NCBI RefSeq assembly: GCF_902726545.1
Contig: NZ_CACVAD010000005.1
Coordinates: 1 to 64,000 of the forward strand
Origin: Yersinia artesiana
GTDB lineage: Bacteria > Pseudomonadota > Gammaproteobacteria > Enterobacterales > Enterobacteriaceae
DNA length: 64,000 nt
Direction: 5' to 3'
The notes below the pieces were generated by a model, which saw nothing but the letters and a program-made list of their open reading frames with translations, did not search any database and was not told the origin of the DNA. Below are positions 1-64,000 of the stretch, piece after piece; position 1 is the first letter of the stretch, and every line of letters starts with the position of its first letter. Position numbers and translations under genes: made by a program.

Positions 1-128
1 ATGTTATTACTGCGTATTATAATTCCCGGTATTGGTTAATTAAAATTAATACCGCTTTCAGTAAAGTTAAGTGATTAATGACTGTTGTTTTTTAACTATT
101 AATCTACAGTAATATAATGGAGTTTTAT

Positions 129-1382
129 ATGAGTGAATTATTAGCATCAATTAAGTCATCAATTAAACCATCAATATCTAATCATATGCCTGCTATGCCG
201 CTTAGTCGAGGTTTTGAGCGATTACAACCTATAACACGGAGTTATATAAAAAATGACTGGAAGGTAAAAGATAAGACTGCATATAAAGGAAAAGAAATAG
301 TAAGGTCTGTTTTAACAGAAAGGAAAGTTATTAATAATATTGAAACAGTTAAAATTAAAACGTTTGACTCTGCTACTAATAAGATGAATCACATGACTGA
401 AGTATCTGACTTTAATAATAATGTGAAGACAGTTACTGTGGTGCAATATGACTATGATGCTGTTAATAAAAAAACCAGACAGGCTAATAGATTTGAGAAA
501 ACACAAGAGATTAAACCTCAAGAAATGAGAGAACACAAAAATATTAATGATAAATTAATACAGAAACACCAAGTTCTCGAGTCAAAAATATCTGACCAAG
601 GTTTTAAATTAAACAGTTCCCCACCAGATGCAAGCACACCTGTTCCTGCGGAAACCAGGGTGAAGAAGGAGTTATTAGACAGTAAGCCTAACAAGAAGTA
701 TGAACTTATTGATGGCGATCGTTTTTTAGTGACTAAAGACGGGCCTGTTGTTGATAACGGTAGTCGGGTTCAGGAGACACGAAGAGATAATAGTAGATTT
801 ATAGCTGACATTACCAGTAAATATCAGAATGGGAATATTACCTTGAAAACTGTAAGAGTACGAGAGGTTGACCCTGACACCAAAAAACATTCTGAGACTG
901 GAAAATATGAAACTCAATATATCTACGACTCTAGCAATAAGTTAGACCACACCTTTACTAAAAGTAAATTTTATGGCCCAGATAAAAAGCAAATTGGTCT
1001 TCGAGAGCAACGGGTTAAAAACGGGGAAATAATTTATGATGGTATATTGAGATATCACTCCGATGGGAGTAGTAGCTTTCTATTTCTTAATGGCGATGGT
1101 AACTATGAATATACTAATTGGGGTGCTGGTAAAGAGATCGGCCAACCATCATTGCGGCAGAGTTGGAGGGTTAGCAAGACGGGGCTCCCAATATCACCGC
1201 TTAACACTGATACCATTAACCAAAAAGCAACTCCGACTGCTGAGTATCCAGGCCAATTGGCAGATGCAATAAACAGTTTCCCTTCAAAAGAGATCAACCC
1301 TGCTCCTACGGATAAGATTATCAGTAGCCAAATATCCGAACGACTTAGGAACATTGTTCCCGATAGGAGATACCCTGTTTAG
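129..1382 (+). CDS. Hypothetical protein, AT-rich, cysteine-free
   Basis: I do not recognise this gene. The start at 129 is chosen because a GGAG sits six bases upstream; an in-frame ATG at 117 has no such site. The 417-residue product has no cysteine, no signal peptide and no membrane segment. It is rich in Lys, Asn, Ser and Thr. The first 30 residues are Ser/Ile-rich and lack acidic residues apart from one Glu, as in many type III secreted proteins, but that alone is weak evidence. A Lys/Thr/Asp-rich stretch around residues 60-110 loosely resembles another around 230-290, suggesting an internal duplication with beta-strand-like alternation. Base composition is clearly more AT-rich than ilvY and ilvC next door, which suggests recent acquisition. 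It ends 12 bp from the convergent ilvY stop and shares its terminator region. Confidence 0.7.
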   Translation: MSELLASIKSSIKPSISNHMPAMPLSRGFERLQPITRSYIKNDWKVKDKTAYKGKEIVRSVLTERKVINNIETVKIKTFDSATNKMNHMTEVSDFNNNVKTVTVVQYDYDAVNKKTRQANRFEKTQEIKPQEMREHKNINDKLIQKHQVLESKISDQGFKLNSSPPDASTPVPAETRVKKELLDSKPNKKYELIDGDRFLVTKDGPVVDNGSRVQETRRDNSRFIADITSKYQNGNITLKTVRVREVDPDTKKHSETGKYETQYIYDSSNKLDHTFTKSKFYGPDKKQIGLREQRVKNGEIIYDGILRYHSDGSSSFLFLNGDGNYEYTNWGAGKEIGQPSLRQSWRVSKTGLPISPLNTDTINQKATPTAEYPGQLADAINSFPSKEINPAPTDKIISSQISERLRNIVPDRRYPV

Positions 1383-1394
1383 TTCTTCATCGAA

Positions 1395-2276
1395 CTACAA
1401 TAACCCCCAAAACGCTTCAATTAACGGCTCACTGAGCCGTTTTTTCTGCACGCAAACGCCCAGCTCAAATGGCTCGACCAGCGAAACATCATCCAACAGG
1501 GAAATACGATTGCGTACCGGTTCCGGGCTGTTATCTACCACCACTGATGGAATAAGTGCCACGCCACACCCCAGAGCCACCATCGATACAATAGCCTCAT
1601 GACCGGAAACCGTGGCGTAAATTAACGGGTTAGTGATGCGTTGGCGACGGAACCACAAATCAATGCGTTTTCTCGACGGGCCGTGTTCCGGCAAAATAAA
1701 CGGAATCGTGGCCCAATCCGGCTGGTCAACTGATACCTGCGACCGCACGGCACATGGTAGCGCCGGAGCAATTAACACCAACGGGATCTCGCCGATTTGG
1801 GTAAAAGCCACGCTGGTGGGTAACACTTCAGGGCGACCCGCAATCCCCAGATCCGCTTCATTTGATTGCACTTTATCTACTGCATCGGCGGCATCACCGG
1901 TGGTGAGTTTAATTTCAACCAGTGGGTGACGTGCACGAAAGCGATCCAGAATTGGCGGCAAATGGCTGTAGGCGGCGGTCACCGAACAAAATAGCCGTAA
2001 CTCACCGCTGAGGGATGGCCCATGCTGGCCTAATGCATGGCGTAATTGTTGATATTGCAGCAAAGTTTGCTGAGCAAAGGCTTTCAACTGAGTGCCGGCA
2101 TCCGTCAACTGTACTGTGCGGTTATCGCGTAAAAACAGCGGTTGGCCGATGGTTTCTTCCAGGCGCTGAATTTGACGCGACAGGGTAGATGGGCTGACAT
2201 GCATCGCTTTGGCGCTGCGGCCAAAATGGCGGCTTTCAGCCAAATGTAGAAATAATTTCAGGTCGCGTAAATCCAT
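1395..2276 (-). CDS. ilvY: LysR-type activator IlvY
   Basis: Transcriptional activator of ilvC that responds to acetolactate/acetohydroxybutyrate. The 293-residue protein starts MDLRDLKLFLHLAES. It has an N-terminal winged helix-turn-helix (about residues 18-37, GRSAKAMHVSPSTLSRQ) followed by a LysR substrate-binding domain (about 90-290), and is close in length to E. coli IlvY (297). The start at 2276 matches the E. coli start; a longer upstream frame would add 19 unlikely residues. It is divergent from ilvC with the operators between them. The last codons contain a hairpin that acts as a terminator for the convergent gene. Confidence 0.95.
   Translation of the reverse strand: MDLRDLKLFLHLAESRHFGRSAKAMHVSPSTLSRQIQRLEETIGQPLFLRDNRTVQLTDAGTQLKAFAQQTLLQYQQLRHALGQHGPSLSGELRLFCSVTAAYSHLPPILDRFRARHPLVEIKLTTGDAADAVDKVQSNEADLGIAGRPEVLPTSVAFTQIGEIPLVLIAPALPCAVRSQVSVDQPDWATIPFILPEHGPSRKRIDLWFRRQRITNPLIYATVSGHEAIVSMVALGCGVALIPSVVVDNSPEPVRNRISLLDDVSLVEPFELGVCVQKKRLSEPLIEAFWGLL
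1424..1445 (+). terminator. Rho-independent terminator within ilvY 3' coding end
   Basis: Stem ACGGCTC (1424-1430) pairs with GAGCCGT (1434-1440) and is followed by TTTTT. It is oriented to stop transcription of the upstream hypothetical gene, yet lies inside the last codons of convergent ilvY. Confidence 0.75.
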
Positions 2277-2332
2277 CACAGAGTGCCTCTGGAGTGAGAA
2301 GATGCAGTGTATTGTACGAAAAATAGCCCACA

Positions 2333-2370
2333 TTGCAGAATCTGCAATATCACATTGTTAATATATCAAT
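2333..2370. promoter_or_regulatory. Candidate IlvY operator pair
   Basis: Two inverted repeats lie in the ilvY-ilvC divergent interval. TTGCAGA-A-TCTGCAA at 2333-2347 is a perfect inverted repeat. ATTG...CAAT at 2354-2370 is a second dyad with an AT-rich centre. Tandem IlvY operators at this position are known in E. coli; assigning these particular bases is an inference. Confidence 0.55.
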
Positions 2371-2527
2371 TTCAGCAATGAGTTTCCTGTCATATAGTGA
2401 GTTCAAGACAATCCCCGACACAGACAGGGGATGTGAAAAACAGTATCAGCACACAAACATCACATTCGTTTGCAGTCACTAAAAAAATAGCTGCACCCAC
2501 AAAACAGAACCCGAACGGAGCAATAAC

Positions 2528-4006
2528 ATGGCTAACTATTTCAACACATTGAACCTGCGTCAGCAGTTGGCGCAATTAGGTAAGTGTCGCTTTATGGCAC
2601 GAGATGAATTCGCCGATGAAGCAGGCTACCTGAAAGGTAAAAAAGTGGTGATTGTCGGCTGTGGCGCACAAGGCCTAAACCAGGGTTTGAACATGCGCGA
2701 TTCCGGCCTGGATGTAGCTTACGCCCTGCGTAAAGAAGCTATTGCCGAGAAGCGTGCCTCATGGCGTAAAGCGACCGAAAATGGTTTCAAAGTAGGCACT
2801 TACGAAGAACTGATCCCACAGGCTGATTTGGTTGTTAACCTGACGCCAGACAAACAGCATTCCGCAGTGGTTCAGGCGGTTCAGCCACTGATGAAAGATG
2901 GCGCAGCGCTGGGTTACTCTCACGGTTTCAATATCGTAGAAGTGGGTGAGCAAGTGCGTAAAGACATCACTGTAGTGATGGTTGCGCCAAAATGCCCTGG
3001 TACAGAAGTCCGTGAAGAATACAAACGTGGTTTTGGTGTGCCGACATTGATCGCGGTTCACCCGGAAAACGATCCTAAAGGCGAAGGCATGGCGATTGCC
3101 AAGGCTTGGGCGGCAGCCACCGGCGGTCACCGTGCTGGTGTGTTGGAATCCTCATTTGTTGCTGAAGTTAAATCAGACCTGATGGGCGAGCAAACTATCC
3201 TGTGTGGTATGTTGCAGGCCGGTTCACTGTTATGCTTCGACAAGCTGGTTTCTGAAGGTACTGACGCTGCTTATGCTGAGAAACTGATTCAATTCGGTTG
3301 GGAAACTATCACCGAAGCGCTGAAACAAGGCGGGATTACGCTGATGATGGACCGTTTGTCCAATCCGGCTAAACTGCGTGCTTATGCGTTGTCTGAGCAA
3401 CTGAAAGAGATCATGGCCCCACTGTTCCAGAAACATATGGATGACATTATCTCTGGTGAATTCTCCAGCGGGATGATGGCTGATTGGGCCAATGACGATA
3501 AGAAATTGCTGAACTGGCGTGAAGAGACCGGCAAAACTGCATTTGAGAACGCGCCACAGTTTGAAGGCAAAATCTCTGAGCAAGAATATTTCGACCACGG
3601 CGTGTTGATGATTGCCATGGTGAAAGCCGGTGTTGAGTTGGCATTCGAAACTATGGTTGATTCGGGCATCATTGAAGAATCGGCTTATTACGAATCTCTG
3701 CATGAATTGCCACTGATTGCCAACACCATTGCGCGTAAACGTTTATATGAAATGAACGTAGTTATCTCTGACACCGCAGAATACGGTAACTATCTGTTTG
3801 CTAATGCAGCCGTGCCATTGCTGAAAGCCAAGTTTATGGATTCCCTGCAAGCGGGTGATTTAGGTAAAAGTGTTGCCGGAACTGCGGTAGACAATGCCCA
3901 ACTGCGCGATGTAAACGAAGCTATTCGTAATCATCCAATTGAAGCTGTAGGCCATAAGCTGCGTGGCTATATGACCGATATGAAACGTATCGCAGTTGCC
4001 GGCTAA
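2528..4006 (+). CDS. ilvC: Ketol-acid reductoisomerase, class II
   Basis: NADPH- and Mg2+-dependent isomeroreductase for valine and isoleucine synthesis in the cytosol. It converts 2-acetolactate to 2,3-dihydroxyisovalerate and acts likewise on acetohydroxybutyrate. The 492-residue length is that of the long class II enterobacterial enzyme. The Rossmann glycine motif GCGAQG is at about residues 44-49. The C-terminal half is the duplicated knotted domain. The start [13 protein letters not shown] matches E. coli. It is transcribed away from ilvY and ends at a strong terminator. Confidence 0.98.
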
Positions 4007-4038
4007 TAATCGACTATAGTGTGTTACCTGATATTAAG

Positions 4039-4064
4039 GCCTCCCAGCAACGGGGGGCTTTTTT
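4039..4064 (+). terminator. ilvC terminator
   Basis: Stem GCCTCCC (4039-4045) pairs with GGGGGGC (4052-4058), followed by TTTTTT, 33 bp after the ilvC stop. Confidence 0.9.
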
Positions 4065-4326
4065 ATTTCAGATTAACTGCATTTCGATAAGGGAAATATT
4101 TCGTAAATTGATGCTATCACGGCCCGATAAAACTCTTGTAATGTGTTAATCGTGGTTAAATACCTCACCAATAATGTCTGCCTTTTTAATTTCTGAATCA
4201 CAAAACTATTTCGTTGATAATAAAAAGGCCTCGCTAATCAGTGAGGCCTTTTTATTTTATGAAATTACTGTGGCTGATGACAATTACATCATAAGAAGGA
4301 TTTTAAATATAAAAAGGAGAAAAGCG
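4065..4326. other. AT-rich spacer left of the bacteriocin scar
   Basis: No convincing gene is seen. The stretch is AT-rich and contains one near-symmetric terminator hairpin (4222-4255). It probably marks the left border of the accessory segment between ilvC and ppiC. Confidence 0.5.
4222..4255. terminator. Bidirectional terminator hairpin
   Basis: GGCCTC (4227-4232) pairs with GAGGCC (4243-4248). The stem is preceded by AAAAA and followed by TTTTTA, so it could stop transcription from either side. No intact gene abuts it. Confidence 0.7.
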
Positions 4327-4424
4327 ATGAGTGATATTCAAACTATTCTGGCCCGATGGGTGTTTTGGCCAGAGAGCATTCCCATCTTGATTATCCGCAT
4401 ATTGCCAATGGATTTAAGGGCTTG
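4327..4424 (+). pseudogene. Degenerate phage Q-type antiterminator fragment
   Basis: ATG at 4327 follows a good AAGGAG site and reads MSDIQTILARW. After a frame change around 4360-4370 the reading continues as ARE-HSHLDYPHIANGFKGL up to about 4424. The pattern MxDIQ..L.RW - WA - DYxxIAxGFKGL is that of the N-terminus of lambdoid Q-type antitermination proteins, as I recall the family. Only this N-terminal piece remains, it is frameshifted, and it runs directly into the bacteriocin DNase remnant. The family assignment comes from motif memory and has not been searched. Confidence 0.5.
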
Positions 4425-4426
4425 GT

Positions 4427-4705
4427 GGCAGGAAGTTCAGTAGTTTTGATAGATTCAGGGAAGCGTTTTGGCGGGCAGTGGCGAATGATCCAATTTTATC
4501 AAAATAGTTTAAATCGGGTAATTTAGGGAATATTAAGAATGGGAAGGCCCCATCATCTAGAAAAAGTGAGCGAGTAGGTGGTCGGGTAAAATATGAATTT
4601 CATCATGTGAAGCCTATCAGCAAAGATGGGGCCATTTATGACATTGACAATATTAGAGTATTAACGCCTAAAAGGCATATAGAAACTCATAAAGAGGTGA
4701 AATAA
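4427..4705 (+). pseudogene. Colicin/S-pyocin DNase (HNH) domain, 5'-truncated with a nonsense codon
   Basis: The frame reads GRKFSSFDRFREAFWRAVA, then NDPILSK, then TAG at 4505-4507, then a further 65 codons to TAA at 4703. This is the C-terminal DNase of E-type colicins and S-type pyocins. The catalytic HNH layout is intact: VGGR, then E two residues before HH, then 14 residues, N, 8 residues, H, 3 residues, H (compare E9 His102/103, Asn118, His127/131). The TAG stands where relatives have Gln after LSK, so one CAG-to-TAG change would explain it. The receptor-binding and translocation domains are absent. The stop is 1 nt from the immunity gene, the usual bacteriocin arrangement. Confidence 0.9.
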
Positions 4706-4706
4706 G

Positions 4707-5015
4707 ATGGAAGGAAAAACTATATCTGACTACACGGAGTCTGAATTTTTAGAATTAGTAAGGAAACTCTTTAATGTGGAAGATGCATCTGAAGAAGAAG
4801 ATATTCAAAACCTTCTTGAATTTGAGCGACTATGTGAACATCCAGATGGTACTGATATAATTTTTTACCCTAACTCTAATCAGGAGAATACTCCTGAACG
4901 GCTTGTTAAAGAAATAAATCATATCGCGAGTAATCATATAGACCGTCTCTTTGGGCGGTCTATATTGATAAGTTTTTTATTTCAGCTCGCGACTAAAAGG
5001 CTTACGGTTACCTAA
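4707..5015 (+). CDS. Colicin DNase immunity protein (Im2/Im9 family), altered C-terminus
   Basis: The product would bind and block the cognate colicin/pyocin DNase. Family hallmarks are SDYTESEFLELV (about residues 7-18), the acidic EEED segment, FERLCEHPDGTD, and the DIIFYP block that corresponds to the Tyr54-Tyr55 contact region of Im9. The start follows AGAGGTGA with good spacing, 1 nt after the DNase remnant. Homology stops near residue 75 (ASN). The usual short Gly-Lys-Pro-Gly-Phe-type end is missing. Translation instead runs through a hairpin (4936-4965) and overlaps the 3' end of the convergent fimbrial chaperone, giving 102 residues instead of about 85. The core may still fold, but function is uncertain. 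Confidence 0.85.
   Translation: MEGKTISDYTESEFLELVRKLFNVEDASEEEDIQNLLEFERLCEHPDGTDIIFYPNSNQENTPERLVKEINHIASNHIDRLFGRSILISFLFQLATKRLTVT
4936..4976 (+). terminator. Hairpin between immunity gene and fimbrial operon
   Basis: ATATAGACCG (4936-4945) pairs perfectly with CGGTCTATAT (4956-4965) around a 10-nt loop; TTTTTT follows at 4973. It lies inside the extended immunity reading frame. Confidence 0.65.
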
Positions 5016-5699
5016 ATCATCAATTAAAACAAAATTGACCGTTTTACTATCTGCTGTTGGGACGCGATTGAGGGGAAAGTCGAGCTTGGAAAAAGGGGCG
5101 ACCATATCTGGTAACCCTTCGGCCAGCCCCAATGTTAAAGAAGCGAGTGATGCATAATAAGGTGTTGGATTATCAACCCTAACCGAGGTGGTATTACCGT
5201 TGCGTTCTAAGGCAAAAGTTAATGCCTTGCCGACTGTATCCGCCGGTGCGGGTAAGTTTTTCGGGCGATAAAAGACTTTATATTGCATGCGCAAAGCCAG
5301 TGTAACGGAAGACTCATCATCAACTTTAGGTGTGGCTTTAGGCGGAATTTCGTAAACATTGAGCCAAAATGCAGATTCTCTATCCAGCGGCAATTTACTG
5401 GCACCGGATAAAATCAAACGCAGGCTGCGTTGAGCTTGTGGTTGTAATCGAAACAATGGTGGCAGCACTAATACCGGGGAAATCGCTTTCTCCGGCGTTG
5501 CCATCAAATCGCCATCATCCACCCACACCTGCACTGCCACCGGGTAGTCATTACTATTGACCAGTTGCAGTGACTCTTCTGTGCTACCCTCACTGAAAAT
5601 AATACGCGTTTTTTCTGCCACGACACTTGCCATCGCCGGCACACTACAGGCCATAAGAAGTGATAACAGCAAGCCATTGAAAGTGCGTTTGAAACGCAT
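4977..5699 (-). CDS. Periplasmic fimbrial chaperone (PapD/FimC family), distal gene
   Basis: Donor-strand chaperone for pilins. The start at 5699 overlaps the upstream termination site (TAATATG), implying translational coupling to the adhesin gene; an extended upstream frame would add residues already used by that gene. The 240-residue product has a signal peptide (about 1-24, ending PAMAS), the N-terminal Ig-like domain with TRIIF and the VQVWVDDG strand, RLILSG, and a C-terminal domain rich in hydrophobic strands (PYYASLASLTL). It is the second chaperone of the cluster and diverges from the first, so it may serve the adhesin specifically. Its 3' end overlaps the convergent immunity frame. 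Confidence 0.92.
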   Translation of the reverse strand: MRFKRTFNGLLLSLLMACSVPAMASVVAEKTRIIFSEGSTEESLQLVNSNDYPVAVQVWVDDGDLMATPEKAISPVLVLPPLFRLQPQAQRSLRLILSGASKLPLDRESAFWLNVYEIPPKATPKVDDESSVTLALRMQYKVFYRPKNLPAPADTVGKALTFALERNGNTTSVRVDNPTPYYASLASLTLGLAEGLPDMVAPFSKLDFPLNRVPTADSKTVNFVLIDDLGNRKPFSRELK

Positions 5700-5700
5700 A

Positions 5701-7080
5701 TTATTGAACACGGATAACCACTTGCGCATGTGCATTCACTGCTCCTGCCGTCACAGTTTGCCCGCTGATTTTGCTTAACTCAGCCCGAAAGTTCTCAGTG
5801 TAACTATTACCTCCGCTCACCGTGCCGGTTATTTCTTGTGCGCCCTGGAAGATGCCATACCAGCCGCCGTTATTACCGGTTTGGGTCACATTCTTTGAGA
5901 GTAGATATATCGGATTATTATTGCGGTAGATACGGATCCCCACGCCATTCGCCATTCCGGCGGCGCCATAATTATCTGATACTAAATGGCTAATGCCACC
6001 GCTACCATTCATTAAGCCCAAAGCCTGTGCCTTAGCGGCGTTTGCCGCGGGCACCAGAAAGCCCATTGCCACTGCACCAGCATTAACGCCGGAGGTAATA
6101 CCGGTCTGGCACTGGAAATCGACACTGAACTCCGCTGAGCTACTACTGCCACTGTTCAGTTCTGCCACAGAAATTCTGGGTAATATCACCGTTGGGGTAA
6201 AATTGGTGACTGCGCAAATGGTGGTACGGCGGAAAGTCACATAATTGTACAACCCAATTGAGGCAGGCCAGGTCGAATACCAACCGGGCCAGTTTGATAC
6301 CGAGTCGGTTCCTTCAACAGGGCCGCTAATGCCCGGCCCTTTAAAGGCGATATAGGCATTGGGCTGAGTATAGGCATAGGTATAAGATGCTGCGTTGTTG
6401 GTACCGGAGCGGGCATAATCAATACGAAATAGTTCAGTATACAGATTACTGAAATTCTTAGCTTTGACCAAAATACGACCAGTGCTGTCAGTATCTAATC
6501 CGGTTAAACGGCGTCCTTTCCATAAACGTGAGTAATACTCGCCGGTGGACAGGTTGGTTAGTCTGATAACCACATTGCGGACATAAGTTGCAAAGCCGGA
6601 GGGAACATTGCCAGCAATCGCACCATCTTCATTTTTGCCGCCATAGTCATTATCCCCGTTAGTGGCATACATTTCAAAGAGTTGGTCAACATCGGCCGCT
6701 GCACAGCGGAATAGCACCCGCTCAGGGTCATAGCCGGTATTCAGGGCAAAAGTGGTAAAGTCGGATGTCGCTGCGGCTAATAATGTTCCGTCAGGTTGGA
6801 AATTGGCTGCGGTGCTGAGGTCAATAACACCCGGCAAGCCGAGTGACCCATTATTGTTATCCAGAGAACCAGACCACGCGCTGGCCGTACCATCGCCCGC
6901 ACTTAGCTGACTTTGCGCGGTAATTCGGGTACAAGCTGACCATGCTGAGGTACTAAATAACCCGATCAACAGCATCGCCCCCGCCACAATATATGGACGA
7001 CGGGAATAAACAGGCATTGTTGGCCGCGAGACTTCGCAAGATATTAACTGCTCTGTTGGTCTTAACATTATTTTTCTCAT
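5701..7080 (-). CDS. Fimbrial adhesin / tip subunit
   Basis: A large pilin-like protein of about 459 residues, far longer than the major pilin, placed after the usher as tip adhesins usually are. An N-terminal hydrophobic segment ends in TSAWSACTRI, a likely signal peptide with the cleavage site just before the Cys. The C-terminal third (from about residue 310, SGSSSSAEFSVDFQCQT) resembles a pilin domain, ending in alternating hydrophobics and VVIRVQ for donor-strand exchange. The start is uncertain: ATG 7080 lies 5 bp from the usher stop without a clear ribosome site; ATG 7068 or ATG 7017, which gives the shortest signal peptide, are alternatives. The receptor cannot be told from the sequence. 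Confidence 0.85.
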   Translation of the reverse strand: MRKIMLRPTEQLISCEVSRPTMPVYSRRPYIVAGAMLLIGLFSTSAWSACTRITAQSQLSAGDGTASAWSGSLDNNNGSLGLPGVIDLSTAANFQPDGTLLAAATSDFTTFALNTGYDPERVLFRCAAADVDQLFEMYATNGDNDYGGKNEDGAIAGNVPSGFATYVRNVVIRLTNLSTGEYYSRLWKGRRLTGLDTDSTGRILVKAKNFSNLYTELFRIDYARSGTNNAASYTYAYTQPNAYIAFKGPGISGPVEGTDSVSNWPGWYSTWPASIGLYNYVTFRRTTICAVTNFTPTVILPRISVAELNSGSSSSAEFSVDFQCQTGITSGVNAGAVAMGFLVPAANAAKAQALGLMNGSGGISHLVSDNYGAAGMANGVGIRIYRNNNPIYLLSKNVTQTGNNGGWYGIFQGAQEITGTVSGGNSYTENFRAELSKISGQTVTAGAVNAHAQVVIRVQ

Positions 7081-7085
7081 AATGG

Positions 7086-9758
7086 TTAACGGCGGCAACT
7101 GCCTGTTATATGGATAATATCTTGCTCAGTATCCTGGCTGGCAAAATCATAAGGTAATTCACATTGCTCGTTGCTATTTTCACCCCAGCGAACATAAAGC
7201 GAATTTTTTTTATCTTTCACGCGAGCATAGATTTGATTGCCCTGACCCACCATACCGACCAGTTCATTTTTATTGTTATAAACATCTGCGCCCAGTGGTA
7301 ATCCCTCTCCGCTAGCTGCTTGGGTTTGAATTAATACCGCATAGCCAGTCAATGTTTCGAATTTCACTCTCACTGCGGCCCCAGCATAAGGAACAACACG
7401 ACCTTGATTTTCTTTCAACTCGGTATTGCGATTAATGCCTTTGGTGTCTAAACCGACCGTATTGTAATTATAAGGTGTTAATGAAGGCACCAGCGCAAAA
7501 CCGTTATTATCAATCCTGGCACCTTGTGCATTTCGTACTGTCGCGCCCTGAGCACCATCGGCTTCAATTAAACCGAAAGTATCGCCCAAATAAGGCCCCA
7601 GAGTGACCCCCTTACTGTGTATTACAGCGGCCCCGCGAGCACCTGCGCCATATTGGGTATAGTTATTACCGCGAGAATAACTACCATTGACAGTGGCATT
7701 AGGGAATTGCTTTTGCACATTCGCGCCCCAACTATTTGAGCTACCACTGATATTACTATCGTCATAACCCGCATTGACTGAATAATTTAAAGTATTACGT
7801 TCACCGGCGGTGCCTGATAACGACGTCTGATAGTTATTGCCGCTTTTCGGATTCCGGTTAGCAGACATGGATAAATATTGATTCCCGCCGCCAATATTCA
7901 GTGGAATAGACACCGTTAACGACGCGATATTTTCGGTATCGCCATAGCGCGCTGTTGTCATTGTTTCATCAGTATCATCTCCCTCCCAGCCAAATTGGGT
8001 GGAGGTATAAACAGTGCGCTGGCGACTGATTGCCACGTTGTAGCTGATATCCCGATAACTATTTGAATAATTTAGCTGTAACTGTGTATCTCGCTGTGTA
8101 TCGTTATAATAATCACTGGTCGATGCTGAGGCCGAAAGTTGTCCATAACCACCCAGAGTTTGGTTGATTGTGGTGGTAAATTGGCTACGCTGTTTATAAG
8201 TCGATGAATCCCAGGTTCCGCCATTCTTTTCTACTGAACGCACACCAAATACATCATTTAAATCACGATACCCTTTAGTCGAATAGCGATATCCGGCCAG
8301 TGAGAATGAGGTGCCGGTTTCATTAAATGTTTGGCTATAGGTGGCCTGCATCCGCCAACCATCTTGAGTTTGATTATCTTCAACTTTGGCATGGGAATAG
8401 GTGGTATTAAGACCAAACGCACCGATCGGCGTACCTAAAACGCCCCCAACAAGTAATGCCGTATAGTCTTGTGCTAAACGTATACCACTGTTGGCAGTTA
8501 ACTGATTGGTGAGGCCACGCTCATAAGTAAAATCAGTGAAATAGCTGTCAATATTGGTGAAATCACGAGATTCCCCAACGACGGCATTATATCGGCTCAC
8601 GCCCGGACGCATTGAATCTGGCACCGCACTAAATGGAACCGTAAATGTTGAACGGCTGCCATTGGCCTCTATAACTTCAACATTAAGATCGCCCTGACTG
8701 GTGGTGCTGTATAAATCGTTAATAACAAATGGGCCGGGGGCGACGTTGGTTTCATAAATTTCACGTCCGTTCTGGCTAATAATTACTCGTGCGTTGCTGG
8801 TGGCAACACCACGCACTTCAGGCGCAAAACCACGCATTGATTCTGGCCACATACGTTGGTCTGTCGCCATTTTTACGCCGCGAAATGACATGGTGCCGAA
8901 TAATGTACTGTCGGTGAAGGTTTCACCCAGCGTTAATTCGCTGTCTAGTTGTGAAATAGGACGCTGCACATAAGTGCGAATATTATTCCATTGGGTATCG
9001 CTATAACTATCGTTGCTGGAATAACTCACGTTTGATTGCTGGCGTAATTGCCATAACCCTAAATTGAGGCCACTTTTTAGGCCAACAAAGCCGTAGTCAG
9101 AAGTACTGTTTTGCTGGGATTGTGTATCACTACGATAAAAGTTTGCGCTGTAGTTAACGAATGCGAGTTTTTCACCTTCCTGCCATTCACTGCGCTCAAT
9201 ATAACCCCGAGGACGTTTTTGTAATAATGCCTGGGGAATAGAAAGCTCCAGGCGCAATTTGGCCTGATCAAAATGAAAAGACGCGCCTTTTACTCGCTCC
9301 GCCAACGGCATACATTGCTCCGTTGACGAGGTAGTATTATCAGCTGAATCTGAGGGGGCTGATTCGAGCTGTGCAGCATTAGGTTCTGTAGGCGTAGTGT
9401 TATTTTTGTTGGCTAACTCAATACCAGCAGCAGTTAAGAACTCATCACTCAGGCAGGGATAAACCTCCGGTGAATCGGCATTTTTAATAAATTTAATTGT
9501 GGTGCGTTTGTATAATTTGTTATTAATCAGAACATCTACAGCATCAAAATTTCCGGGCGTGACAGAATCCTCTTTATTCAGTTGATTCAACCCGGAGGCA
9601 AATTTTGTTCCTAAAAAGAGGGACTCATCAAATTCAAGATCCTGCGATTCTTCCTGAGCGAAAACAGTATCTACAGGTAAAACTAAAGTCATACACAGTG
9701 TTAATGCTTTTTTACGGCCAGAGAACTTCTTTTTCAGAACCACTTGTGCAAGCCCCAT
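7086..9758 (-). CDS. Outer-membrane fimbrial usher (PapC/FimD family)
   Basis: Forms the outer-membrane pore that orders pilin assembly and secretes the fibre. At 890 residues it is the usual size. Order of parts: signal peptide (about 1-35, ending VFAQ), N-terminal chaperone-subunit binding domain (FDESLFLG..., VDVLINN), a 24-strand barrel rich in Tyr/Asn/Ser, a plug region around GPFVINDLYSTTSQGDLNVEV, and C-terminal domains with the VVPYAGAAVRVKFET block and the terminal Cys pair. GAAGG seven bases upstream supports ATG 9758. The stop is 5 bp before the adhesin ATG. Confidence 0.97.
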   Translation of the reverse strand: MGLAQVVLKKKFSGRKKALTLCMTLVLPVDTVFAQEESQDLEFDESLFLGTKFASGLNQLNKEDSVTPGNFDAVDVLINNKLYKRTTIKFIKNADSPEVYPCLSDEFLTAAGIELANKNNTTPTEPNAAQLESAPSDSADNTTSSTEQCMPLAERVKGASFHFDQAKLRLELSIPQALLQKRPRGYIERSEWQEGEKLAFVNYSANFYRSDTQSQQNSTSDYGFVGLKSGLNLGLWQLRQQSNVSYSSNDSYSDTQWNNIRTYVQRPISQLDSELTLGETFTDSTLFGTMSFRGVKMATDQRMWPESMRGFAPEVRGVATSNARVIISQNGREIYETNVAPGPFVINDLYSTTSQGDLNVEVIEANGSRSTFTVPFSAVPDSMRPGVSRYNAVVGESRDFTNIDSYFTDFTYERGLTNQLTANSGIRLAQDYTALLVGGVLGTPIGAFGLNTTYSHAKVEDNQTQDGWRMQATYSQTFNETGTSFSLAGYRYSTKGYRDLNDVFGVRSVEKNGGTWDSSTYKQRSQFTTTINQTLGGYGQLSASASTSDYYNDTQRDTQLQLNYSNSYRDISYNVAISRQRTVYTSTQFGWEGDDTDETMTTARYGDTENIASLTVSIPLNIGGGNQYLSMSANRNPKSGNNYQTSLSGTAGERNTLNYSVNAGYDDSNISGSSNSWGANVQKQFPNATVNGSYSRGNNYTQYGAGARGAAVIHSKGVTLGPYLGDTFGLIEADGAQGATVRNAQGARIDNNGFALVPSLTPYNYNTVGLDTKGINRNTELKENQGRVVPYAGAAVRVKFETLTGYAVLIQTQAASGEGLPLGADVYNNKNELVGMVGQGNQIYARVKDKKNSLYVRWGENSNEQCELPYDFASQDTEQDIIHITGSCRR

Positions 9759-9782
9759 AAATATACCTTCGCCGGAAAGCCA

Positions 9783-10511
9783 TTACTGAATTTTATAGCT
9801 ACCGCTATCTTGCCCACCAAAATCATTAACTAACAGAAAGTTAACAATAGCATTTGCAGGTACGGATGAATTTGGAATAACCCATTGAATTTGAGACATT
9901 GGTGGGATCATCTCTGATTTCATTTTGAGTTTTTTTCCACTCCCAATGATTTCACCACTGGCAATGGTGGCATAGAACCCCGTTGGGTTTTTACCTGTTA
10001 CAACAACATCTTTGCCTTGCTGACTTACATTAAAAGTCAGTGCGCCAGAAACCTGGTCAACCCGACCCGCAATATTTTCTGGACGATAAAAGACTTTAAT
10101 ACGATTACGCATCAAAACGAGCATTTTATTATTTTTTTCTGCTTTATTAACGGGGGGAACCTGTAAAAAATTAAGGTAGAACACCGACTCTCTATCCGTT
10201 GGCAAACCACTACCGGTATATTTTAACCGTAATGTTTGGCCCGCATTCGCTTCAATACGGAAGAAAGGAGGAGTAACAATAAAGGGTGCTTTACCTGTTT
10301 CCGGTGTTGACTGAGCATCACCACTGTCTAACCAAACCTGAACCGCATTAGGAAAATTATCTTTATTTGTTAATTGGACGCTATGCTCTTTTTCACCTGC
10401 CGAATATACAATGCGGCTGCCGCTCATTACTACGCTGGCATTGGCAAAAGATATACCCATAAGAATTAATAAAGTAACAAGCAGGAAACGGTAGCTATTT
10501 ATATTAAGCAT
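9783..10511 (-). CDS. Periplasmic fimbrial chaperone (PapD/FimC family), proximal gene
   Basis: Caps and folds the major pilin before delivery to the usher. The 242-residue product has a signal peptide (about 1-26, ending FANAS). The Ig-like N-terminal domain includes SRIVYSAGEKEHSVQLTN, VQVWLDSGD, the PPFFRIEA block and LPTDRESVFYLN; the C-terminal domain includes NPTGFYATI. It lies between the major pilin and the usher, 24 bp from the usher start. The paralogue at the distal end of the operon shares the same motifs but is clearly diverged. Confidence 0.95.
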   Translation of the reverse strand: MLNINSYRFLLVTLLILMGISFANASVVMSGSRIVYSAGEKEHSVQLTNKDNFPNAVQVWLDSGDAQSTPETGKAPFIVTPPFFRIEANAGQTLRLKYTGSGLPTDRESVFYLNFLQVPPVNKAEKNNKMLVLMRNRIKVFYRPENIAGRVDQVSGALTFNVSQQGKDVVVTGKNPTGFYATIASGEIIGSGKKLKMKSEMIPPMSQIQWVIPNSSVPANAIVNFLLVNDFGGQDSGSYKIQ

Positions 10512-10577
10512 GATGGGTATATCCTCTGAAGGGAACTGGCAGAAATAGTTATATCTCTCGTACTTGAAGCTATAGGG

Positions 10578-10595
10578 GGTGGTGTATTCACCACC
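10578..10595 (-). terminator. Intercistronic hairpin after the major pilin gene
   Basis: GGTGGTG (10578-10584) pairs with CACCACC (10589-10595) around a 4-nt loop, between the pilin stop and the chaperone start. There is no long T-tract on either strand. It could stabilise the pilin transcript 3' end or partly terminate, lowering expression of the downstream assembly genes. The flanking TACTTGAAGCTATAGGGG resembles an ERIC-like repeat end. Confidence 0.45.
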
Positions 10596-10645
10596 GACCT
10601 ACAACCTCAATTACTTTGAGTATACTCTATACTACGATACTGATA

Positions 10646-11176
10646 TTACAGGTAAGAAACTGCATATTGTACAGAAGCGATCACAGAACCAGGGCCTGCT
10701 TGACCGGTTGCGAAATACTGAACCGCAAAATCATGCTCTGCTGATGTATCGCCAGCTTTCAATACGATGCCATCTTGTGCTACACCACTATTCAGATCGA
10801 TACCGGTTGTTGTGGTTGCATCTTTCAGTAATTGCAGTTCAACATTTGCTGCTGTACCGGTATTCTTTAAGTTGCCAGCAGTTGTTACCTGGTTACCAAC
10901 GAAAACAGTTTTTATATCAATATCAGAAGCACCAGTTGCGCAACCTGAGACACCCAGAGTAAAGGTTGTTTTGCCTGCAGTTTTACCTGAAGCATTTAAA
11001 TCGCCACTTGAAACGGTTGGCAATAATACCATTGGGTTTGCATCAAGGCCGTTAACGGTAACAGAACAAGTCTGAGCGGTGACTTCCCCTTGGAAAGTAA
11101 TTGTATTATTGCTTGCTGCCATTGCTACGGTTGTAGATGCTGCGAATAATGCCATAGCCAAAGTAATCTTATTCAT
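10646..11176 (-). CDS. Major fimbrial subunit (type 1 pilin family)
   Basis: Structural pilin of the chaperone-usher fibre. The 176-residue product has a signal peptide (about 1-21, AMAA|SNN). The conserved Cys pair is at 37 and 79. The mature N-terminal extension (NTITFQGEVTAQTCSV) supplies the donor strand, and the C-terminus carries the alternating hydrophobic SVQYAVSYL with the penultimate Tyr. GGAG six bases upstream fixes the ATG at 11176. It is the first gene of the operon, with a long AT-rich upstream region. Confidence 0.96.
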   Translation of the reverse strand: MNKITLAMALFAASTTVAMAASNNTITFQGEVTAQTCSVTVNGLDANPMVLLPTVSSGDLNASGKTAGKTTFTLGVSGCATGASDIDIKTVFVGNQVTTAGNLKNTGTAANVELQLLKDATTTTGIDLNSGVAQDGIVLKAGDTSAEHDFAVQYFATGQAGPGSVIASVQYAVSYL

Positions 11177-11793
11177 TTAAAACTCCAATATAATAATTAG
11201 AAATTAGCTAAATTCTCGTTCACGTTTAAATACGGAGGAGTAATTAACTTAATAAATATGAAGTGGGTTAATGACTATATGTGCGAATGTTATTCGGTTA
11301 TACTCGTCAGCTTTCCACATGTTCTTTCATTAAAGTAAGGAGGTGGTCGTTATTTCGTTCACGTCCGTTACTTGATGAGGAGATAATATAGAAAGTAACT
11401 TTTACTGCACATAGGACAAACAAACCAATGTTTGTGGGAAAGTTCCTACTGGGTATCTAATTTAAATGAAATCAATGTAACTCATTGTATTTAAATATAT
11501 TTTATTTTCTATAAAAGTAAGCTAATGAGATCTTTCTTGTTGTTTTTATTGAAAAACTAATTTTTCCCCTGTTCGGGTGCATTGCAGTAGGGTTTGTTAA
11601 TGTTATTTAATGTGTGATTTGTAAAGTTAAGTTGGTATTTTGTATAGATGTAACTAACGATAGATTGAGGACTCAAAATATTAATTGGGATTTTCTGAAA
11701 ATTGATTATTTTTCAAGATACATTGCATTAACGATAAATTGGATAATAGAGAGGGAGTATTTTGCGCCGCCAGTGAGGTGGCGCATGAAGAAC
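11177..11793. other. Fimbrial operon upstream region
   Basis: A 617-bp AT-rich stretch between the pilin start and ppiC, with no convincing gene. It should hold the fimbrial promoter (minus strand). I see no long inverted repeats of a phase-switch type, and no recombinase gene is adjacent. A hairpin near ppiC lies at 11763-11785. Confidence 0.6.
11763..11785 (-). terminator. Hairpin downstream of ppiC
   Basis: TGCGCCGCC (11763-11771) pairs with GGTGGCGCA (11777-11785), with one G-T pair, just beyond the ppiC stop. There is no clear T-tract in either direction, so its terminator role is tentative. Confidence 0.5.
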
Positions 11794-12075
11794 TTAATTA
11801 CGGTATAACACTTTAATAATGTGGTAACCGAATTGAGTTTTTACCGGGCCATAAGGTTGCAGTAGTTCGCAGCTGAATACGGCTTTATCGAATGCCGGAA
11901 CCATATCCCCTTTATTAAACTCACCCAGATCGCCGCCATTACGTTTTGACGGGCAGTTAGAGAACTTTTTCGCTAACTCTTGGAAATTTGCGCCGTTATT
12001 CAACTGCGCCAGAATATCGTTTGCCTGCTTTTCATCATCAACCAGGATGTGCAGTGCAGAAGCTTTGTTTGCCAT
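11794..12075 (-). CDS. ppiC: Peptidyl-prolyl cis-trans isomerase C (parvulin)
   Basis: Small cytosolic prolyl isomerase. The 93-residue product is a single parvulin domain: ASALHILV, the [14 protein letters not shown] block, [11 protein letters not shown] and the GYHIIKVL end are typical. ATG 12075 gives the same MANKA-type start and length as E. coli PpiC; the open frame upstream of it is not needed. It is divergent from rep, as in E. coli. Confidence 0.96.
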
Positions 12076-12289
12076 AGTAACAATCACCACCAATTTATTG
12101 GGTAGGGTTATTTGAACGAAGATTATCTTCAAGGGAGCCTTGAAGCGCGCCAGTGTAACGTATTTTGGTCGTGATGGGGCCACGCGGGTCAACGTTTTAC
12201 AAATCAAAAGGTGCCTGCGGGTTTTTTGTCATCAGTCGCTTTCTGCTACAATCCTGTTCCCCCGTCTACCTACTGAGCTTTCGAGTGTT

Positions 12290-14314
12290 ATGCGATTAAA
12301 TCCCAGCCAACAACAAGCCGTCGAATTTGTCACCGGACCCTGCCTGGTGTTGGCCGGTGCGGGTTCGGGCAAAACCCGCGTCATCACCAATAAGATTGCG
12401 CATTTGATCCGCCAATGTGGCTATCAGCCAAAACATATTGCTGCGGTAACCTTTACCAATAAAGCCGCGCGTGAAATGAAAGAACGTGTGGCCCAGACGT
12501 TGGGGCGCAAAGAAGCACGGGGTTTGATGATTGCGACGTTCCATACTCTGGGGCTGGAAATCATCAAAAAAGAGTACAAAGCGCTGGGGATGAAATCCAA
12601 TTTCTCCCTGTTTGATGCGCAAGACCAACTGGGTCTGTTGAAAGATCTGACCCATAAGTGGTTGGAAGACGATAAAACCTTACTGCAGCAGTTGATATCC
12701 CAGATCTCAAACTGGAAAAATGATCTTCTCGATCCTGCCGCCGCCGCGGCGCTGGCCCGATCCGAGCGCGATAAGTTGTTCGTCCATTGCTATGGCTTAT
12801 ATGACGCACATTTAAAAGCGTGCAATGTATTGGATTTCGATGATCTCATTTCATTGCCCACCTTATTGCTGCAAAACAATTTGGAAGTGCGTGAACGCTG
12901 GCAAAACCGGCTGCGTTATCTATTAGTGGATGAATACCAAGACACCAATACCAGTCAGTACCAAATGGTTAAACTGTTGGTGGGTAGTCGGGCGCGCTTT
13001 ACCGTGGTCGGTGATGACGACCAATCCATCTATTCATGGCGTGGTGCGCGGCCACAGAATTTAGTCTTGTTGAATGAAGATTTCCCACAATTGCAAGTGA
13101 TCAAGCTGGAGCAAAACTACCGCTCTTCGGGCCGTATTTTGAAAGCGGCCAATATCTTGATTGCCAATAACTCGCATGTTTTTGAAAAAAAGCTCTTTTC
13201 TGAGTTGGAATATGGCGATGAGCTGAAAGTGATTACCGCCAATAATGAAGATCATGAAGCTGAAAGGGTGGTCGGTGAGCTTATCGCCCACCATTTTGTG
13301 AAAAAAACGCAATACAGCGACTATGCTATTTTGTATCGCGGCAATCACCAGTCACGGCTGTTTGAAAAGCTGCTGATGCAAAACCGTATCCCTTATCGTA
13401 TCTCCGGCGGGGATTCGTTTTTCTCCCGCCCGGAGATCAAAGACTTACTGGCTTATTTGCGTGTATTGACCAATCAGGATGATGACAGCGCATTCTTACG
13501 TATCGTGAATACCCCAAAGCGCGAGATAGGTTCTGCGACGATTCAAAAATTGGGTGAATGGGCTAATGTGCGTAATAAAAGTCTGTTTCGTGCCAGTTTT
13601 GATTTAGGGCTGGGCGAGCATCTGAAGGGGCGTGGTCTGGAGTCATTACAGCGTTTCACTTATTGGATGGATGGCATTATTCGCTTAGTGGAACGCGAGC
13701 CGATAGCGGCAGTGCGAGATTTGATTCACGGTATCGATTATGAAAGCTGGTTGTTCGAAACTTCTCCCAGCCCGAAAGCGGCTGAAATGCGGATGAAGAA
13801 CGTCAATTTATTATTCAGTTGGATGACTGAAATGTTGGAAGGGTCAGAGCTGAATGAACCGATGACGCTGACTCAGGTTGTCACGCGTTTTACCCTGCGC
13901 GATATGATGGAGCGCGGGGAAAGTGATGAAGAGCTGGATCAAGTTCAACTGATGACTCTACATGCTTCAAAGGGGCTGGAATTCCCGTATGTATTTTTGG
14001 TTGGCATGGAAGAAGGTTTATTGCCCCATCAAAGCAGTATTGATGAAGACAATGTAGATGAAGAGCGGCGGCTGGCCTATGTGGGGATCACCCGCGCTCA
14101 GCGCGAACTGTTTTTCACCTTATGCAAAGAGCGGCGGCAGTATGGTGAGCTGATTCGGCCAGAACCCAGCCGTTTCCTGATGGAGTTACCGCAGGATGAT
14201 TTGAAATGGGAAAATGAGCGCAAAGCCGTTAGCCCGGAAGAACGGATGCAAAAAGGCCAGAGTCACCTGGCCAATATTCGAGCGCAATTAGCGAATGCTA
14301 AAAAGCCACAGTGA
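12290..14314 (+). CDS. rep: ATP-dependent DNA helicase Rep
   Basis: 3'-to-5' superfamily 1 helicase that clears proteins ahead of the replication fork. The start [11 protein letters not shown] gives 674 residues, one more than E. coli Rep (673); the frame is open further upstream, but that part does not look coding. Walker A GAGSGKT is at about 23-29. Other helicase motifs follow: [58 protein letters not shown] and VGITRAQ. A hairpin without a T-tract (14333-14357) separates it from convergent pehX. Confidence 0.98.
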
Positions 14315-14332
14315 ATACTAAAAACCAATAGT

Positions 14333-14357
14333 GGGCAGGTGATAACAGAACCTGCCC
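14333..14357. terminator. Hairpin between convergent rep and pehX
   Basis: GGGCAGGT (14333-14340) pairs with ACCTGCCC (14350-14357). No T-tract follows on either strand, so it is only a possible terminator. Confidence 0.4.
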
Positions 14358-14369
14358 ATCCCTTATTGA

Positions 14370-16196
14370 TTAAGGCGCGACAGGTTTACCATCAACCTTG
14401 ACGTTTTTCACATCGCTGAAGTGCCACGGCGTATCCCCGCGCAATTCAGTGAAAGTGACTTTATTAAATTCGCTGTCACGTAGGTCACTGATTGCTGTCG
14501 GTGTGACATTGTTAAGTTGCACATTGTTCACGTGCACCAGACGGTGCCAGGCCTTGTTTGCGGTGTCCCCTTTGATTTCAATAGACGCGTTTTTGCCAGT
14601 GGTATTATCCACCGTCACATTTTTTAATGTGAAATCATAGAATTGAGCAGGGATCTTGGCTGGCGGGTAATCAATATTGGCATTGCTATCAGCATAATCC
14701 AATGTCATCACCATCACTTGTTTTGCCAGATCGCGCATTGCATTATTGCGGAAAGTGACATTACGAGCACCACCGCCGATGGTGCTGGTACTCTTGGCAC
14801 GCAGACCGATGTCAGTCAGGTACATCACATTATTTTCGGCCAGAATATCTTCAATCCATGCCCCGGTGTGGCTACCAGTGACTATCGCGCCGTGCCCCAT
14901 CCGGAAATAGTTATTAAATAACCATGCACCTTTCATAGGTTCTTGTTGCTGGGCTTTTTCCCCTGTTCCTGCCGCAAAGTTGATGCAGTCATCGCCGGTA
15001 TCAAAGAAGTTATTAAACACCATAACATTCTGACTATTACCGAACTCGATACCATCGCCGTTATTCGCATCATATGTTTGGTGAATCAATCCGTTGGCAA
15101 CCACATTGTGGTTTTCCAGATTCATAATGCCGTGGAAGGCAGGGTTACGTACCGTAAAGCCCGCCAGATACACGTTTTCTACTCCACGTAATGTCATTAG
15201 GCTGGAGCGGCGTTGACCATAGGCATTTTTCAAATCCATACCATCGGAAACAGCCTTCTCAACCTGATTTTTAGCCAGAATGCCGTCTTCATGTACTTTG
15301 CTATTTTTACTTGCGACATACTGCGGCAGCGGTCGGCCTAATTCATCAGTAATTTCAGCGGTTTTTGCGCGCAGCCAACCATTGCCATCAATTACCCCGG
15401 AACCGGTAATACGAATATTGCGGAATGTGCCTGGCTTGCTGTTATTAGGATCAATGGCATTGATCAATGATGCTGGGCGCTCAATGGTGGAATAAGGATA
15501 CAAACGGTAGCCCGCAGGGTAATCATCTGGATTTTCTGAACCCAATAATGTGGCTCCGGCCTGTAGGTTAAGGGTCATGTCACTTTTCAGCCAAAGCGCA
15601 CCGCTTTTGTATGTACCCGCAGGGATTTCGACACGGCAGCCGGGCTTACAGCTATCAATTGCTTGCTGTATAGCTTTGGTATTTAATGTTTTTCCGTCAT
15701 CGATGGCACCAAAGTCACGCACATTCACAATCTGCGGTTTGGCACTGGTTTTTGCTGTGATGGGCTTGCTGGCGACAGATAACGATCCATCGGCGTATTG
15801 TGCTTTCACCGTAAATTGGTAGCTGGTTTCCGGTTTTAGGCCCATCACCGTAAAGTTTTGCATCACAATTTTATGCTGAAAATTATCTTTATCGTTGGCA
15901 TAGAAATGATCGATATAAGGCTTAGCCGGTGAGAATTTATCATTATTATCGCTGGCTTTACCTAACATTTTCCCCGCAGAGAAAATCTGATAATCAACTA
16001 TTTTGCGGGTATCTTCCGGGGCTTTCCATACCAGAACAATACTGCTCTCATCATAGGCGAGAGTGGGAACTTGTAGCTGCTGAGGAGCATCGAGACTACT
16101 TGATTTTGCTGCCATTGCCATCGGAGTACCCACCATCAGGCTAGCCATAATCACCAGCATACCTGTAGTTCGTGGGCGTTGAAGCTGTGCTTGCAT
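14370..16196 (-). CDS. pehX: Exo-polygalacturonase, glycoside hydrolase family 28
   Basis: Periplasmic or secreted hydrolase of polygalacturonate (exo-poly-alpha-galacturonosidase type). The 608-residue product has a signal peptide (about 1-29, AMAAK), an N-terminal fibronectin type III-like domain (about 40-150) and a right-handed beta-helix GH28 domain. The four GH28 signatures are seen: N-GD in NNGDGIEF, DD in TGDDCINF, GHG in RMGHGAIVTG and R-K in GLRAKST. AAGGGA six bases upstream supports the start. It is inserted between rep and gppA relative to E. coli. Two KdgR-like sites lie upstream, consistent with induction by pectin breakdown products. Confidence 0.93.
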   Translation of the reverse strand: MQAQLQRPRTTGMLVIMASLMVGTPMAMAAKSSSLDAPQQLQVPTLAYDESSIVLVWKAPEDTRKIVDYQIFSAGKMLGKASDNNDKFSPAKPYIDHFYANDKDNFQHKIVMQNFTVMGLKPETSYQFTVKAQYADGSLSVASKPITAKTSAKPQIVNVRDFGAIDDGKTLNTKAIQQAIDSCKPGCRVEIPAGTYKSGALWLKSDMTLNLQAGATLLGSENPDDYPAGYRLYPYSTIERPASLINAIDPNNSKPGTFRNIRITGSGVIDGNGWLRAKTAEITDELGRPLPQYVASKNSKVHEDGILAKNQVEKAVSDGMDLKNAYGQRRSSLMTLRGVENVYLAGFTVRNPAFHGIMNLENHNVVANGLIHQTYDANNGDGIEFGNSQNVMVFNNFFDTGDDCINFAAGTGEKAQQQEPMKGAWLFNNYFRMGHGAIVTGSHTGAWIEDILAENNVMYLTDIGLRAKSTSTIGGGARNVTFRNNAMRDLAKQVMVMTLDYADSNANIDYPPAKIPAQFYDFTLKNVTVDNTTGKNASIEIKGDTANKAWHRLVHVNNVQLNNVTPTAISDLRDSEFNKVTFTELRGDTPWHFSDVKNVKVDGKPVAP

Positions 16197-16210
16197 TATT
16201 ATCCCTTTTC

Positions 16211-16260
16211 AATAAAGAAACAGTGTTTTATAAAAATACATACAATGTTTCTTTTTTAAA
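16211..16260 (-). promoter_or_regulatory. Candidate KdgR boxes upstream of pehX
   Basis: GAAACAGTGTTTTAT (16217-16231) and ACAATGTTTCTTTTT (about 16242-16256) each resemble the KdgR core GAAACA-x-TGTTTC-type dyad, within 60 bp of the pehX start. KdgR repression of pectinase genes is established in soft-rot enterobacteria; binding here is inferred from pattern only. Confidence 0.45.
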
Positions 16261-16352
16261 CTGAGGGCGATCACAATCTGACAGTTTTATGGGGATTTAC
16301 AGTAAGAATATAAGTGAAGGGAAGGCGACCGAGGCCGCCAACAACAAAGAAT

Positions 16353-17849
16353 TTAGTTAAATTCTTCTAATAGCAGTGGCCACTGAACATAGCTCTGCCA
16401 ATGACTCTCTTGCTCTAGTGCTTCTGCGCGGTAAGGATGTTGCTGCAACCAGCCATGAGGCAATAGCACATAAAGTGTTTCACCATTGGCCCGCAGTCGG
16501 ACGGCTGGCAAGGTATCATCGCGGCGACGGCTGGAGAATATAATGGCCAGACGCAATAAACGACACAGATGCTGAGCCATATCTACTGGCAATGCATTCT
16601 GTTGATTCAACAACGAGAGATCGAGAGTATCACTCTGATTTTGCAGCAAAGCTGCGAGTAAGAGTTTTTGAGCGGGAGTAAAACCGGGTAGATCCAGATT
16701 GCGTATCAGGTATGCGGCATGCTGTGGAGCACGTTTAAAATCAATGCTTAGACCAATTTCGTGAATCAAACAGGCATTTTGCAATAACTCGCGACATCGG
16801 CTATCGAGACGCCACTCTTTTTCTACCTGAAGCAAAAAGTTATCGGCCAATTTACTGACGCGCTTGGCTTGCTCAGTATCCAGCAAGTAGCGGCGCTGTA
16901 TATTTCGTACTGTTCGGCTACGAATATCCTGTTCAACCGGTAAATGAAGCATGCCATAGACCAGCCCTTCACGTAGCGCACCGCCTGCCAGCGTCATACT
17001 TTCAATTGCCAGTTCCTGGAATATGGCAATCAGGATCGACAGGCCGCTGGGGAAAACCAGTGCTCGCTCCAGTGTTAAACCGGGGATTTCCAGCTCTTCC
17101 AACTTGCCGCATTGAATCGCTCGTTGTTTGAGCTGCTGCAATTTCGCCAGCGTGATCAGCTCGTCCATACCCTGAGCGACCATAATCTCTTGCAGCGCCT
17201 GAACTGTGCCTGAGGCACCGACACAGATTTGCCAGCCATGTTCACGAAAACGTTGCGCGACAGGTTTAAGCATCTCACGGGCAGCCGACTCCGCGCGGTC
17301 AAAATTGTCTTTTGCCAGATTACGGTCACTGAAGTAACGCTCCAGCCAGGTGACACAACCCATTGATAAACTAACCAGAATATTGGCCTGAGCGCCATTG
17401 CCGGTCACAAGTTCTGTGCTGCCACCACCAATGTCGACGACTAAACGCTGCTCAGGCCCACCGGTAGTATGTGCAACGCCGTGATAAATCAGACGCGCTT
17501 CTTCTTCACCACTGATGACCTGAATCGGGCAACCGAGGATTTCGGTCGCAGTTTGCAGGAATTCTTCAGCATTTGAAGCCAGACGCAGGGTTGCTGTGGC
17601 TACCACGCGAATCTGATCCAAAGGAATGTCCTGCAAACGCTCTGAAAAAAGCTTCAGACATTGCCAGCCGCGCTCCATCGCTTCTTGCGATAGATGGTTT
17701 TGGGTATCCAGACCCGCAGCCAGGCGGACTTTCCGCTTGATCCGGGCCAGCGTTTGGATACTGCCAGCCACCTCACGTACTACCAACATATGAAAACTGT
17801 TGGAGCCAAGATCGATGGCAGCATAAAGTGAGGTGGAACTTAGCATCAT
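16353..17849 (-). CDS. gppA: Guanosine-5'-triphosphate,3'-diphosphate pyrophosphatase
   Basis: Hydrolyses pppGpp to ppGpp (exopolyphosphatase family), shaping the stringent response. At 498 residues it is close to E. coli GppA. It shows the actin-like ATPase signature [13 protein letters not shown] near the start, [14 protein letters not shown], and [12 protein letters not shown], with the C-terminal HD-like domain in the second half. It follows rhlB by 3 bp and is probably co-transcribed and coupled. Confidence 0.97.
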
Positions 17850-17852
17850 TTA

Positions 17853-19139
17853 TCAGCTCGGTCGCTTACGGTTATTCCGTGGTGCACCACTGCGACGTGG
17901 GGCAGAGTTACGACGTGGGCCATTCCCGGTGCGGGTACGGGCCAGACGTTTTGGCGCCGGTAAATCAGTTAATAGCGCATCGCTATTATATTTACTCACC
18001 GGAATGCTATGACCGGTATAGCTCTCGATCGCTGGTAAGTTTAATGCGTATTCTTCACAGGCCAGGCTAATGGAATGACCACTTTCGCCAGCACGACCGG
18101 TACGGCCAATGCGGTGAACATAGTCTTCACAATCATCAGGCAGGTCATAGTTGAAGACGTGGGTTACCAGTGGAATATGCAAACCACGAGCAGCAACATC
18201 AGTTGCAACCAGAATATCCAAATCACCTTTGGTGAAATCTTCTAAAATCCGCAGGCGTTTTTTCTGTGCGACATCACCGGTCAACAGACCGACACGATGA
18301 CCATCGGCAGCCAGGTGGCCCCAGATTTCTTCACAACGATGTTTGGTATTGGCAAAAATAATGCAGCGATCTGGCCACTCTTCTTCAATTAACGTCTGAA
18401 GCAGACGCATTTTTTCTTCATTTGAAGGGTAGAACAGCTCTTCCTTAATGCGGTGGCCGGTTTTCTGTAACGGTTCCACTTCAACATATTCGGCGTTGTT
18501 CATTTGCTCAAAGGCTAATTCACGTACGCGGTACGAGAGTGTAGCTGAGAACAGCATGTTTAAACGCTTATCAACGGAAGGCATACGGCGGAACAGCCAG
18601 CGGATATCTTTAATAAAGCCTAAATCGTACATCCGATCAGCTTCATCCAATACCACAACCTGAATCGCACCGAGATTAATGTAATTTTGTTTTGCGTAAT
18701 CGATTAAACGGCCAGTCGTACCGATAAGAATATCTACGCCACTTTCCAGCACTTTAAGCTGTTTGTCGTAGCCGTCACCACCATAAGCCAAGCCTAATTT
18801 CAGGCCGGTTATCTGGGAAAGTGACTCTGCATCGGAGTGAATTTGCACAGCTAATTCACGCGTTGGTGCCATAATCAATGCGCGCGGTTGATTAGTCTGA
18901 CGACCCTCTTCTGCGGGGTGAGAAAGCAAATAATGGAAAGTAGACGCTAAGAATGCCAGCGTCTTGCCGGTTCCTGTTTGCGCCTGACCCGCTACATCAC
19001 GCCCAGAGAGGGTGAGTGGCAATGCTAACGCCTGAATCGGCGTACAATACTGAAACCCTTTATTTTCAAGGGCTTCAATAACTAGCGGGTGCAGGGCGAA
19101 GTCGGAAAACTTCTGTTCGGTCAAGTGTGTTTTGCTCAT
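17853..19139 (-). CDS. rhlB: ATP-dependent RNA helicase RhlB
   Basis: DEAD-box helicase of the RNA degradosome. The 428-residue product has a Q-motif region ([26 protein letters not shown]), [21 protein letters not shown] ([13 protein letters not shown]), SAT, and [13 protein letters not shown]. The C-terminal tail is Arg/Pro-rich ([15 protein letters not shown]), as expected for RhlB. It is divergent from trxA. Confidence 0.98.
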
Positions 19140-19257
19140 AGTGTGGTAGAATATCAGCTAACTATTGCTTTACGAAAGCGTATCCGGTGAAATAAAGTCA
19201 TCCTATTGTTGGTTAATGCTACACCAACGAGGTAGACACAATCCTTTGGAGTAGAAC

Positions 19258-19584
19258 ATGAGCGATAAAATTATTCACCTGAGTGACGACAGCTTCGACA
19301 CTGACGTGCTGAAAGCCAGCGGCCTGGTTCTGGTCGATTTCTGGGCTGAATGGTGTGGTCCGTGCAAGATGATTGCTCCGATTTTGGATGAAATTGCTGA
19401 AGAGTATGAAGGCAGACTGACTATCACTAAATTGAATATTGATGACAACCAGGGCACGGCACCAAAATACGGTATCCGTGGCATCCCTACGCTGTTGTTG
19501 TTCCGTGATGGTGAAGTTGTGGCAACCAAGGTTGGTGCCTTGTCTAAGGGTCAGCTTAAAGAATTCTTGGATGCGAATCTGTAA
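19258..19584 (+). CDS. trxA: Thioredoxin 1
   Basis: Cytosolic dithiol reductant for ribonucleotide reductase and others. The 108-residue product has the redox site WCGPC (Cys33 and Cys36), the cis-Pro loop [11 protein letters not shown] and a C-terminal amphipathic helix. TTGGAG precedes the ATG. It lies upstream of rho, as in E. coli. Confidence 0.99.
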
Positions 19585-19602
19585 GCGGCGTTAGCCGTCA
19601 CA

Positions 19603-19726
19603 ATACCCAAAGTCATTGAGTTGCAGCAAGGCAGCAAACGAGCGAATCCCGATGAGCTGACTCAGGTCAGTAATTCGGGTGAGTTAGAGTCGCTAACACT
19701 GCTGTGGCTTCAAGGCCGTAGGGTAT
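19603..19726 (-). repeat. ERIC-like repeat (variant subfamily) in the trxA-rho interval
   Basis: An imperfect palindrome of about 124 bp with ends ATACCC and GGGTAT and core GAATCCCGATGAGCTGAC. It is the reverse complement of the element at 51403-51525, and the layout matches ERIC although the core bases differ. It sits right after the trxA stop. Confidence 0.75.
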
Positions 19727-20164
19727 GTTTAGCGGCAGTTGTGATTTCTCACACTGACCGCTAGACGCCTGCAAAGAAGCGTGTTAAGTTTACTCCACTG
19801 CATATAGAACATTCCTGTGTATTGAGACCGGGTTTGTAGCATCTAGCTTAATTCTTTAGTACCTAATAAATAGTCTGTAGCATCTAAATAGTTTGAATCT
19901 AAAGTTTTACTCTATGTCGAAATAATTTGTGTTGAGAATATGTATGAACTCAATCGGTTTTTGACAGTCTAGTGTTTTACTAAATCAGTCTAAGGCACCT
20001 TCAATCTTTACACCGTTGTGTCGCGCAATCTCGCGTAAGTCATTACTTGCGTAGTTTGGCCCAAGGCCGGTGATTGAATGTCCCATTAAACAGGCACGGA
20101 TGACGCTGCCATACCATTCACGACCATAGTTCGAGACATACCCCGAGTTTAAGAACCCACCATT
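19727..20164 (+). other. rho leader region
   Basis: A long untranslated leader, as in E. coli where Rho autoregulates its own gene. It is AT-rich at first, then becomes a conserved-looking stretch ending TTTAAGAACCCACCATT before the rho ATG. A 10-codon ORF (19940-19972, MYELNRFLTV) is present, but no clear equivalent of the E. coli rhoL peptide is seen. Two GTAGCATCTA copies lie near 19836 and 19877. I see no other gene. Confidence 0.6.
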
Positions 20165-21424
20165 ATGAATCTTACCGAATTAAAGAACACGCCGGTTTCT
20201 GATCTGATAACACTTGGCGAAAATATGGGGCTGGAAAACCTGGCCCGGATGCGTAAACAAGATATTATTTTCTCTATCCTTAAGCAGCACGCGAAAAGTG
20301 GAGAAGATATCTTCGGTGACGGTGTGTTGGAGATATTGCAGGATGGATTTGGTTTCCTCCGCTCTGCAGACAGCTCCTACCTCGCCGGTCCCGACGACAT
20401 CTACGTATCCCCAAGCCAAATTCGCCGTTTCAACCTCCGCACTGGTGACACCGTTGCCGGTAAGATTCGCCCACCTAAAGAAGGTGAGCGTTACTTTGCC
20501 TTGTTGAAAGTTAACGAAGTTAACTATGACAAACCGGAAAATGCCCGTAACAAAATCCTCTTCGAAAACTTAACCCCATTACATGCTAACTCTCGTCTGC
20601 GCATGGAACGTGGTAACGGTTCGACTGAAGATTTAACTGCTCGCGTCCTTGATTTGGCATCGCCAATCGGTCGTGGTCAGCGTGGGCTGATTGTTGCTCC
20701 GCCAAAAGCGGGTAAAACCATGCTGTTGCAGAATATTGCTACCAGCATTGCCTACAATCACCCTGATTGCGTATTGATGGTACTGCTGATTGACGAGCGT
20801 CCGGAAGAAGTAACCGAGATGCAGCGTCTGGTTAAAGGTGAAGTTATTGCTTCAACTTTTGACGAGCCAGCATCCCGTCACGTTCAAGTTGCTGAAATGG
20901 TTATCGAGAAAGCGAAACGTCTGGTTGAGCATAAAAAAGACGTTATCATCTTACTGGATTCGATTACCCGTTTGGCCCGCGCATATAACACCGTGGTACC
21001 CGCTTCAGGTAAAGTCCTGACCGGTGGTGTGGATGCTAACGCCTTGCATCGTCCAAAACGCTTCTTTGGTGCCGCACGTAATGTTGAAGAGGGCGGTAGC
21101 CTGACTATCATTGCCACCGCGTTGGTTGATACCGGTTCTAAAATGGATGAAGTTATCTATGAAGAATTTAAAGGTACCGGCAACATGGAACTGCATCTGT
21201 CGCGCAAAATTGCAGAGAAACGTGTGTTCCCAGCCATTGATTTCAATCGCTCTGGTACACGTAAAGAAGAGCTACTGACAACCACTGAAGAGCTGCAAAA
21301 AATGTGGATCTTGCGCCGTATTCTTCATCCAATGGGTGAAATCGACGCAATGGAGTTCCTCATCAGCAAACTGGCAACAGCGAAAACCAACGATCAGTTC
21401 TTCGATAACATGAGACGTTCGTAG
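20165..21424 (+). CDS. rho: Transcription termination factor Rho
   Basis: Hexameric RNA-dependent ATPase. The 419-residue length equals E. coli Rho. It has the N-terminal helical and cold-shock RNA-binding domains ([15 protein letters not shown]..., DGFGFLRS), the P-loop PPKAGKTM, the Q-loop/secondary site region and the RARAYN-type segment ([14 protein letters not shown]). It is followed by a strong terminator. Confidence 0.99.
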
Positions 21425-21443
21425 TTTTAGCGAAATCAATCAA

Positions 21444-21475
21444 AACGCCACGCTTAGCCGTGGCGTTTTTTGCTT
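21444..21475 (+). terminator. rho terminator
   Basis: ACGCCACG pairs with CGTGGCGT across a short loop, followed by TTTTTT, about 20 bp after the rho stop. Confidence 0.9.
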
Positions 21476-21706
21476 TTGGAATATACGATAGTCGAGTTTG
21501 TTATCCATTAAGTTGATAAAAATCGCTAAGCTTTGCCTATTTGGGTACTTATTCTCATTACCAATAAGAAAATAGCGAAAATAGAGTTGGGAATAACGAA
21601 CAAGACTGTCATCATATTCAGAAATAACTGAAAGCGTGGGGGAAGGTATAGTTTATGCCATGCCACATGCTAAGCTGTTGTATCTTTTTGCAGAGAGCGG
21701 TTAAAC

Positions 21707-22804
21707 GTGAATTTACTCACTATGAGTACTGAAATATTCGTTATATTCATGTTTTCTTTGGCATTTTTATTTGTTGCTCGCAAAGTTGCCAAGAAAATTG
21801 GATTAGTTGATAAACCTAATTATCGCAAACGTCATCAAGGGTTGATCCCATTAGTGGGCGGAATATCCGTGTTTGCGGGTATTTGTTTTACCTTTCTGAT
21901 TACCAACCAACAAATTCCCCATTTTCGTTTATACCTCGGTTGCGCTGGTTTATTGGTGTTCGTTGGTGCTTTAGATGATCGCTTCGATATCAGTGTAAAA
22001 ATTCGTGCTTTTGTTCAGGCGCTGGTCGGTATTGCCATGATGGTGGTCGCCGGGCTTTATTTACGCAGCCTGGGGCACGCTTTTGGTCCGTGGGAAATGA
22101 TATTAGGGCCATTCGGTTATGTCGTCACATTATTCGCAGTATGGGCAGCGGTAAATGCTTTCAATATGGTGGATGGTATTGATGGCTTACTGGGGGGGCT
22201 ATCTTGTGTCTCTTTCGGTGCCATGGGTATTTTGCTCTACCAAAGTGGACAAATGGCATTAGCACTGTGGTGTTTTGCGATGATCGCCGCCATCTTGCCT
22301 TATATCTTGCTAAACCTCGGGTTATTAGGCCGCCGCTATAAAGTCTTTATGGGTGATGCGGGCAGTACGCTCATTGGCTTCACCGCAATTTGGATACTAC
22401 TACAAACCACCCAAGGCAATGTTCACCCGATTAACCCCGTTACCGCGTTATGGATCATTGCCATTCCTTTGATGGATATGATTGCCATCATGTATCGGCG
22501 CTTACGTAAAGGGATGAGCCCTTTCTCACCCGACCGCCAGCACATCCATCATTTGATCATGCGTGCTGGTTTTACCTCACGGCAAGCTTTTGTCCTGATC
22601 ACTCTGGCGGCGGCGGTACTAGCGGCAGTGGGTGTTATCGGCGAACGACTGACATTTGTACCTGAATGGGTCATGTTGGCACTATTCTTGCTTGCATTTA
22701 TATTGTATGGCTATTGCATTAAACGAGCATGGCGAGTGGCACGTTTTATCAAGCGTACTAAGCGTCGAATGCGCCGTGCATCGCAAAATAAGCATGAATC
22801 TTAA
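21707..22804 (+). CDS. wecA: UDP-GlcNAc:undecaprenyl-phosphate GlcNAc-1-phosphate transferase
   Basis: First membrane step of ECA (and often O-antigen) synthesis, making lipid I. The 365-residue protein is polytopic. It contains the Asp-rich LDDRFD motif, NAFNMVDGIDGL, and HIHH near the C-terminal cytoplasmic loop, typical of this family. GTG at 21707 is chosen because the product then begins MNLL like E. coli WecA; an ATG follows five codons later. It is the first gene of the ECA cluster. Confidence 0.97.
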   Translation: MNLLTMSTEIFVIFMFSLAFLFVARKVAKKIGLVDKPNYRKRHQGLIPLVGGISVFAGICFTFLITNQQIPHFRLYLGCAGLLVFVGALDDRFDISVKIRAFVQALVGIAMMVVAGLYLRSLGHAFGPWEMILGPFGYVVTLFAVWAAVNAFNMVDGIDGLLGGLSCVSFGAMGILLYQSGQMALALWCFAMIAAILPYILLNLGLLGRRYKVFMGDAGSTLIGFTAIWILLQTTQGNVHPINPVTALWIIAIPLMDMIAIMYRRLRKGMSPFSPDRQHIHHLIMRAGFTSRQAFVLITLAAAVLAAVGVIGERLTFVPEWVMLALFLLAFILYGYCIKRAWRVARFIKRTKRRMRRASQNKHES

Positions 22805-22824
22805 CCAGAGGCTTTTAGGCAGTG

Positions 22825-23901
22825 ATGAAACCAGAATCTATGTCGACTGATAAAACCGGGTCTACCCATAATGAGCCTTCTGTGGATAACGAGTTAGATA
22901 TCCGCAGCCTGTGCCGTACTCTTTGGCGCGGTAAAGTGTGGATTATCGGTATGGCAATCCTTTTTGCTGCCATTGCGCTGGGTGTTTCCTATCTGGTGAA
23001 ACAACAATGGAGTGCAGCAGCCATTACAGACAAGCCAACCGTCAATAATTTAGGCGGTTATTATTCCCAGCAGCAATTCTTGCGTAACCTGGATACACGA
23101 ATCAATAGCACTGCCAGCAGTGAGCAGCCCGGTATCTCCGACGAAGCTTACGGTGAGTTCATCACACAGTTAGCTGCTTACGATACCCGTCGTGATTTTT
23201 GGCTACAAACCGATTACTACAAACAGCGGATGGAAGGTGATGCTAAGGCTGATGCTGCATTGCTGGACGAGCTGGTGAATAATATTGTTTTCACGCCGCG
23301 CGATGATAAAAAAATGCTGAATGACAGCATCAAATTGACGGCAGAAACAGCGTCTGATTCAAATAAATTGCTGCGCAGTTACATTGATTTTGCCAACCAA
23401 CGCGCGGCTAGTCATTTGAATGATGAAATTCAAGGTGCCTGGTCTGCCAGAACTCAATCAATGAAAGCGCAAGTCAAGCGGCAGGAAGCGGTGGCTAAAG
23501 CCGTATTCGACCGTGAAGTTGCCGCTGCGACTCAAGCATTGAAAGTGGCCAGCCAGCAAGGGATTACCCGTAATCAAACGGATACTCCAGCTGAGCAATT
23601 GCCTGATTCAAAAATGTTTATGCTGGGTAAGCCAATGCTTGAAGCCCGTCTGGAAACATTACAGGCTACCGGCCCAAGTTTTGATATTGATTACGATCAG
23701 AATCGCGCCATGCTGGCAACATTGAACGTCGGTCCGACACTGGATAAAACATTCCAGACTTACCGCTACTTACGTACGCCAGAAGATCCGGTTACTCGTG
23801 ATAGCCCACGTCGTGTATTCCTGCTGATTATGTGGGGTGCGATTGGGGCATTGGTGGGGGCTGGCGTGGTGCTGGTTCGTCGCACCAGTCGCGCTGAGTA
23901 G
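22825..23901 (+). CDS. wzzE: ECA polysaccharide chain-length regulator WzzE
   Basis: Inner-membrane polysaccharide co-polymerase that sets ECA chain length. The 358-residue product has an N-terminal TM (VWIIGMAILFAAIALGVSYL), a large periplasmic coiled-coil-rich domain and a C-terminal TM preceded by the Pro-rich PRRVFLLIMWG. ATG 22825 has AGG five bases upstream; GTG 22822 and ATG 22840 are alternatives. Confidence 0.96.
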   Translation: MKPESMSTDKTGSTHNEPSVDNELDIRSLCRTLWRGKVWIIGMAILFAAIALGVSYLVKQQWSAAAITDKPTVNNLGGYYSQQQFLRNLDTRINSTASSEQPGISDEAYGEFITQLAAYDTRRDFWLQTDYYKQRMEGDAKADAALLDELVNNIVFTPRDDKKMLNDSIKLTAETASDSNKLLRSYIDFANQRAASHLNDEIQGAWSARTQSMKAQVKRQEAVAKAVFDREVAAATQALKVASQQGITRNQTDTPAEQLPDSKMFMLGKPMLEARLETLQATGPSFDIDYDQNRAMLATLNVGPTLDKTFQTYRYLRTPEDPVTRDSPRRVFLLIMWGAIGALVGAGVVLVRRTSRAE

Positions 23902-23984
23902 TAGACTTAAAGTAATGGACGCATTGTGCGTCCAACTTGCAGGCATTGTCTGTCTGCGGCTAACTGACCTTAAAGAGATTCACT

Positions 23985-25115
23985 GTGAAAGTGTTAACTG
24001 TTTTTGGCACCCGGCCTGAAGCCATTAAAATGGCTCCTCTGGTGCATGCCTTGGCTCAGGATGAAGCCTTTGAATCAAGAGTCTGCGTCACTGCTCAACA
24101 TCGTGAGATGTTGGATCAGGTGCTGCGTTTATTTGATATTCAGCCGGACTATGATTTGAATATCATGAAACCGGGACAGGGGTTAACGGAAATAACCTGC
24201 CATATTCTGGAAGGGCTAAAGTCTGTTTTGGCGGATTTTAAGCCGGACGTTATTTTGGTCCATGGCGATACCACGACGACGTTATCGACCAGTCTTGCTG
24301 CATTCTATCATCGTATCCCTGTCGGCCATGTCGAAGCGGGTTTGCGCACCGGGGACCTCTATTCTCCGTGGCCGGAGGAAGGCAATCGTAAGTTGACCGG
24401 TCACCTGGCTAAGTACCACTTTGCTCCGACTGAGAATTCTCGCCAAAATCTGCTGCGTGAAAATGTACCGGACGAACACATCTTTGTGACCGGTAATACT
24501 GTGATTGATGCGCTGTTCTGGGTGCGGGATCGGGTGATGAATAATCCGGAATTACGCGCCAGTCTCGCAGAGCGCTATCCCTTCATCGATACCAGTAAAA
24601 AAATGATTCTGGTTACCGGCCATCGCCGTGAGAGTTTTGGTGATGGTTTTGAGCGGATTTGCAGTGCATTAGCTAAAATTGCATGTAGCCGCTCTGATGT
24701 ACAGGTGGTTTATCCGGTGCATCTCAATCCGAATGTCAGCGAACCGGTTAAGCGTATTTTGAAAGAGATCGATAATATCACCTTGATCGACCCACAAGAT
24801 TACCTGCCGTTTGTTTATCTTATGAATCATGCTTATCTGATCCTGACGGACTCCGGCGGTATTCAGGAGGAAGCGCCTTCATTAGGTAAACCGGTATTAG
24901 TCATGCGGGATACCACTGAGCGCCCGGAAGCTGTCGATTCCGGTACGGTTTTGTTGGTTGGCACTGAGATTGATGACATTGTTGAAACAGTAACCCGCTT
25001 GCTGACTGATGAAACTGCCTATCATCAAATGGCAAAGGCGCATAATCCTTACGGTGACGGGCATGCCTGTCAACGCATCCTTGAAGCTTTAAAGAATCAT
25101 CAGGTGACGCTATGA
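23985..25115 (+). CDS. wecB: UDP-N-acetylglucosamine 2-epimerase
   Basis: Makes UDP-ManNAc from UDP-GlcNAc for ECA. The 376-residue GT-B-like fold shows [49 protein letters not shown] (here TDSGG) and [11 protein letters not shown]. The start is GTG, giving [12 protein letters not shown] as in E. coli. It overlaps wecC by 4 bp. Confidence 0.98.
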
Positions 25116-26374
25116 GTTTTGAAACAATTTCTGTTATTGGTCTTGGGTATATTGGCCTGCCAACTGCTGCTGCTTTCGCGTCGCGCAAGAAGAAAGTGAT
25201 TGGTGTGGACGTCAACGCCCATGCAGTTGAAACCATTAATCGCGGTGCTATCCATATCGTGGAGCCGGATTTAGATAAAGTGGTGAAGATTGCTGTCGAA
25301 GGCGGTTACCTACAAGCTGTAACCAAACCACTGGCAGCAGATGCGTTTCTTATTGCCGTACCGACACCGTTTAAAGGCGATCATGAACCGGATATGGTTT
25401 ATGTTGAATCAGCCGCTAAATCTATCGCTCCGGTGTTGAAAAAAGGTGATTTGGTTATTCTGGAGTCCACCTCTCCTGTCGGTGCCACTGAACAAATGGC
25501 ACAATGGCTGGCTGAAGCTCGCCCTGATTTAAGCTTCCCACAGAACGCCGGTGAAGAGGCTGATATTAACATTGCTTATTGCCCTGAGCGCGTATTGCCA
25601 GGCCAGGTGATGGTGGAACTGATTCAAAATGACCGCGTTATTGGCGGTATGACACCGAAGTGCTCTGCCCGCGCCAGTGAATTGTACAAAATCTTCCTGG
25701 AAGGCGAATGTGTGGTGACTAATTCCCGCACCGCAGAAATGTGCAAGCTGACCGAAAATAGCTTCCGCGACGTTAACATTGCTTTTGCCAACGAATTGTC
25801 GCTGATTTGTGATGAGCAAGGAATCAATGTATGGGAACTGATTCGCCTGGCGAACCGTCATCCACGCGTTAATATCTTGCAGCCAGGCCCAGGTGTCGGC
25901 GGCCACTGTATCGCAGTTGACCCTTGGTTTATCGTTTCGCAAAATCCACAACTGGCCCGTCTGATTCACACCGCCCGTCTGGTGAATGATGGTAAACCGC
26001 TGTGGGTTGTTGATCGTGTTAAAGCGGCAGTTGCTGATTGTTTGGCAGCCACTGATAAACGTGCTTCTGAAGTGAAAATTGCCTGCTTCGGCCTGGCATT
26101 CAAGCCCAATATTGATGACCTGCGTGAAAGCCCGGCGGTTGAAATCGCCCATCTAATCGCACAATGGCACACCGGCGAAACGCTGGTCGTTGAGCCGAAT
26201 GTTGAGCAATTACCGAAATCGCTGGTGGGCCACGTGACCTTGAAAGACACCGCAACTGCCTTGCAGCAAGCGGATGTGCTGGTGATGCTGGTAGACCACA
26301 GCCAATTCAAAGCAATCAAACCTGAAGATGTGAAGCAATCCTGGATTGTTGACACCAAAGGAGTATGGCGTTGA
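25112..26374 (+). CDS. wecC: UDP-N-acetyl-D-mannosamine dehydrogenase
   Basis: NAD-dependent oxidation of UDP-ManNAc to UDP-ManNAcA, the second ECA sugar. The 420-residue product has an N-terminal Rossmann [12 protein letters not shown], a central helical domain ([18 protein letters not shown]), the catalytic-Cys segment [14 protein letters not shown] and a C-terminal UDP-binding domain ([16 protein letters not shown]). Confidence 0.98.
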
Positions 26375-27438
26375 GACGTATTCTGGTCACAGGCGGAGCC
26401 GGTTTTATCGGCTCCGCAGTGGTAAGACATATTATCGATGGCACCTCAGATAGCGTGGTGGTGGTGGATAAACTCACCTATGCCGGCAATTTGGAGTCAC
26501 TGGCGGTAGTCGCTCACAGTGAGCGCTATGCTTTTGAACAGGTTGATATCTGCGATCGTGCTGAGCTGGATCGTGTTTTTGCACAATATCAGCCGGATGT
26601 GGTGATGCATCTGGCAGCAGAAAGTCATGTTGACCGTTCTATAGATGGCCCCGCTGCTTTTATCGAAACCAACGTTGTGGGCACTTACCAGATGTTGGAG
26701 GCCGCGCGCCATTACTGGCAACCGCTGGATGCTGAGAAAAAATTGGCGTTTCGCTTCCATCATATTTCAACTGATGAAGTGTATGGCGACCTGCATGGCA
26801 CTGATGATTTATTCACCGAAACAACACCTTATGCGCCAAGTAGCCCCTATTCAGCATCCAAGGCATCCAGCGACCATTTAGTTCGCGCCTGGCTGCGGAC
26901 CTACGGTTTACCGACTTTGGTGACCAATTGTTCTAATAACTACGGCCCGTATCATTTCCCTGAGAAATTGATCCCGTTGGTTATTTTGAATGCGCTGGCG
27001 GGCAAACCACTGCCAGTCTATGGCAATGGCGCACAGGTGCGCGATTGGCTGTTTGTTGAGGATCATGCCCGCGCCTTGTATCAAGTGGTTACTGAAGGTG
27101 TGGTGGGCGAAACCTACAATATTGGCGGTCATAACGAGCGCAAGAATATTGAAGTAGTGGAAACCATCTGCGCGTTATTGGATGAACTGGTTCCGGAAAA
27201 ACCGGCAGGCATTGCTCACTACCGTGACTTGATTACTTTTGTTAAAGACCGGCCAGGCCACGATATGCGTTATGCCATCGATGCCAGCAAGATTGAGCGG
27301 GAACTGGGCTGGAAGCCACAGGAAACCTTCGAAAGTGGCATCCGCAAGACCGTATTATGGTATTTGAATAATAAATCTTGGTGGCAGCGTGTTCAGGATG
27401 GTTCTTACGCCGGTGAGCGTCTGGGCTTGAGTGACTGA
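26371..27438 (+). CDS. rffG: dTDP-glucose 4,6-dehydratase
   Basis: Makes dTDP-4-keto-6-deoxyglucose for the Fuc4NAc branch of ECA. It is an extended SDR with GGAGFIGS, the active-site STDEVYGD and [12 protein letters not shown] at 26371 is preferred because GGAG (26360-26363) lies seven bases upstream and the product is then 355 residues as in E. coli. ATG 26365 is only one base from that GGAG. The start overlaps the wecC stop (26372-26374), so translation is likely coupled. Confidence 0.95.
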
Positions 27439-27487
27439 TACTCTTCATCTTTCAAATTGCAGTTGGCTGCATATAACGTCTGCCTGA

Positions 27488-27517
27488 TAGTTTCAGGAGA
27501 TGGTAGTTTCAGGAGAT
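27488..27517 (+). repeat. Tandem duplication of the rffH ribosome-site region
   Basis: TAGTTTCAGGAGAT occurs at 27488-27501 and again at 27504-27517 (period 16). Each copy carries AGGAG; the second is at the right distance from the rffH ATG. Confidence 0.9.
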
Positions 27518-27520
27518 CGA

Positions 27521-28402
27521 ATGAAAGGCATAATTCTGGCAGGTGGCTCCGGTACGAGGCTGCACCCCATCACCCGTGGTGTCTCTAAGCAACTGCTTCC
27601 CGTGTATGATAAACCGATGATTTACTATCCGCTGTCAGTACTGATGCTGGCCGGAATCCGTGACATTCTGATTATCTCTACTCCTGAAGATTTGCCGTCT
27701 TTCCAGCGCTTGCTGGGTAATGGTGATGAGTTTGGTATCAATCTGAGCTATGCCGCACAACCAAGCCCAGATGGGCTGGCACAGGCATTTATCATCGGCG
27801 AAGAATTTATCGACAATGAGCCTTGTTGTCTGGTGCTGGGTGATAATATCTACTTCGGTCAGGGCTTTAGCCCTAAATTGAAAGCCGTCGCAGCGCGTGA
27901 GCATGGCGCGACTGTCTTCGGTTATCAAGTCATGGATCCAGAGCGCTTTGGCGTGGTGGAGTTTGATGACAATTTCCGCGCGCTATCTATCGAAGAAAAA
28001 CCGACTCAGCCAAAGTCTAATTGGGCGGTGACCGGGCTTTATTTTTACGATAACCAAGTAGTTGATTTCGCGAAACAAGTTAAGCCATCTTCCCGTGGTG
28101 AGCTGGAAATAACCAGCATCAATCAGATGTATTTAGAACGCGGTGAACTGACGGTTGAATTATTGGGCCGTGGTTTTGCCTGGCTGGATACCGGCACCCA
28201 TGACAGCTTGATTGAAGCCAGCACTTTTGTGCAAACCGTTGAAAAACGGCAAGGTTTCAAAATTGCCTGTCTGGAAGAGATCTCCTGGCGCAATGGCTGG
28301 TTAGACGACGACGGTGTAAGACGTGCTGCAACGGCTTTAGCGAAAACCGGTTATGGCAAATATCTGTTGGACTTGCTCCATGCCCGTCCACGCCAATATT
28401 GA
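27521..28402 (+). CDS. rffH: Glucose-1-phosphate thymidylyltransferase
   Basis: Makes dTDP-glucose. The 293-residue product opens [16 protein letters not shown] with the nucleotidyltransferase loop, then [19 protein letters not shown], and shows [11 protein letters not shown] 27521 is the RmlA-family start; an upstream in-frame codon would add seven unlikely residues. The sequence TAGTTTCAGGAGAT containing the ribosome site is present twice in tandem upstream. Confidence 0.97.
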
Positions 28403-29117
28403 GCCGCTGGTCTGGGAAAGTGAATTTTTCCAGCGCCAAAGTGCAAAACTTAACTTCTCCGACTCAGCCCCGCAACTTAACCCGGCTGAGTTGGATGCTT
28501 TTACCCTGACCCAAGCCAAAGTACCGACCCATCGCCTTGATCTTATTGACTCCCTCGGCCAGCTTGGTTTCAAGTTAGTTGAGGGTGAGGTTGATCTGGC
28601 CCTGTTAGTTGAGGAAAAAGATGGGGTTGGCACGGAAAATGCTTCATCTGCGCTAGATACTGGAACCTATCAACAGCGGCTGGCAACAACCGCCGATATC
28701 CCGTTATTGCGTAGTGTCGCTGCCCGAGCTTTTGCATTGAGCCGTTTTCGCGCTCCGTGGTATGACCCACAGGACAGCGGGCGCTTTTATGCATTATGGG
28801 CTGAAAAGGCCGTGTTGGGTACTTTTGACCATCAATGTTTGTTGGTGATGGATACATTTGGTCAGCCAGCGGGTTTTGTGACATTACGCGATTTGCACGA
28901 TGGCAGCGCACGTATTGGCCTGTTAGCGGTATTTCCTGATGCGCAGGGTAAAGGTATAGGTTCATTATTAATGTCGGCGGCAAAGCAGTGGTGCCAGAGT
29001 CATGGGCTACACCAGTTACGGGTAGCCACTCAGATGAGCAATATTGCTGCTTTACGTCTTTATATTCGCAGTGGTGCCTCGATTGAGAGCACCGCGTATT
29101 GGTTATGCAGGGGATGA
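28380..29117 (+). CDS. wecD: dTDP-4-amino-4,6-dideoxygalactose N-acetyltransferase
   Basis: GNAT-fold enzyme that acetylates dTDP-Fuc4N to dTDP-Fuc4NAc. ATG 28380 gives [14 protein letters not shown] and 245 residues, matching E. coli RffC/WecD in start and pattern. The C-terminal GNAT core shows [20 protein letters not shown] and [20 protein letters not shown]. It overlaps the end of rffH by 23 bp. Confidence 0.96.
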
Positions 29118-29118
29118 A

Positions 29119-30249
29119 ATGATTCCATTTAACGCTCCACCGGTAGTCGGCACTGAACTGGGTTATATGCAGGCAGCAATCACCAGCGGCAAATTATGCG
29201 GCGATGGTGGCTTTACCCGTCGCTGCCAGCAGTGGATGGAGGAACACTTCGGTTGCCCGAAAGTCTTGCTAACGCCTTCTTGCACTGCCTCACTGGAAAT
29301 GGCTGCGTTGCTGTTGGATATCAAGCCCGGCGATGAAGTTATCATGCCAAGTTTCACTTTCGTATCGACGGCGAATGCCTTTGTACTGCGCGGTGCGAAA
29401 ATGGTGTTTGTCGATATTCGTCCAGATACTATGAATATCGATGAAACCAAGATTGAAGCCGCCATTACCGACAAAACCAAGGTTATCGTGCCGGTTCATT
29501 ATGCAGGTGTAGCTTGTGAGATGGACACCATCATGGCGCTGGCGAAAAAGCATAATTTATTTGTGGTAGAAGATGCCGCACAGGGCGTGATGTCGACTTA
29601 CAAAGGCAAAGCTCTGGGCACTATCGGCCATATTGGTTGCTTTAGCTTCCATGAAACCAAAAACTACACGGCGGGCGGTGAAGGTGGTGCGACGCTTATC
29701 AATGACAAGTCACTGATTGACCGTGCAGAAATTATCCGTGAGAAAGGCACTAACCGCAGCCAGTTCTTCCGTGGTCAGGTCGACAAATATACCTGGCGTG
29801 ATATTGGCTCCAGCTATTTGATGTCTGACTTACAAGCCGCCTATCTATGGGGTCAGTTGGAAGCAGCCGATCAAATCAACCAGCGTCGTCTGGCGCTGTG
29901 GCAGGCCTACTATGAGGCTTTCAAGCCACTGGCAGAAGCTGGACGCATAGATTTACCGGTTATTCCTGGCAATCTGGCACAAAACGCGCACATGTTTTAT
30001 ATCAAACTGCGTGATATCGAAGAGCGCTCTGCGTTTATCAGTTACTTAAAAGAAGCTGAGATCATGGCGGTATTCCACTACATTCCATTGCATGCCTGTC
30101 CGGCAGGTGAGGAGTTTGGGCGTATGGCCGGTGAAGACCGCTTCACCACCAAAGAAAGTGAACGCCTGGTGCGCTTGCCTATCTTCTATAACCTGACTGA
30201 TGTGAATCAGAGCACGGTCATTAATACTGTTCTAAGTTTCTTCGCCTGA
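29119..30249 (+). CDS. wecE: dTDP-4-amino-4,6-dideoxy-D-glucose/galactose transaminase
   Basis: PLP-dependent DegT/DnrJ/EryC1 aminotransferase that makes dTDP-Fuc4N. The 376-residue length equals E. coli Wec[14 protein letters not shown] starts 1 nt after the wecD stop. The PLP region includes VEDAAQGV and the Lys segment GCFSFHETKNYTAGGEGG. Confidence 0.97.
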   Translation: MIPFNAPPVVGTELGYMQAAITSGKLCGDGGFTRRCQQWMEEHFGCPKVLLTPSCTASLEMAALLLDIKPGDEVIMPSFTFVSTANAFVLRGAKMVFVDIRPDTMNIDETKIEAAITDKTKVIVPVHYAGVACEMDTIMALAKKHNLFVVEDAAQGVMSTYKGKALGTIGHIGCFSFHETKNYTAGGEGGATLINDKSLIDRAEIIREKGTNRSQFFRGQVDKYTWRDIGSSYLMSDLQAAYLWGQLEAADQINQRRLALWQAYYEAFKPLAEAGRIDLPVIPGNLAQNAHMFYIKLRDIEERSAFISYLKEAEIMAVFHYIPLHACPAGEEFGRMAGEDRFTTKESERLVRLPIFYNLTDVNQSTVINTVLSFFA

Positions 30250-30250
30250 T

Positions 30251-31507
30251 ATGTCTCTGGCAAAAGCATCGATTTGGACTGCTGGCTCTACGCTGATTAA
30301 GATTGGCGTAGGGCTGTTAGTGGTTAAACTGCTGGCGGTGACCTTTGGCCCTAGCGGTGTTGGGCAGGCGGGTAACTTCCGCCAGCTAATTACGGTATTA
30401 GGCGTGTTGTCTGGCGCGGGTATCTTTAACGGCATTACTAAATATGTTGCTGAATACCATCAGCAACCTGAACGTTTGCGTGCTGTGCTGGGGACTTCAT
30501 CAGCGATTGTGCTGGGGTTTTCAACCCTGCTGGCACTGGTCTTTCTGCTGGCGGCCAGGCCGGTCAGCATTGCATTATTTGGTCATGCGGATTACCAGAA
30601 TGTGGTGCGGGCGGTGGCGTTTATCCAAATGGGGATTGCCTACGCCAATCTATTCCTGGCTATTCTCAAAGGTTATCGCGATGCGATGGGGAATGCGCTG
30701 GCGGTGATTGGTGGCAGCCTGATTGGGGTGGTCGCGTACTATATTTGTTTCCGCATAGGGGGTTATCCCGGTGCGCTGGTGGGCCTGGCATTAGTTCCTG
30801 CGCTGGTGGTTATCCCTGCGGCAGCGATGCTAATTCGGCGCAAAACCATTCCGTTAAGCTATCTTAAACTTAGCTGGGACAAAGCATTAGCGAGCCATTT
30901 GGGTAAATTTACCATCATGGCGCTGATTACCTCAGTGACCTTACCGGTTGCTTATGTGATGATGCGTAACCTGCTGGCTGACCGCTATGGTTGGGATGCC
31001 GTCGGGATTTGGCAAGGGGTAAGCAGTATTTCAGATGCTTATCTACAATTTATCACAGCGTCATTTACGGTTTATCTACTGCCGACACTCTCAAGACTTA
31101 AAGCGAAAGCAGATATTTCCCGTGAAATTCTGCGCTCCCTGAAATTTGTGTTACCGGCAGTGGCGACCGCCAGTTTGATAGTCTGGTTGTTACGAGATTT
31201 CGCTATCTGGCTGCTATTTTCTCACCAATTTACGGCAATGCGCGACTTATTCGCCTGGCAGTTGGTCGGTGATGTATTGAAGGTCGGCTCCTACGTATTC
31301 GGCTATCTGGTGATTGCCAAAGCTTCTTTACGCTTTTACATTTTGACGGAAGTCAGCCAGTTCTTACTGTTGACCGGGTTTGCCCATTGGTTAATCCCAA
31401 TGAATGGCTCTTTGGGCGCGGCGCAGGCTTATATGGCGACTTATATCGTCTATTTTGCGCTCTGTAGCTGCGTATTCCTTATGTATCGTAGACATTCATC
31501 ACCGTAA
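30251..31507 (+). CDS. wzxE: Lipid III flippase WzxE
   Basis: Polytopic inner-membrane protein of the polysaccharide-transport family that flips the ECA trisaccharide lipid to the periplasmic face. The 418 residues hold about 12 hydrophobic segments. It begins MSLAKASIWTAGSTLIKIGVG, with FGPSGVGQAGNFRQL as in E. coli WzxE. It starts 1 nt after wecE. Confidence 0.96.
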   Translation: MSLAKASIWTAGSTLIKIGVGLLVVKLLAVTFGPSGVGQAGNFRQLITVLGVLSGAGIFNGITKYVAEYHQQPERLRAVLGTSSAIVLGFSTLLALVFLLAARPVSIALFGHADYQNVVRAVAFIQMGIAYANLFLAILKGYRDAMGNALAVIGGSLIGVVAYYICFRIGGYPGALVGLALVPALVVIPAAAMLIRRKTIPLSYLKLSWDKALASHLGKFTIMALITSVTLPVAYVMMRNLLADRYGWDAVGIWQGVSSISDAYLQFITASFTVYLLPTLSRLKAKADISREILRSLKFVLPAVATASLIVWLLRDFAIWLLFSHQFTAMRDLFAWQLVGDVLKVGSYVFGYLVIAKASLRFYILTEVSQFLLLTGFAHWLIPMNGSLGAAQAYMATYIVYFALCSCVFLMYRRHSSP

Positions 31508-31523
31508 ACACTCTTTACAGTAG

Positions 31524-33991
<2,468 letters not shown>

Positions 33992-33996
33992 GGGTT

Positions 33997-34758
33997 ATGA
34001 TGGAACAGAATACTGAGATTCCAAAATCTATTGATATTCCCAAATATAGTGTCCGTGGCTTCGACATCTGGGGTTTTCGAGATATGGAGCAGACGCTGGA
34101 TCATTTGCTGAGCAGTGGCCCGGTGAAAACGGGCACGTTGGTGGCAATGAACGCCGAGAAGCTGCTAAAAGCGGAAGATGATGCGGCATTACGTCAGTTG
34201 ATCACTGAGGCTGAGTATCTGTACGCTGACGGTATCAGTATGGTGCGTGCTATCCGCCGTAAATATCCGCAGGCGAAATTGTCACGAGTGGCAGGGGCTG
34301 ACTTGTGGGAAGCACTGATGCAGCGCGCGGGTCAGCAAGGGATACCGGTATTTTTAGTTGGTGGTAAACCTGATGTGTTGGCAGAAACTGAAGCCAAATT
34401 ACGTGCGCAATGGAATGTGAATCTGGTGGGTAGCCAGGACGGCTATTTCACACCAGAGCAACGCGAAGCACTGTTTGCCCGGATTGCTGCCAGTGGTGCG
34501 GCAATTGTCACTGTTGCCATGGGGTCACCTAAACAGGAAATGTTTATGCGCGATTGCCGTAAAGTCTATCCTGATGCTCTCTATATGGGGGTTGGCGGGA
34601 CTTACGACGTCTTTACCGGCCATGTTAAACGTGCGCCTAAGATATGGCAGAACATGGGGTTGGAGTGGCTCTATCGCCTTCTGGCTCAACCCAGCCGTAT
34701 TCGTCGCCAATTCAAATTGCTGAAATTTGTGGGTTATTATTATAGCGGTCGCTTGTAA
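33997..34758 (+). CDS. wecG: UDP-ManNAcA:lipid I transferase
   Basis: Adds ManNAcA to lipid I, giving ECA lipid II. The 253-residue TagA/WecG-family (GT26) protein shows [43 protein letters not shown] and [17 protein letters not shown]. The N-terminus is slightly longer than in E. coli; ATG 34000 is an equally good start. It is the last gene of the ECA cluster. Confidence 0.97.
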
Positions 34759-35105
34759 TAACCTTCTTAGTGTCGGGGTCGATAAGGCCCTGATGCTATG
34801 AAACTTCATCTATCCATTCCCCTTATTAATATCACCACTCCTTAATTCCATTATGGAATCAATTTAATTATATTTATTCCATAAAGTTTTAGTTTCTTGT
34901 TTGCTTATCTGACTCAGATACGGAACGATACCGGCCGGTTACGGTTCTGTGGTGCGCGCAGCGTTTTTCTATGGGCCGTTTTCCTATTCTTTAATCTGTA
35001 TTAATAATTAAGCTAAATATTTCATTTGGTCGTTAATCTTATATTGAATAACAACAACAACCGGGGCATCCGGAGCAGACACACCAGTCGGTTTATAGAG
35101 GATAT
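34759..35105 (+). other. Spacer between wecG and yifK
   Basis: 347 bp, AT-rich, without a gene. It contains the dyad ATTCCA-TTA-TGGAAT (34845-34859) and ACCGGCCGGT near 34931. No terminator with a T-tract is evident after wecG. The second half is presumably the yifK promoter and leader. Confidence 0.5.
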
Positions 35106-36497
35106 ATGGCAGACAACGAAGAGAAGAAAGGATTACACCGTGGGCTGGAAGCCCGGCATATCGAACTGATAGCGCTGGGCGGTACTATTGGAGTTGGGTT
35201 ATTTATGGGCTCCGCCAGTACATTAAAATGGGCTGGGCCATCGGTATTACTGGCTTATATCATTGCCGGTTTGTTTGTATTTTTCATTATGCGCTCCATG
35301 GGCGAAATGCTCTATCTGGAGCCGGTTGCAGGCTCTTTTGCCGTTTATGCCCATAAATATCTCAGCCCCTATTTTGGCTACCTGACGGCTTGGGGTTATT
35401 GGTTTATGTGGATAGCGGTGGGAATATCTGAAATTACCGCGATTGGTGTATATGTCCAGTTTTGGTTCCCGGAAATCCCCCAATGGTTACCGGCTATTGC
35501 TGGGGTGGCGATAGTTGCACTGGCTAACCTCGCGGCGGTCAGGCTGTATGGCGAGCTGGAATTTTGGTTTGCGATGATCAAAGTAACCACCATCATTGTG
35601 ATGATTTTGGTGGGGTTAGGGGTTATTTTCTTCGGTTTTGGTAATCATGGCCAACCTATCGGTTTTGATAACCTGACGGCCCATGGCGGTTTCTTCGCTG
35701 GAGGCTGGAAAGGCTTTATGTTTGCGCTGTGTATTGTGGTGGCGTCTTACCAGGGGGTCGAATTAGTCGGAATTACGGCTGGCGAAGCCAGAAATCCTCA
35801 GGTCACACTAAAGCGTGCTATCAATAATATCCTTTGGCGCATTCTGATTTTCTATGTCGGGGCGATTTTCGTGATTGTCACAATCTTCCCGTGGGACGGT
35901 ATTGGCACTGGGGGCAGCCCGTTTGTACTGACCTTTGCCAAGATAGGAATAGTTTCAGCCGCAGGGATTATCAACTTTGTCGTGCTCACAGCGGCGCTGT
36001 CGGGTTGTAACAGTGGCATGTATAGCGGTGGGCGTATGCTATATGCCTTAGCGAAGAACCGTCAGTTACCCGCTTGCTTGACCAAGCTGTCGGCCAGCGG
36101 TGTTCCGGTTTATTGCATTGCCGTCACCATTTTATGTTTGATGGTGGGTTCTAGCCTTAACTACATCATTCCCAATCCACAGCAGGTGTTTGTGTATGTT
36201 TACAGTGCCAGTGTGCTGCCGGGCATGGTGCCGTGGTTTGTGGTGTTGGTGAGCCAGCTACGTTTCCGTCAGGCGCATGTTGAGGCACTGAAACAGCATC
36301 CATTTAAATCCATCATGTTCCCCTATGTAAACTACCTCACCATCGCTTTCCTGATTTGTGTGCTGGTGGGAATGGGGCTTAACCCGGATACCCGGTTATC
36401 TTTGTTGGTTGGGGTGATTTTCCTTGGCTTAGTGACCGCCTGCTATTTTTGCCTGGGAATGCATAAAAAGGTAGCAGTCGAAATTAAACGGCTATAA
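35106..36497 (+). CDS. yifK: Amino-acid permease YifK/ThrP
   Basis: Inner-membrane amino acid-polyamine-organocation transporter; in E. coli and Salmonella YifK is a threonine/serine-proton symporter (ThrP). The 463-residue product has 12 TM segments and starts [20 protein letters not shown] with the family motif [15 protein letters not shown]. It lies between wecG and the tRNA cluster, as in E. coli. Confidence 0.95.
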
Positions 36498-36645
36498 AAC
36501 CAGCGAACAAGGCGGGGTGAGGGCTATCAATGGCTGACTTTTGCGGCAGAGTGTGCAAAGCGTAAGCAAACACACCATTTCTTCTAAAAAAGCACTAGAC
36601 AGCCAAGTATTAAAACCGTAGTATCCTCACCCGCAACGGCGCTAA

Positions 36646-36722
<77 letters not shown>

Positions 36723-36804
36723 TTAATTTTGTGTGCAAGAGCTGCGGTGGTAAGATTGCCGCGTACGACGAAGTCGAAGTAGGCTGTAAGTAGTAGGAAG
36801 TTAT

Positions 36805-36881
36805 GGTGGCTATAGCTCAGTTGGTAGAGCCCTGGATTGTGATTCCAGTTGTCGTGGGTTCGAGCCCCATTAGCCACCCCA
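36805..36881 (+). tRNA. hisR: tRNA-His (GTG)
   Basis: Begins with the extra G typical of tRNA-His (GGTGGCTATAG), anticodon GTG in GATTGTGATTC, T-arm GGTTCGAGCCC and encoded CCA. Confidence 0.98.
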
Positions 36882-36896
36882 AATTTTGTGGAACAT

Positions 36897-36983
36897 GCGA
36901 TGGTGGCGGAATTGGTAGACGCGCTAGCTTCAGGTGTTAGTGTCCTTACGGACGTGAGGGTTCAAGTCCCTCCCTTCGCACCA
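36897..36983 (+). tRNA. leuT: tRNA-Leu (CAG)
   Basis: 87 nt with a long variable arm (TGTCCTTACGGACG), anticodon CAG in CTTCAGGTG, acceptor GCGATGG/TCCCTTCGC-type and encoded CCA. Confidence 0.96.
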
Positions 36984-37058
36984 CACAAAACATGTAGATT
37001 TTATTAAGATTTACATGGACATAGGTCGAAAGACCATGTAGAGTGAGCAGTACGAAAT

Positions 37059-37135
37059 CGGCGAGTAGCGCAGCTTGGTAGCGCAACTGGTTTGGGACCA
37101 GTGGGTCGGAGGTTCGAATCCTCTCTCGCCGACCA
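37059..37135 (+). tRNA. proM: tRNA-Pro (TGG)
   Basis: 77 nt, acceptor CGGCGAG paired to CTCGCCG, anticodon TGG in GGTTTGGGACC, T-arm GGTTCGAATCC and CCA. A terminator follows. Confidence 0.98.
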
Positions 37136-37145
37136 ATTTCAGAAG

Positions 37146-37171
37146 AAACCCCGCAATGCGGGGTTTTTTTT
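37146..37171 (+). terminator. tRNA operon terminator
   Basis: ACCCCGC and GCGGGGT form a stem over a short loop, followed by eight T residues, directly after tRNA-Pro. Confidence 0.92.
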
Positions 37172-37640
37172 CGTCTGTACTTTGCCTCAGCCTTGTTCGC
37201 ATCAAATCGATTTCCCTCTTCTCCCTCTCATATCATCTTTATTCTGCTACCCACTGCTTATCCGTCCGACTTACATAAGAAACCGTTGTTGGCGCTCTTT
37301 GATCAAATTTGTCTTATGGCAGGAGCCGCCCTTTTCTTTATGAGGTGAAGAGCAAGGTGTTGGTTTTTTGCGACAAAAGTTGAATGCCTTGTCTCTAAAT
37401 GGAGACGCGTAACCTAATGATAAATATATAGAAAAAAAATGGCAGTTTATACCGTCGTTTTGTAGCGACAGATCACCATGGTGGAGTGGAGCCCAGTATA
37501 GTGAAAGAGAGGTTTCGCAGGATAAATCAGTTATAAAATAAAGTTATTACTTATCAGTAAATTATAAATTTATTTATGGATGTTCGGGTAAAGGTTCGAC
37601 CTGTTATGAAACTTGGCACGCTAACTGCATTATCTACTAT
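37172..37640 (+). promoter_or_regulatory. glmZ upstream control region with GlrR-like sites
   Basis: No protein gene is seen. Three near-matches to the GlrR site TGTC-N10-GACA occur: TGTT-N10-GACA at 37358-37375, TGTC-N10-GACG at 37390-37407 (the first T falls at 37390), and CGTC-N10-GACA at 37453-37470. They lie about 140-260 bp upstream of the sigma-54 promoter, the expected range for an enhancer-binding protein. The AT-rich stretch 37500-37580 could bend with IHF. Confidence 0.65.
37614..37630 (+). promoter_or_regulatory. Sigma-54 promoter of glmZ
   Basis: TGGCACG, four bases, CTGCA: the -24 GG (37615-37616) and -12 GC (37627-37628) are ten bases apart, as sigma-54 requires. The predicted start is 37641, exactly the 5' end of GlmZ homology. 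Confidence 0.88.
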
Positions 37641-37864
37641 GTAGATGCTCATCCCACTTATTATGACAGCCTGGTTTTTATAGCCAATTTAGCTTCATAA
37701 ACCCAGGGATGATGCAGAGCCGATTTTAGGGTGCCTATTGTCCATGTAAACGATGTTGAATATCTTCATCACATACCGGGCATAACGTTGAGTGAGGCAC
37801 CGACATTGTTGTCTGTAGACCTGAAAATTTCAGACGCTTGCCCTTATCGGCAAGCGTTTTTTTT
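37641..37864 (+). ncRNA. glmZ: Small RNA GlmZ
   Basis: Hfq-dependent small RNA that activates glmS (glucosamine-6-phosphate synthase) translation and is controlled by RapZ and the decoy GlmY. The 5' end GTAGATGCTCAT, the GATGCAGAGCCG block, the ACGTTGAGTGAGGCACC block and the position next to hemY match E. coli GlmZ. It ends in a strong terminator: ACGCTTGCC paired with GGCAAGCGT, then eight T residues (37834-37864). Confidence 0.93.
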
Positions 37865-37867
37865 GCA

Positions 37868-37930
37868 TACCCTTCGTACCTGAAGCTACAGGGGGGTAGC
37901 TGCACGCACTTACCCGAATCAGGGGTAAAG
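37868..37930. repeat. ERIC-like repeat fragment
   Basis: CTTCGTACCTGAAGCTACAG through ACTTACCCGAATCAGGGG resembles the left half of the ERIC-like element at 56123-56244. The right half is missing. The following 140 bp up to hemY hold no gene that I can support. Confidence 0.5.
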
Positions 37931-38069
37931 AAAAGGCCCCAGAAGGAGCCTCAGACTGCTGACAAAGCCAAATGAAGGGGAGTCGTGCCGTTGGGGTCGT
38001 AGTGGCGTGAGCCACCGAAGTACCCCTAGGTGCGGTAAACCCTTCACTCACTGAGCTACTCGCGTACCA

Positions 38070-39269
38070 TCAAAGTGACTCGCCATTCTGTCGCAATGTG
38101 AGTAATAACCCCTCGCGGCGAGCCTGAGCAGCATCTTCAGGGCGGTGTAACTTATCCAAAGCATCAGCCAGCCATGCATAATCATAGCCATCTGGGCGCT
38201 GCGCAAGTGCGGCTTTAAAGGCCTCACTGGCTTTCTCCCATTCGCCGTGTTTCAGCATCAACTGACCCAAAGTGCTATTAAGCAATGGTGTGGCTCCGTG
38301 CTGTTTGATGTGCTGGCGTAATGATTTTTCTAGTGGCTCTGGGTTGCCGGACTTCAAGCGCGGGATCAGCAACACCAGCCGTTCATCATACTGGCGTTTC
38401 AGGCCATCCAAAATGATCTGCTGGGCCACATCGCTATCATCACATTCAATCAGATGCTCGACCAAGGCGACTTGCAGTGGGATCTCATTGCGTACTTTGC
38501 GGCTTTGATCTTTCCACCAGCGTTTCAGGCCATCACTTCCTTCCTCTGCCATACACTGATTCATCATGCCAATATAAGCTTGCTGTTCCAGCGCGGCGAT
38601 TTCCTCGGCGGTGTGCACCTGTACTTTGTTCATTGCCGGTAAAATTTCCAGTAATGAACTGTAAGCACCGGAACGGAGGTAAGCCTGCTCAGCCAGACGT
38701 AACACCTCCGGATGGCGTGGTGCTTGATCCAGGAGCCGATCAACACCATGACGTGCGGCATGAACATGCCCTTGTGCGAGTTGAATCCGCACCCGGGTAA
38801 TATCGACCGGTAATTGATCGGTATCAGCCACTTCCGCAGCTCGTTCCAGATACTGATTAGTGCGGAATTCATCGCCGCGTTGCTGGGCCGCTTCCGCCGC
38901 CAGTAGGTAGTTCACCATCGGCTGTTCGGCGTGATCGGCATTGCGAGTCAATAACTTCTCAACTTGCTTGAAATCACCTTCAGCCAATTTGATCAGCGCC
39001 GCTTTGGTTTGCTTACGGGCACGAGTGCGTTTGCGGCCAAGGAACCAGCCACGGGTACGTGCGCCGGTACGGAAAATACGGCGTAATATCCATTCCACTA
39101 TCAGGAATGCCACCAACACCAAGACCAACATAATGACCAAACCGGTCACACTGGTTTCGACGTTATAGTTGTCAGTTTGGATCAATACATAACCCTGATG
39201 ACCGGCCAGCATGGGGCCAAGGACGATCCCGGCGGTCAGAATGAGGAATAACAGTAATACTCGCAGCAT
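38070..39269 (-). CDS. hemY: HemY, TPR-containing inner-membrane protein
   Basis: The enterobacterial HemY, unrelated to the protoporphyrinogen oxidase of that name, is thought to assist heme synthesis. The 399-residue product has two N-terminal TM helices (about 1-20 and 43-62), then a long tetratricopeptide-type helical domain facing the periplasm. It follows hemX by 2 bp and is the last gene of hemCDXY. Confidence 0.94.
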   Translation of the reverse strand: MLRVLLLFLILTAGIVLGPMLAGHQGYVLIQTDNYNVETSVTGLVIMLVLVLVAFLIVEWILRRIFRTGARTRGWFLGRKRTRARKQTKAALIKLAEGDFKQVEKLLTRNADHAEQPMVNYLLAAEAAQQRGDEFRTNQYLERAAEVADTDQLPVDITRVRIQLAQGHVHAARHGVDRLLDQAPRHPEVLRLAEQAYLRSGAYSSLLEILPAMNKVQVHTAEEIAALEQQAYIGMMNQCMAEEGSDGLKRWWKDQSRKVRNEIPLQVALVEHLIECDDSDVAQQIILDGLKRQYDERLVLLIPRLKSGNPEPLEKSLRQHIKQHGATPLLNSTLGQLMLKHGEWEKASEAFKAALAQRPDGYDYAWLADALDKLHRPEDAAQARREGLLLTLRQNGESL

Positions 39270-39271
39270 AC

Positions 39272-40396
39272 TTATTCCCCCTGAGCGGCAACTGGCGCTT
39301 GTGTCAGTAAGTTACGAACCCGGGTTTGCATCAATTTTTCCAGCATCGGCTGGCTCTTCAATTGATCTGGCACGTCCATTGAAATTGACTGCTGACTCAG
39401 GTTCTCCAATTCATCCAGAAACGCCTTGGTATTCGGATCATTCACATCAAAATAGGCGCGAACCCAGGTAGAGATCGTCTCTAGCGACTGTTTATACACT
39501 TCATCTTGATGGCGAGGTACTGCCTGAGCAGCGACCAGCAAGCGGGAACGGATATTTTCACGTAAATAAACGTCCTGATTGGGGGCCAGCAGTGGCTCCG
39601 CGCTACTATCGCGGCGGCGGATAGTGATAAAATCTGACATAAAGCTATTCCAGCTTTTGGTCAGATTCTGACGCCATTCGGCTAATGAGCTGGACAGTTC
39701 ATCGCTATTAGCATCCATCGGTGAATCATCAATATTGTTATCGGCGAGACGCAGGTTATCGACCTGATTCGACAATTGATTCAATTTGAGAATAATACCG
39801 TCGAAATCGACCTGAGTGACTGCCGAAAGAGTGCTGATATCTTCGGTTAAGGCCCGGCGCACGTCGATAAGGCTTGGGTCATTCATATCGGCCAGACTGG
39901 CATCGGCACTTTTCAGTAATGTCGCCGCGGTGGTGACATCCTGATCGCTCCAAAGCTTACGCCCTGCCATTTTCACCAGAAAATCTGCCTGCGCCAGTAA
40001 CCAGGTTTTAGCATCACTTCCTGAAATCGTCGCGACTTTTTCCTGCAACTCATTTAGTTGGCGCGTCAGTGAGGTTTGTTGGCGGTCAGCCGCCTCCAGC
40101 GCTTTGCCTTGCTGTTGCAATAATGACTCAAGCTGTTGTTTTTCCTGCAACTGGCTCTGTTTCAATTCGGCTAACTGATCTTGCAGCGCACTATTTGCTG
40201 CTGCTTGTAACTGAGCCTGCTGGTGTCCGTGATAATAAAGCCCGGCACCTAGCGCGATAGCCAGTGCAATAGCAATGGCACCCAGAATTGGGCCGGTTTT
40301 TTTCTCCCGGCGGGCTTCTGGTTCTGGCTGTTGGTGCCTCTCAGCCGCGGTGGTTGTCTCTTCCACTGGTGCGGATGGGGTATTTTGTTCCGTCAT
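39272..40396 (-). CDS. hemX: HemX, uroporphyrinogen III C-methyltransferase-like membrane protein
   Basis: Membrane protein of the hem operon with no proven catalysis; the methyltransferase name is historical. The start [10 protein letters not shown] at 40396 matches E. coli HemX; an ATG three codons earlier (40405) is possible. Of its 374 residues, about 1-35 are charged and Pro-rich, then comes one TM helix ([19 protein letters not shown]), then a long coiled coil rich in Gln/Leu (about 60-120) and conserved [27 protein letters not shown]-type helical region. Confidence 0.93.
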
Positions 40397-40425
40397 ATTG
40401 GGCATCCCATAGTCAGGTTTCAGGT

Positions 40426-41175
40426 TTATTGAAAATTTTGCAGTGCGCGGATCAGCGCATCATTATCAGCATTCTCCGCGACCCGGATTTTGCTCCAGCC
40501 CAATTGGGCTGCCAGGGTCGCCAAACGATCGCTCACGACCACTAACCGGCAGCGGAGCAACCAGGAAGAACGATAATAATCAGGAACTAAAGTATAGATC
40601 TGTTGTAGCATTTCGCCGCTGGTAACGACCAGAGTATTGACCCCGGAACGCTGCCAGTGCGCACTTTGTTCACTGCCATCATAAAAAATAGGACTGCGTT
40701 GATAACATTCGCAAAAAGTCACCGTTGCTCCCCGCTCGGTCAGGCTTTCACCAAGCAGCTCTCGCCCGCCATTACCGCGCAATAACAGTGCCTTCTTACC
40801 TGTCAGTTGTTGCAGGTCGGGCAATGATAATAGCATCTCGCTGGTTTCTCCCGTCGGGGGGAAGGTAACGTGCAAGCGGCTGGCGGTATGCAATGCTAAT
40901 GCAGTGTTACGACCAATAGCATAATAAGATAACTGCGTAGGCCATGACAGGTTATTTCTTTTTAACAGCGGGTTAGCGTAGCGAATCGCGTTCTGCGATA
41001 AGGCAAAAACCAGATCACCCGCCTGCATCTCTTGCAGTAATGCGGGCAGTTTGGGCAGGTCATCACCGGGTGAGAAATCAATCAACGGCGCATGATAGGC
41101 AACCCGGCCCAGCGCACGCAGGCGGCTAACTAACTGCTCCCCGGCAGGAGATGGACGGGTGACCAGAATCGTCAT
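40426..41175 (-). CDS. hemD: Uroporphyrinogen-III synthase
   Basis: Cyclises hydroxymethylbilane to uroporphyrinogen III with inversion of ring D. The 249-residue HemD-fold protein starts [16 protein letters not shown] and contains [14 protein letters not shown] and [21 protein letters not shown]. It overlaps hemC by 4 bp, so translation is likely coupled. Confidence 0.97.
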
Positions 41176-42113
41176 AGCGGTGGATTATCCTGATAAACCT
41201 CAGCCAGTATTTCACGAGCACCGCGTGATAGCAGCTCATCGGCCAGCTCAACACCCATTTGCTCTGCATTTTCAGCCGGCCCTCGGCGCTCGCCGCGGAT
41301 AATCTCACTGCCATCGGGTGCACCGACCAACGCGCGCAGCCACAGTGTATCGCCGTCCAATTCGGCATAACTGCCGATAGGCACCTGACAACCTCCTTCA
41401 AGGCGGGTATTCATGGCGCGTTCAGCGCACACGCGCAATTCAGTTTCGCGATGATTCAAGGGAGCCAGTAGTTGACGGGTAAAATCATCATCCAGACGGC
41501 ATTCAATACCGACGGCACCTTGACCAACCGCGGGCAATGACTCCTCGGCAGGCATGGCATAACGAATTCGCGTTTCCAGCCCGAGGCGCTTGAGGCCAGC
41601 AACGGCTAAAATAATAGCGTGGTATTCACCTTTATCTAACTTGGCAAGGCGCGTGCCGACGTTACCGCGCAGGTCACGGATAATCAGATCAGGGCGGCGC
41701 TCACGCAATTGACACTGACGGCGCAAGCTTGACGTGCCGACAATGCTGCCAGCGGGCAGCTCATCCAAATGGGCATAATTTATTGATACGAAAGCATCGC
41801 GAGGGTCATCCCGCTCGCAAATGGTGACCAGCCCCAACCCTTCAGGGAAAGCGATCGGGACATCTTTCATCGAATGAACGGCAATATCTGCTCGTCCTTC
41901 CAATAGCGCTAGCTCTAATTCTTTAACAAACAAACCTTTACCACCGACTTTTGCCAGTGGAGTGTCCAGAATGATGTCCCCACGGGTCACCATTGGCACC
42001 AATTCGACTTGCAGGCCTGGGTGATTGGCTTGCAGTAAATGTTGAACATAATGTGCTTGCCATAAGGCGAGCGGGCTTTGTCGCGTGGCAATTCGAATAA
42101 TTTTGTCTAACAT
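41172..42113 (-). CDS. hemC: Porphobilinogen deaminase (hydroxymethylbilane synthase)
   Basis: Polymerises four porphobilinogens. The 313-residue length equals E. coli HemC. Visible motifs are [48 protein letters not shown] and the dipyrromethane-cofactor Cys in EGGCQVPIG. It is the first gene of the hemCDXY operon and divergent from cyaA. Confidence 0.98.
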
Positions 42114-42298
42114 TGCTTGTTACCGTTTTTATATTTTACGGCCCATCCTACCATTGACCGGTGAAGACTGTCAGTGTGATAGCCACAGGCCTTAAAGGTT
42201 TTTGCCAGATATCGGGTCATTGCGATCATGACTTTGGCAAGAGATAGGCATTATAATTGTAGGGATAGCTTTACTTTCTTTACGGTCAATCGGCAAGG

Positions 42299-42314
42299 TG
42301 TTAGATTGATCACG
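42299..42314 (+). promoter_or_regulatory. CRP-binding site in the cyaA promoter
   Basis: TGTTA-GATTGA-TCACG matches the CRP half-site pair TGTGA-N6-TCACA at 8 of 10 positions and corresponds to the CRP site at E. coli cyaA P2, where CRP-cAMP represses its own synthesis. Confidence 0.75.
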
Positions 42315-42450
42315 TTTCCAGCAATAATTCGTTAACTGTTATTCAAACAATATGTCTTCAAACAAAATGTTTTTTGGTCAGTTCAACAAAAACCACATTT
42401 TCGCTGAAAGTCAAAAAAAGCCATAAGCGAATTTGGAACACGGTTTTTTT

Positions 42451-42486
42451 TCTAAGCACCGGAACAATTCTAAGCACCGGAACAAC
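42451..42486 (+). repeat. Tandem 18-bp duplication before cyaA
   Basis: TCTAAGCACCGGAACAAT (42451-42468) is repeated as TCTAAGCACCGGAACAAC (42469-42486), ending 13 bp before the TTG start. Confidence 0.95.
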
Positions 42487-42499
42487 CAGGCGAGACGTC

Positions 42500-45046
42500 T
42501 TGTACCTCTACATCGAGACACTGAAACAGCGACTGGATGCGATCAACCAATTACGAGTCGATCGCGCCTTGGCGGCTATGGGGCCAGCCTTCCAAAAGGT
42601 CTACAGTCTGCTACCGACCCTATTACATTGTCATCATCCACTGATGCCGGGCTACCTTGATGGTAACGTTCCCCATGGCATCTGCCTTTTCACGCCCAAT
42701 GAAACGCAACAGGATTATCTCTCTGAGGTTGAAGCCAAATGGGGCCAGCCTTTGCAGCAGAGTGTGGGCGGTGAACTGCCGATTACCGGCGTCTACTCAA
42801 TGGGTAGCACTTCATCTATTGGTCAGTGCCATACGTCCGATCTGGATATCTGGGTGTGTCACCAAGCCTGGCTTGATGCTGAAGAGCGCAACCGGCTGCA
42901 AAAGAAATGTAGTCTGCTGGAAAAATGGGCTGCATCAATGGGTGTTGAAGTCAGCTTCTTCCTGATAGATGAAAACCGCTTCCGCCATAACGCCAGTGGC
43001 AGTCTGGGGGGCGAAGATTGTGGCTCTACCCAACATATTTTATTGCTGGATGAATTTTACCGCAGCGCGGTTCGTCTGGCAGGGAAACGTATTCTGTGGA
43101 ATATGGTTCCGGTTGAAGAAGAAAATAATTACGATGATTACGTGTTGTCGCTGTATGCGCAGGGCGTATTAACCCCGAATGAATGGCTGGATCTGGGCGG
43201 TTTGAGCACCCTGTCAGCGGAAGAGTATTTCGGGGCCAGCTTGTGGCAATTGTACAAGAGTATCGACTCGCCTTATAAAGCGGTGCTGAAAACACTTCTG
43301 CTGGAAGCCTATTCTTGGGAATACCCTAATTCCCAACTGTTGGCGATGGAAATCAAACAGCGCCTGCATGCCGGTGAGATTGTGGCATTTGGCCTTGATG
43401 CTTACTGCATGATGCTCGATCGCGTCACCCGCTACCTGACTCAAATTAATGACACCACCCGTTTGAACCTGGTGCGTCGTTGTTTCTATCTGAAAGTGGG
43501 CGAGAAATTATCCCGCAGCCCCGTAAGTGCGGGCTGGCGGCGTGAAATTCTCAGCCAATTGGTCAGTGAATGGGGCTGGAGTGACGAGAGTCTGGCGGTG
43601 TTGGATAACCGCGCAAACTGGAAGATTGAACGGGTGCGTGAAGCACATAACGAGCTGTTAGATGCCATGATGCAAAGCTATCGTAATTTGATTCGCTTTG
43701 CGCGGCGCAACAACTTGAGCGTTAGCGCCAGCCCGCAGGATATCGGCGTTCTGACCCGAAAACTGTATGCGGCATTTGAAGCCCTGCCGGGTAAAGTGAC
43801 CCTGGTTAACCCACAAATTTCACCGGATCTTTCCGAAGAGCACCTGACCTTTATTCATGTGCCCGCGGGCCGTGCTAACCGTCCGGGCTGGTATCTGTAT
43901 AACCAAGCGCCGTCGATGGAGACGATTGTCAGCCATCAACCGCTGGAATATAACCGTTACCTGAATAAATTGGTGTCATGGGCCTATTTCAACGGCTTGT
44001 TGACCAGCAAAACGCGCCTGCATATTAAAAGTGCCAATCTGTGCGATACCGTCAAACTGCAAGAGTTGGTGACAGATATCTCTCACCACTTCCCATTGCG
44101 TCTGCCAGCACCGACACCGAAAGCGCTGTATAGCCCGTGCGAGATTCGCCATTTGGCGATTATCGTCAATCTGGAACATGACCCAACTGCCGCTTTCCGT
44201 AATCAAGTGGTGCATTTTGATTTCCGTAAACTGGATGTTTTCAGTTTTGGCGAGCAGCAACAGTGCCTGGTTGGCAGTATCGACTTGTTGTATCGCAATT
44301 CATGGAATGAAGTGCGGACACTGCATTTCAGCGGTGAACAGGCGGTATTGGAAGCGCTGAAAACCATTTTAGGCAAAATGCATCAGGATGCGGCTCCGCC
44401 AGAATCCGTGGATGTATTCTGCTATAGCCAACATTTGCGTGGCTTGATTCGTACCCGTATCCAGCAATTGGTTTCTGAATGTATTGAACTGCGCTTGTCC
44501 AGTACCCGCCAGGAACCGGGCCGTTTCAAAGCGGTGCGAGTTTCCGGCCAGACTTGGGGCTTGTTCTTTGAGCGCCTGAGTGTCTCAGTACAAAAACTGG
44601 AAAATGCTGTCGAATTCTATGGCGCGATATCCAATAACAAGCTGCATGGGTTATCGATTCAGGTCGAAACTGACCAAATTCATTTACCACCGGTTGTGGA
44701 TGGTTTTGCCAGCGAGGGGATTATTCAGTTCTTCTTCGAAGGCACCGCCGATGAGAAAGGATTTAATATTTATATCCTGGATGAGACAAACCGCGTTGAG
44801 GTTTATCATCATTGCGAGGGCAGTAAAGAGGAGTTAGTGCGGGATGTCAGCCGTTTCTATTCATCTTCTCACGACCGCTTTACCTACGGCTCCAGCTTTA
44901 TCAACTTCAACTTGCCGCAGTTCTACCAAATTGTGCAATTAGATGGTCGAACTCAGGTGATCCCTTTCCGCAGTAATGCGTTATCTCATCTGCATATTGC
45001 TGATAAAGAAACCTCCGCACCGGCGCAGCAGTTTCAGCTACACTAA
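42500..45046 (+). CDS. cyaA: Adenylate cyclase, class I
   Basis: Makes cAMP for CRP signalling. It starts at TTG 42500, giving [17 protein letters not shown] and 848 residues, the same start codon type and length as E. coli CyaA, where the poor TTG limits synthesis. The catalytic N-terminal half carries [23 protein letters not shown]. The C-terminal half is the glucose-regulated region. GGCGAG is the likely ribosome site. It is followed at once by an ERIC-like fragment. Confidence 0.97.
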
Positions 45047-45100
45047 CCCTCTGCGGCCTTGACACCGCAGGGAGTTAGTTGCGCGCTCTTACCCGTTTGA
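45045..45100. repeat. ERIC-like repeat fragment between cyaA and cyaY
   Basis: ACCCTCTGCGGCCTTGACAC and CGCTCTTACCCG resemble the first part of the element at 51403. The fragment fills the gap between the convergent cyaA and cyaY stops. Confidence 0.55.
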
Positions 45101-45101
45101 G

Positions 45102-45425
45102 CTACTCGATAAAACTTACGTCTTCACCAGCTTGCGCGGTCGCAGCTTCAGATAATTTGGTAAAGAACTCTTCGCCGCTGCGCGAGCAATACCAATGCCC
45201 TTCGCGGTAATCAAAATGATAACCGCCCGCTTTAGTTGCCAGCCATACCTGATGTAGTGGCTCCTGGCGGTTGATAACAATTTTGCTGCCATTTTCAAAA
45301 GTCAGGGTCATCACCCCGCCATTGGTTTCATAATCGATATCGCTATCGCCGCTAAAACCATCCAGTGTTTCTTCAATGCAAAGCATCAATTGATCGGCTA
45401 ACTGATGAAACTCGCTGTCGTTCAT
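45102..45425 (-). CDS. cyaY: Bacterial frataxin CyaY
   Basis: Iron-binding modulator of IscS-based Fe-S cluster assembly. The 107-residue product has an acidic first helix ([23 protein letters not shown]), [29 protein letters not shown], and [17 protein letters not shown] typical of frataxins. ATG 45425 has AGGA upstream and matches E. coli. It is convergent with cyaA. Confidence 0.97.
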
Positions 45426-45538
45426 ATTCAATTCCTATTGCTTTTCATGATCCACCTGCGATTATAGAGGCCTTGGACGCGTGAATCACAGGCAATAACA
45501 CATTTACCGGCGTCAAAACAATTTACAGGCGTTAAAAA

Positions 45539-45742
45539 ATGAAAAAGAAACTATGTTGGCCACTGACTGCGATGATGGTGTTCGCGCTGAGCGGTTGTGG
45601 TCTGAAAGGTCCGTTATATTTCCCACCGGCAGATAAACCTACAGTTGAAACGACAAAACAAGACAGCGGGCAGGTCGATAAAAATCAGCAGGGTTTACCG
45701 GGCGATTCAAAACCGACCCAAAGTATCGCTGGGCCACAGTGA
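45539..45742 (+). CDS. lptM: LPS-assembly lipoprotein LptM (YifL)
   Basis: Small outer-membrane lipoprotein that helps mature the LptD/LptE translocon. The 67-residue product has a signal peptide with lipobox LSGC (Cys about 20) followed by the family signature GLKGPLYFPPAD. The rest is hydrophilic and low complexity. It is upstream of dapF, as in E. coli. The spacer to dapF has an imperfect duplication of CAGTACCGAA. Confidence 0.93.
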   Translation: MKKKLCWPLTAMMVFALSGCGLKGPLYFPPADKPTVETTKQDSGQVDKNQQGLPGDSKPTQSIAGPQ

Positions 45743-45830
45743 CAATCCTTTACGCCGCCAGATTGAGTCAGTACCGAATGTAGCCAGTACCGAAAATTTA
45801 GCCGGTCAATAAAAGTCAGCGGAGTATGAA

Positions 45831-46655
45831 ATGCAGTTCTCCAAAATGCACGGTCTTGGCAACGACTTTATGGTTGTCGATGCAGTTACCCAAAATGTTT
45901 ACTTTTCGTCGGAGTTGATCCGCCGATTAGCAGACCGGCACACTGGCGTGGGCTTTGATCAAATGTTAGTGGTTGAACCGCCTTACGATCCTGAGCTGGA
46001 TTTTCACTACCGTATTTTTAATGCCGACGGCAGCGAAGTCTCTCAGTGTGGCAATGGCGCGCGCTGTTTTGCCCGTTTTGTCCGCCTGAAAGGGCTGACC
46101 AATAAACGCGATATCAGTGTCAGCACCCAAACTGGCCGCATGATACTGAGTGTGACTGAAGACGAACTGGTGTGCGTCAATATGGGCGAACCCAATTTCG
46201 AACCGCAGAGTGTTCCTTTCCGTGCGGCTAAAGCTGAAAAAACCTACATTTTGCGTGCCGCTGAACACACCGTGTTATGTGGTGTCGTTTCGATGGGCAA
46301 TCCTCATTGTGTGATGCAGGTTGATGATGTTTCGGTTGCCAATGTTGCCTTGCTAGGCCCAGTATTAGAAAGCCATGAGCGCTTTCCCGAACGGGCTAAT
46401 ATCGGCTTTATGCAGGTTGTGAGCCGTGAACATATCCGCTTGCGGGTGTATGAGCGCGGAGCCGGTGAAACTCAGGCTTGTGGTAGCGGGGCTTGTGCAG
46501 CCGTGGCGATTGGCATTCAGCAAGAATTGTTGGGTGAAGAGGTGCATGTTGAACTGCCGGGTGGCAGTTTGCATATCAGTTGGAAAGGGCCGGGTCACCC
46601 GCTGTATATGACCGGGCCAGCAACCCATGTGTATGATGGCTTCATTCATTTATAA
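45831..46655 (+). CDS. dapF: Diaminopimelate epimerase
   Basis: Interconverts LL- and meso-DAP for lysine and peptidoglycan. The 274-residue length matches E. coli. The two catalytic Cys are in [13 protein letters not shown] and [13 protein letters not shown]. The start is [17 protein letters not shown]. An ERIC element begins right after the stop and separates it from yigA. Confidence 0.98.
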
Positions 46656-46782
46656 TATACCCGTCATACTTCAAGCTGCATGTGTGTTGGCCGCCTTCGT
46701 TCACCCCAGTCACTTACTTATGTAAGCTCCTGGGGACTCGCTCAGTTGCCGCCTTCATGCAACTCGAATTATTTAGGGTATA
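46656..46782 (+). repeat. ERIC element
   Basis: About 127 bp from TATACCCGTCATACTTCAAG to ATTATTTAGGGTATA. The core contains the diagnostic GTTCACCCCAGTCACTTACT and ATGTAAGCTCCTGGGGA. It starts immediately after the dapF stop. Confidence 0.95.
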
Positions 46783-46806
46783 AAGGTTCATTATGACGGG
46801 TGTGAC

Positions 46807-47511
46807 ATGAAAAGTTCTGAGGAGCAGGCGCTAGCGGGTATCGAGTTAGATGACGATACCGTTATGCAGTATTTATTGCAAAACCCCGACTTCTTTATCC
46901 GCAATGCTCGTTTGGTTGAACAGATGCATATTCCCCATCCGGTTAGAGGCACAGTCTCGCTGGTGGAGTGGCAACTGGGGCGTCAGCGTAACCAGATAGG
47001 TCAGTTGGAAGAAGAGATTACATTACTGATGGAGCAGGCGGGTCTGAATGAAGTGTTATTCAACCGGTTACTGCAACTACAAGGCAATCTTGCCGCCGCC
47101 AGTAGCTTGCAAGATATGCTCAATCGTTTGCAGCGCTGGGCCAGAGATTTTGGGCTGGCTGGTGCAAATGTCAGATTGTTTACTGACCGTTGGCAAATCG
47201 GCGCGCCATCTGACTTCACCCATTTAGGTCTGTCTCGCCACGCTTTTGAGCCAATGCGCATTCAGCGGCTGGGGAATGCTCGCCATTATCTTGGCAGCCT
47301 GAATGGGCCGGAGCTGTTGCTGTTATTGCCGCAGGCCAAGCAAGTCGGGTCTGTGGCATTGTCGTTGCTGGGCAAAGAGGGCGATCTGGGGGTTATCATT
47401 TTCAGCAGTCGTGATATCCAGCATTATCAGCAAGGCATGGGCACCGTGATGCTGAATCAATTATCCATGTTATTGCCGAGTCTGCTGGAGCGTTGGATAG
47501 AGCCGGTATGA
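46807..47511 (+). CDS. yigA: DUF484 protein YigA
   Basis: Conserved DUF484 protein of unknown function, co-transcribed with dapF and xerC in enterobacteria. The 234-residue product has an N-terminal helical segment ([22 protein letters not shown]), a coiled-coil stretch ([21 protein letters not shown]) and a GAF-like C-terminal half. It overlaps xerC by 4 bp. Confidence 0.93.
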
Positions 47512-48419
47512 CCGAGTTCAGCACTTCACTTGCCCCGCAGGTAGAGGCTTTTCTGCGTTACCTCAAAGTTGAGCGCCAACTCAGCCCGCTGACTGTCACC
47601 AGTTATCGGCGTCAGTTGCAGGCGCTGATGGAAATGGGCGAACAGATGGGGTTGGCACACTGGCAAACACTGGATGCCGCTCAAGTGCGCTCATTGGTTT
47701 CGCGCAGCAAACGCGCCGGTTTGCACTCATCCAGCCTGGCTTTGCGGCTCTCGGCTTTGCGCAGTTTCCTCAACTGGCTGGTCAGTCAGGGCATACTGCA
47801 AGCCAACCCGGCTAAAGGAGTCAGTACCCCGCGTTCTGGCCGTCATCTGCCGAAAAATATTGATGTCGATGAGGTCGATAAACTGCTGGATATCGACCTG
47901 AATGACCCACTGGCTGTACGTGACCGGGCGATGCTGGAAGTGATGTATGGCGCGGGCTTGCGCTTATCTGAACTGGTCGGAATGAACTGCAAACATGTCG
48001 ATCTGGCGAGCGGTGAAGTGTGGGTGATGGGGAAAGGTAGTAAAGAGCGCAAAGTGCCTATCGGCAAGACGGCAGTCAAGTGGCTGGAGCATTGGCTGGA
48101 ACTGCGTGAATTGTTTGAACCGCAGGATGACGCCATCTTTTTAGCTAATACCGGGAAGCGGATTTCAGCGCGAAATGTGCAAAAACGCTTTGCCGAATGG
48201 GGTGTCAAGCAAGGGGTCAGTAGCCATATTCACCCGCATAAACTACGCCACTCTTTCGCCACCCACATGCTGGAATCCAGCGGCGACCTGCGTGCAGTGC
48301 AGGAGTTACTCGGCCACGCCAATCTGAGCACCACACAAATTTATACTCATCTAGACTTTCAACATCTGGCAACAGTGTATGATGCTGCTCATCCACGGGC
48401 CAAACGAGGCAAATCCTGA
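47508..48419 (+). CDS. xerC: Site-specific tyrosine recombinase XerC
   Basis: Works with XerD at dif to resolve chromosome dimers. ATG 47508 overlaps the yigA stop and gives 303 residues. It has an N-terminal SAM-like DNA-binding domain ([23 protein letters not shown]) and a C-terminal catalytic domain with GAGLRLSEL (Arg), [12 protein letters not shown] (His-x-x-Arg), [14 protein letters not shown] (His and nucleophile Tyr). Confidence 0.98.
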
Positions 48420-49135
48420 TGCATTTTTATCGTCCACTTGAACGTATTTCCGCCATTACCTTCGATTTGGATGACACCTTGTATGACAATCGGCCGGTGA
48501 TATCCCGCACAGAACAAGAATCTGTGGCATTTTTACAGCAGTACCACCCCAATTTGGCGCAGTTACAAGCCGCAGATTTACACCACTTTCGCCGTGAATT
48601 ACTGGAGCAAGATCCGGACATTTACCACGATGTCACTCAGTGGCGCTGGCATGCTATTGAGCTGGGGTTGATGCGTCATGGCTTGAGTAAGTCAGAAGCG
48701 CAATGTGGGGCTGATGCTGCTATGGAAAACTTTGCCCTATGGCGTAGCCGTATTTATGTGCCGCCGGCGACTCACGACACCTTAAGCGCGCTGGCTGAAC
48801 ATTATCCGCTGGTGGCTATCACCAATGGCAATGCGGACCCTAAAGCCTGTGGTCTGGATAATTATTTTCAGTTTGTCTTGCGCTCCGGCCCGCATGGTCG
48901 CGCCAAGCCCTTCCGCGATATGTATCATAAAGCGGCGAATCATCTGGATATTCCGCTGAAAAATATCTTACATGTCGGTGATGACCTGACTACAGATGTA
49001 GCCGGTTCACTGCGTTGTGGCATGCAAGCATGCTGGATTAATGACCGCCAACAGAGCCTGATGACGGCCAGTGACAGCCGGTTATTGCCACATATTGAGA
49101 TTTCGCAGTTGGCTTCCCTGACAGCATTGCTATAA
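48419..49135 (+). CDS. yigB: HAD-family phosphatase YigB
   Basis: Haloacid dehalogenase-fold phosphatase; E. coli YigB dephosphorylates FMN among others. The 238-residue product has motif [10 protein letters not shown] (nucleophile Asp16, Asp18), motif [10 protein letters not shown], and motif [14 protein letters not shown]. The ATG shares one base with the xerC stop. Confidence 0.94.
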
Positions 49136-49150
49136 TCCTCTGCAATAACT

Positions 49151-49166
49151 CTGTATAAATTCACAG
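49151..49166 (+). promoter_or_regulatory. LexA box of uvrD
   Basis: CTG-TATAAATTCA-CAG has the CTG-N10-CAG form of the LexA operator, 70 bp before the uvrD start, as expected for this SOS gene. Confidence 0.85.
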
Positions 49167-49235
49167 TGAAATGATGTTAAAATCGCCGGATAGCTGGCGA
49201 TTTAGCTATTTTCCCTTACCCGATAAACGGTGCCT

Positions 49236-51398
49236 ATGGACGTTTCTGATCTGCTCGACAGCCTGAATGAAAAACAACGTGAAGCCGTGGCTGCACCACG
49301 CTGCAACCTGTTGGTACTGGCCGGTGCGGGCAGTGGCAAAACACGGGTACTGGTTCATCGTATTGCCTGGCTGTTGTCGGTAGAAAATGCCTCCCCGTAT
49401 TCGATTATCGCGGTGACCTTTACCAATAAAGCGGCGGCCGAAATGCGCCACCGTATTGAGCATTTGATTGGCACCAGTCAGGGCGGCATGTGGATTGGCA
49501 CTTTCCACGGTTTGGCGCACCGGTTGCTGCGCGCTCACCATATGGATGCCAATCTGCCGCAAGATTTCCAAATCCTCGACAGTGACGACCAGTTGCGGTT
49601 ATTAAAGCGCTTGGTTAAGGCCTTGAATTTAGATGAAAAACAATGGCCGCCGCGTCAGGCAATGTGGTACATCAACGGCAAAAAAGACGAAGGTCTACGT
49701 CCGCAGCATATTGAGAGCTACGGTAACCCGGTTGAAGCCACTTGGTTGCGCATCTATCAGGCCTATCAGGAAGCCTGTGACCGCGCGGGCCTGGTGGATT
49801 TTGCCGAGCTATTATTGCGCGCGCATGAGCTGTGGCTGAATAAGCCCCACATTCTGAATCACTATCGCGAGCGCTTTACCAACATTCTGGTGGATGAGTT
49901 CCAGGATACCAACAACATTCAATATGCCTGGATTCGCCTGCTGGCGGGGGATCGTTCCAATGTGATGATTGTCGGCGATGATGACCAGTCAATTTATGGC
50001 TGGCGCGGGGCGCAGGTGGAGAATATCCAGCGTTTCCTGAAAGATTTTCCCGGCGCTGAAACTATCCGATTGGAGCAGAATTATCGTTCGACCAGCAATA
50101 TTCTGACGGCGGCAAACACCCTGATTGCTAATAATGACGGGCGCATGGGTAAGAACTTGTGGACTGATGGGGCGCAAGGCGAGCCTATCTCACTCTATTG
50201 TGCCTTTAATGAGTTGGATGAAGCCCGGTTTGTGGTAAATCGTATCAAAGCCTGGCAAGACAACGGCGGTGCGCTGAATGATTGTGCCATCTTGTATCGT
50301 AGTAACGCCCAATCGCGTGTTTTGGAAGAAGCTTTGTTACAAACGGCGATGCCGTACCGTATTTATGGTGGTCAGCGCTTCTTCGAACGTCAGGAAATCA
50401 AAGACGCACTGGCTTATTTGCGCCTGATTTCCAATCGTAACGATGATGCCGCTTTTGAGCGGGTGGTGAATACGCCGACTCGTGGGATTGGTGATCGCAC
50501 ATTAGATGTGATTCGCCAAACCGCGCGTGACCGTCAGTTAACCTTGTGGCAGTCAACCCGTGCCATGTTGCAGGAAAAAGTGCTGGCAGGCCGAGCGGCT
50601 TCTGCGCTGCAACGTTTTGTCGAACTGGTGGATTCACTGGCGCATGAAACCGCTGATATGCCGCTGCATGTCCAAACTGATCGAGTGATTCGCGATTCTG
50701 GTTTGTGGTCGATGTATGAGCAGGAAAAGGGCGAAAAAGGTCAGGCGCGTGTTGAAAACCTTGAAGAACTGGTCAACGCGACCCGCCAATACAGCTATCA
50801 GGATGAAGATCAGGATCTGATGCCACTACAGGCATTTCTTTCTCATGCGGCGCTGGAAGCCGGTGAGGGGCAGGCCGATGCCTATCAGGATGCAGTACAA
50901 TTGATGACTCTCCATTCAGCAAAAGGGCTGGAGTTCCCGCAGGTATTTATCGTGGGTATGGAAGAGGGCATGTTCCCAAGTCAGATGTCACTGGATGAAG
51001 GTGGGCGTCTGGAAGAAGAACGGCGGCTGGCCTATGTTGGGGTCACGCGCGCGATGCAGAAACTGACCCTCTGTTATGCCGAGAGCCGCCGCTTGTACGG
51101 CAAAGAAGTAAATCATCGACCATCACGTTTTATCGGCGAATTACCGCAAGAGTGTGTCGAAGAAGTGCGGCTACGCGCGACAGTCTCCCGCCCGGTAAAC
51201 CACCGTAGAATGGGGACTCCAATGAACGAAAATGACAGCGGCTTCTCACTGGGCCAGCGGGTGCGACATCCTAAGTTTGGTGAAGGCACTATCGTCAATT
51301 TGGAAGGCAGCGGTGAGCACAGTCGATTGCAAGTAGCTTTCCCCGGTGAAGGGATTAAGTGGTTGGTGGCGGCTTACGCACGGCTGGAAGCCGTCTAA
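49236..51398 (+). CDS. uvrD: DNA helicase II (UvrD)
   Basis: 3'-to-5' superfamily 1 helicase for nucleotide-excision and mismatch repair. ATG 49236 gives MDVSDLLDSLNEKQ and 720 residues, as in E. coli. Walker A GAGSGKT is at 30-36. Motifs [59 protein letters not shown] and VGVTRAM follow, with the Tudor-like C-terminus LGQRVRHPKFGEGTI. Two ERIC-like units follow the stop. Confidence 0.98.
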   Translation: MDVSDLLDSLNEKQREAVAAPRCNLLVLAGAGSGKTRVLVHRIAWLLSVENASPYSIIAVTFTNKAAAEMRHRIEHLIGTSQGGMWIGTFHGLAHRLLRAHHMDANLPQDFQILDSDDQLRLLKRLVKALNLDEKQWPPRQAMWYINGKKDEGLRPQHIESYGNPVEATWLRIYQAYQEACDRAGLVDFAELLLRAHELWLNKPHILNHYRERFTNILVDEFQDTNNIQYAWIRLLAGDRSNVMIVGDDDQSIYGWRGAQVENIQRFLKDFPGAETIRLEQNYRSTSNILTAANTLIANNDGRMGKNLWTDGAQGEPISLYCAFNELDEARFVVNRIKAWQDNGGALNDCAILYRSNAQSRVLEEALLQTAMPYRIYGGQRFFERQEIKDALAYLRLISNRNDDAAFERVVNTPTRGIGDRTLDVIRQTARDRQLTLWQSTRAMLQEKVLAGRAASALQRFVELVDSLAHETADMPLHVQTDRVIRDSGLWSMYEQEKGEKGQARVENLEELVNATRQYSYQDEDQDLMPLQAFLSHAALEAGEGQADAYQDAVQLMTLHSAKGLEFPQVFIVGMEEGMFPSQMSLDEGGRLEEERRLAYVGVTRAMQKLTLCYAESRRLYGKEVNHRPSRFIGELPQECVEEVRLRATVSRPVNHRRMGTPMNENDSGFSLGQRVRHPKFGEGTIVNLEGSGEHSRLQVAFPGEGIKWLVAAYARLEAV

Positions 51399-51402
51399 AT
51401 TT

Positions 51403-51525
51403 ACCCTGCGGCCTTGACGCCGCAGCGGTGTTAGCGGCATTCACTCACCCGAATCACTGACTCATGTCAGCTCATCGGGATGCGTTCATTTGCTGCCTTG
51501 CTGCAACGCCAATGACTTTGGGTAA
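51403..51525. repeat. ERIC-like repeat, complete copy
   Basis: About 123 bp with ends ACCCTGCGG and TTTGGGTAA, core CACCCGAATCACTGACTCATG and AGCTCATCGGGAT. Variant of the ERIC layout; reverse complement of the element at 19603-19726. Confidence 0.8.
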
Positions 51526-51589
51526 ACCCTGCGGCCTTGACGCCGCAGCGGTGTTAGCGGCATTCACTCACCCGAATCACTGACTCATG
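51526..51589. repeat. ERIC-like repeat, truncated tandem copy
   Basis: The first 64 bp of the preceding unit repeated without a mismatch, then cut off inside the tetR 3' end. Its last bases encode the final Met-Ser-Gln and the stop of the TetR protein on the minus strand. Confidence 0.85.
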
Positions 51590-52236
51590 CGGCTCTCATC
51601 CTGAGCCGCCTGCCTTGCATCGGTTTCCGCTTGTAGCAGAATGGCTTTGCCCATCCACTGGGTAACATCCTGAATTCCGGCGTCATCCAAATGCCAAATA
51701 TCTTTCAGCACCATAAACACTTCTGACCCATAAATTAACGAAAAGGCATAAATCACGCGTTGCAGTGCTTCTGGCGGTAACTTTCCTTCCAATGGCTCAA
51801 CTGCCAGCTTTAACAACCGTTTACGGTTACCACGAACCAGCTTCTCTTCATTGTTTGGATTACTGCGGTTGTCGGCCCATTGTTGTAACGATAAATGCAA
51901 CGCGGCCCGCAGCACACCTTCATGTTGCAACATCCGCGGATAAGCAAAAGACAATAATTCAGCAATCCGCTGACGGGCATCAGGTTGAGTCGGTTGCCAC
52001 GCCAATATCGGCCCGAGGCTCTCATCGACCATGGCAGAAACCAAGGCACTTTGCGTCGGGAAATAGCGGTAAGCCGTTGCACGGGAAAGCTGGGCAGCAT
52101 TTGCCACTTCAGTTATTGATGGAAACGCACCTTGTTCATACATCGACATCGCGGTATCGATAAGTAACCGCCGGGTTCTGGCCCTGATAGTGGTTAGTGA
52201 TGGAGAGGCGTGCTCTGGTTTATCTTGATGGCTCAC
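51577..52236 (-). CDS. TetR/AcrR-family transcriptional regulator
   Basis: Probable repressor of the divergent UPF0261/TIM-barrel operon. GTG 52236 is preferred (GGAG five bases upstream) over GTG 52242, giving about 219 residues. The N-terminal HTH is seen in ALFPSITEV-like GAFPSITEVANAAQLSRATAYRYFP, followed by a helical ligand domain. A perfect 16-bp palindrome plus a second half-conserved copy lies in the intergenic region. The 3' end runs into a truncated ERIC-like repeat. The ligand is unknown. Confidence 0.9.
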   Translation of the reverse strand: MSHQDKPEHASPSLTTIRARTRRLLIDTAMSMYEQGAFPSITEVANAAQLSRATAYRYFPTQSALVSAMVDESLGPILAWQPTQPDARQRIAELLSFAYPRMLQHEGVLRAALHLSLQQWADNRSNPNNEEKLVRGNRKRLLKLAVEPLEGKLPPEALQRVIYAFSLIYGSEVFMVLKDIWHLDDAGIQDVTQWMGKAILLQAETDARQAAQDESRMSQ

Positions 52237-52329
52237 GGTCACTCCATAGGCTTGAGATCGTATTTGCGCCCACTATAACAAACCGTTGGCACAAATCGCC
52301 ATGAATGCCCTTCACATTCAGATTATTTT

Positions 52330-52387
52330 TGAGACTGCAGTCTCACATTTGGAAAATGCACTTTGCGATAATGATACGGCAGTCTCA
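52330..52387. promoter_or_regulatory. Candidate TetR operator pair
   Basis: TGAGACTGCAGTCTCA (52330-52345) is a perfect 16-bp palindrome. TGATACGGCAGTCTCA (52372-52387) keeps the right half. Their centres are 42 bp apart, about four helical turns, so two dimers would bind on the same face. Confidence 0.75.
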
Positions 52388-52455
52388 ATATGATTCTATC
52401 TTAACCAACGCGCTTCATTTTTTGTGACATTCCGCACTCACAGAAGGATGTTCAG

Positions 52456-53730
52456 ATGCCCCGTCATATTTTTATCGCGACTACGACAGATACCAAAGGC
52501 GACGAGCTGGCCTATGTCAGTGAATTGATTAAAGCAACCGGCCTGAAGACAGTTACGGTTGATTTGTCGACTAAAGAGGCTCAGCGAGCAGGTGGCGCTG
52601 ATATCACGGCTGAAATGGTGGCAAGCCATCATCCTGATGGGCGTCAGGCCGTCTTCTGTGGTGACAGGGGGCGGGCGATAAGTGCGATGGCGGTGGCTTT
52701 TGAACGTTTTATTGCCAGCCGTGATGATGTGGCTGCACTGTTAGGTTTGGGAGGCTCCGGTGGTACGGCGCTAATTACACCCGCCATGCAAAGCTTACCC
52801 ATCGGCATTCCTAAACTGATGGTATCAACAATGGCTTCTGGTGATGTTTCCGGTTACATCGGCGCCAGTGATATTGCCATGATGTATTCGGTCACGGATA
52901 TTGCCGGGCTGAATCGTATTTCCCGCCGCGTACTGAGCAATGCGGCCCATCAAATTGCCGGTGCGGTTTATTTTGCCAAAGAAGCATTTGCCAAAGAAGA
53001 GTTAGCCACCGCTGACAAACCTGCGCTGGGTTTGACCATGTTTGGTGTGACAACCCCGTGTATTCAGGCTGTTAGTGCTGCGTTATCGGCAGAATATGAT
53101 TGCCTGGTGTTCCACGCGACCGGCAGTGGCGGCAAGGCCATGGAAAAATTAGCGGAAAGTGGCTTACTGGCAGGGGCGCTGGATCTGACCACCACCGAAG
53201 TCTGCGATCTATTATTTGATGGTGTTTTAGCCTGTGGGCCAGAAAGGTTCGATGCCATTGCTCACAGCCAAATCCCTTATGTCGGTTCTTGTGGCGCATT
53301 AGATATGGTCAATTTCGGCAGCCCGGCTACTATTCCGACGAAATACGCTGACCGCTTATTCTATGAGCACAATGCGCAAGTCACACTGATGCGCACCACC
53401 GAGCAAGAGAATATTGAGATGGCGCGCTGGATTGGCGAGAAGCTCAATCGTTGTGAGGGGGAAGTGCGTTTCTTGATTCCAGAGGGTGGCTTCTCAGCGC
53501 TGGATGCTCCGGGCCAGCCTTTCTGGGACGAAAAAGCACTGCAAGCCTTTATCCATACGCTGCAAGAAACCGTGATTCAAACTGACAAACGCCGTCTGGT
53601 GCATTATCCGTTCAATATTAATGATCCACAGTTTGCCCAGGCAGCGGTTGAAAAATTTAAAGAAATAGCAAAGAGCCCATCCCATTACACCCTAAATAAT
53701 TCAAGTTGCAGGAAGGCGGCAACTGAGTAA
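52456..53730 (+). CDS. UPF0261 (Tm-1-like ATP-binding) protein
   Basis: Conserved protein of unknown biochemical role, equivalent to the N-terminal half of plant Tm-1. The 424-residue product shows [15 protein letters not shown], a Gly-rich [17 protein letters not shown] loop, [32 protein letters not shown] and PEGGFSALD. It lies directly upstream of the TIM-barrel gene and divergent from tetR, so the two probably work together under TetR control. The last 13 residues (from TLNNSS) and the stop are encoded by an ERIC element inserted at the 3' end. Confidence 0.92.
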
Positions 53731-53815
53731 ATCCCCAGAAGCTTACACGAGTAAGTGACTGGGGTGAGCGAAGGCAGCCAACGCACATGCAGTTCGAAGT
53801 ATGACGGGTTTAGGG
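53690..53815 (-). repeat. ERIC element overlapping a gene end
   Basis: 126 bp from CCCTAAATAATTCAAG to GGGTTTAGGG, containing the diagnostic AAGTGACTGGGGTGAGCG core in this orientation. It provides the 3' end of the UPF0261 gene and ends 13 bp before the ribosome site of the next gene. Confidence 0.95.
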
Positions 53816-53838
53816 CCATAAAATATCTGGAGAAACAT

Positions 53839-54669
53839 ATGCCAAAATTTCAACGCCAGGCCATATTGGCTAAATTTCGGGAAATGATTGCGCGCCGTGA
53901 ACCGATTATCGGTGGCGGTGCGGGTACGGGGCTATCGGCCAAATGTGAAGAGGCCGGTGGTATTGATTTAATCGTCATCTATAACTCAGGCCGCTATCGC
54001 ATGGCCGGTCGTGGTTCGCTGGCTGGTCTGTTGGCCTACGGCAATGCCAATGAAATTGTGGTCGATATGGCAAAAGAAGTGCTGCCAGTGGTCAAGAATA
54101 CACCGGTGCTGGCGGGGGTGAATGGCACGGATCCATTCTGTCAGTTCGACCAGTTCCTGGACCAACTGAAAGCATTGGGCTTTTCTGGCGTGCAGAACTT
54201 CCCAACTGTCGGGTTAATCGACGGGAACTTCCGTGCCAACCTTGAAGAGACTGGCATGGGTTATGGTTTGGAAGTGGACATGATCCGTCTTGCCCACGAG
54301 AAAGATTTACTCACCACACCTTATGTTTTCAGTGCCGAAGATGCTGTCGCTATGACCCAAGCGGGGGCTGATATTATTGTCCCTCATATGGGGCTGACCA
54401 CCGGTGGTAATATTGGCGCTGACACGGCATTGAAGCTGGCAGATTGCGTTCCTCTGATTAATGAATGGGCCGCTGCCGCAAAAGCAGTACGTGAAGATGT
54501 GATTGTGTTGTGTCACGGCGGGCCGATTTCTACCCCGCAAGATGCGCAATACATCATGGATAATTGCCCGCAATGTGATGGTTTCTACGGTGCCAGCTCA
54601 ATGGAAAGGCTGCCGACAGAAATTGCGCTGACGGACACGACTAAGCAGTTTAAAAATATAAAGCGTTGA
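53839..54669 (+). CDS. TIM-barrel protein, phosphoenolpyruvate hydrolase-like family
   Basis: Belongs to the TIM-barrel family that forms the C-terminal half of plant Tm-1. ATG 53839 is set by GGAG six bases upstream and gives 276 residues. Motifs seen are [66 protein letters not shown] and [10 protein letters not shown]. Longer upstream frames lie within the ERIC element. A terminator hairpin follows at 54748-54779. The substrate is unknown. Confidence 0.9.
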
Positions 54670-54747
54670 TTATTCTTGCCAATACCAAGGGAAAGCCTGT
54701 TTGTAAATTTTGCTGAGTCATCGGCTTAATAAACATTCAGGATACAC

Positions 54748-54779
54748 AAAACCGAAGTCGAAGCTGGCTTCGGTTTTTT
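54748..54779 (+). terminator. Terminator of the Tm-1-like operon
   Basis: AACCGAAG and CTTCGGTT pair, followed by TTTT, about 80 bp after the stop. Confidence 0.85.
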
Positions 54780-55171
54780 ACTTTTTACCGCTATTAACCC
54801 GGTGTGTTCTTACCTGCTTTTGCTATTGGTGAGATTATCGGCAAGAACTGAAATTTGTGCTCATCAATTAACATCTTTTAACCGGTTGACAGACTTTTTC
54901 TTCTCGGCGTAACATGCGCGCACTATTCTTGATGAGGACATTCGCCTTGGACACACCCAGTAGATACTGGCTCAATAACCTGTTCATATGGTGCAACTTC
55001 TAAGGCTATCCTCTTATTTGCTGATAGCCTTCGTGGTTGTCAGCGGCCCCGCTAAACCGTCGCTGTGAGTCAGATCTCCTAACGGTCTGAAACAAACGGT
55101 ATTTCAATACTCACCTGTTTCTGTGCTTCAATGCGTTTTCCCTATCCATCACCGCAAGGGAGTTTTGGCAC
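54780..55171 (+). promoter_or_regulatory. corA leader region
   Basis: A long untranslated leader. It holds a short ORF (54914-55003), then at once the hairpin GGCTATC (55004-55010) / GATAGCC (55023-55029), then the small dyad AGCGGCCCCGCT. In Salmonella the corA leader has a short ORF (corL) and Rho-dependent termination; this layout is comparable, but identity is inferred. Confidence 0.6.
54914..55003 (+). CDS. Candidate corA leader peptide (29 aa)
   Basis: ATG 54914 opens MRALFLMRTFALDTPSRYWL and ends NNLFIWCNF. A later TTG at 54947 has AGGA eight bases upstream and would give an 18-residue peptide. The stop abuts a 7-bp hairpin, as expected when leader translation controls folding or Rho access. 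No homology was checked. Confidence 0.4.
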   Translation: MRALFLMRTFALDTPSRYWLNNLFIWCNF

Positions 55172-56122
55172 ATGCTGAGCGCATTTAAATTAAGTAATAA
55201 TCGCTTATCCCGTTTGGAGCTGGATGAATCAGATGACCTGACAACCTCACTTTGGGTCGATTTAGTCGAGCCAGAAGAGGGGGAGCGGGAACGCGTCCAG
55301 AATGAGTTAGGGCAAAGCCTGGCGACCCGGCCAGAATTGGACGACATCGAGGCTTCCGCACGATTCTTTGAGGATGAGGATGGCCTGCATATCCACTCCT
55401 TCTTCTATTATGAAGATGCTGAAGACCACGCGGGTAACTCAACGGTGGCATTTACTATTCGGGATGGCCGCCTGTATACCCTACGCGAACGTGAATTACC
55501 GGCATTTCGTTTATATCGTATGCGCGCGCGTAACCAGACACTGGTTGATGGTAATGCCTATGAGTTGCTGCTGGACTTGTTTGAAACCAAAATCGAACAG
55601 TTGGCAGATGAAATCGAGAATATTTACAGCGATTTAGAAGCCTTGAGCCGCGTTATCATGGAGGGCCAGCAGGGCGATGAATATGATGCTGCGCTCTCCA
55701 CATTGGCGGAACAGGAAGATATCGGCTGGAAAGTGCGGTTATGTCTGATGGATACCCAGCGGGCGCTGAATTTCCTGGTGCGTAAAGCGCGTTTGCCAAG
55801 TGGCCAACTGGAACAAGCTCGTGAGGTGCTGCGCGATATCGAATCCCTGCTGCCGCACAATGAATCCTTATTCCAGAAAGTTAACTTCCTGATGCAAGCG
55901 GCGATGGGTTTTATCAACATCGAGCAGAACCGTATCATCAAGATCTTCTCGGTGGTATCGGTTGTCTTCCTACCGCCTACGTTGGTGGCATCCAGCTACG
56001 GGATGAACTTTGAGTTTATGCCGGAGCTACGTTGGTCATTTGGTTATCCGGCGGCGATTGGTTTAATGATTATCGCTGGCCTGGCACCATATCTCTATTT
56101 CAAACGCAAAAACTGGCTCTAA
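55172..56122 (+). CDS. corA: Magnesium/cobalt channel CorA
   Basis: Pentameric Mg2+ channel (also Co2+, Ni2+). The 316-residue length matches E. coli. It has a large acidic cytoplasmic N-terminal domain, then two C-terminal TM helices with the selectivity motif [11 protein letters not shown] (GMN about 277-279) and the basic end KRKNWL. The start is [16 protein letters not shown]. Confidence 0.98.
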
Positions 56123-56244
56123 AGCCTTCGCCCCTGAAGTTGCAGGGGTGTTAGCTGCGTTCACGCACCTGAATCACTTACTTATGTAAGCTCATCGGGA
56201 TGAGTTCGCTTGCTGCCTACCTGCAACTTCAAGTTCTTTGGTTA
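56123..56244. repeat. ERIC-like repeat after corA
   Basis: About 122 bp with inverted ends CCTGAAGTTGCAG / CTGCAACTTCAAG and core CTTACTTATGTAAGCTCATCGGGAT, intermediate between true ERIC and the variant elements. It lies directly after the corA stop. Confidence 0.8.
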
Positions 56245-56281
56245 TCAATTCATAACTCAATGAGTTTTAGCATTTGAACTG

Positions 56282-57172
56282 TTAGCCGCGCAGTTTGCGT
56301 TGGGTATAGAGCGCATCCAGTGTGAACAACAACAGTGCTGCCCAGATAAAGATGAAAGTGACCATCTTATCGTTGCCGATAGTCTCACCATAGAAAGTGA
56401 CCGCCAGAATAAACATCAGCGTTGGCCCCAGATACTGGAAGAAGCCCAGCGTCGACAGCCGTAAACGTGTGGCAGCAGCGGTGAAGAACAGCAGTGGGAT
56501 AGTGGTAATCACCCCTGCGGCGGCTAATAGCACATTCAGCGACCAGGCATTGGCGCCCATGTGGCTGGTTGGGCTATCGGCAATAAAGAACAGGTAAACT
56601 GCCGCGATCGGTAATAGCCACATTGTTTCAACCAACATGCCAGTTTGGGCATCAATCCCCAGTTTTTTGCGAATCAGGCCATATAACGCAAAGGTAATCG
56701 CCAGACCCAAACCAATCACCGGCAGCGAGCCAAATTGCCATAGCTGAATGAGCACACCACCGAACGCCAGTGCCACCGCAACCCATTGCATGCGGCGAAA
56801 ACGCTCGCCGAGAAATAGCATGCCAAATAACACGTTAACCAACGGGTTAATAAAGTAGCCCAGACTGGCTTCCAACATGTGGTTGTGGTTGACCGCCCAA
56901 ATAAATAATAGCCAGTTGCTGGCAATTAACACCGCGGTCACCGCCAGTAATAGCAGGCGCTTACGGTTTTTAATGGCGCTGCGGACCTGTGGCCAATTAC
57001 GGCTAACAGTTAGCAAAATCAGCATAAAGAAAAATGACCAGATAATCCGATGAGTCAAAATTTCATCAGCCGGCACCTGTTGGATGAGCTTGAAATAAGC
57101 AGGGGCGATGCCCCAAATAAAATAGGCTGCCAGAGCAAAGAAAATGCCCTGACGGGTTCGTTGTTTATCCAT
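56282..57172 (-). CDS. rarD: EamA-family transporter RarD
   Basis: Ten-TM drug/metabolite transporter superfamily protein; the substrate of RarD is not firmly known. The 296 residues include AAYFIWGIAPAYFKLIQQVPADEILTHR-type N-terminal repeat and a second EamA repeat in the C-terminal half. It is in the same place as in E. coli, convergent with corA. Confidence 0.93.
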   Translation of the reverse strand: MDKQRTRQGIFFALAAYFIWGIAPAYFKLIQQVPADEILTHRIIWSFFFMLILLTVSRNWPQVRSAIKNRKRLLLLAVTAVLIASNWLLFIWAVNHNHMLEASLGYFINPLVNVLFGMLFLGERFRRMQWVAVALAFGGVLIQLWQFGSLPVIGLGLAITFALYGLIRKKLGIDAQTGMLVETMWLLPIAAVYLFFIADSPTSHMGANAWSLNVLLAAAGVITTIPLLFFTAAATRLRLSTLGFFQYLGPTLMFILAVTFYGETIGNDKMVTFIFIWAALLLFTLDALYTQRKLRG

Positions 57173-57251
57173 GGTGTGGCTCAGAACAAGAAAGGAGATG
57201 CGGTGAGTGTACTTAACTTCACGTTATTATTCATCACCGCAATAGGCCGCA

Positions 57252-57722
57252 TCAGCCAACCAGATAGGTCGCAGTCGCGCTGGCGATATGCATTTGGCTT
57301 TCATTATGCAGCTCAACTCTGGCAACAGACACCTTGTTGCCACTGCGCAAAATGCGGCTGCTGGCAATAAAATGCTCGCCGCGGCCAGGGCGTAAATAGT
57401 CGACACGCAGGTCGATGGTTCCCATTTTGGCCAGCTTCATTTGCAGTTGTTCCTGAATCAGCGGTTCATGGCGAACCAGGCTGTTCCCAACACACACCAG
57501 ACCCGCCGCAACATCCAGCACCGCAGCAATAACACCGCCGTGTAAAATCCGCTGCGCAATATTACCGACCAGTTTGTCATTATTATCAAAAGTAATTTCG
57601 GCGAAATCTTGCTCGAAGCGAGTTAATTTTAATCCTAATTCGCGATTAAAAGGCATGTGATAAACGAAGATTTCACCGATGAGGTTGCGGGCACTTTCCA
57701 AGGTTAACGGTGTTACAGGCAT
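57252..57722 (-). CDS. yigI: Hotdog-fold acyl-CoA thioesterase YigI
   Basis: The 156-residue single hotdog domain: [40 protein letters not shown] and [19 protein letters not shown]. coli YigI is reported as a medium/long-chain acyl-CoA thioesterase. It is divergent from pldA. Confidence 0.9.
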
Positions 57723-57898
57723 TAGTTTTCTCTTAAAGATAATTTCTCATGTTATTAGTTTGTTTATTTTATGCTCCTATTTTGTTGTTTTCCAGTCGTT
57801 AAATCATAAATATAAACAACACTAATCCCAGATAACATTTGTGTGTAGAATGAGCTGTTTTCATTACAAATAGAAATAATTCGTAAGGTGACGGGGGA

Positions 57899-58780
57899 AT
57901 GATGGGTAGATTTTGGCAGATTTTAATCGCTTTATTACTGGTGCCGACTTTGGCGCAGGCAGAAGAAGCAACGGTTGAGAAGATTCATGACGCGCCAGCG
58001 GTGCGTGGCAGTATTATTGCGGCAATGTTGCAAGATCACGATAATCCTTTCTTGCTTTATCCGTATGAAACCAACTACTTACTCTATACCTATACCAGCG
58101 ACATCAATAAGGATGCGATAAGCTCTTATGATTGGGCTGAGAATGCCAAGAAAGACGAAGTTAAGTTCCAACTGAGTTTGGGTTTCCCTATCTGGCGCGG
58201 TATTGCCGGTGATAACTCGTTGCTGGGTGCATCCTATACTCAGCGTTCCTGGTGGCAAGCATCAAACAGCGATGAGTCCTCACCCTTCCGTGAAACCAAC
58301 TATGAACCGCAGATATTCCTGGCCTGGGCAACGGATTATGAGTTGGCTGGTTGGACATTCCGCGAAGTAGAATTTGGTTATAATCATCAGTCTAACGGTA
58401 AAGCTGATCCTACCTCACGTAGCTGGGATCGCGTTTATACCCGCCTGATGGCTCAACGCGGCAACTTGGAAATCGACCTGAAGCCTTGGTATCGTATCCC
58501 TGAAAGCGACAGCAAAGATGACAACCCGGATATCAATAAATACATGGGTTATTATCGGTTGAAAGTGGGCTATGCCTTGGGTGAAAGTGTATTCAGTCTG
58601 GATGGCCGTTATAACTGGAATACCGGTTATGGTGGTGCTGAAATGGGCTGGAGCTACCCAATCACCAAGCATGTTCGTTTCTATACCCAAGTGTTCAGTG
58701 GCTATGGTGAGTCAATGATTGACTATAACTTTAGGCAAACACGGGTGGGTGTGGGTATCATGTTGAACGATGTCCTTTAA
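57899..58780 (+). CDS. pldA: Outer-membrane phospholipase A (OMPLA)
   Basis: Calcium-dependent phospholipase A1/A2 of the outer membrane, activated by dimerisation when phospholipids reach the outer leaflet. The 293-residue product has a signal peptide (about 1-20, LAQA|EEA), a 12-strand barrel and the active-site run YNHQSNGKADPTSRSWDR (His, Ser and Asn/Ca2+ region). It ends with the aromatic barrel C-terminus. The second Met (57902) is an equally good start. Confidence 0.97.
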   Translation: MMGRFWQILIALLLVPTLAQAEEATVEKIHDAPAVRGSIIAAMLQDHDNPFLLYPYETNYLLYTYTSDINKDAISSYDWAENAKKDEVKFQLSLGFPIWRGIAGDNSLLGASYTQRSWWQASNSDESSPFRETNYEPQIFLAWATDYELAGWTFREVEFGYNHQSNGKADPTSRSWDRVYTRLMAQRGNLEIDLKPWYRIPESDSKDDNPDINKYMGYYRLKVGYALGESVFSLDGRYNWNTGYGGAEMGWSYPITKHVRFYTQVFSGYGESMIDYNFRQTRVGVGIMLNDVL

Positions 58781-58808
58781 CGTCATCCGGCGTTAGAAAA
58801 GTTTCAGA

Positions 58809-58832
58809 CACAGGCCGGTTAACCGGCCTGTG
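58809..58832. other. Perfect 24-bp palindrome between pldA and recQ
   Basis: CACAGGCCGGTT is followed directly by its reverse complement AACCGGCCTGTG. No T-tract follows. In RNA it would form a GC-rich hairpin 24 nt before the recQ start. It may be a terminator/attenuator or a protein site. Confidence 0.85.
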
Positions 58833-58856
58833 CAGATCTCATAGTTGGGGAAAAGT

Positions 58857-60689
58857 GTGTCAACCGCAGCAGTGATAAATAGGGAGTTACTGGCAGAGCA
58901 GGTATTGCGAGATACTTTCGGCTACCAGCAATTCCGGCCCGGACAACAAGAAATTATCAACGCCACCCTTTCAGGGCAAGATTGCCTGGTAGTGATGCCA
59001 ACGGGCGGCGGTAAATCCTTGTGTTATCAGATCCCGGCACTGGTGACGGATGGCTTAACGCTGGTGGTCTCCCCCTTAATTTCCCTGATGAAAGACCAGG
59101 TTGACCAACTGCTGGCCTATGGCGTAGGTGCGGGGTGCTTAAACTCATCACAAACACGCGAGCAGCAATTGGCGGTGATGGACGGCTGTCGCAGCGGTCA
59201 GATTAAGCTGCTGTATATCGCGCCTGAACGGCTGGTGATGGAGAGCTTTCTTGATCAACTGCACCAGTGGCGTCCTGCGCTGTTGGCGGTGGATGAAGCA
59301 CACTGTATCTCTCAATGGGGTCATGATTTCCGCCCGGAATACCGTGCCCTTGGTCAGTTAAAGCAGCGTTTCCCTAATTTACCGGTGATAGCACTGACCG
59401 CGACGGCTGATGAAGCCACGCGCGGCGATATCGTGCGGTTACTCAATCTGGATAATCCATTAATTCAGGTCAGCAGCTTTGATCGCCCCAATATTCGTTA
59501 CACCCTGGTTGAGAAGTTCAAACCGCTTGATCAACTGTGGCGTTTTGTTCAAGACCAGCGTGGCAAAAGTGGCATTATTTACTGCAATAGCCGGGCTAAG
59601 GTAGAAGACACCACCGCGCGCCTGCAAAGCCGTGGTTTAAGTGTGGCGGCTTACCATGCCGGGCTGGACAATGAGCGCCGCGCACAGGTGCAGGAAGCTT
59701 TTCAGCGCGATGATTTGCAAGTGGTGGTCGCCACCGTGGCTTTCGGGATGGGGATTAACAAACCCAACGTTCGTTTTGTGGTGCATTTTGATATTCCGCG
59801 CACTATCGAATCTTACTATCAGGAAACGGGCCGTGCCGGTCGTGATGGTTTGCCCGCCGAGGCGATGTTGCTGTATGACCCCGCTGATATGGCGTGGTTG
59901 CGCCGTTGTCTGGAAGAGAAACCGGCTGGTGCGCAACAAGATATTGAGCGGCATAAACTCAATGCGATGGGGGCTTTTGCTGAAGCGCAAACCTGCCGCC
60001 GATTAGTCTTGCTGAACTATTTTGGTGAAGGCAAACAGCAGTCATGCGGTAACTGTGATATCTGCCTCGACCCACCTAAGCGCTACGATGGGCTGGCCGA
60101 TGCGCAAAAAGCGCTGTCATGTGTGTATCGTGTCGGGCAGCGGTTTGGTTTGGGGTATATCGTCGAGGTGCTGCGCGGGGCCAATAACCAGCGTATTCGT
60201 GAATTTGGTCATGACAAACTGTCAGTGTACGGTATTGGTCGTGAACAGAGTCATGAGCATTGGGTCAGTGTCCTACGCCAACTGATTCACCTCGGATTAC
60301 TGAGCCAGAATATTGCCATGTTCTCCGCCTTGCAGTTGACCGAGGCTGCCCGCCCGGTATTACGTGCTGAATTGCCACTACAACTGGCAGTGCCGCGCAT
60401 TCAGAGTTTGAAAGTGCGTAGTAGCGCCAATCAAAAATCCTATGGCGGCAATTACGATCGCAAGTTGTTCGCCAAATTGCGCAAATTGCGTAAATCTATC
60501 GCCGACGAAGGCAATATTCCGCCTTATGTGGTGTTTAACGATGCCACCTTGCTGGAGATGGCGGAGCAGATGCCAATTACTGCCAGTGAACTGTTGAGTG
60601 TCAATGGCGTCGGGCAACGTAAGCTGGAGCGCTTTGGCGCACCGTTTATGGCGATGATCCGCGACCATGTAGATAACAACGATGATTAA
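58857..60689 (+). CDS. recQ: ATP-dependent DNA helicase RecQ
   Basis: 3'-to-5' helicase of the RecF recombination pathway. GTG 58857 is preferred because GGGGA sits about six bases upstream and the product is then 610 residues (E. coli 609); TTG 58845 would add four residues and covers that site. Motifs: [10 protein letters not shown] (Walker A about 49-54), DEAH in [28 protein letters not shown], the zinc Cys set in NYFGE...CGNCDIC, and the HRDC domain ([19 protein letters not shown]). Confidence 0.97.
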
Positions 60690-60720
60690 CTCGCCGCTTA
60701 TTTGTTAAGAGAAACGCCTC

Positions 60721-61341
60721 ATGCTAATGCTATTTCTGACCGTCGCGCTGGTGCACTTGGTTGCTCTGATGAGCCCAGGGCCTGATTTCTTTTTTGTTTC
60801 GCAAACTGCGGCCAGCCGCTCACGCCGCGAAGCGATGATGGGAGTGACCGGAATCTCTTTGGGGATTGTGGTTTGGGCTGGCGTTGCTCTGATGGGGCTA
60901 AATCTTATCTTGCAGAAAATGGCGTGGTTGCATCAGATTATTATGGTCGGCGGCGGACTATACCTGTGCTGGATGGGTTGGCAACTGCTGAGATCGGCCC
61001 GTGCCAAACGAGACACTTCAGAAGCTGAGGTGCAAGTTGCACTTCCTGCGCGTGGCCGGACTTTCTTGCGTGGCTTTCTAACTAATTTATCGAACCCCAA
61101 AGCGGTTATCTATTTTGGCAGCGTATTTTCATTGTTTGTTGGTGATAATGTAGCTGCTGGCGCGCGCTGGGGGTTGTTTGTGCTGATTGTGGCGGAAACT
61201 TTTGTATGGTTTAGCATTGTGGCCTGTGTCTTTGCTTTGCCGGTGATGCGCCGTGGTTATCAACGGCTATCCAAATGGATTGATGGGCTGGCTGGGGTAC
61301 TCTTCGCCGGTTTTGGTATCCATCTGATATTGTCTCGCTAG
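60721..61341 (+). CDS. rhtC: Threonine efflux protein RhtC
   Basis: LysE/RhtB-family exporter with six TM segments; 206 residues, as in E. coli RhtC. Start MLMLFLTVALVHLVALMSPGPDFFFV with the family SPGPD motif, FLTNLSNPKAVIYF in the middle. Convergent with rhtB. Confidence 0.95.
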   Translation: MLMLFLTVALVHLVALMSPGPDFFFVSQTAASRSRREAMMGVTGISLGIVVWAGVALMGLNLILQKMAWLHQIIMVGGGLYLCWMGWQLLRSARAKRDTSEAEVQVALPARGRTFLRGFLTNLSNPKAVIYFGSVFSLFVGDNVAAGARWGLFVLIVAETFVWFSIVACVFALPVMRRGYQRLSKWIDGLAGVLFAGFGIHLILSR

Positions 61342-61389
61342 CGAGTTCCCCAACCGGTGAATTATCCGGTCAGGGCATATCAATGCATT

Positions 61390-62010
61390 TTATACTTTGC
61401 GCGCGGTGGCTAATAATGCGCCTACCAGCATGAATAAACCGCCAAATATCCGATTCAATAATTTCATTTGCTGTGGTGATTTAATCCAGCCAGCAATTCG
61501 TGTGGCAAGAGTCGCGTAACCAATCATCACGATAATATCGACTATCACACTGGTGCTGCCGAGAATCAGATATTGCGCCACCTGCGGTTGGTGCGGCAGA
61601 ACAAATTGTGGGAACAATGCGGCCAGGAAAACAATGCTTTTCGGGTTGGTCAGATTAACAAATACTGCGCGTTTAAACAGTTTTCGCCGTGGCATACTGT
61701 TGGCTAATGCATGCAGATCCAGCGCACCGGCCGCGCGCCATTGTTGAATACCAAGCCAGATTAAATAAGCCGCGCCGAGCCATTTTAATAGTTCAAATGC
61801 CAGTAACGATTGTGAAATCAGTGCGCCCAGGCCGACACCAACCAGTACAATGTGCACGGCCAGCCCTAATTGTAATCCGCAAATGGAGGCAATCACTCCG
61901 CGCGTACCGTGGCTGATGGCGGTGCTCATGGTATTAATGGCACCCGATCCGGGGGACAAACTGAGGATAAGTGTCGTCAGCAGATAAGTTAACCACCAGT
62001 CTAAGGTCAT
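61390..62010 (-). CDS. rhtB: Homoserine/homoserine lactone efflux protein RhtB
   Basis: LysE/RhtB-family exporter, paralogue of the neighbouring rhtC. Start [28 protein letters not shown] (206 residues from 62010, as in E. coli). [20 protein letters not shown] and [13 protein letters not shown] are conserved. Confidence 0.95.
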
Positions 62011-62119
62011 CGGCAAAGTTCCCTGAATGTGTAAATTTATGCCACAATACTCTATTGCTAATAGTTGTGCTATGGCTCACAGAATACCGAGCAATTCAGG
62101 TCAGAGGCTGCAATCAGCT

Positions 62120-62179
62120 ATGTTTTATAAAACCATGATTCACAACATCATGATTTATAAGCTCATGATTTATAACTCA
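62120..62179 (+). repeat. Four 15-bp tandem repeats before pldB
   Basis: Units begin at 62120, 62135, 62150 and 62165 with the common form ATGATTTATAANNTC (the last two are the closest). Because 15 is a multiple of three, each unit opens with an in-frame ATG. Confidence 0.85.
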
Positions 62180-62209
62180 CGCTATATCGAGCCACGCTAT
62201 GCCGTTTGA
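62120..62209 (+). CDS. Candidate upstream ORF overlapping pldB
   Basis: The frame of the repeats reads MFYKT-MIHNI-MIYKL-MIYNS, then RYIEPRYAV and a stop at 62207-62209, 11 bases past the pldB ATG (62199). It may be a leader ORF coupling translation to pldB, which has only a weak ribosome site. Coding status is unproven. Confidence 0.3.
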   Translation: MFYKTMIHNIMIYKLMIYNSRYIEPRYAV

Positions 62210-63236
62210 TAATCATATGAATAACTGGTTGACCCGCGAAGAGCAATTTGCTGCTTTTGTGAACGGCCCTCTGTTAGACTTTTGGCTGCAGCGGGATGAA
62301 GATGAGTTTATGGGGGTTGATAATATTCCCATTCGCTATGTTCGTTTTTGTTCACCACAACATACCCGCGTGGTGGTGGTGGTGCCTGGCCGCATTGAAA
62401 GTTACGTTAAATATCCCGAAGTGGCTTATGATCTATTCCAGCAAGGCTATGATGTTATCGTGTTGGATCATCGTGGGCAGGGCCGATCCGGGCGAATACT
62501 TGATGATCGTAACCGCGGGCATGTGATCAAATTTGATGATTACATTGAAGATTTTGCGCAGCTGGTGCAGCGTGAAATAACCGGAAGCCATTATCAGCAG
62601 TGTTTTGCGTTGGCCCACTCGATGGGGGGGGCGATTCTGACCCGTTATCTGGCGCGAGAGCCGACAGTATTTAATGCTGTAGCGCTCTGCGCACCCATGT
62701 TTGGCATCCATTTGCCGATGCCGGGCTGGCTGGCCCACCGAATTGTCGATTGGGCTGAGAAACATCAAAAGCTGCGGGATTACTACGCAATAGGCACCGG
62801 GCAGTGGCGGCCATTGCCCTATGTGGTCAATATGCTGACTCACAGTCGCGAACGCTATCGCCGCTATTTGCGCCAATATGCTGACACCCCAGAAATCCGC
62901 GTCGGCGGGCCAACCTACCATTGGATCCGTGAAAGCCTGTTGGTGGGGGAGCAAATTATTGCTCAGGCAGACAAAATTACCACACCGGTTCTGTTACTTC
63001 AGGCCAGTGAGGACCGGGTGGTACATAACCCGGCCCACAATGCATTTTCTCAGGCAATGACTCTGGCGGGGCACCCTTGCGAAGGGGGGCAGCCTAAGTT
63101 AATTAAAGGTGCACGCCATGAGATCCTGTTCGAGCGGGACGAGCTGCGTGCCGAGGCGCTAAGCGCCATATTGCGCTTTTTTGCGCAACATCAATCATCA
63201 GTCGGCTCTCAAAACCCCGACACCACCAGAGGTTAG
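62199..63236 (+). CDS. pldB: Lysophospholipase L2
   Basis: Alpha/beta hydrolase that deacylates lysophospholipids and can transfer acyl groups to phosphatidylglycerol, at the inner membrane. The 345-residue product (E. coli 340) has oxyanion-side PGRIESYVKY, DHRGQGRSGR, nucleophile elbow AHSMGGA (Ser), and a His near the end in KGARHEILFE. ATG 62217 is an alternative start. Confidence 0.95.
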   Translation: MPFDNHMNNWLTREEQFAAFVNGPLLDFWLQRDEDEFMGVDNIPIRYVRFCSPQHTRVVVVVPGRIESYVKYPEVAYDLFQQGYDVIVLDHRGQGRSGRILDDRNRGHVIKFDDYIEDFAQLVQREITGSHYQQCFALAHSMGGAILTRYLAREPTVFNAVALCAPMFGIHLPMPGWLAHRIVDWAEKHQKLRDYYAIGTGQWRPLPYVVNMLTHSRERYRRYLRQYADTPEIRVGGPTYHWIRESLLVGEQIIAQADKITTPVLLLQASEDRVVHNPAHNAFSQAMTLAGHPCEGGQPKLIKGARHEILFERDELRAEALSAILRFFAQHQSSVGSQNPDTTRG

Positions 63237-63247
63237 AACATACCGCT

Positions 63248-64000
63248 ATGTATCATGTTGTTGCTTCCGATTTAGATGGCACCCTGCTATCACCTGACCA
63301 CATACTGACGCCTTATACCAAAGAGACACTTAAGTTGCTGACGCAGCGTGATGTGCACTTTGTGTTTGCGACCGGCCGCCACCATATTGATGTGGCGCAA
63401 ATCCGCGACAATCTGGAGATCAGTGCTTTTATGATAACCTCCAATGGCGCGCGCGTGCACAACACGGCCGGGGAGCTGATTTTCAGCCATAACCTCGATG
63501 CGGATATCGCCCGTGATTTGTACAATATCGAACATCACAATCCAGATATTCTGACCAACGTCTATTTGAATGACGAATGGTACATGAACCGCGAAAGCCC
63601 GGCTCAGGAAGAGTTCTTCCGCGAGTCGGTGTTCAAATATCAAGTGTTCGAACCGGCTTTACTGCCGACCGACGGAGTATGTAAGGTCTACTTTACCTGC
63701 GACGATCATGATAAGTTATTGATTTTGGAAGAAGCTATCAATGCGCGTTGGGGCGATCGGGTAAATGTCAGCTTCTCTTTCCCAACCTGTCTGGAAGTGA
63801 TGGGCGGTGGTGTTTCCAAGGGCCACGCACTTGAGCAAGTCGCTAAAATCATTGGTTATTCATTGAAAGAATGTATCGCGTTTGGCGATGGTATGAATGA
63901 TTTGGAAATGCTCTCTATGTCGGGCAAGGGCTGCATTATGCGCGATGCTCATCAGCGCCTAAAAGATATGTTGCCGAATCTGGAAGTGATTGGTTCTAAT
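63248..64000 (+). CDS. yigL: HAD-family sugar/pyridoxal phosphatase YigL (partial)
   Basis: Cof-type haloacid dehalogenase phosphatase; E. coli YigL acts on sugar phosphates (important in glucose-phosphate stress) and pyridoxal phosphate. Start MYHVVASDLDGTLLS with nucleophile Asp8 and Asp10; ITSNGARV (motif II); GGGVSKGHAL (motif III Lys); and IAFGDGMNDLEML (motif IV) are present. The reading frame is open to the window edge, missing about the last 15 residues. Confidence 0.96.
   Translation, partial: MYHVVASDLDGTLLSPDHILTPYTKETLKLLTQRDVHFVFATGRHHIDVAQIRDNLEISAFMITSNGARVHNTAGELIFSHNLDADIARDLYNIEHHNPDILTNVYLNDEWYMNRESPAQEEFFRESVFKYQVFEPALLPTDGVCKVYFTCDDHDKLLILEEAINARWGDRVNVSFSFPTCLEVMGGGVSKGHALEQVAKIIGYSLKECIAFGDGMNDLEMLSMSGKGCIMRDAHQRLKDMLPNLEVIGSN

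What the first reader, a model, noticed from the sequence alone, without database searches (positions are those of the whole stretch)
4427..4935. Bacteriocin scar: nonsense-interrupted DNase toxin domain with its immunity gene still open
The HNH DNase end of a colicin/S-pyocin is intact in all catalytic positions except for one TAG where relatives have Gln. Its receptor and translocation domains are missing, but the Im2/Im9-type immunity frame next to it is open. Retention of an orphan immunity gene could protect against DNase bacteriocins of neighbours, or the whole cassette may be recent debris. A reverted codon would give a free cytoplasmic DNase domain with its antidote.
Basis: partly seen in the sequence, partly recalled or inferred. 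Interest (0 to 1): 0.7.

Follow-up and report, generated by a model that had tools for sequence, protein, structure and literature searches.

The report
Wreck of a Yersinia bacteriocin locus
A short stretch beside a housekeeping gene is the deletion-scarred remains of a DNA-cutting bacteriocin and its antidote gene, and in some related bacteria the same site holds rows of spare toxin-antidote units that appear to be swapped into a working toxin.

Summary
Window 4425-4702 is the C-terminal part of a colicin/pyocin HNH DNase (PF21431) broken by an in-frame stop, followed by an Im2/Im9-type immunity frame. Three corrections matter. (1) The DNase also lacks its first 33 profile positions, has no usable start codon, and is joined out of frame to the start of a phage-type antiterminator Q gene, with a 9-bp overlap at the junction. 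(2) The immunity frame is open only because a second deletion shifted its frame: the C-terminal end kept by 28 of 29 relatives is replaced by about 31 residues read from non-coding DNA. (3) No toxin body was found elsewhere in the genome. Both partners are damaged: best read as debris, not an armed reserve. The site, between ilvC and a fimbrial chaperone gene, is a Yersinia bacteriocin hotspot: 14 of 25 genomes (the window's included) hold immunity copies, and several hold rows of DNase-immunity cassettes, mostly without a start codon, between two conserved anchors. In one genome two nearly identical toxins diverge just past the 5' anchor, as cassette exchange predicts. The scar is of a known kind (P. 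aeruginosa PAO1 has one like it); the cassette locus is the interesting part.

The parts
2528..4006 (+). ilvC, left border of the hotspot
   Evidence: ORF 492 aa; 97.6-99.8% identical IlvC in 18 of 20 fetched relative loci
4036..4061 (+). terminator-like hairpin after ilvC
   Evidence: z -4.55 for 4030-4075
4219..4256 (+). strong hairpin that looks like a terminator; lies inside the 4106-4257 segment that recurs several times in the locus of G004
   Evidence: fold z -8.56 for 4210-4262; not listed by the terminator scan; recurrence at about 71-75% identity
4327..4433 (+). 5' remnant of an antiterminator Q-like gene, frameshifted
   Evidence: 4280-4436 is 95% identical over 158 columns to Y. 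proxima G018, whose Q there is 121 aa; PF06530 on the window piece alone is below cut-off, E 0.079; full Q in G004 is PF06530, E 1.4e-35
4425..4433 (+). junction 1: GTGGCAGGA, where the Q side and the DNase side overlap
4425..4504 (+). DNase remnant, first piece
   Evidence: PF21431 34-61, E 6.5e-08
4505..4507 (+). in-frame stop inside the DNase remnant
4508..4705 (+). DNase remnant, second piece with the HNH motif and its own stop
   Evidence: PF21431 63-124, E 7.3e-21; colicin E2 DNase E 1.5e-21
4707..4918 (+). native part of the immunity gene
   Evidence: PF01320 3-71/82; Im2 E 1e-21
4909..4918 (+). junction 2: overlap of 8-10 bp (AAGAAATAAA) between immunity codons about 68-71 and an immunity 3' end like that of Y. 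proxima
4919..5015 (+). frameshifted tail of the immunity ORF, running over the downstream hairpin and the 3' end of the opposing chaperone gene
   Evidence: the same out-of-frame reading is present behind the immunity genes of G018 and G001
4936..4965 (+). hairpin that follows the last immunity gene in G018, G001 and G006
   Evidence: z -5.39 for 4935-4975; not listed by the terminator scan
4977..5735 (-). fimbrial chaperone gene, right border of the hotspot
   Evidence: 76-97% identical protein in 18 of 20 fetched relative loci, and in named Yersinia records

Best explanation
This is the decayed remainder of a chromosomal colicin-type DNase bacteriocin locus at a Yersinia hotspot (ilvC to fimbrial chaperone). 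Shown by sequence: an upstream Q-like gene is cut after about codon 35 and joined, with a 9-bp overlap, to the DNase domain inside the conserved 5' anchor; the rest of Q, the DNase N-terminus and any receptor/translocation part are absent. The DNase remnant has a stop, and the immunity gene has lost its 3' end at a second junction with an 8-10 bp overlap, which shifts its frame. Inferred: both deletions arose between short direct repeats, the pair is no longer made as a working toxin-antidote unit, and it persists because too little time has passed to erase it. In relatives the same locus works as a bacteriocin with a store of mostly silent DNase-immunity cassettes (inferred from cassette structure and from one clear exchange between two toxin copies).
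For: Domain pieces and immunity. One DNase and one immunity match and no Pyocin_S match in the genome (a toxin-body query also found nothing, but had no control). Junction 1 and junction 2. The immunity end is kept in 28 of 29 other immunity frames of the genus and lost here and in G001. Relatives with toxin, immunity and cassettes at the same place, and 4 near-empty sites of 56-236 bp. The second DNase piece is 86% identical to the end of a 940-codon open toxin frame in G011. Low dN/dS against G011 (0.12 second DNase piece, 0.21 immunity) fits recent decay of once-selected genes.
Against: No conspecific genome could be compared, so the age and order of the events are unknown. The low dN/dS would also fit an immunity gene still under selection. 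The exact 9-bp repeat is in no Q gene of the 17 relative intervals scanned (nearest: ATGGCAGGA in G006, GTAGCGGGA in Y. proxima); it occurs only in DNase/cassette anchors of G011 and G007, so the Q-side repeat in the ancestor is inferred. In junction 2 the left-hand relatives share 6-8 of the 10 overlap bases. Structure prediction of the shortened immunity protein could not be run.
Confidence: 0.85

Rival explanations
1. The immunity gene is a retained, working orphan that protects the cell against DNase bacteriocins of neighbours; the altered tail is tolerated.
For: RBS-like GAGGTG before the ATG; the conserved Glu of helix II and most of the helix III epitope are kept by alignment with Im2; dN/dS 0.21 against G011 and 0.09 against G023; precedent: the orphan S6-type immunity gene of P. 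aeruginosa PAO1, behind a 250-nt toxin remnant, was shown to neutralise (PMC4905994, passages).
Against: Loss of the W...FK end kept in 28 of 29 relatives; the equivalent Trp75 of Im7 lies in helix IV on the face of core residues (PMC2833379, passages); the frame runs over a hairpin and an opposing gene; promoter-like sites in 4000-5050 are at chance level (4 against a mean of 3.8).
Confidence: 0.12
2. A sub-question within the best explanation, compatible with it: the DNase-immunity pair was not the end of an expressed toxin in this lineage but a silent cassette of the kind seen in relatives, and the deletion removed the toxin in front of it.
For: In most longer cassettes the DNase homology starts at positions 14-27, near the 34 seen here; cassettes of the same DNase type occur in G024 and G017.
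Against: The same DNase type is the end of toxins with a body in G011 and G023; the deletion erased the evidence that would decide.
Confidence: 0.4
3. Assembly or sequencing error over an intact toxin gene.
For: Draft genome in 111 contigs; reads were not available.
Against: Two junctions, a stop and a frameshift in Q agree with decay; no Pyocin_S domain in the genome; other reduced copies at the same site in G001 and G005.
Confidence: 0.03

Closest known systems
Colicin E2/E9 and pyocin S2/AP41 DNase-immunity pairs (PF21431, PF01320)
   Same: Same DNase and immunity families, same gene order
   Different: DNase lacks the first 33 profile positions, has a stop and no usable start; immunity lacks its C-terminal end
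Orphan S6-type immunity gene with 3' toxin remnant in P. aeruginosa PAO1 (PMC4905994)
   Same: Chromosomal bacteriocin site with the toxin reduced to a short 3' remnant and an immunity gene left behind
   Different: There the immunity gene is called intact and was shown to neutralise; here it is frameshifted at its end, and the toxin is a DNase, not an rRNase
Group IV chromosomal nuclease bacteriocins of Yersinia (PMC5536347)
   Same: The toxins of the relatives (Cloacin-type N-terminus, Pyocin_S, DNase end) appear to be this group; not tested against its sequences
   Different: The words ilvC, orphan and antiterminat do not occur in its main text; I saw passages only
Orphan cdiA-CT/cdiI modules of CDI systems (PMC3150448)
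   Same: Rows of toxin ends, most without translation start signals, with immunity genes behind a full-length toxin, sharing a conserved 5' anchor
   Different: CdiA is a cell-surface two-partner system with the VENN anchor; here the toxin is a colicin-type bacteriocin and, in G004, there is also a conserved 3' anchor at the end of the immunity gene

Membership tests
Colicin/pyocin HNH DNase (PF21431) | Sequence match over the curated cut-off | tested here: met
   33.2 and 75.1 bits for the two pieces, cut-off 27
Colicin/pyocin HNH DNase (PF21431) | Complete domain in one open frame | tested here: not met
   Profile 1-33 missing, stop after position 61
Nuclease bacteriocin (functional gene) | Receptor and translocation domains upstream | tested here: not met
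   Q remnant upstream instead; no Pyocin_S in the genome, control rang in E. coli
Im2/Im9-type immunity (PF01320) | Sequence match over the curated cut-off | tested here: met
   78.8 bits, cut-off 21.2
Im2/Im9-type immunity (PF01320) | Native C-terminal end including the conserved helix IV Trp | tested here: not met
   Present in 28 of 29 other immunity frames of the genus, absent here
Im2/Im9-type immunity (PF01320) | Binds and inhibits a cognate DNase | not testable with these tools
   Needs a bench assay
Orphan toxin-immunity cassette (CDI-like) | Toxin end without start codon, followed by an immunity gene, near a homologous full-length toxin | tested here: inconclusive
   No start before DNase position 53 in the window, but no full-length toxin found in this genome; met in relatives such as G004
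Group IV Yersinia nuclease bacteriocins | Sequence membership of the relatives' toxins in that group | not tested

The most novel reading that the evidence does not exclude
The ilvC-chaperone site of Yersinia is a colicin-type polymorphic-toxin locus: a Cloacin/Pyocin_S-bodied bacteriocin, tied to a phage-type Q antiterminator gene, that renews its killing domain and immunity gene together from a tandem store of silent cassettes by recombination between a roughly 115-bp 5' anchor inside the DNase domain and a roughly 40-bp 3' anchor at the end of the immunity gene. The 5' anchor also admits an unrelated killing domain. The window is a strain in which that system collapsed.
Probability: 0.6. 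Interest if true: 0.55.

Novelty: new member of a known kind. Interest (0 to 1): 0.35.

Why it matters
The scar itself shows how a bacteriocin locus dies, with one break inside the 5' anchor and the other removing the 3' anchor, the two stretches that seem to serve cassette exchange in relatives. The wider locus offers a natural record of how diffusible colicin-type toxins may change specificity, a process described for contact-dependent and Rhs toxins; the two toxin copies of G004 that part company just past the anchor make the exchange model directly testable by comparing strains.

Tried and rejected
Considered and rejected: (a) an intact DNase awaiting one codon change (N-terminal part and start missing); (b) a gene with a near copy in sequenced phages: window 4290-5000 has no match in the phage collection, although the Q gene is of phage type; (c) SOS control by a LexA box: none near consensus in the 18 intervals scanned (G017 and G023 not scanned), which does not exclude other SOS control; (d) a second toxin elsewhere in the genome.

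Led nowhere or limited: structure prediction of the shortened immunity protein was asked for eight times and the machine was busy each time. In one search the rows that involve G017, G018, G001 or G024 are void because minus-strand loci were not turned; only rows among WIN, G011, G023 and G006 were used. The conserved-column count was blurred by 4 out-of-frame ORFs in its alignment and is not used; the immunity end was counted from the same alignment after dropping those 4 ORFs and the window. Paper searches listed no paper that I recognised as describing cassettes at the Yersinia ilvC site; many hits were not listed or opened, so this is no proof of absence.

Full report
WHAT IS THERE. The window lies at the start of contig 5 of a 4.4-Mb draft genome in 111 contigs. 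The same-genus set holds 25 genomes, the window's included. Between ilvC (2528-4006) and a fimbrial chaperone gene on the other strand (4977-5735) lie about 0.97 kb. The frame 4425-4504 / 4508-4702 gives two pieces of a colicin/pyocin DNase separated by a TAG; the next frame is an Im2-like immunity protein. The matches are far above chance (E 7.3e-21 and 3.2e-22).

WHAT IS BROKEN. First, the DNase lacks profile positions 1-33, and no ATG, GTG or TTG precedes position 53 in its frame. Second, upstream of it stands not a toxin body but the first 30% or so of a Q-type antiterminator gene: 4280-4436 is 95% identical to Y. proxima G018, whose Q there is 121 aa. A full relative in G004 is PF06530 with E 1.4e-35; the window piece alone does not reach the cut-off (E 0.079). 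Q and DNase meet at GTGGCAGGA. G011 and G007 carry these nine bases inside the DNase/cassette anchors; no relative's Q gene carries them exactly, the nearest being ATGGCAGGA in G006 and GTAGCGGGA in Y. proxima. Third, the immunity frame runs to 5012 only because of a second junction at about 4909-4918: from there on the window matches the 3' end of Y. proxima's last immunity gene and the DNA behind it (96% over 4905-4979), in another frame. The resulting tail is an out-of-frame reading that also exists behind the immunity genes of G018 and G001. Of 29 other immunity frames in the genus (30 matches, one of them the window), 28 keep the W...FK end; the exception, G001, has a shifted end too.

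THE LOCUS IN RELATIVES. 14 of 25 genomes hold an immunity relative and 11 of 25 a relative of the second DNase piece, the window's genome counted in both. All 30 immunity matches fall between the two borders or, in the genomes split over contigs, on a contig that carries one border (G017 C5, G023 C38) or toxin sequence only (G023 C1, 3.5 kb). Eighteen intervals, the window's included, could be measured from border to border; they range from 56 bp to 13.9 kb. Seven genomes were not measured: G017 and G023 are split, and G003, G008, G016, G021 and G022 were not fetched as intervals; these five have no immunity or DNase match. G009, G013, G014 and G020 are near-empty (56-236 bp). G005 (359 bp) keeps only a Q remnant, G001 (883 bp) an immunity gene with a shifted end, and G012 a Q gene with other DNA, so decay here is not rare. 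The toxins examined by Pfam (G004, G011) have a Cloacin-type N-terminal part, Pyocin_S and a complete DNase end. The toxin of G018 ends differently, with another kind of immunity gene behind it; that this is an rRNase with an Im3-like partner is recalled, not searched. Several relatives' toxins are themselves split over frames (G006, G007, G010). A near-complete Q gene is present in 11 of 11 relative loci that hold a toxin body or DNase on a contig with the chaperone border, and in none of the 4 near-empty ones; G023 is split and not counted, and in G001, with immunity only, no Q protein was found. G004 and G002 also carry a pair of small genes that I read as Rz/Rz1: the second is LysC-like (PF23793, E 5.4e-11 in G004), the first has no convincing Pfam match. 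That these genes cooperate is inferred.

SILENT CASSETTES. G004 carries two toxin genes and five DNase-immunity units (one DNase frame broken) with a period of about 895 bp. Aligning the seven units gives 84-99% mean identity over the first 120 columns, 41-72% over the middle and 89-96% over the last 43 columns: a 5' anchor within the DNase, a variable killing/immunity part, and a 3' anchor at the immunity end. The two toxin copies are nearly identical over about 2.6 kb (2 mismatches between 2001 and 3094 of the interval) and then diverge from 3095-3106 on, about 90-100 bp after the anchor begins, regaining similarity near the end of the immunity gene. Sixteen DNase frames without a toxin body were examined besides the window's: 10 of 16 have no ATG, GTG or TTG before DNase position 53 (two of these are short fragments that begin at positions 77 and 91), and 6 of 16 have one earlier. 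So 'silent' holds for most, not all. In G011 and G007 a further cassette carries the same anchor in front of an unrelated domain, and another begins with a Pyocin_S end (20.9 bits, below the cut-off) before an unrelated domain. This matches, in design, the orphan cdiA-CT/cdiI modules of CDI systems (PMC3150448, passages) and the general account of polymorphic toxins (PMC3482391, passages).

HOW IT MOST LIKELY WORKS. In relatives: a released bacteriocin whose DNase end and immunity gene can be replaced together by homologous recombination between the anchors (inferred; the G004 pair is the best evidence). In the window: nothing works any more, or at most a poorly folded immunity protein is made (inferred). 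Im7's Trp75 sits in helix IV on the same face as Ile68 and Ile72, whose replacement by Phe disrupts folding (PMC2833379, passages); the window lacks the equivalent Trp. Against this, the conserved Glu of helix II and most of the helix III epitope are kept (PMC4548480, passages), dN/dS against G011 is low (0.21), and PAO1 shows that an orphan immunity gene behind a toxin remnant can protect (PMC4905994, passages). Hence debris at 0.85, working orphan at 0.12.

NOVELTY. Toxin and immunity families, chromosomal Yersinia nuclease bacteriocins (PMC5536347, passages) and bacteriocin scars are known. I recognised no account of the cassette store at the ilvC site in the papers listed by my searches, nearly all seen only as listings. 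In the order at large the DNase is rare (13 of 394 genomes, the window's included), and so is the immunity family (12 of 394, likewise); some of those copies are partial as well (for example G408: DNase profile 84-124 only, with an immunity match over 3-82). An Arsenophonus plasmid carries a comparable row of HNH ends and immunity genes.

Noticed in passing
window 117-1382 (+): A 421-codon ORF before ilvY with no Pfam or NCBIfam match over cut-off. Of 24 other Yersinia genomes, 3 match its first ~130 and last ~40 residues and 1 its last ~40 only, in frames of other lengths, so the middle seems to vary.
   Followed up: partly
L093 5978-7656 (G011) and the matching part of L104 (G007): Two further toxin-immunity-like cassettes whose presumed killing domains have no Pfam match beyond the anchor or a weak Pyocin_S end.
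   Followed up: partly
L092 15313-15850 (G004) and the matching part of L105 (G002): Rz/Rz1-like pair of small genes at the end of the bacteriocin locus; only the second has a Pfam match over cut-off.
   Followed up: partly
L099 (G015), interval 7756-13827: A frame of about 2,000 codons inserted in the same hotspot; not examined.
   Followed up: no
L094 (G006), interval 69-921: An inserted stretch between ilvC and Q whose ORFs look like a broken transposase (recalled resemblance, not searched); the toxin there is split too.
   Followed up: no
L151 (Arsenophonus apicola plasmid) and L150 (Yersinia frederiksenii plasmid): L151 has a row of annotated HNH ends and immunity genes; L150 has one annotated HNH-immunity pair, and its record 3 places similar to the window's immunity.
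   Followed up: partly
window 19200-19287 and 37641-37863: TrxA 5' UTR thermometer (RF02773, 111 bits) and GlmZ (RF00083, 209 bits).
   Followed up: no
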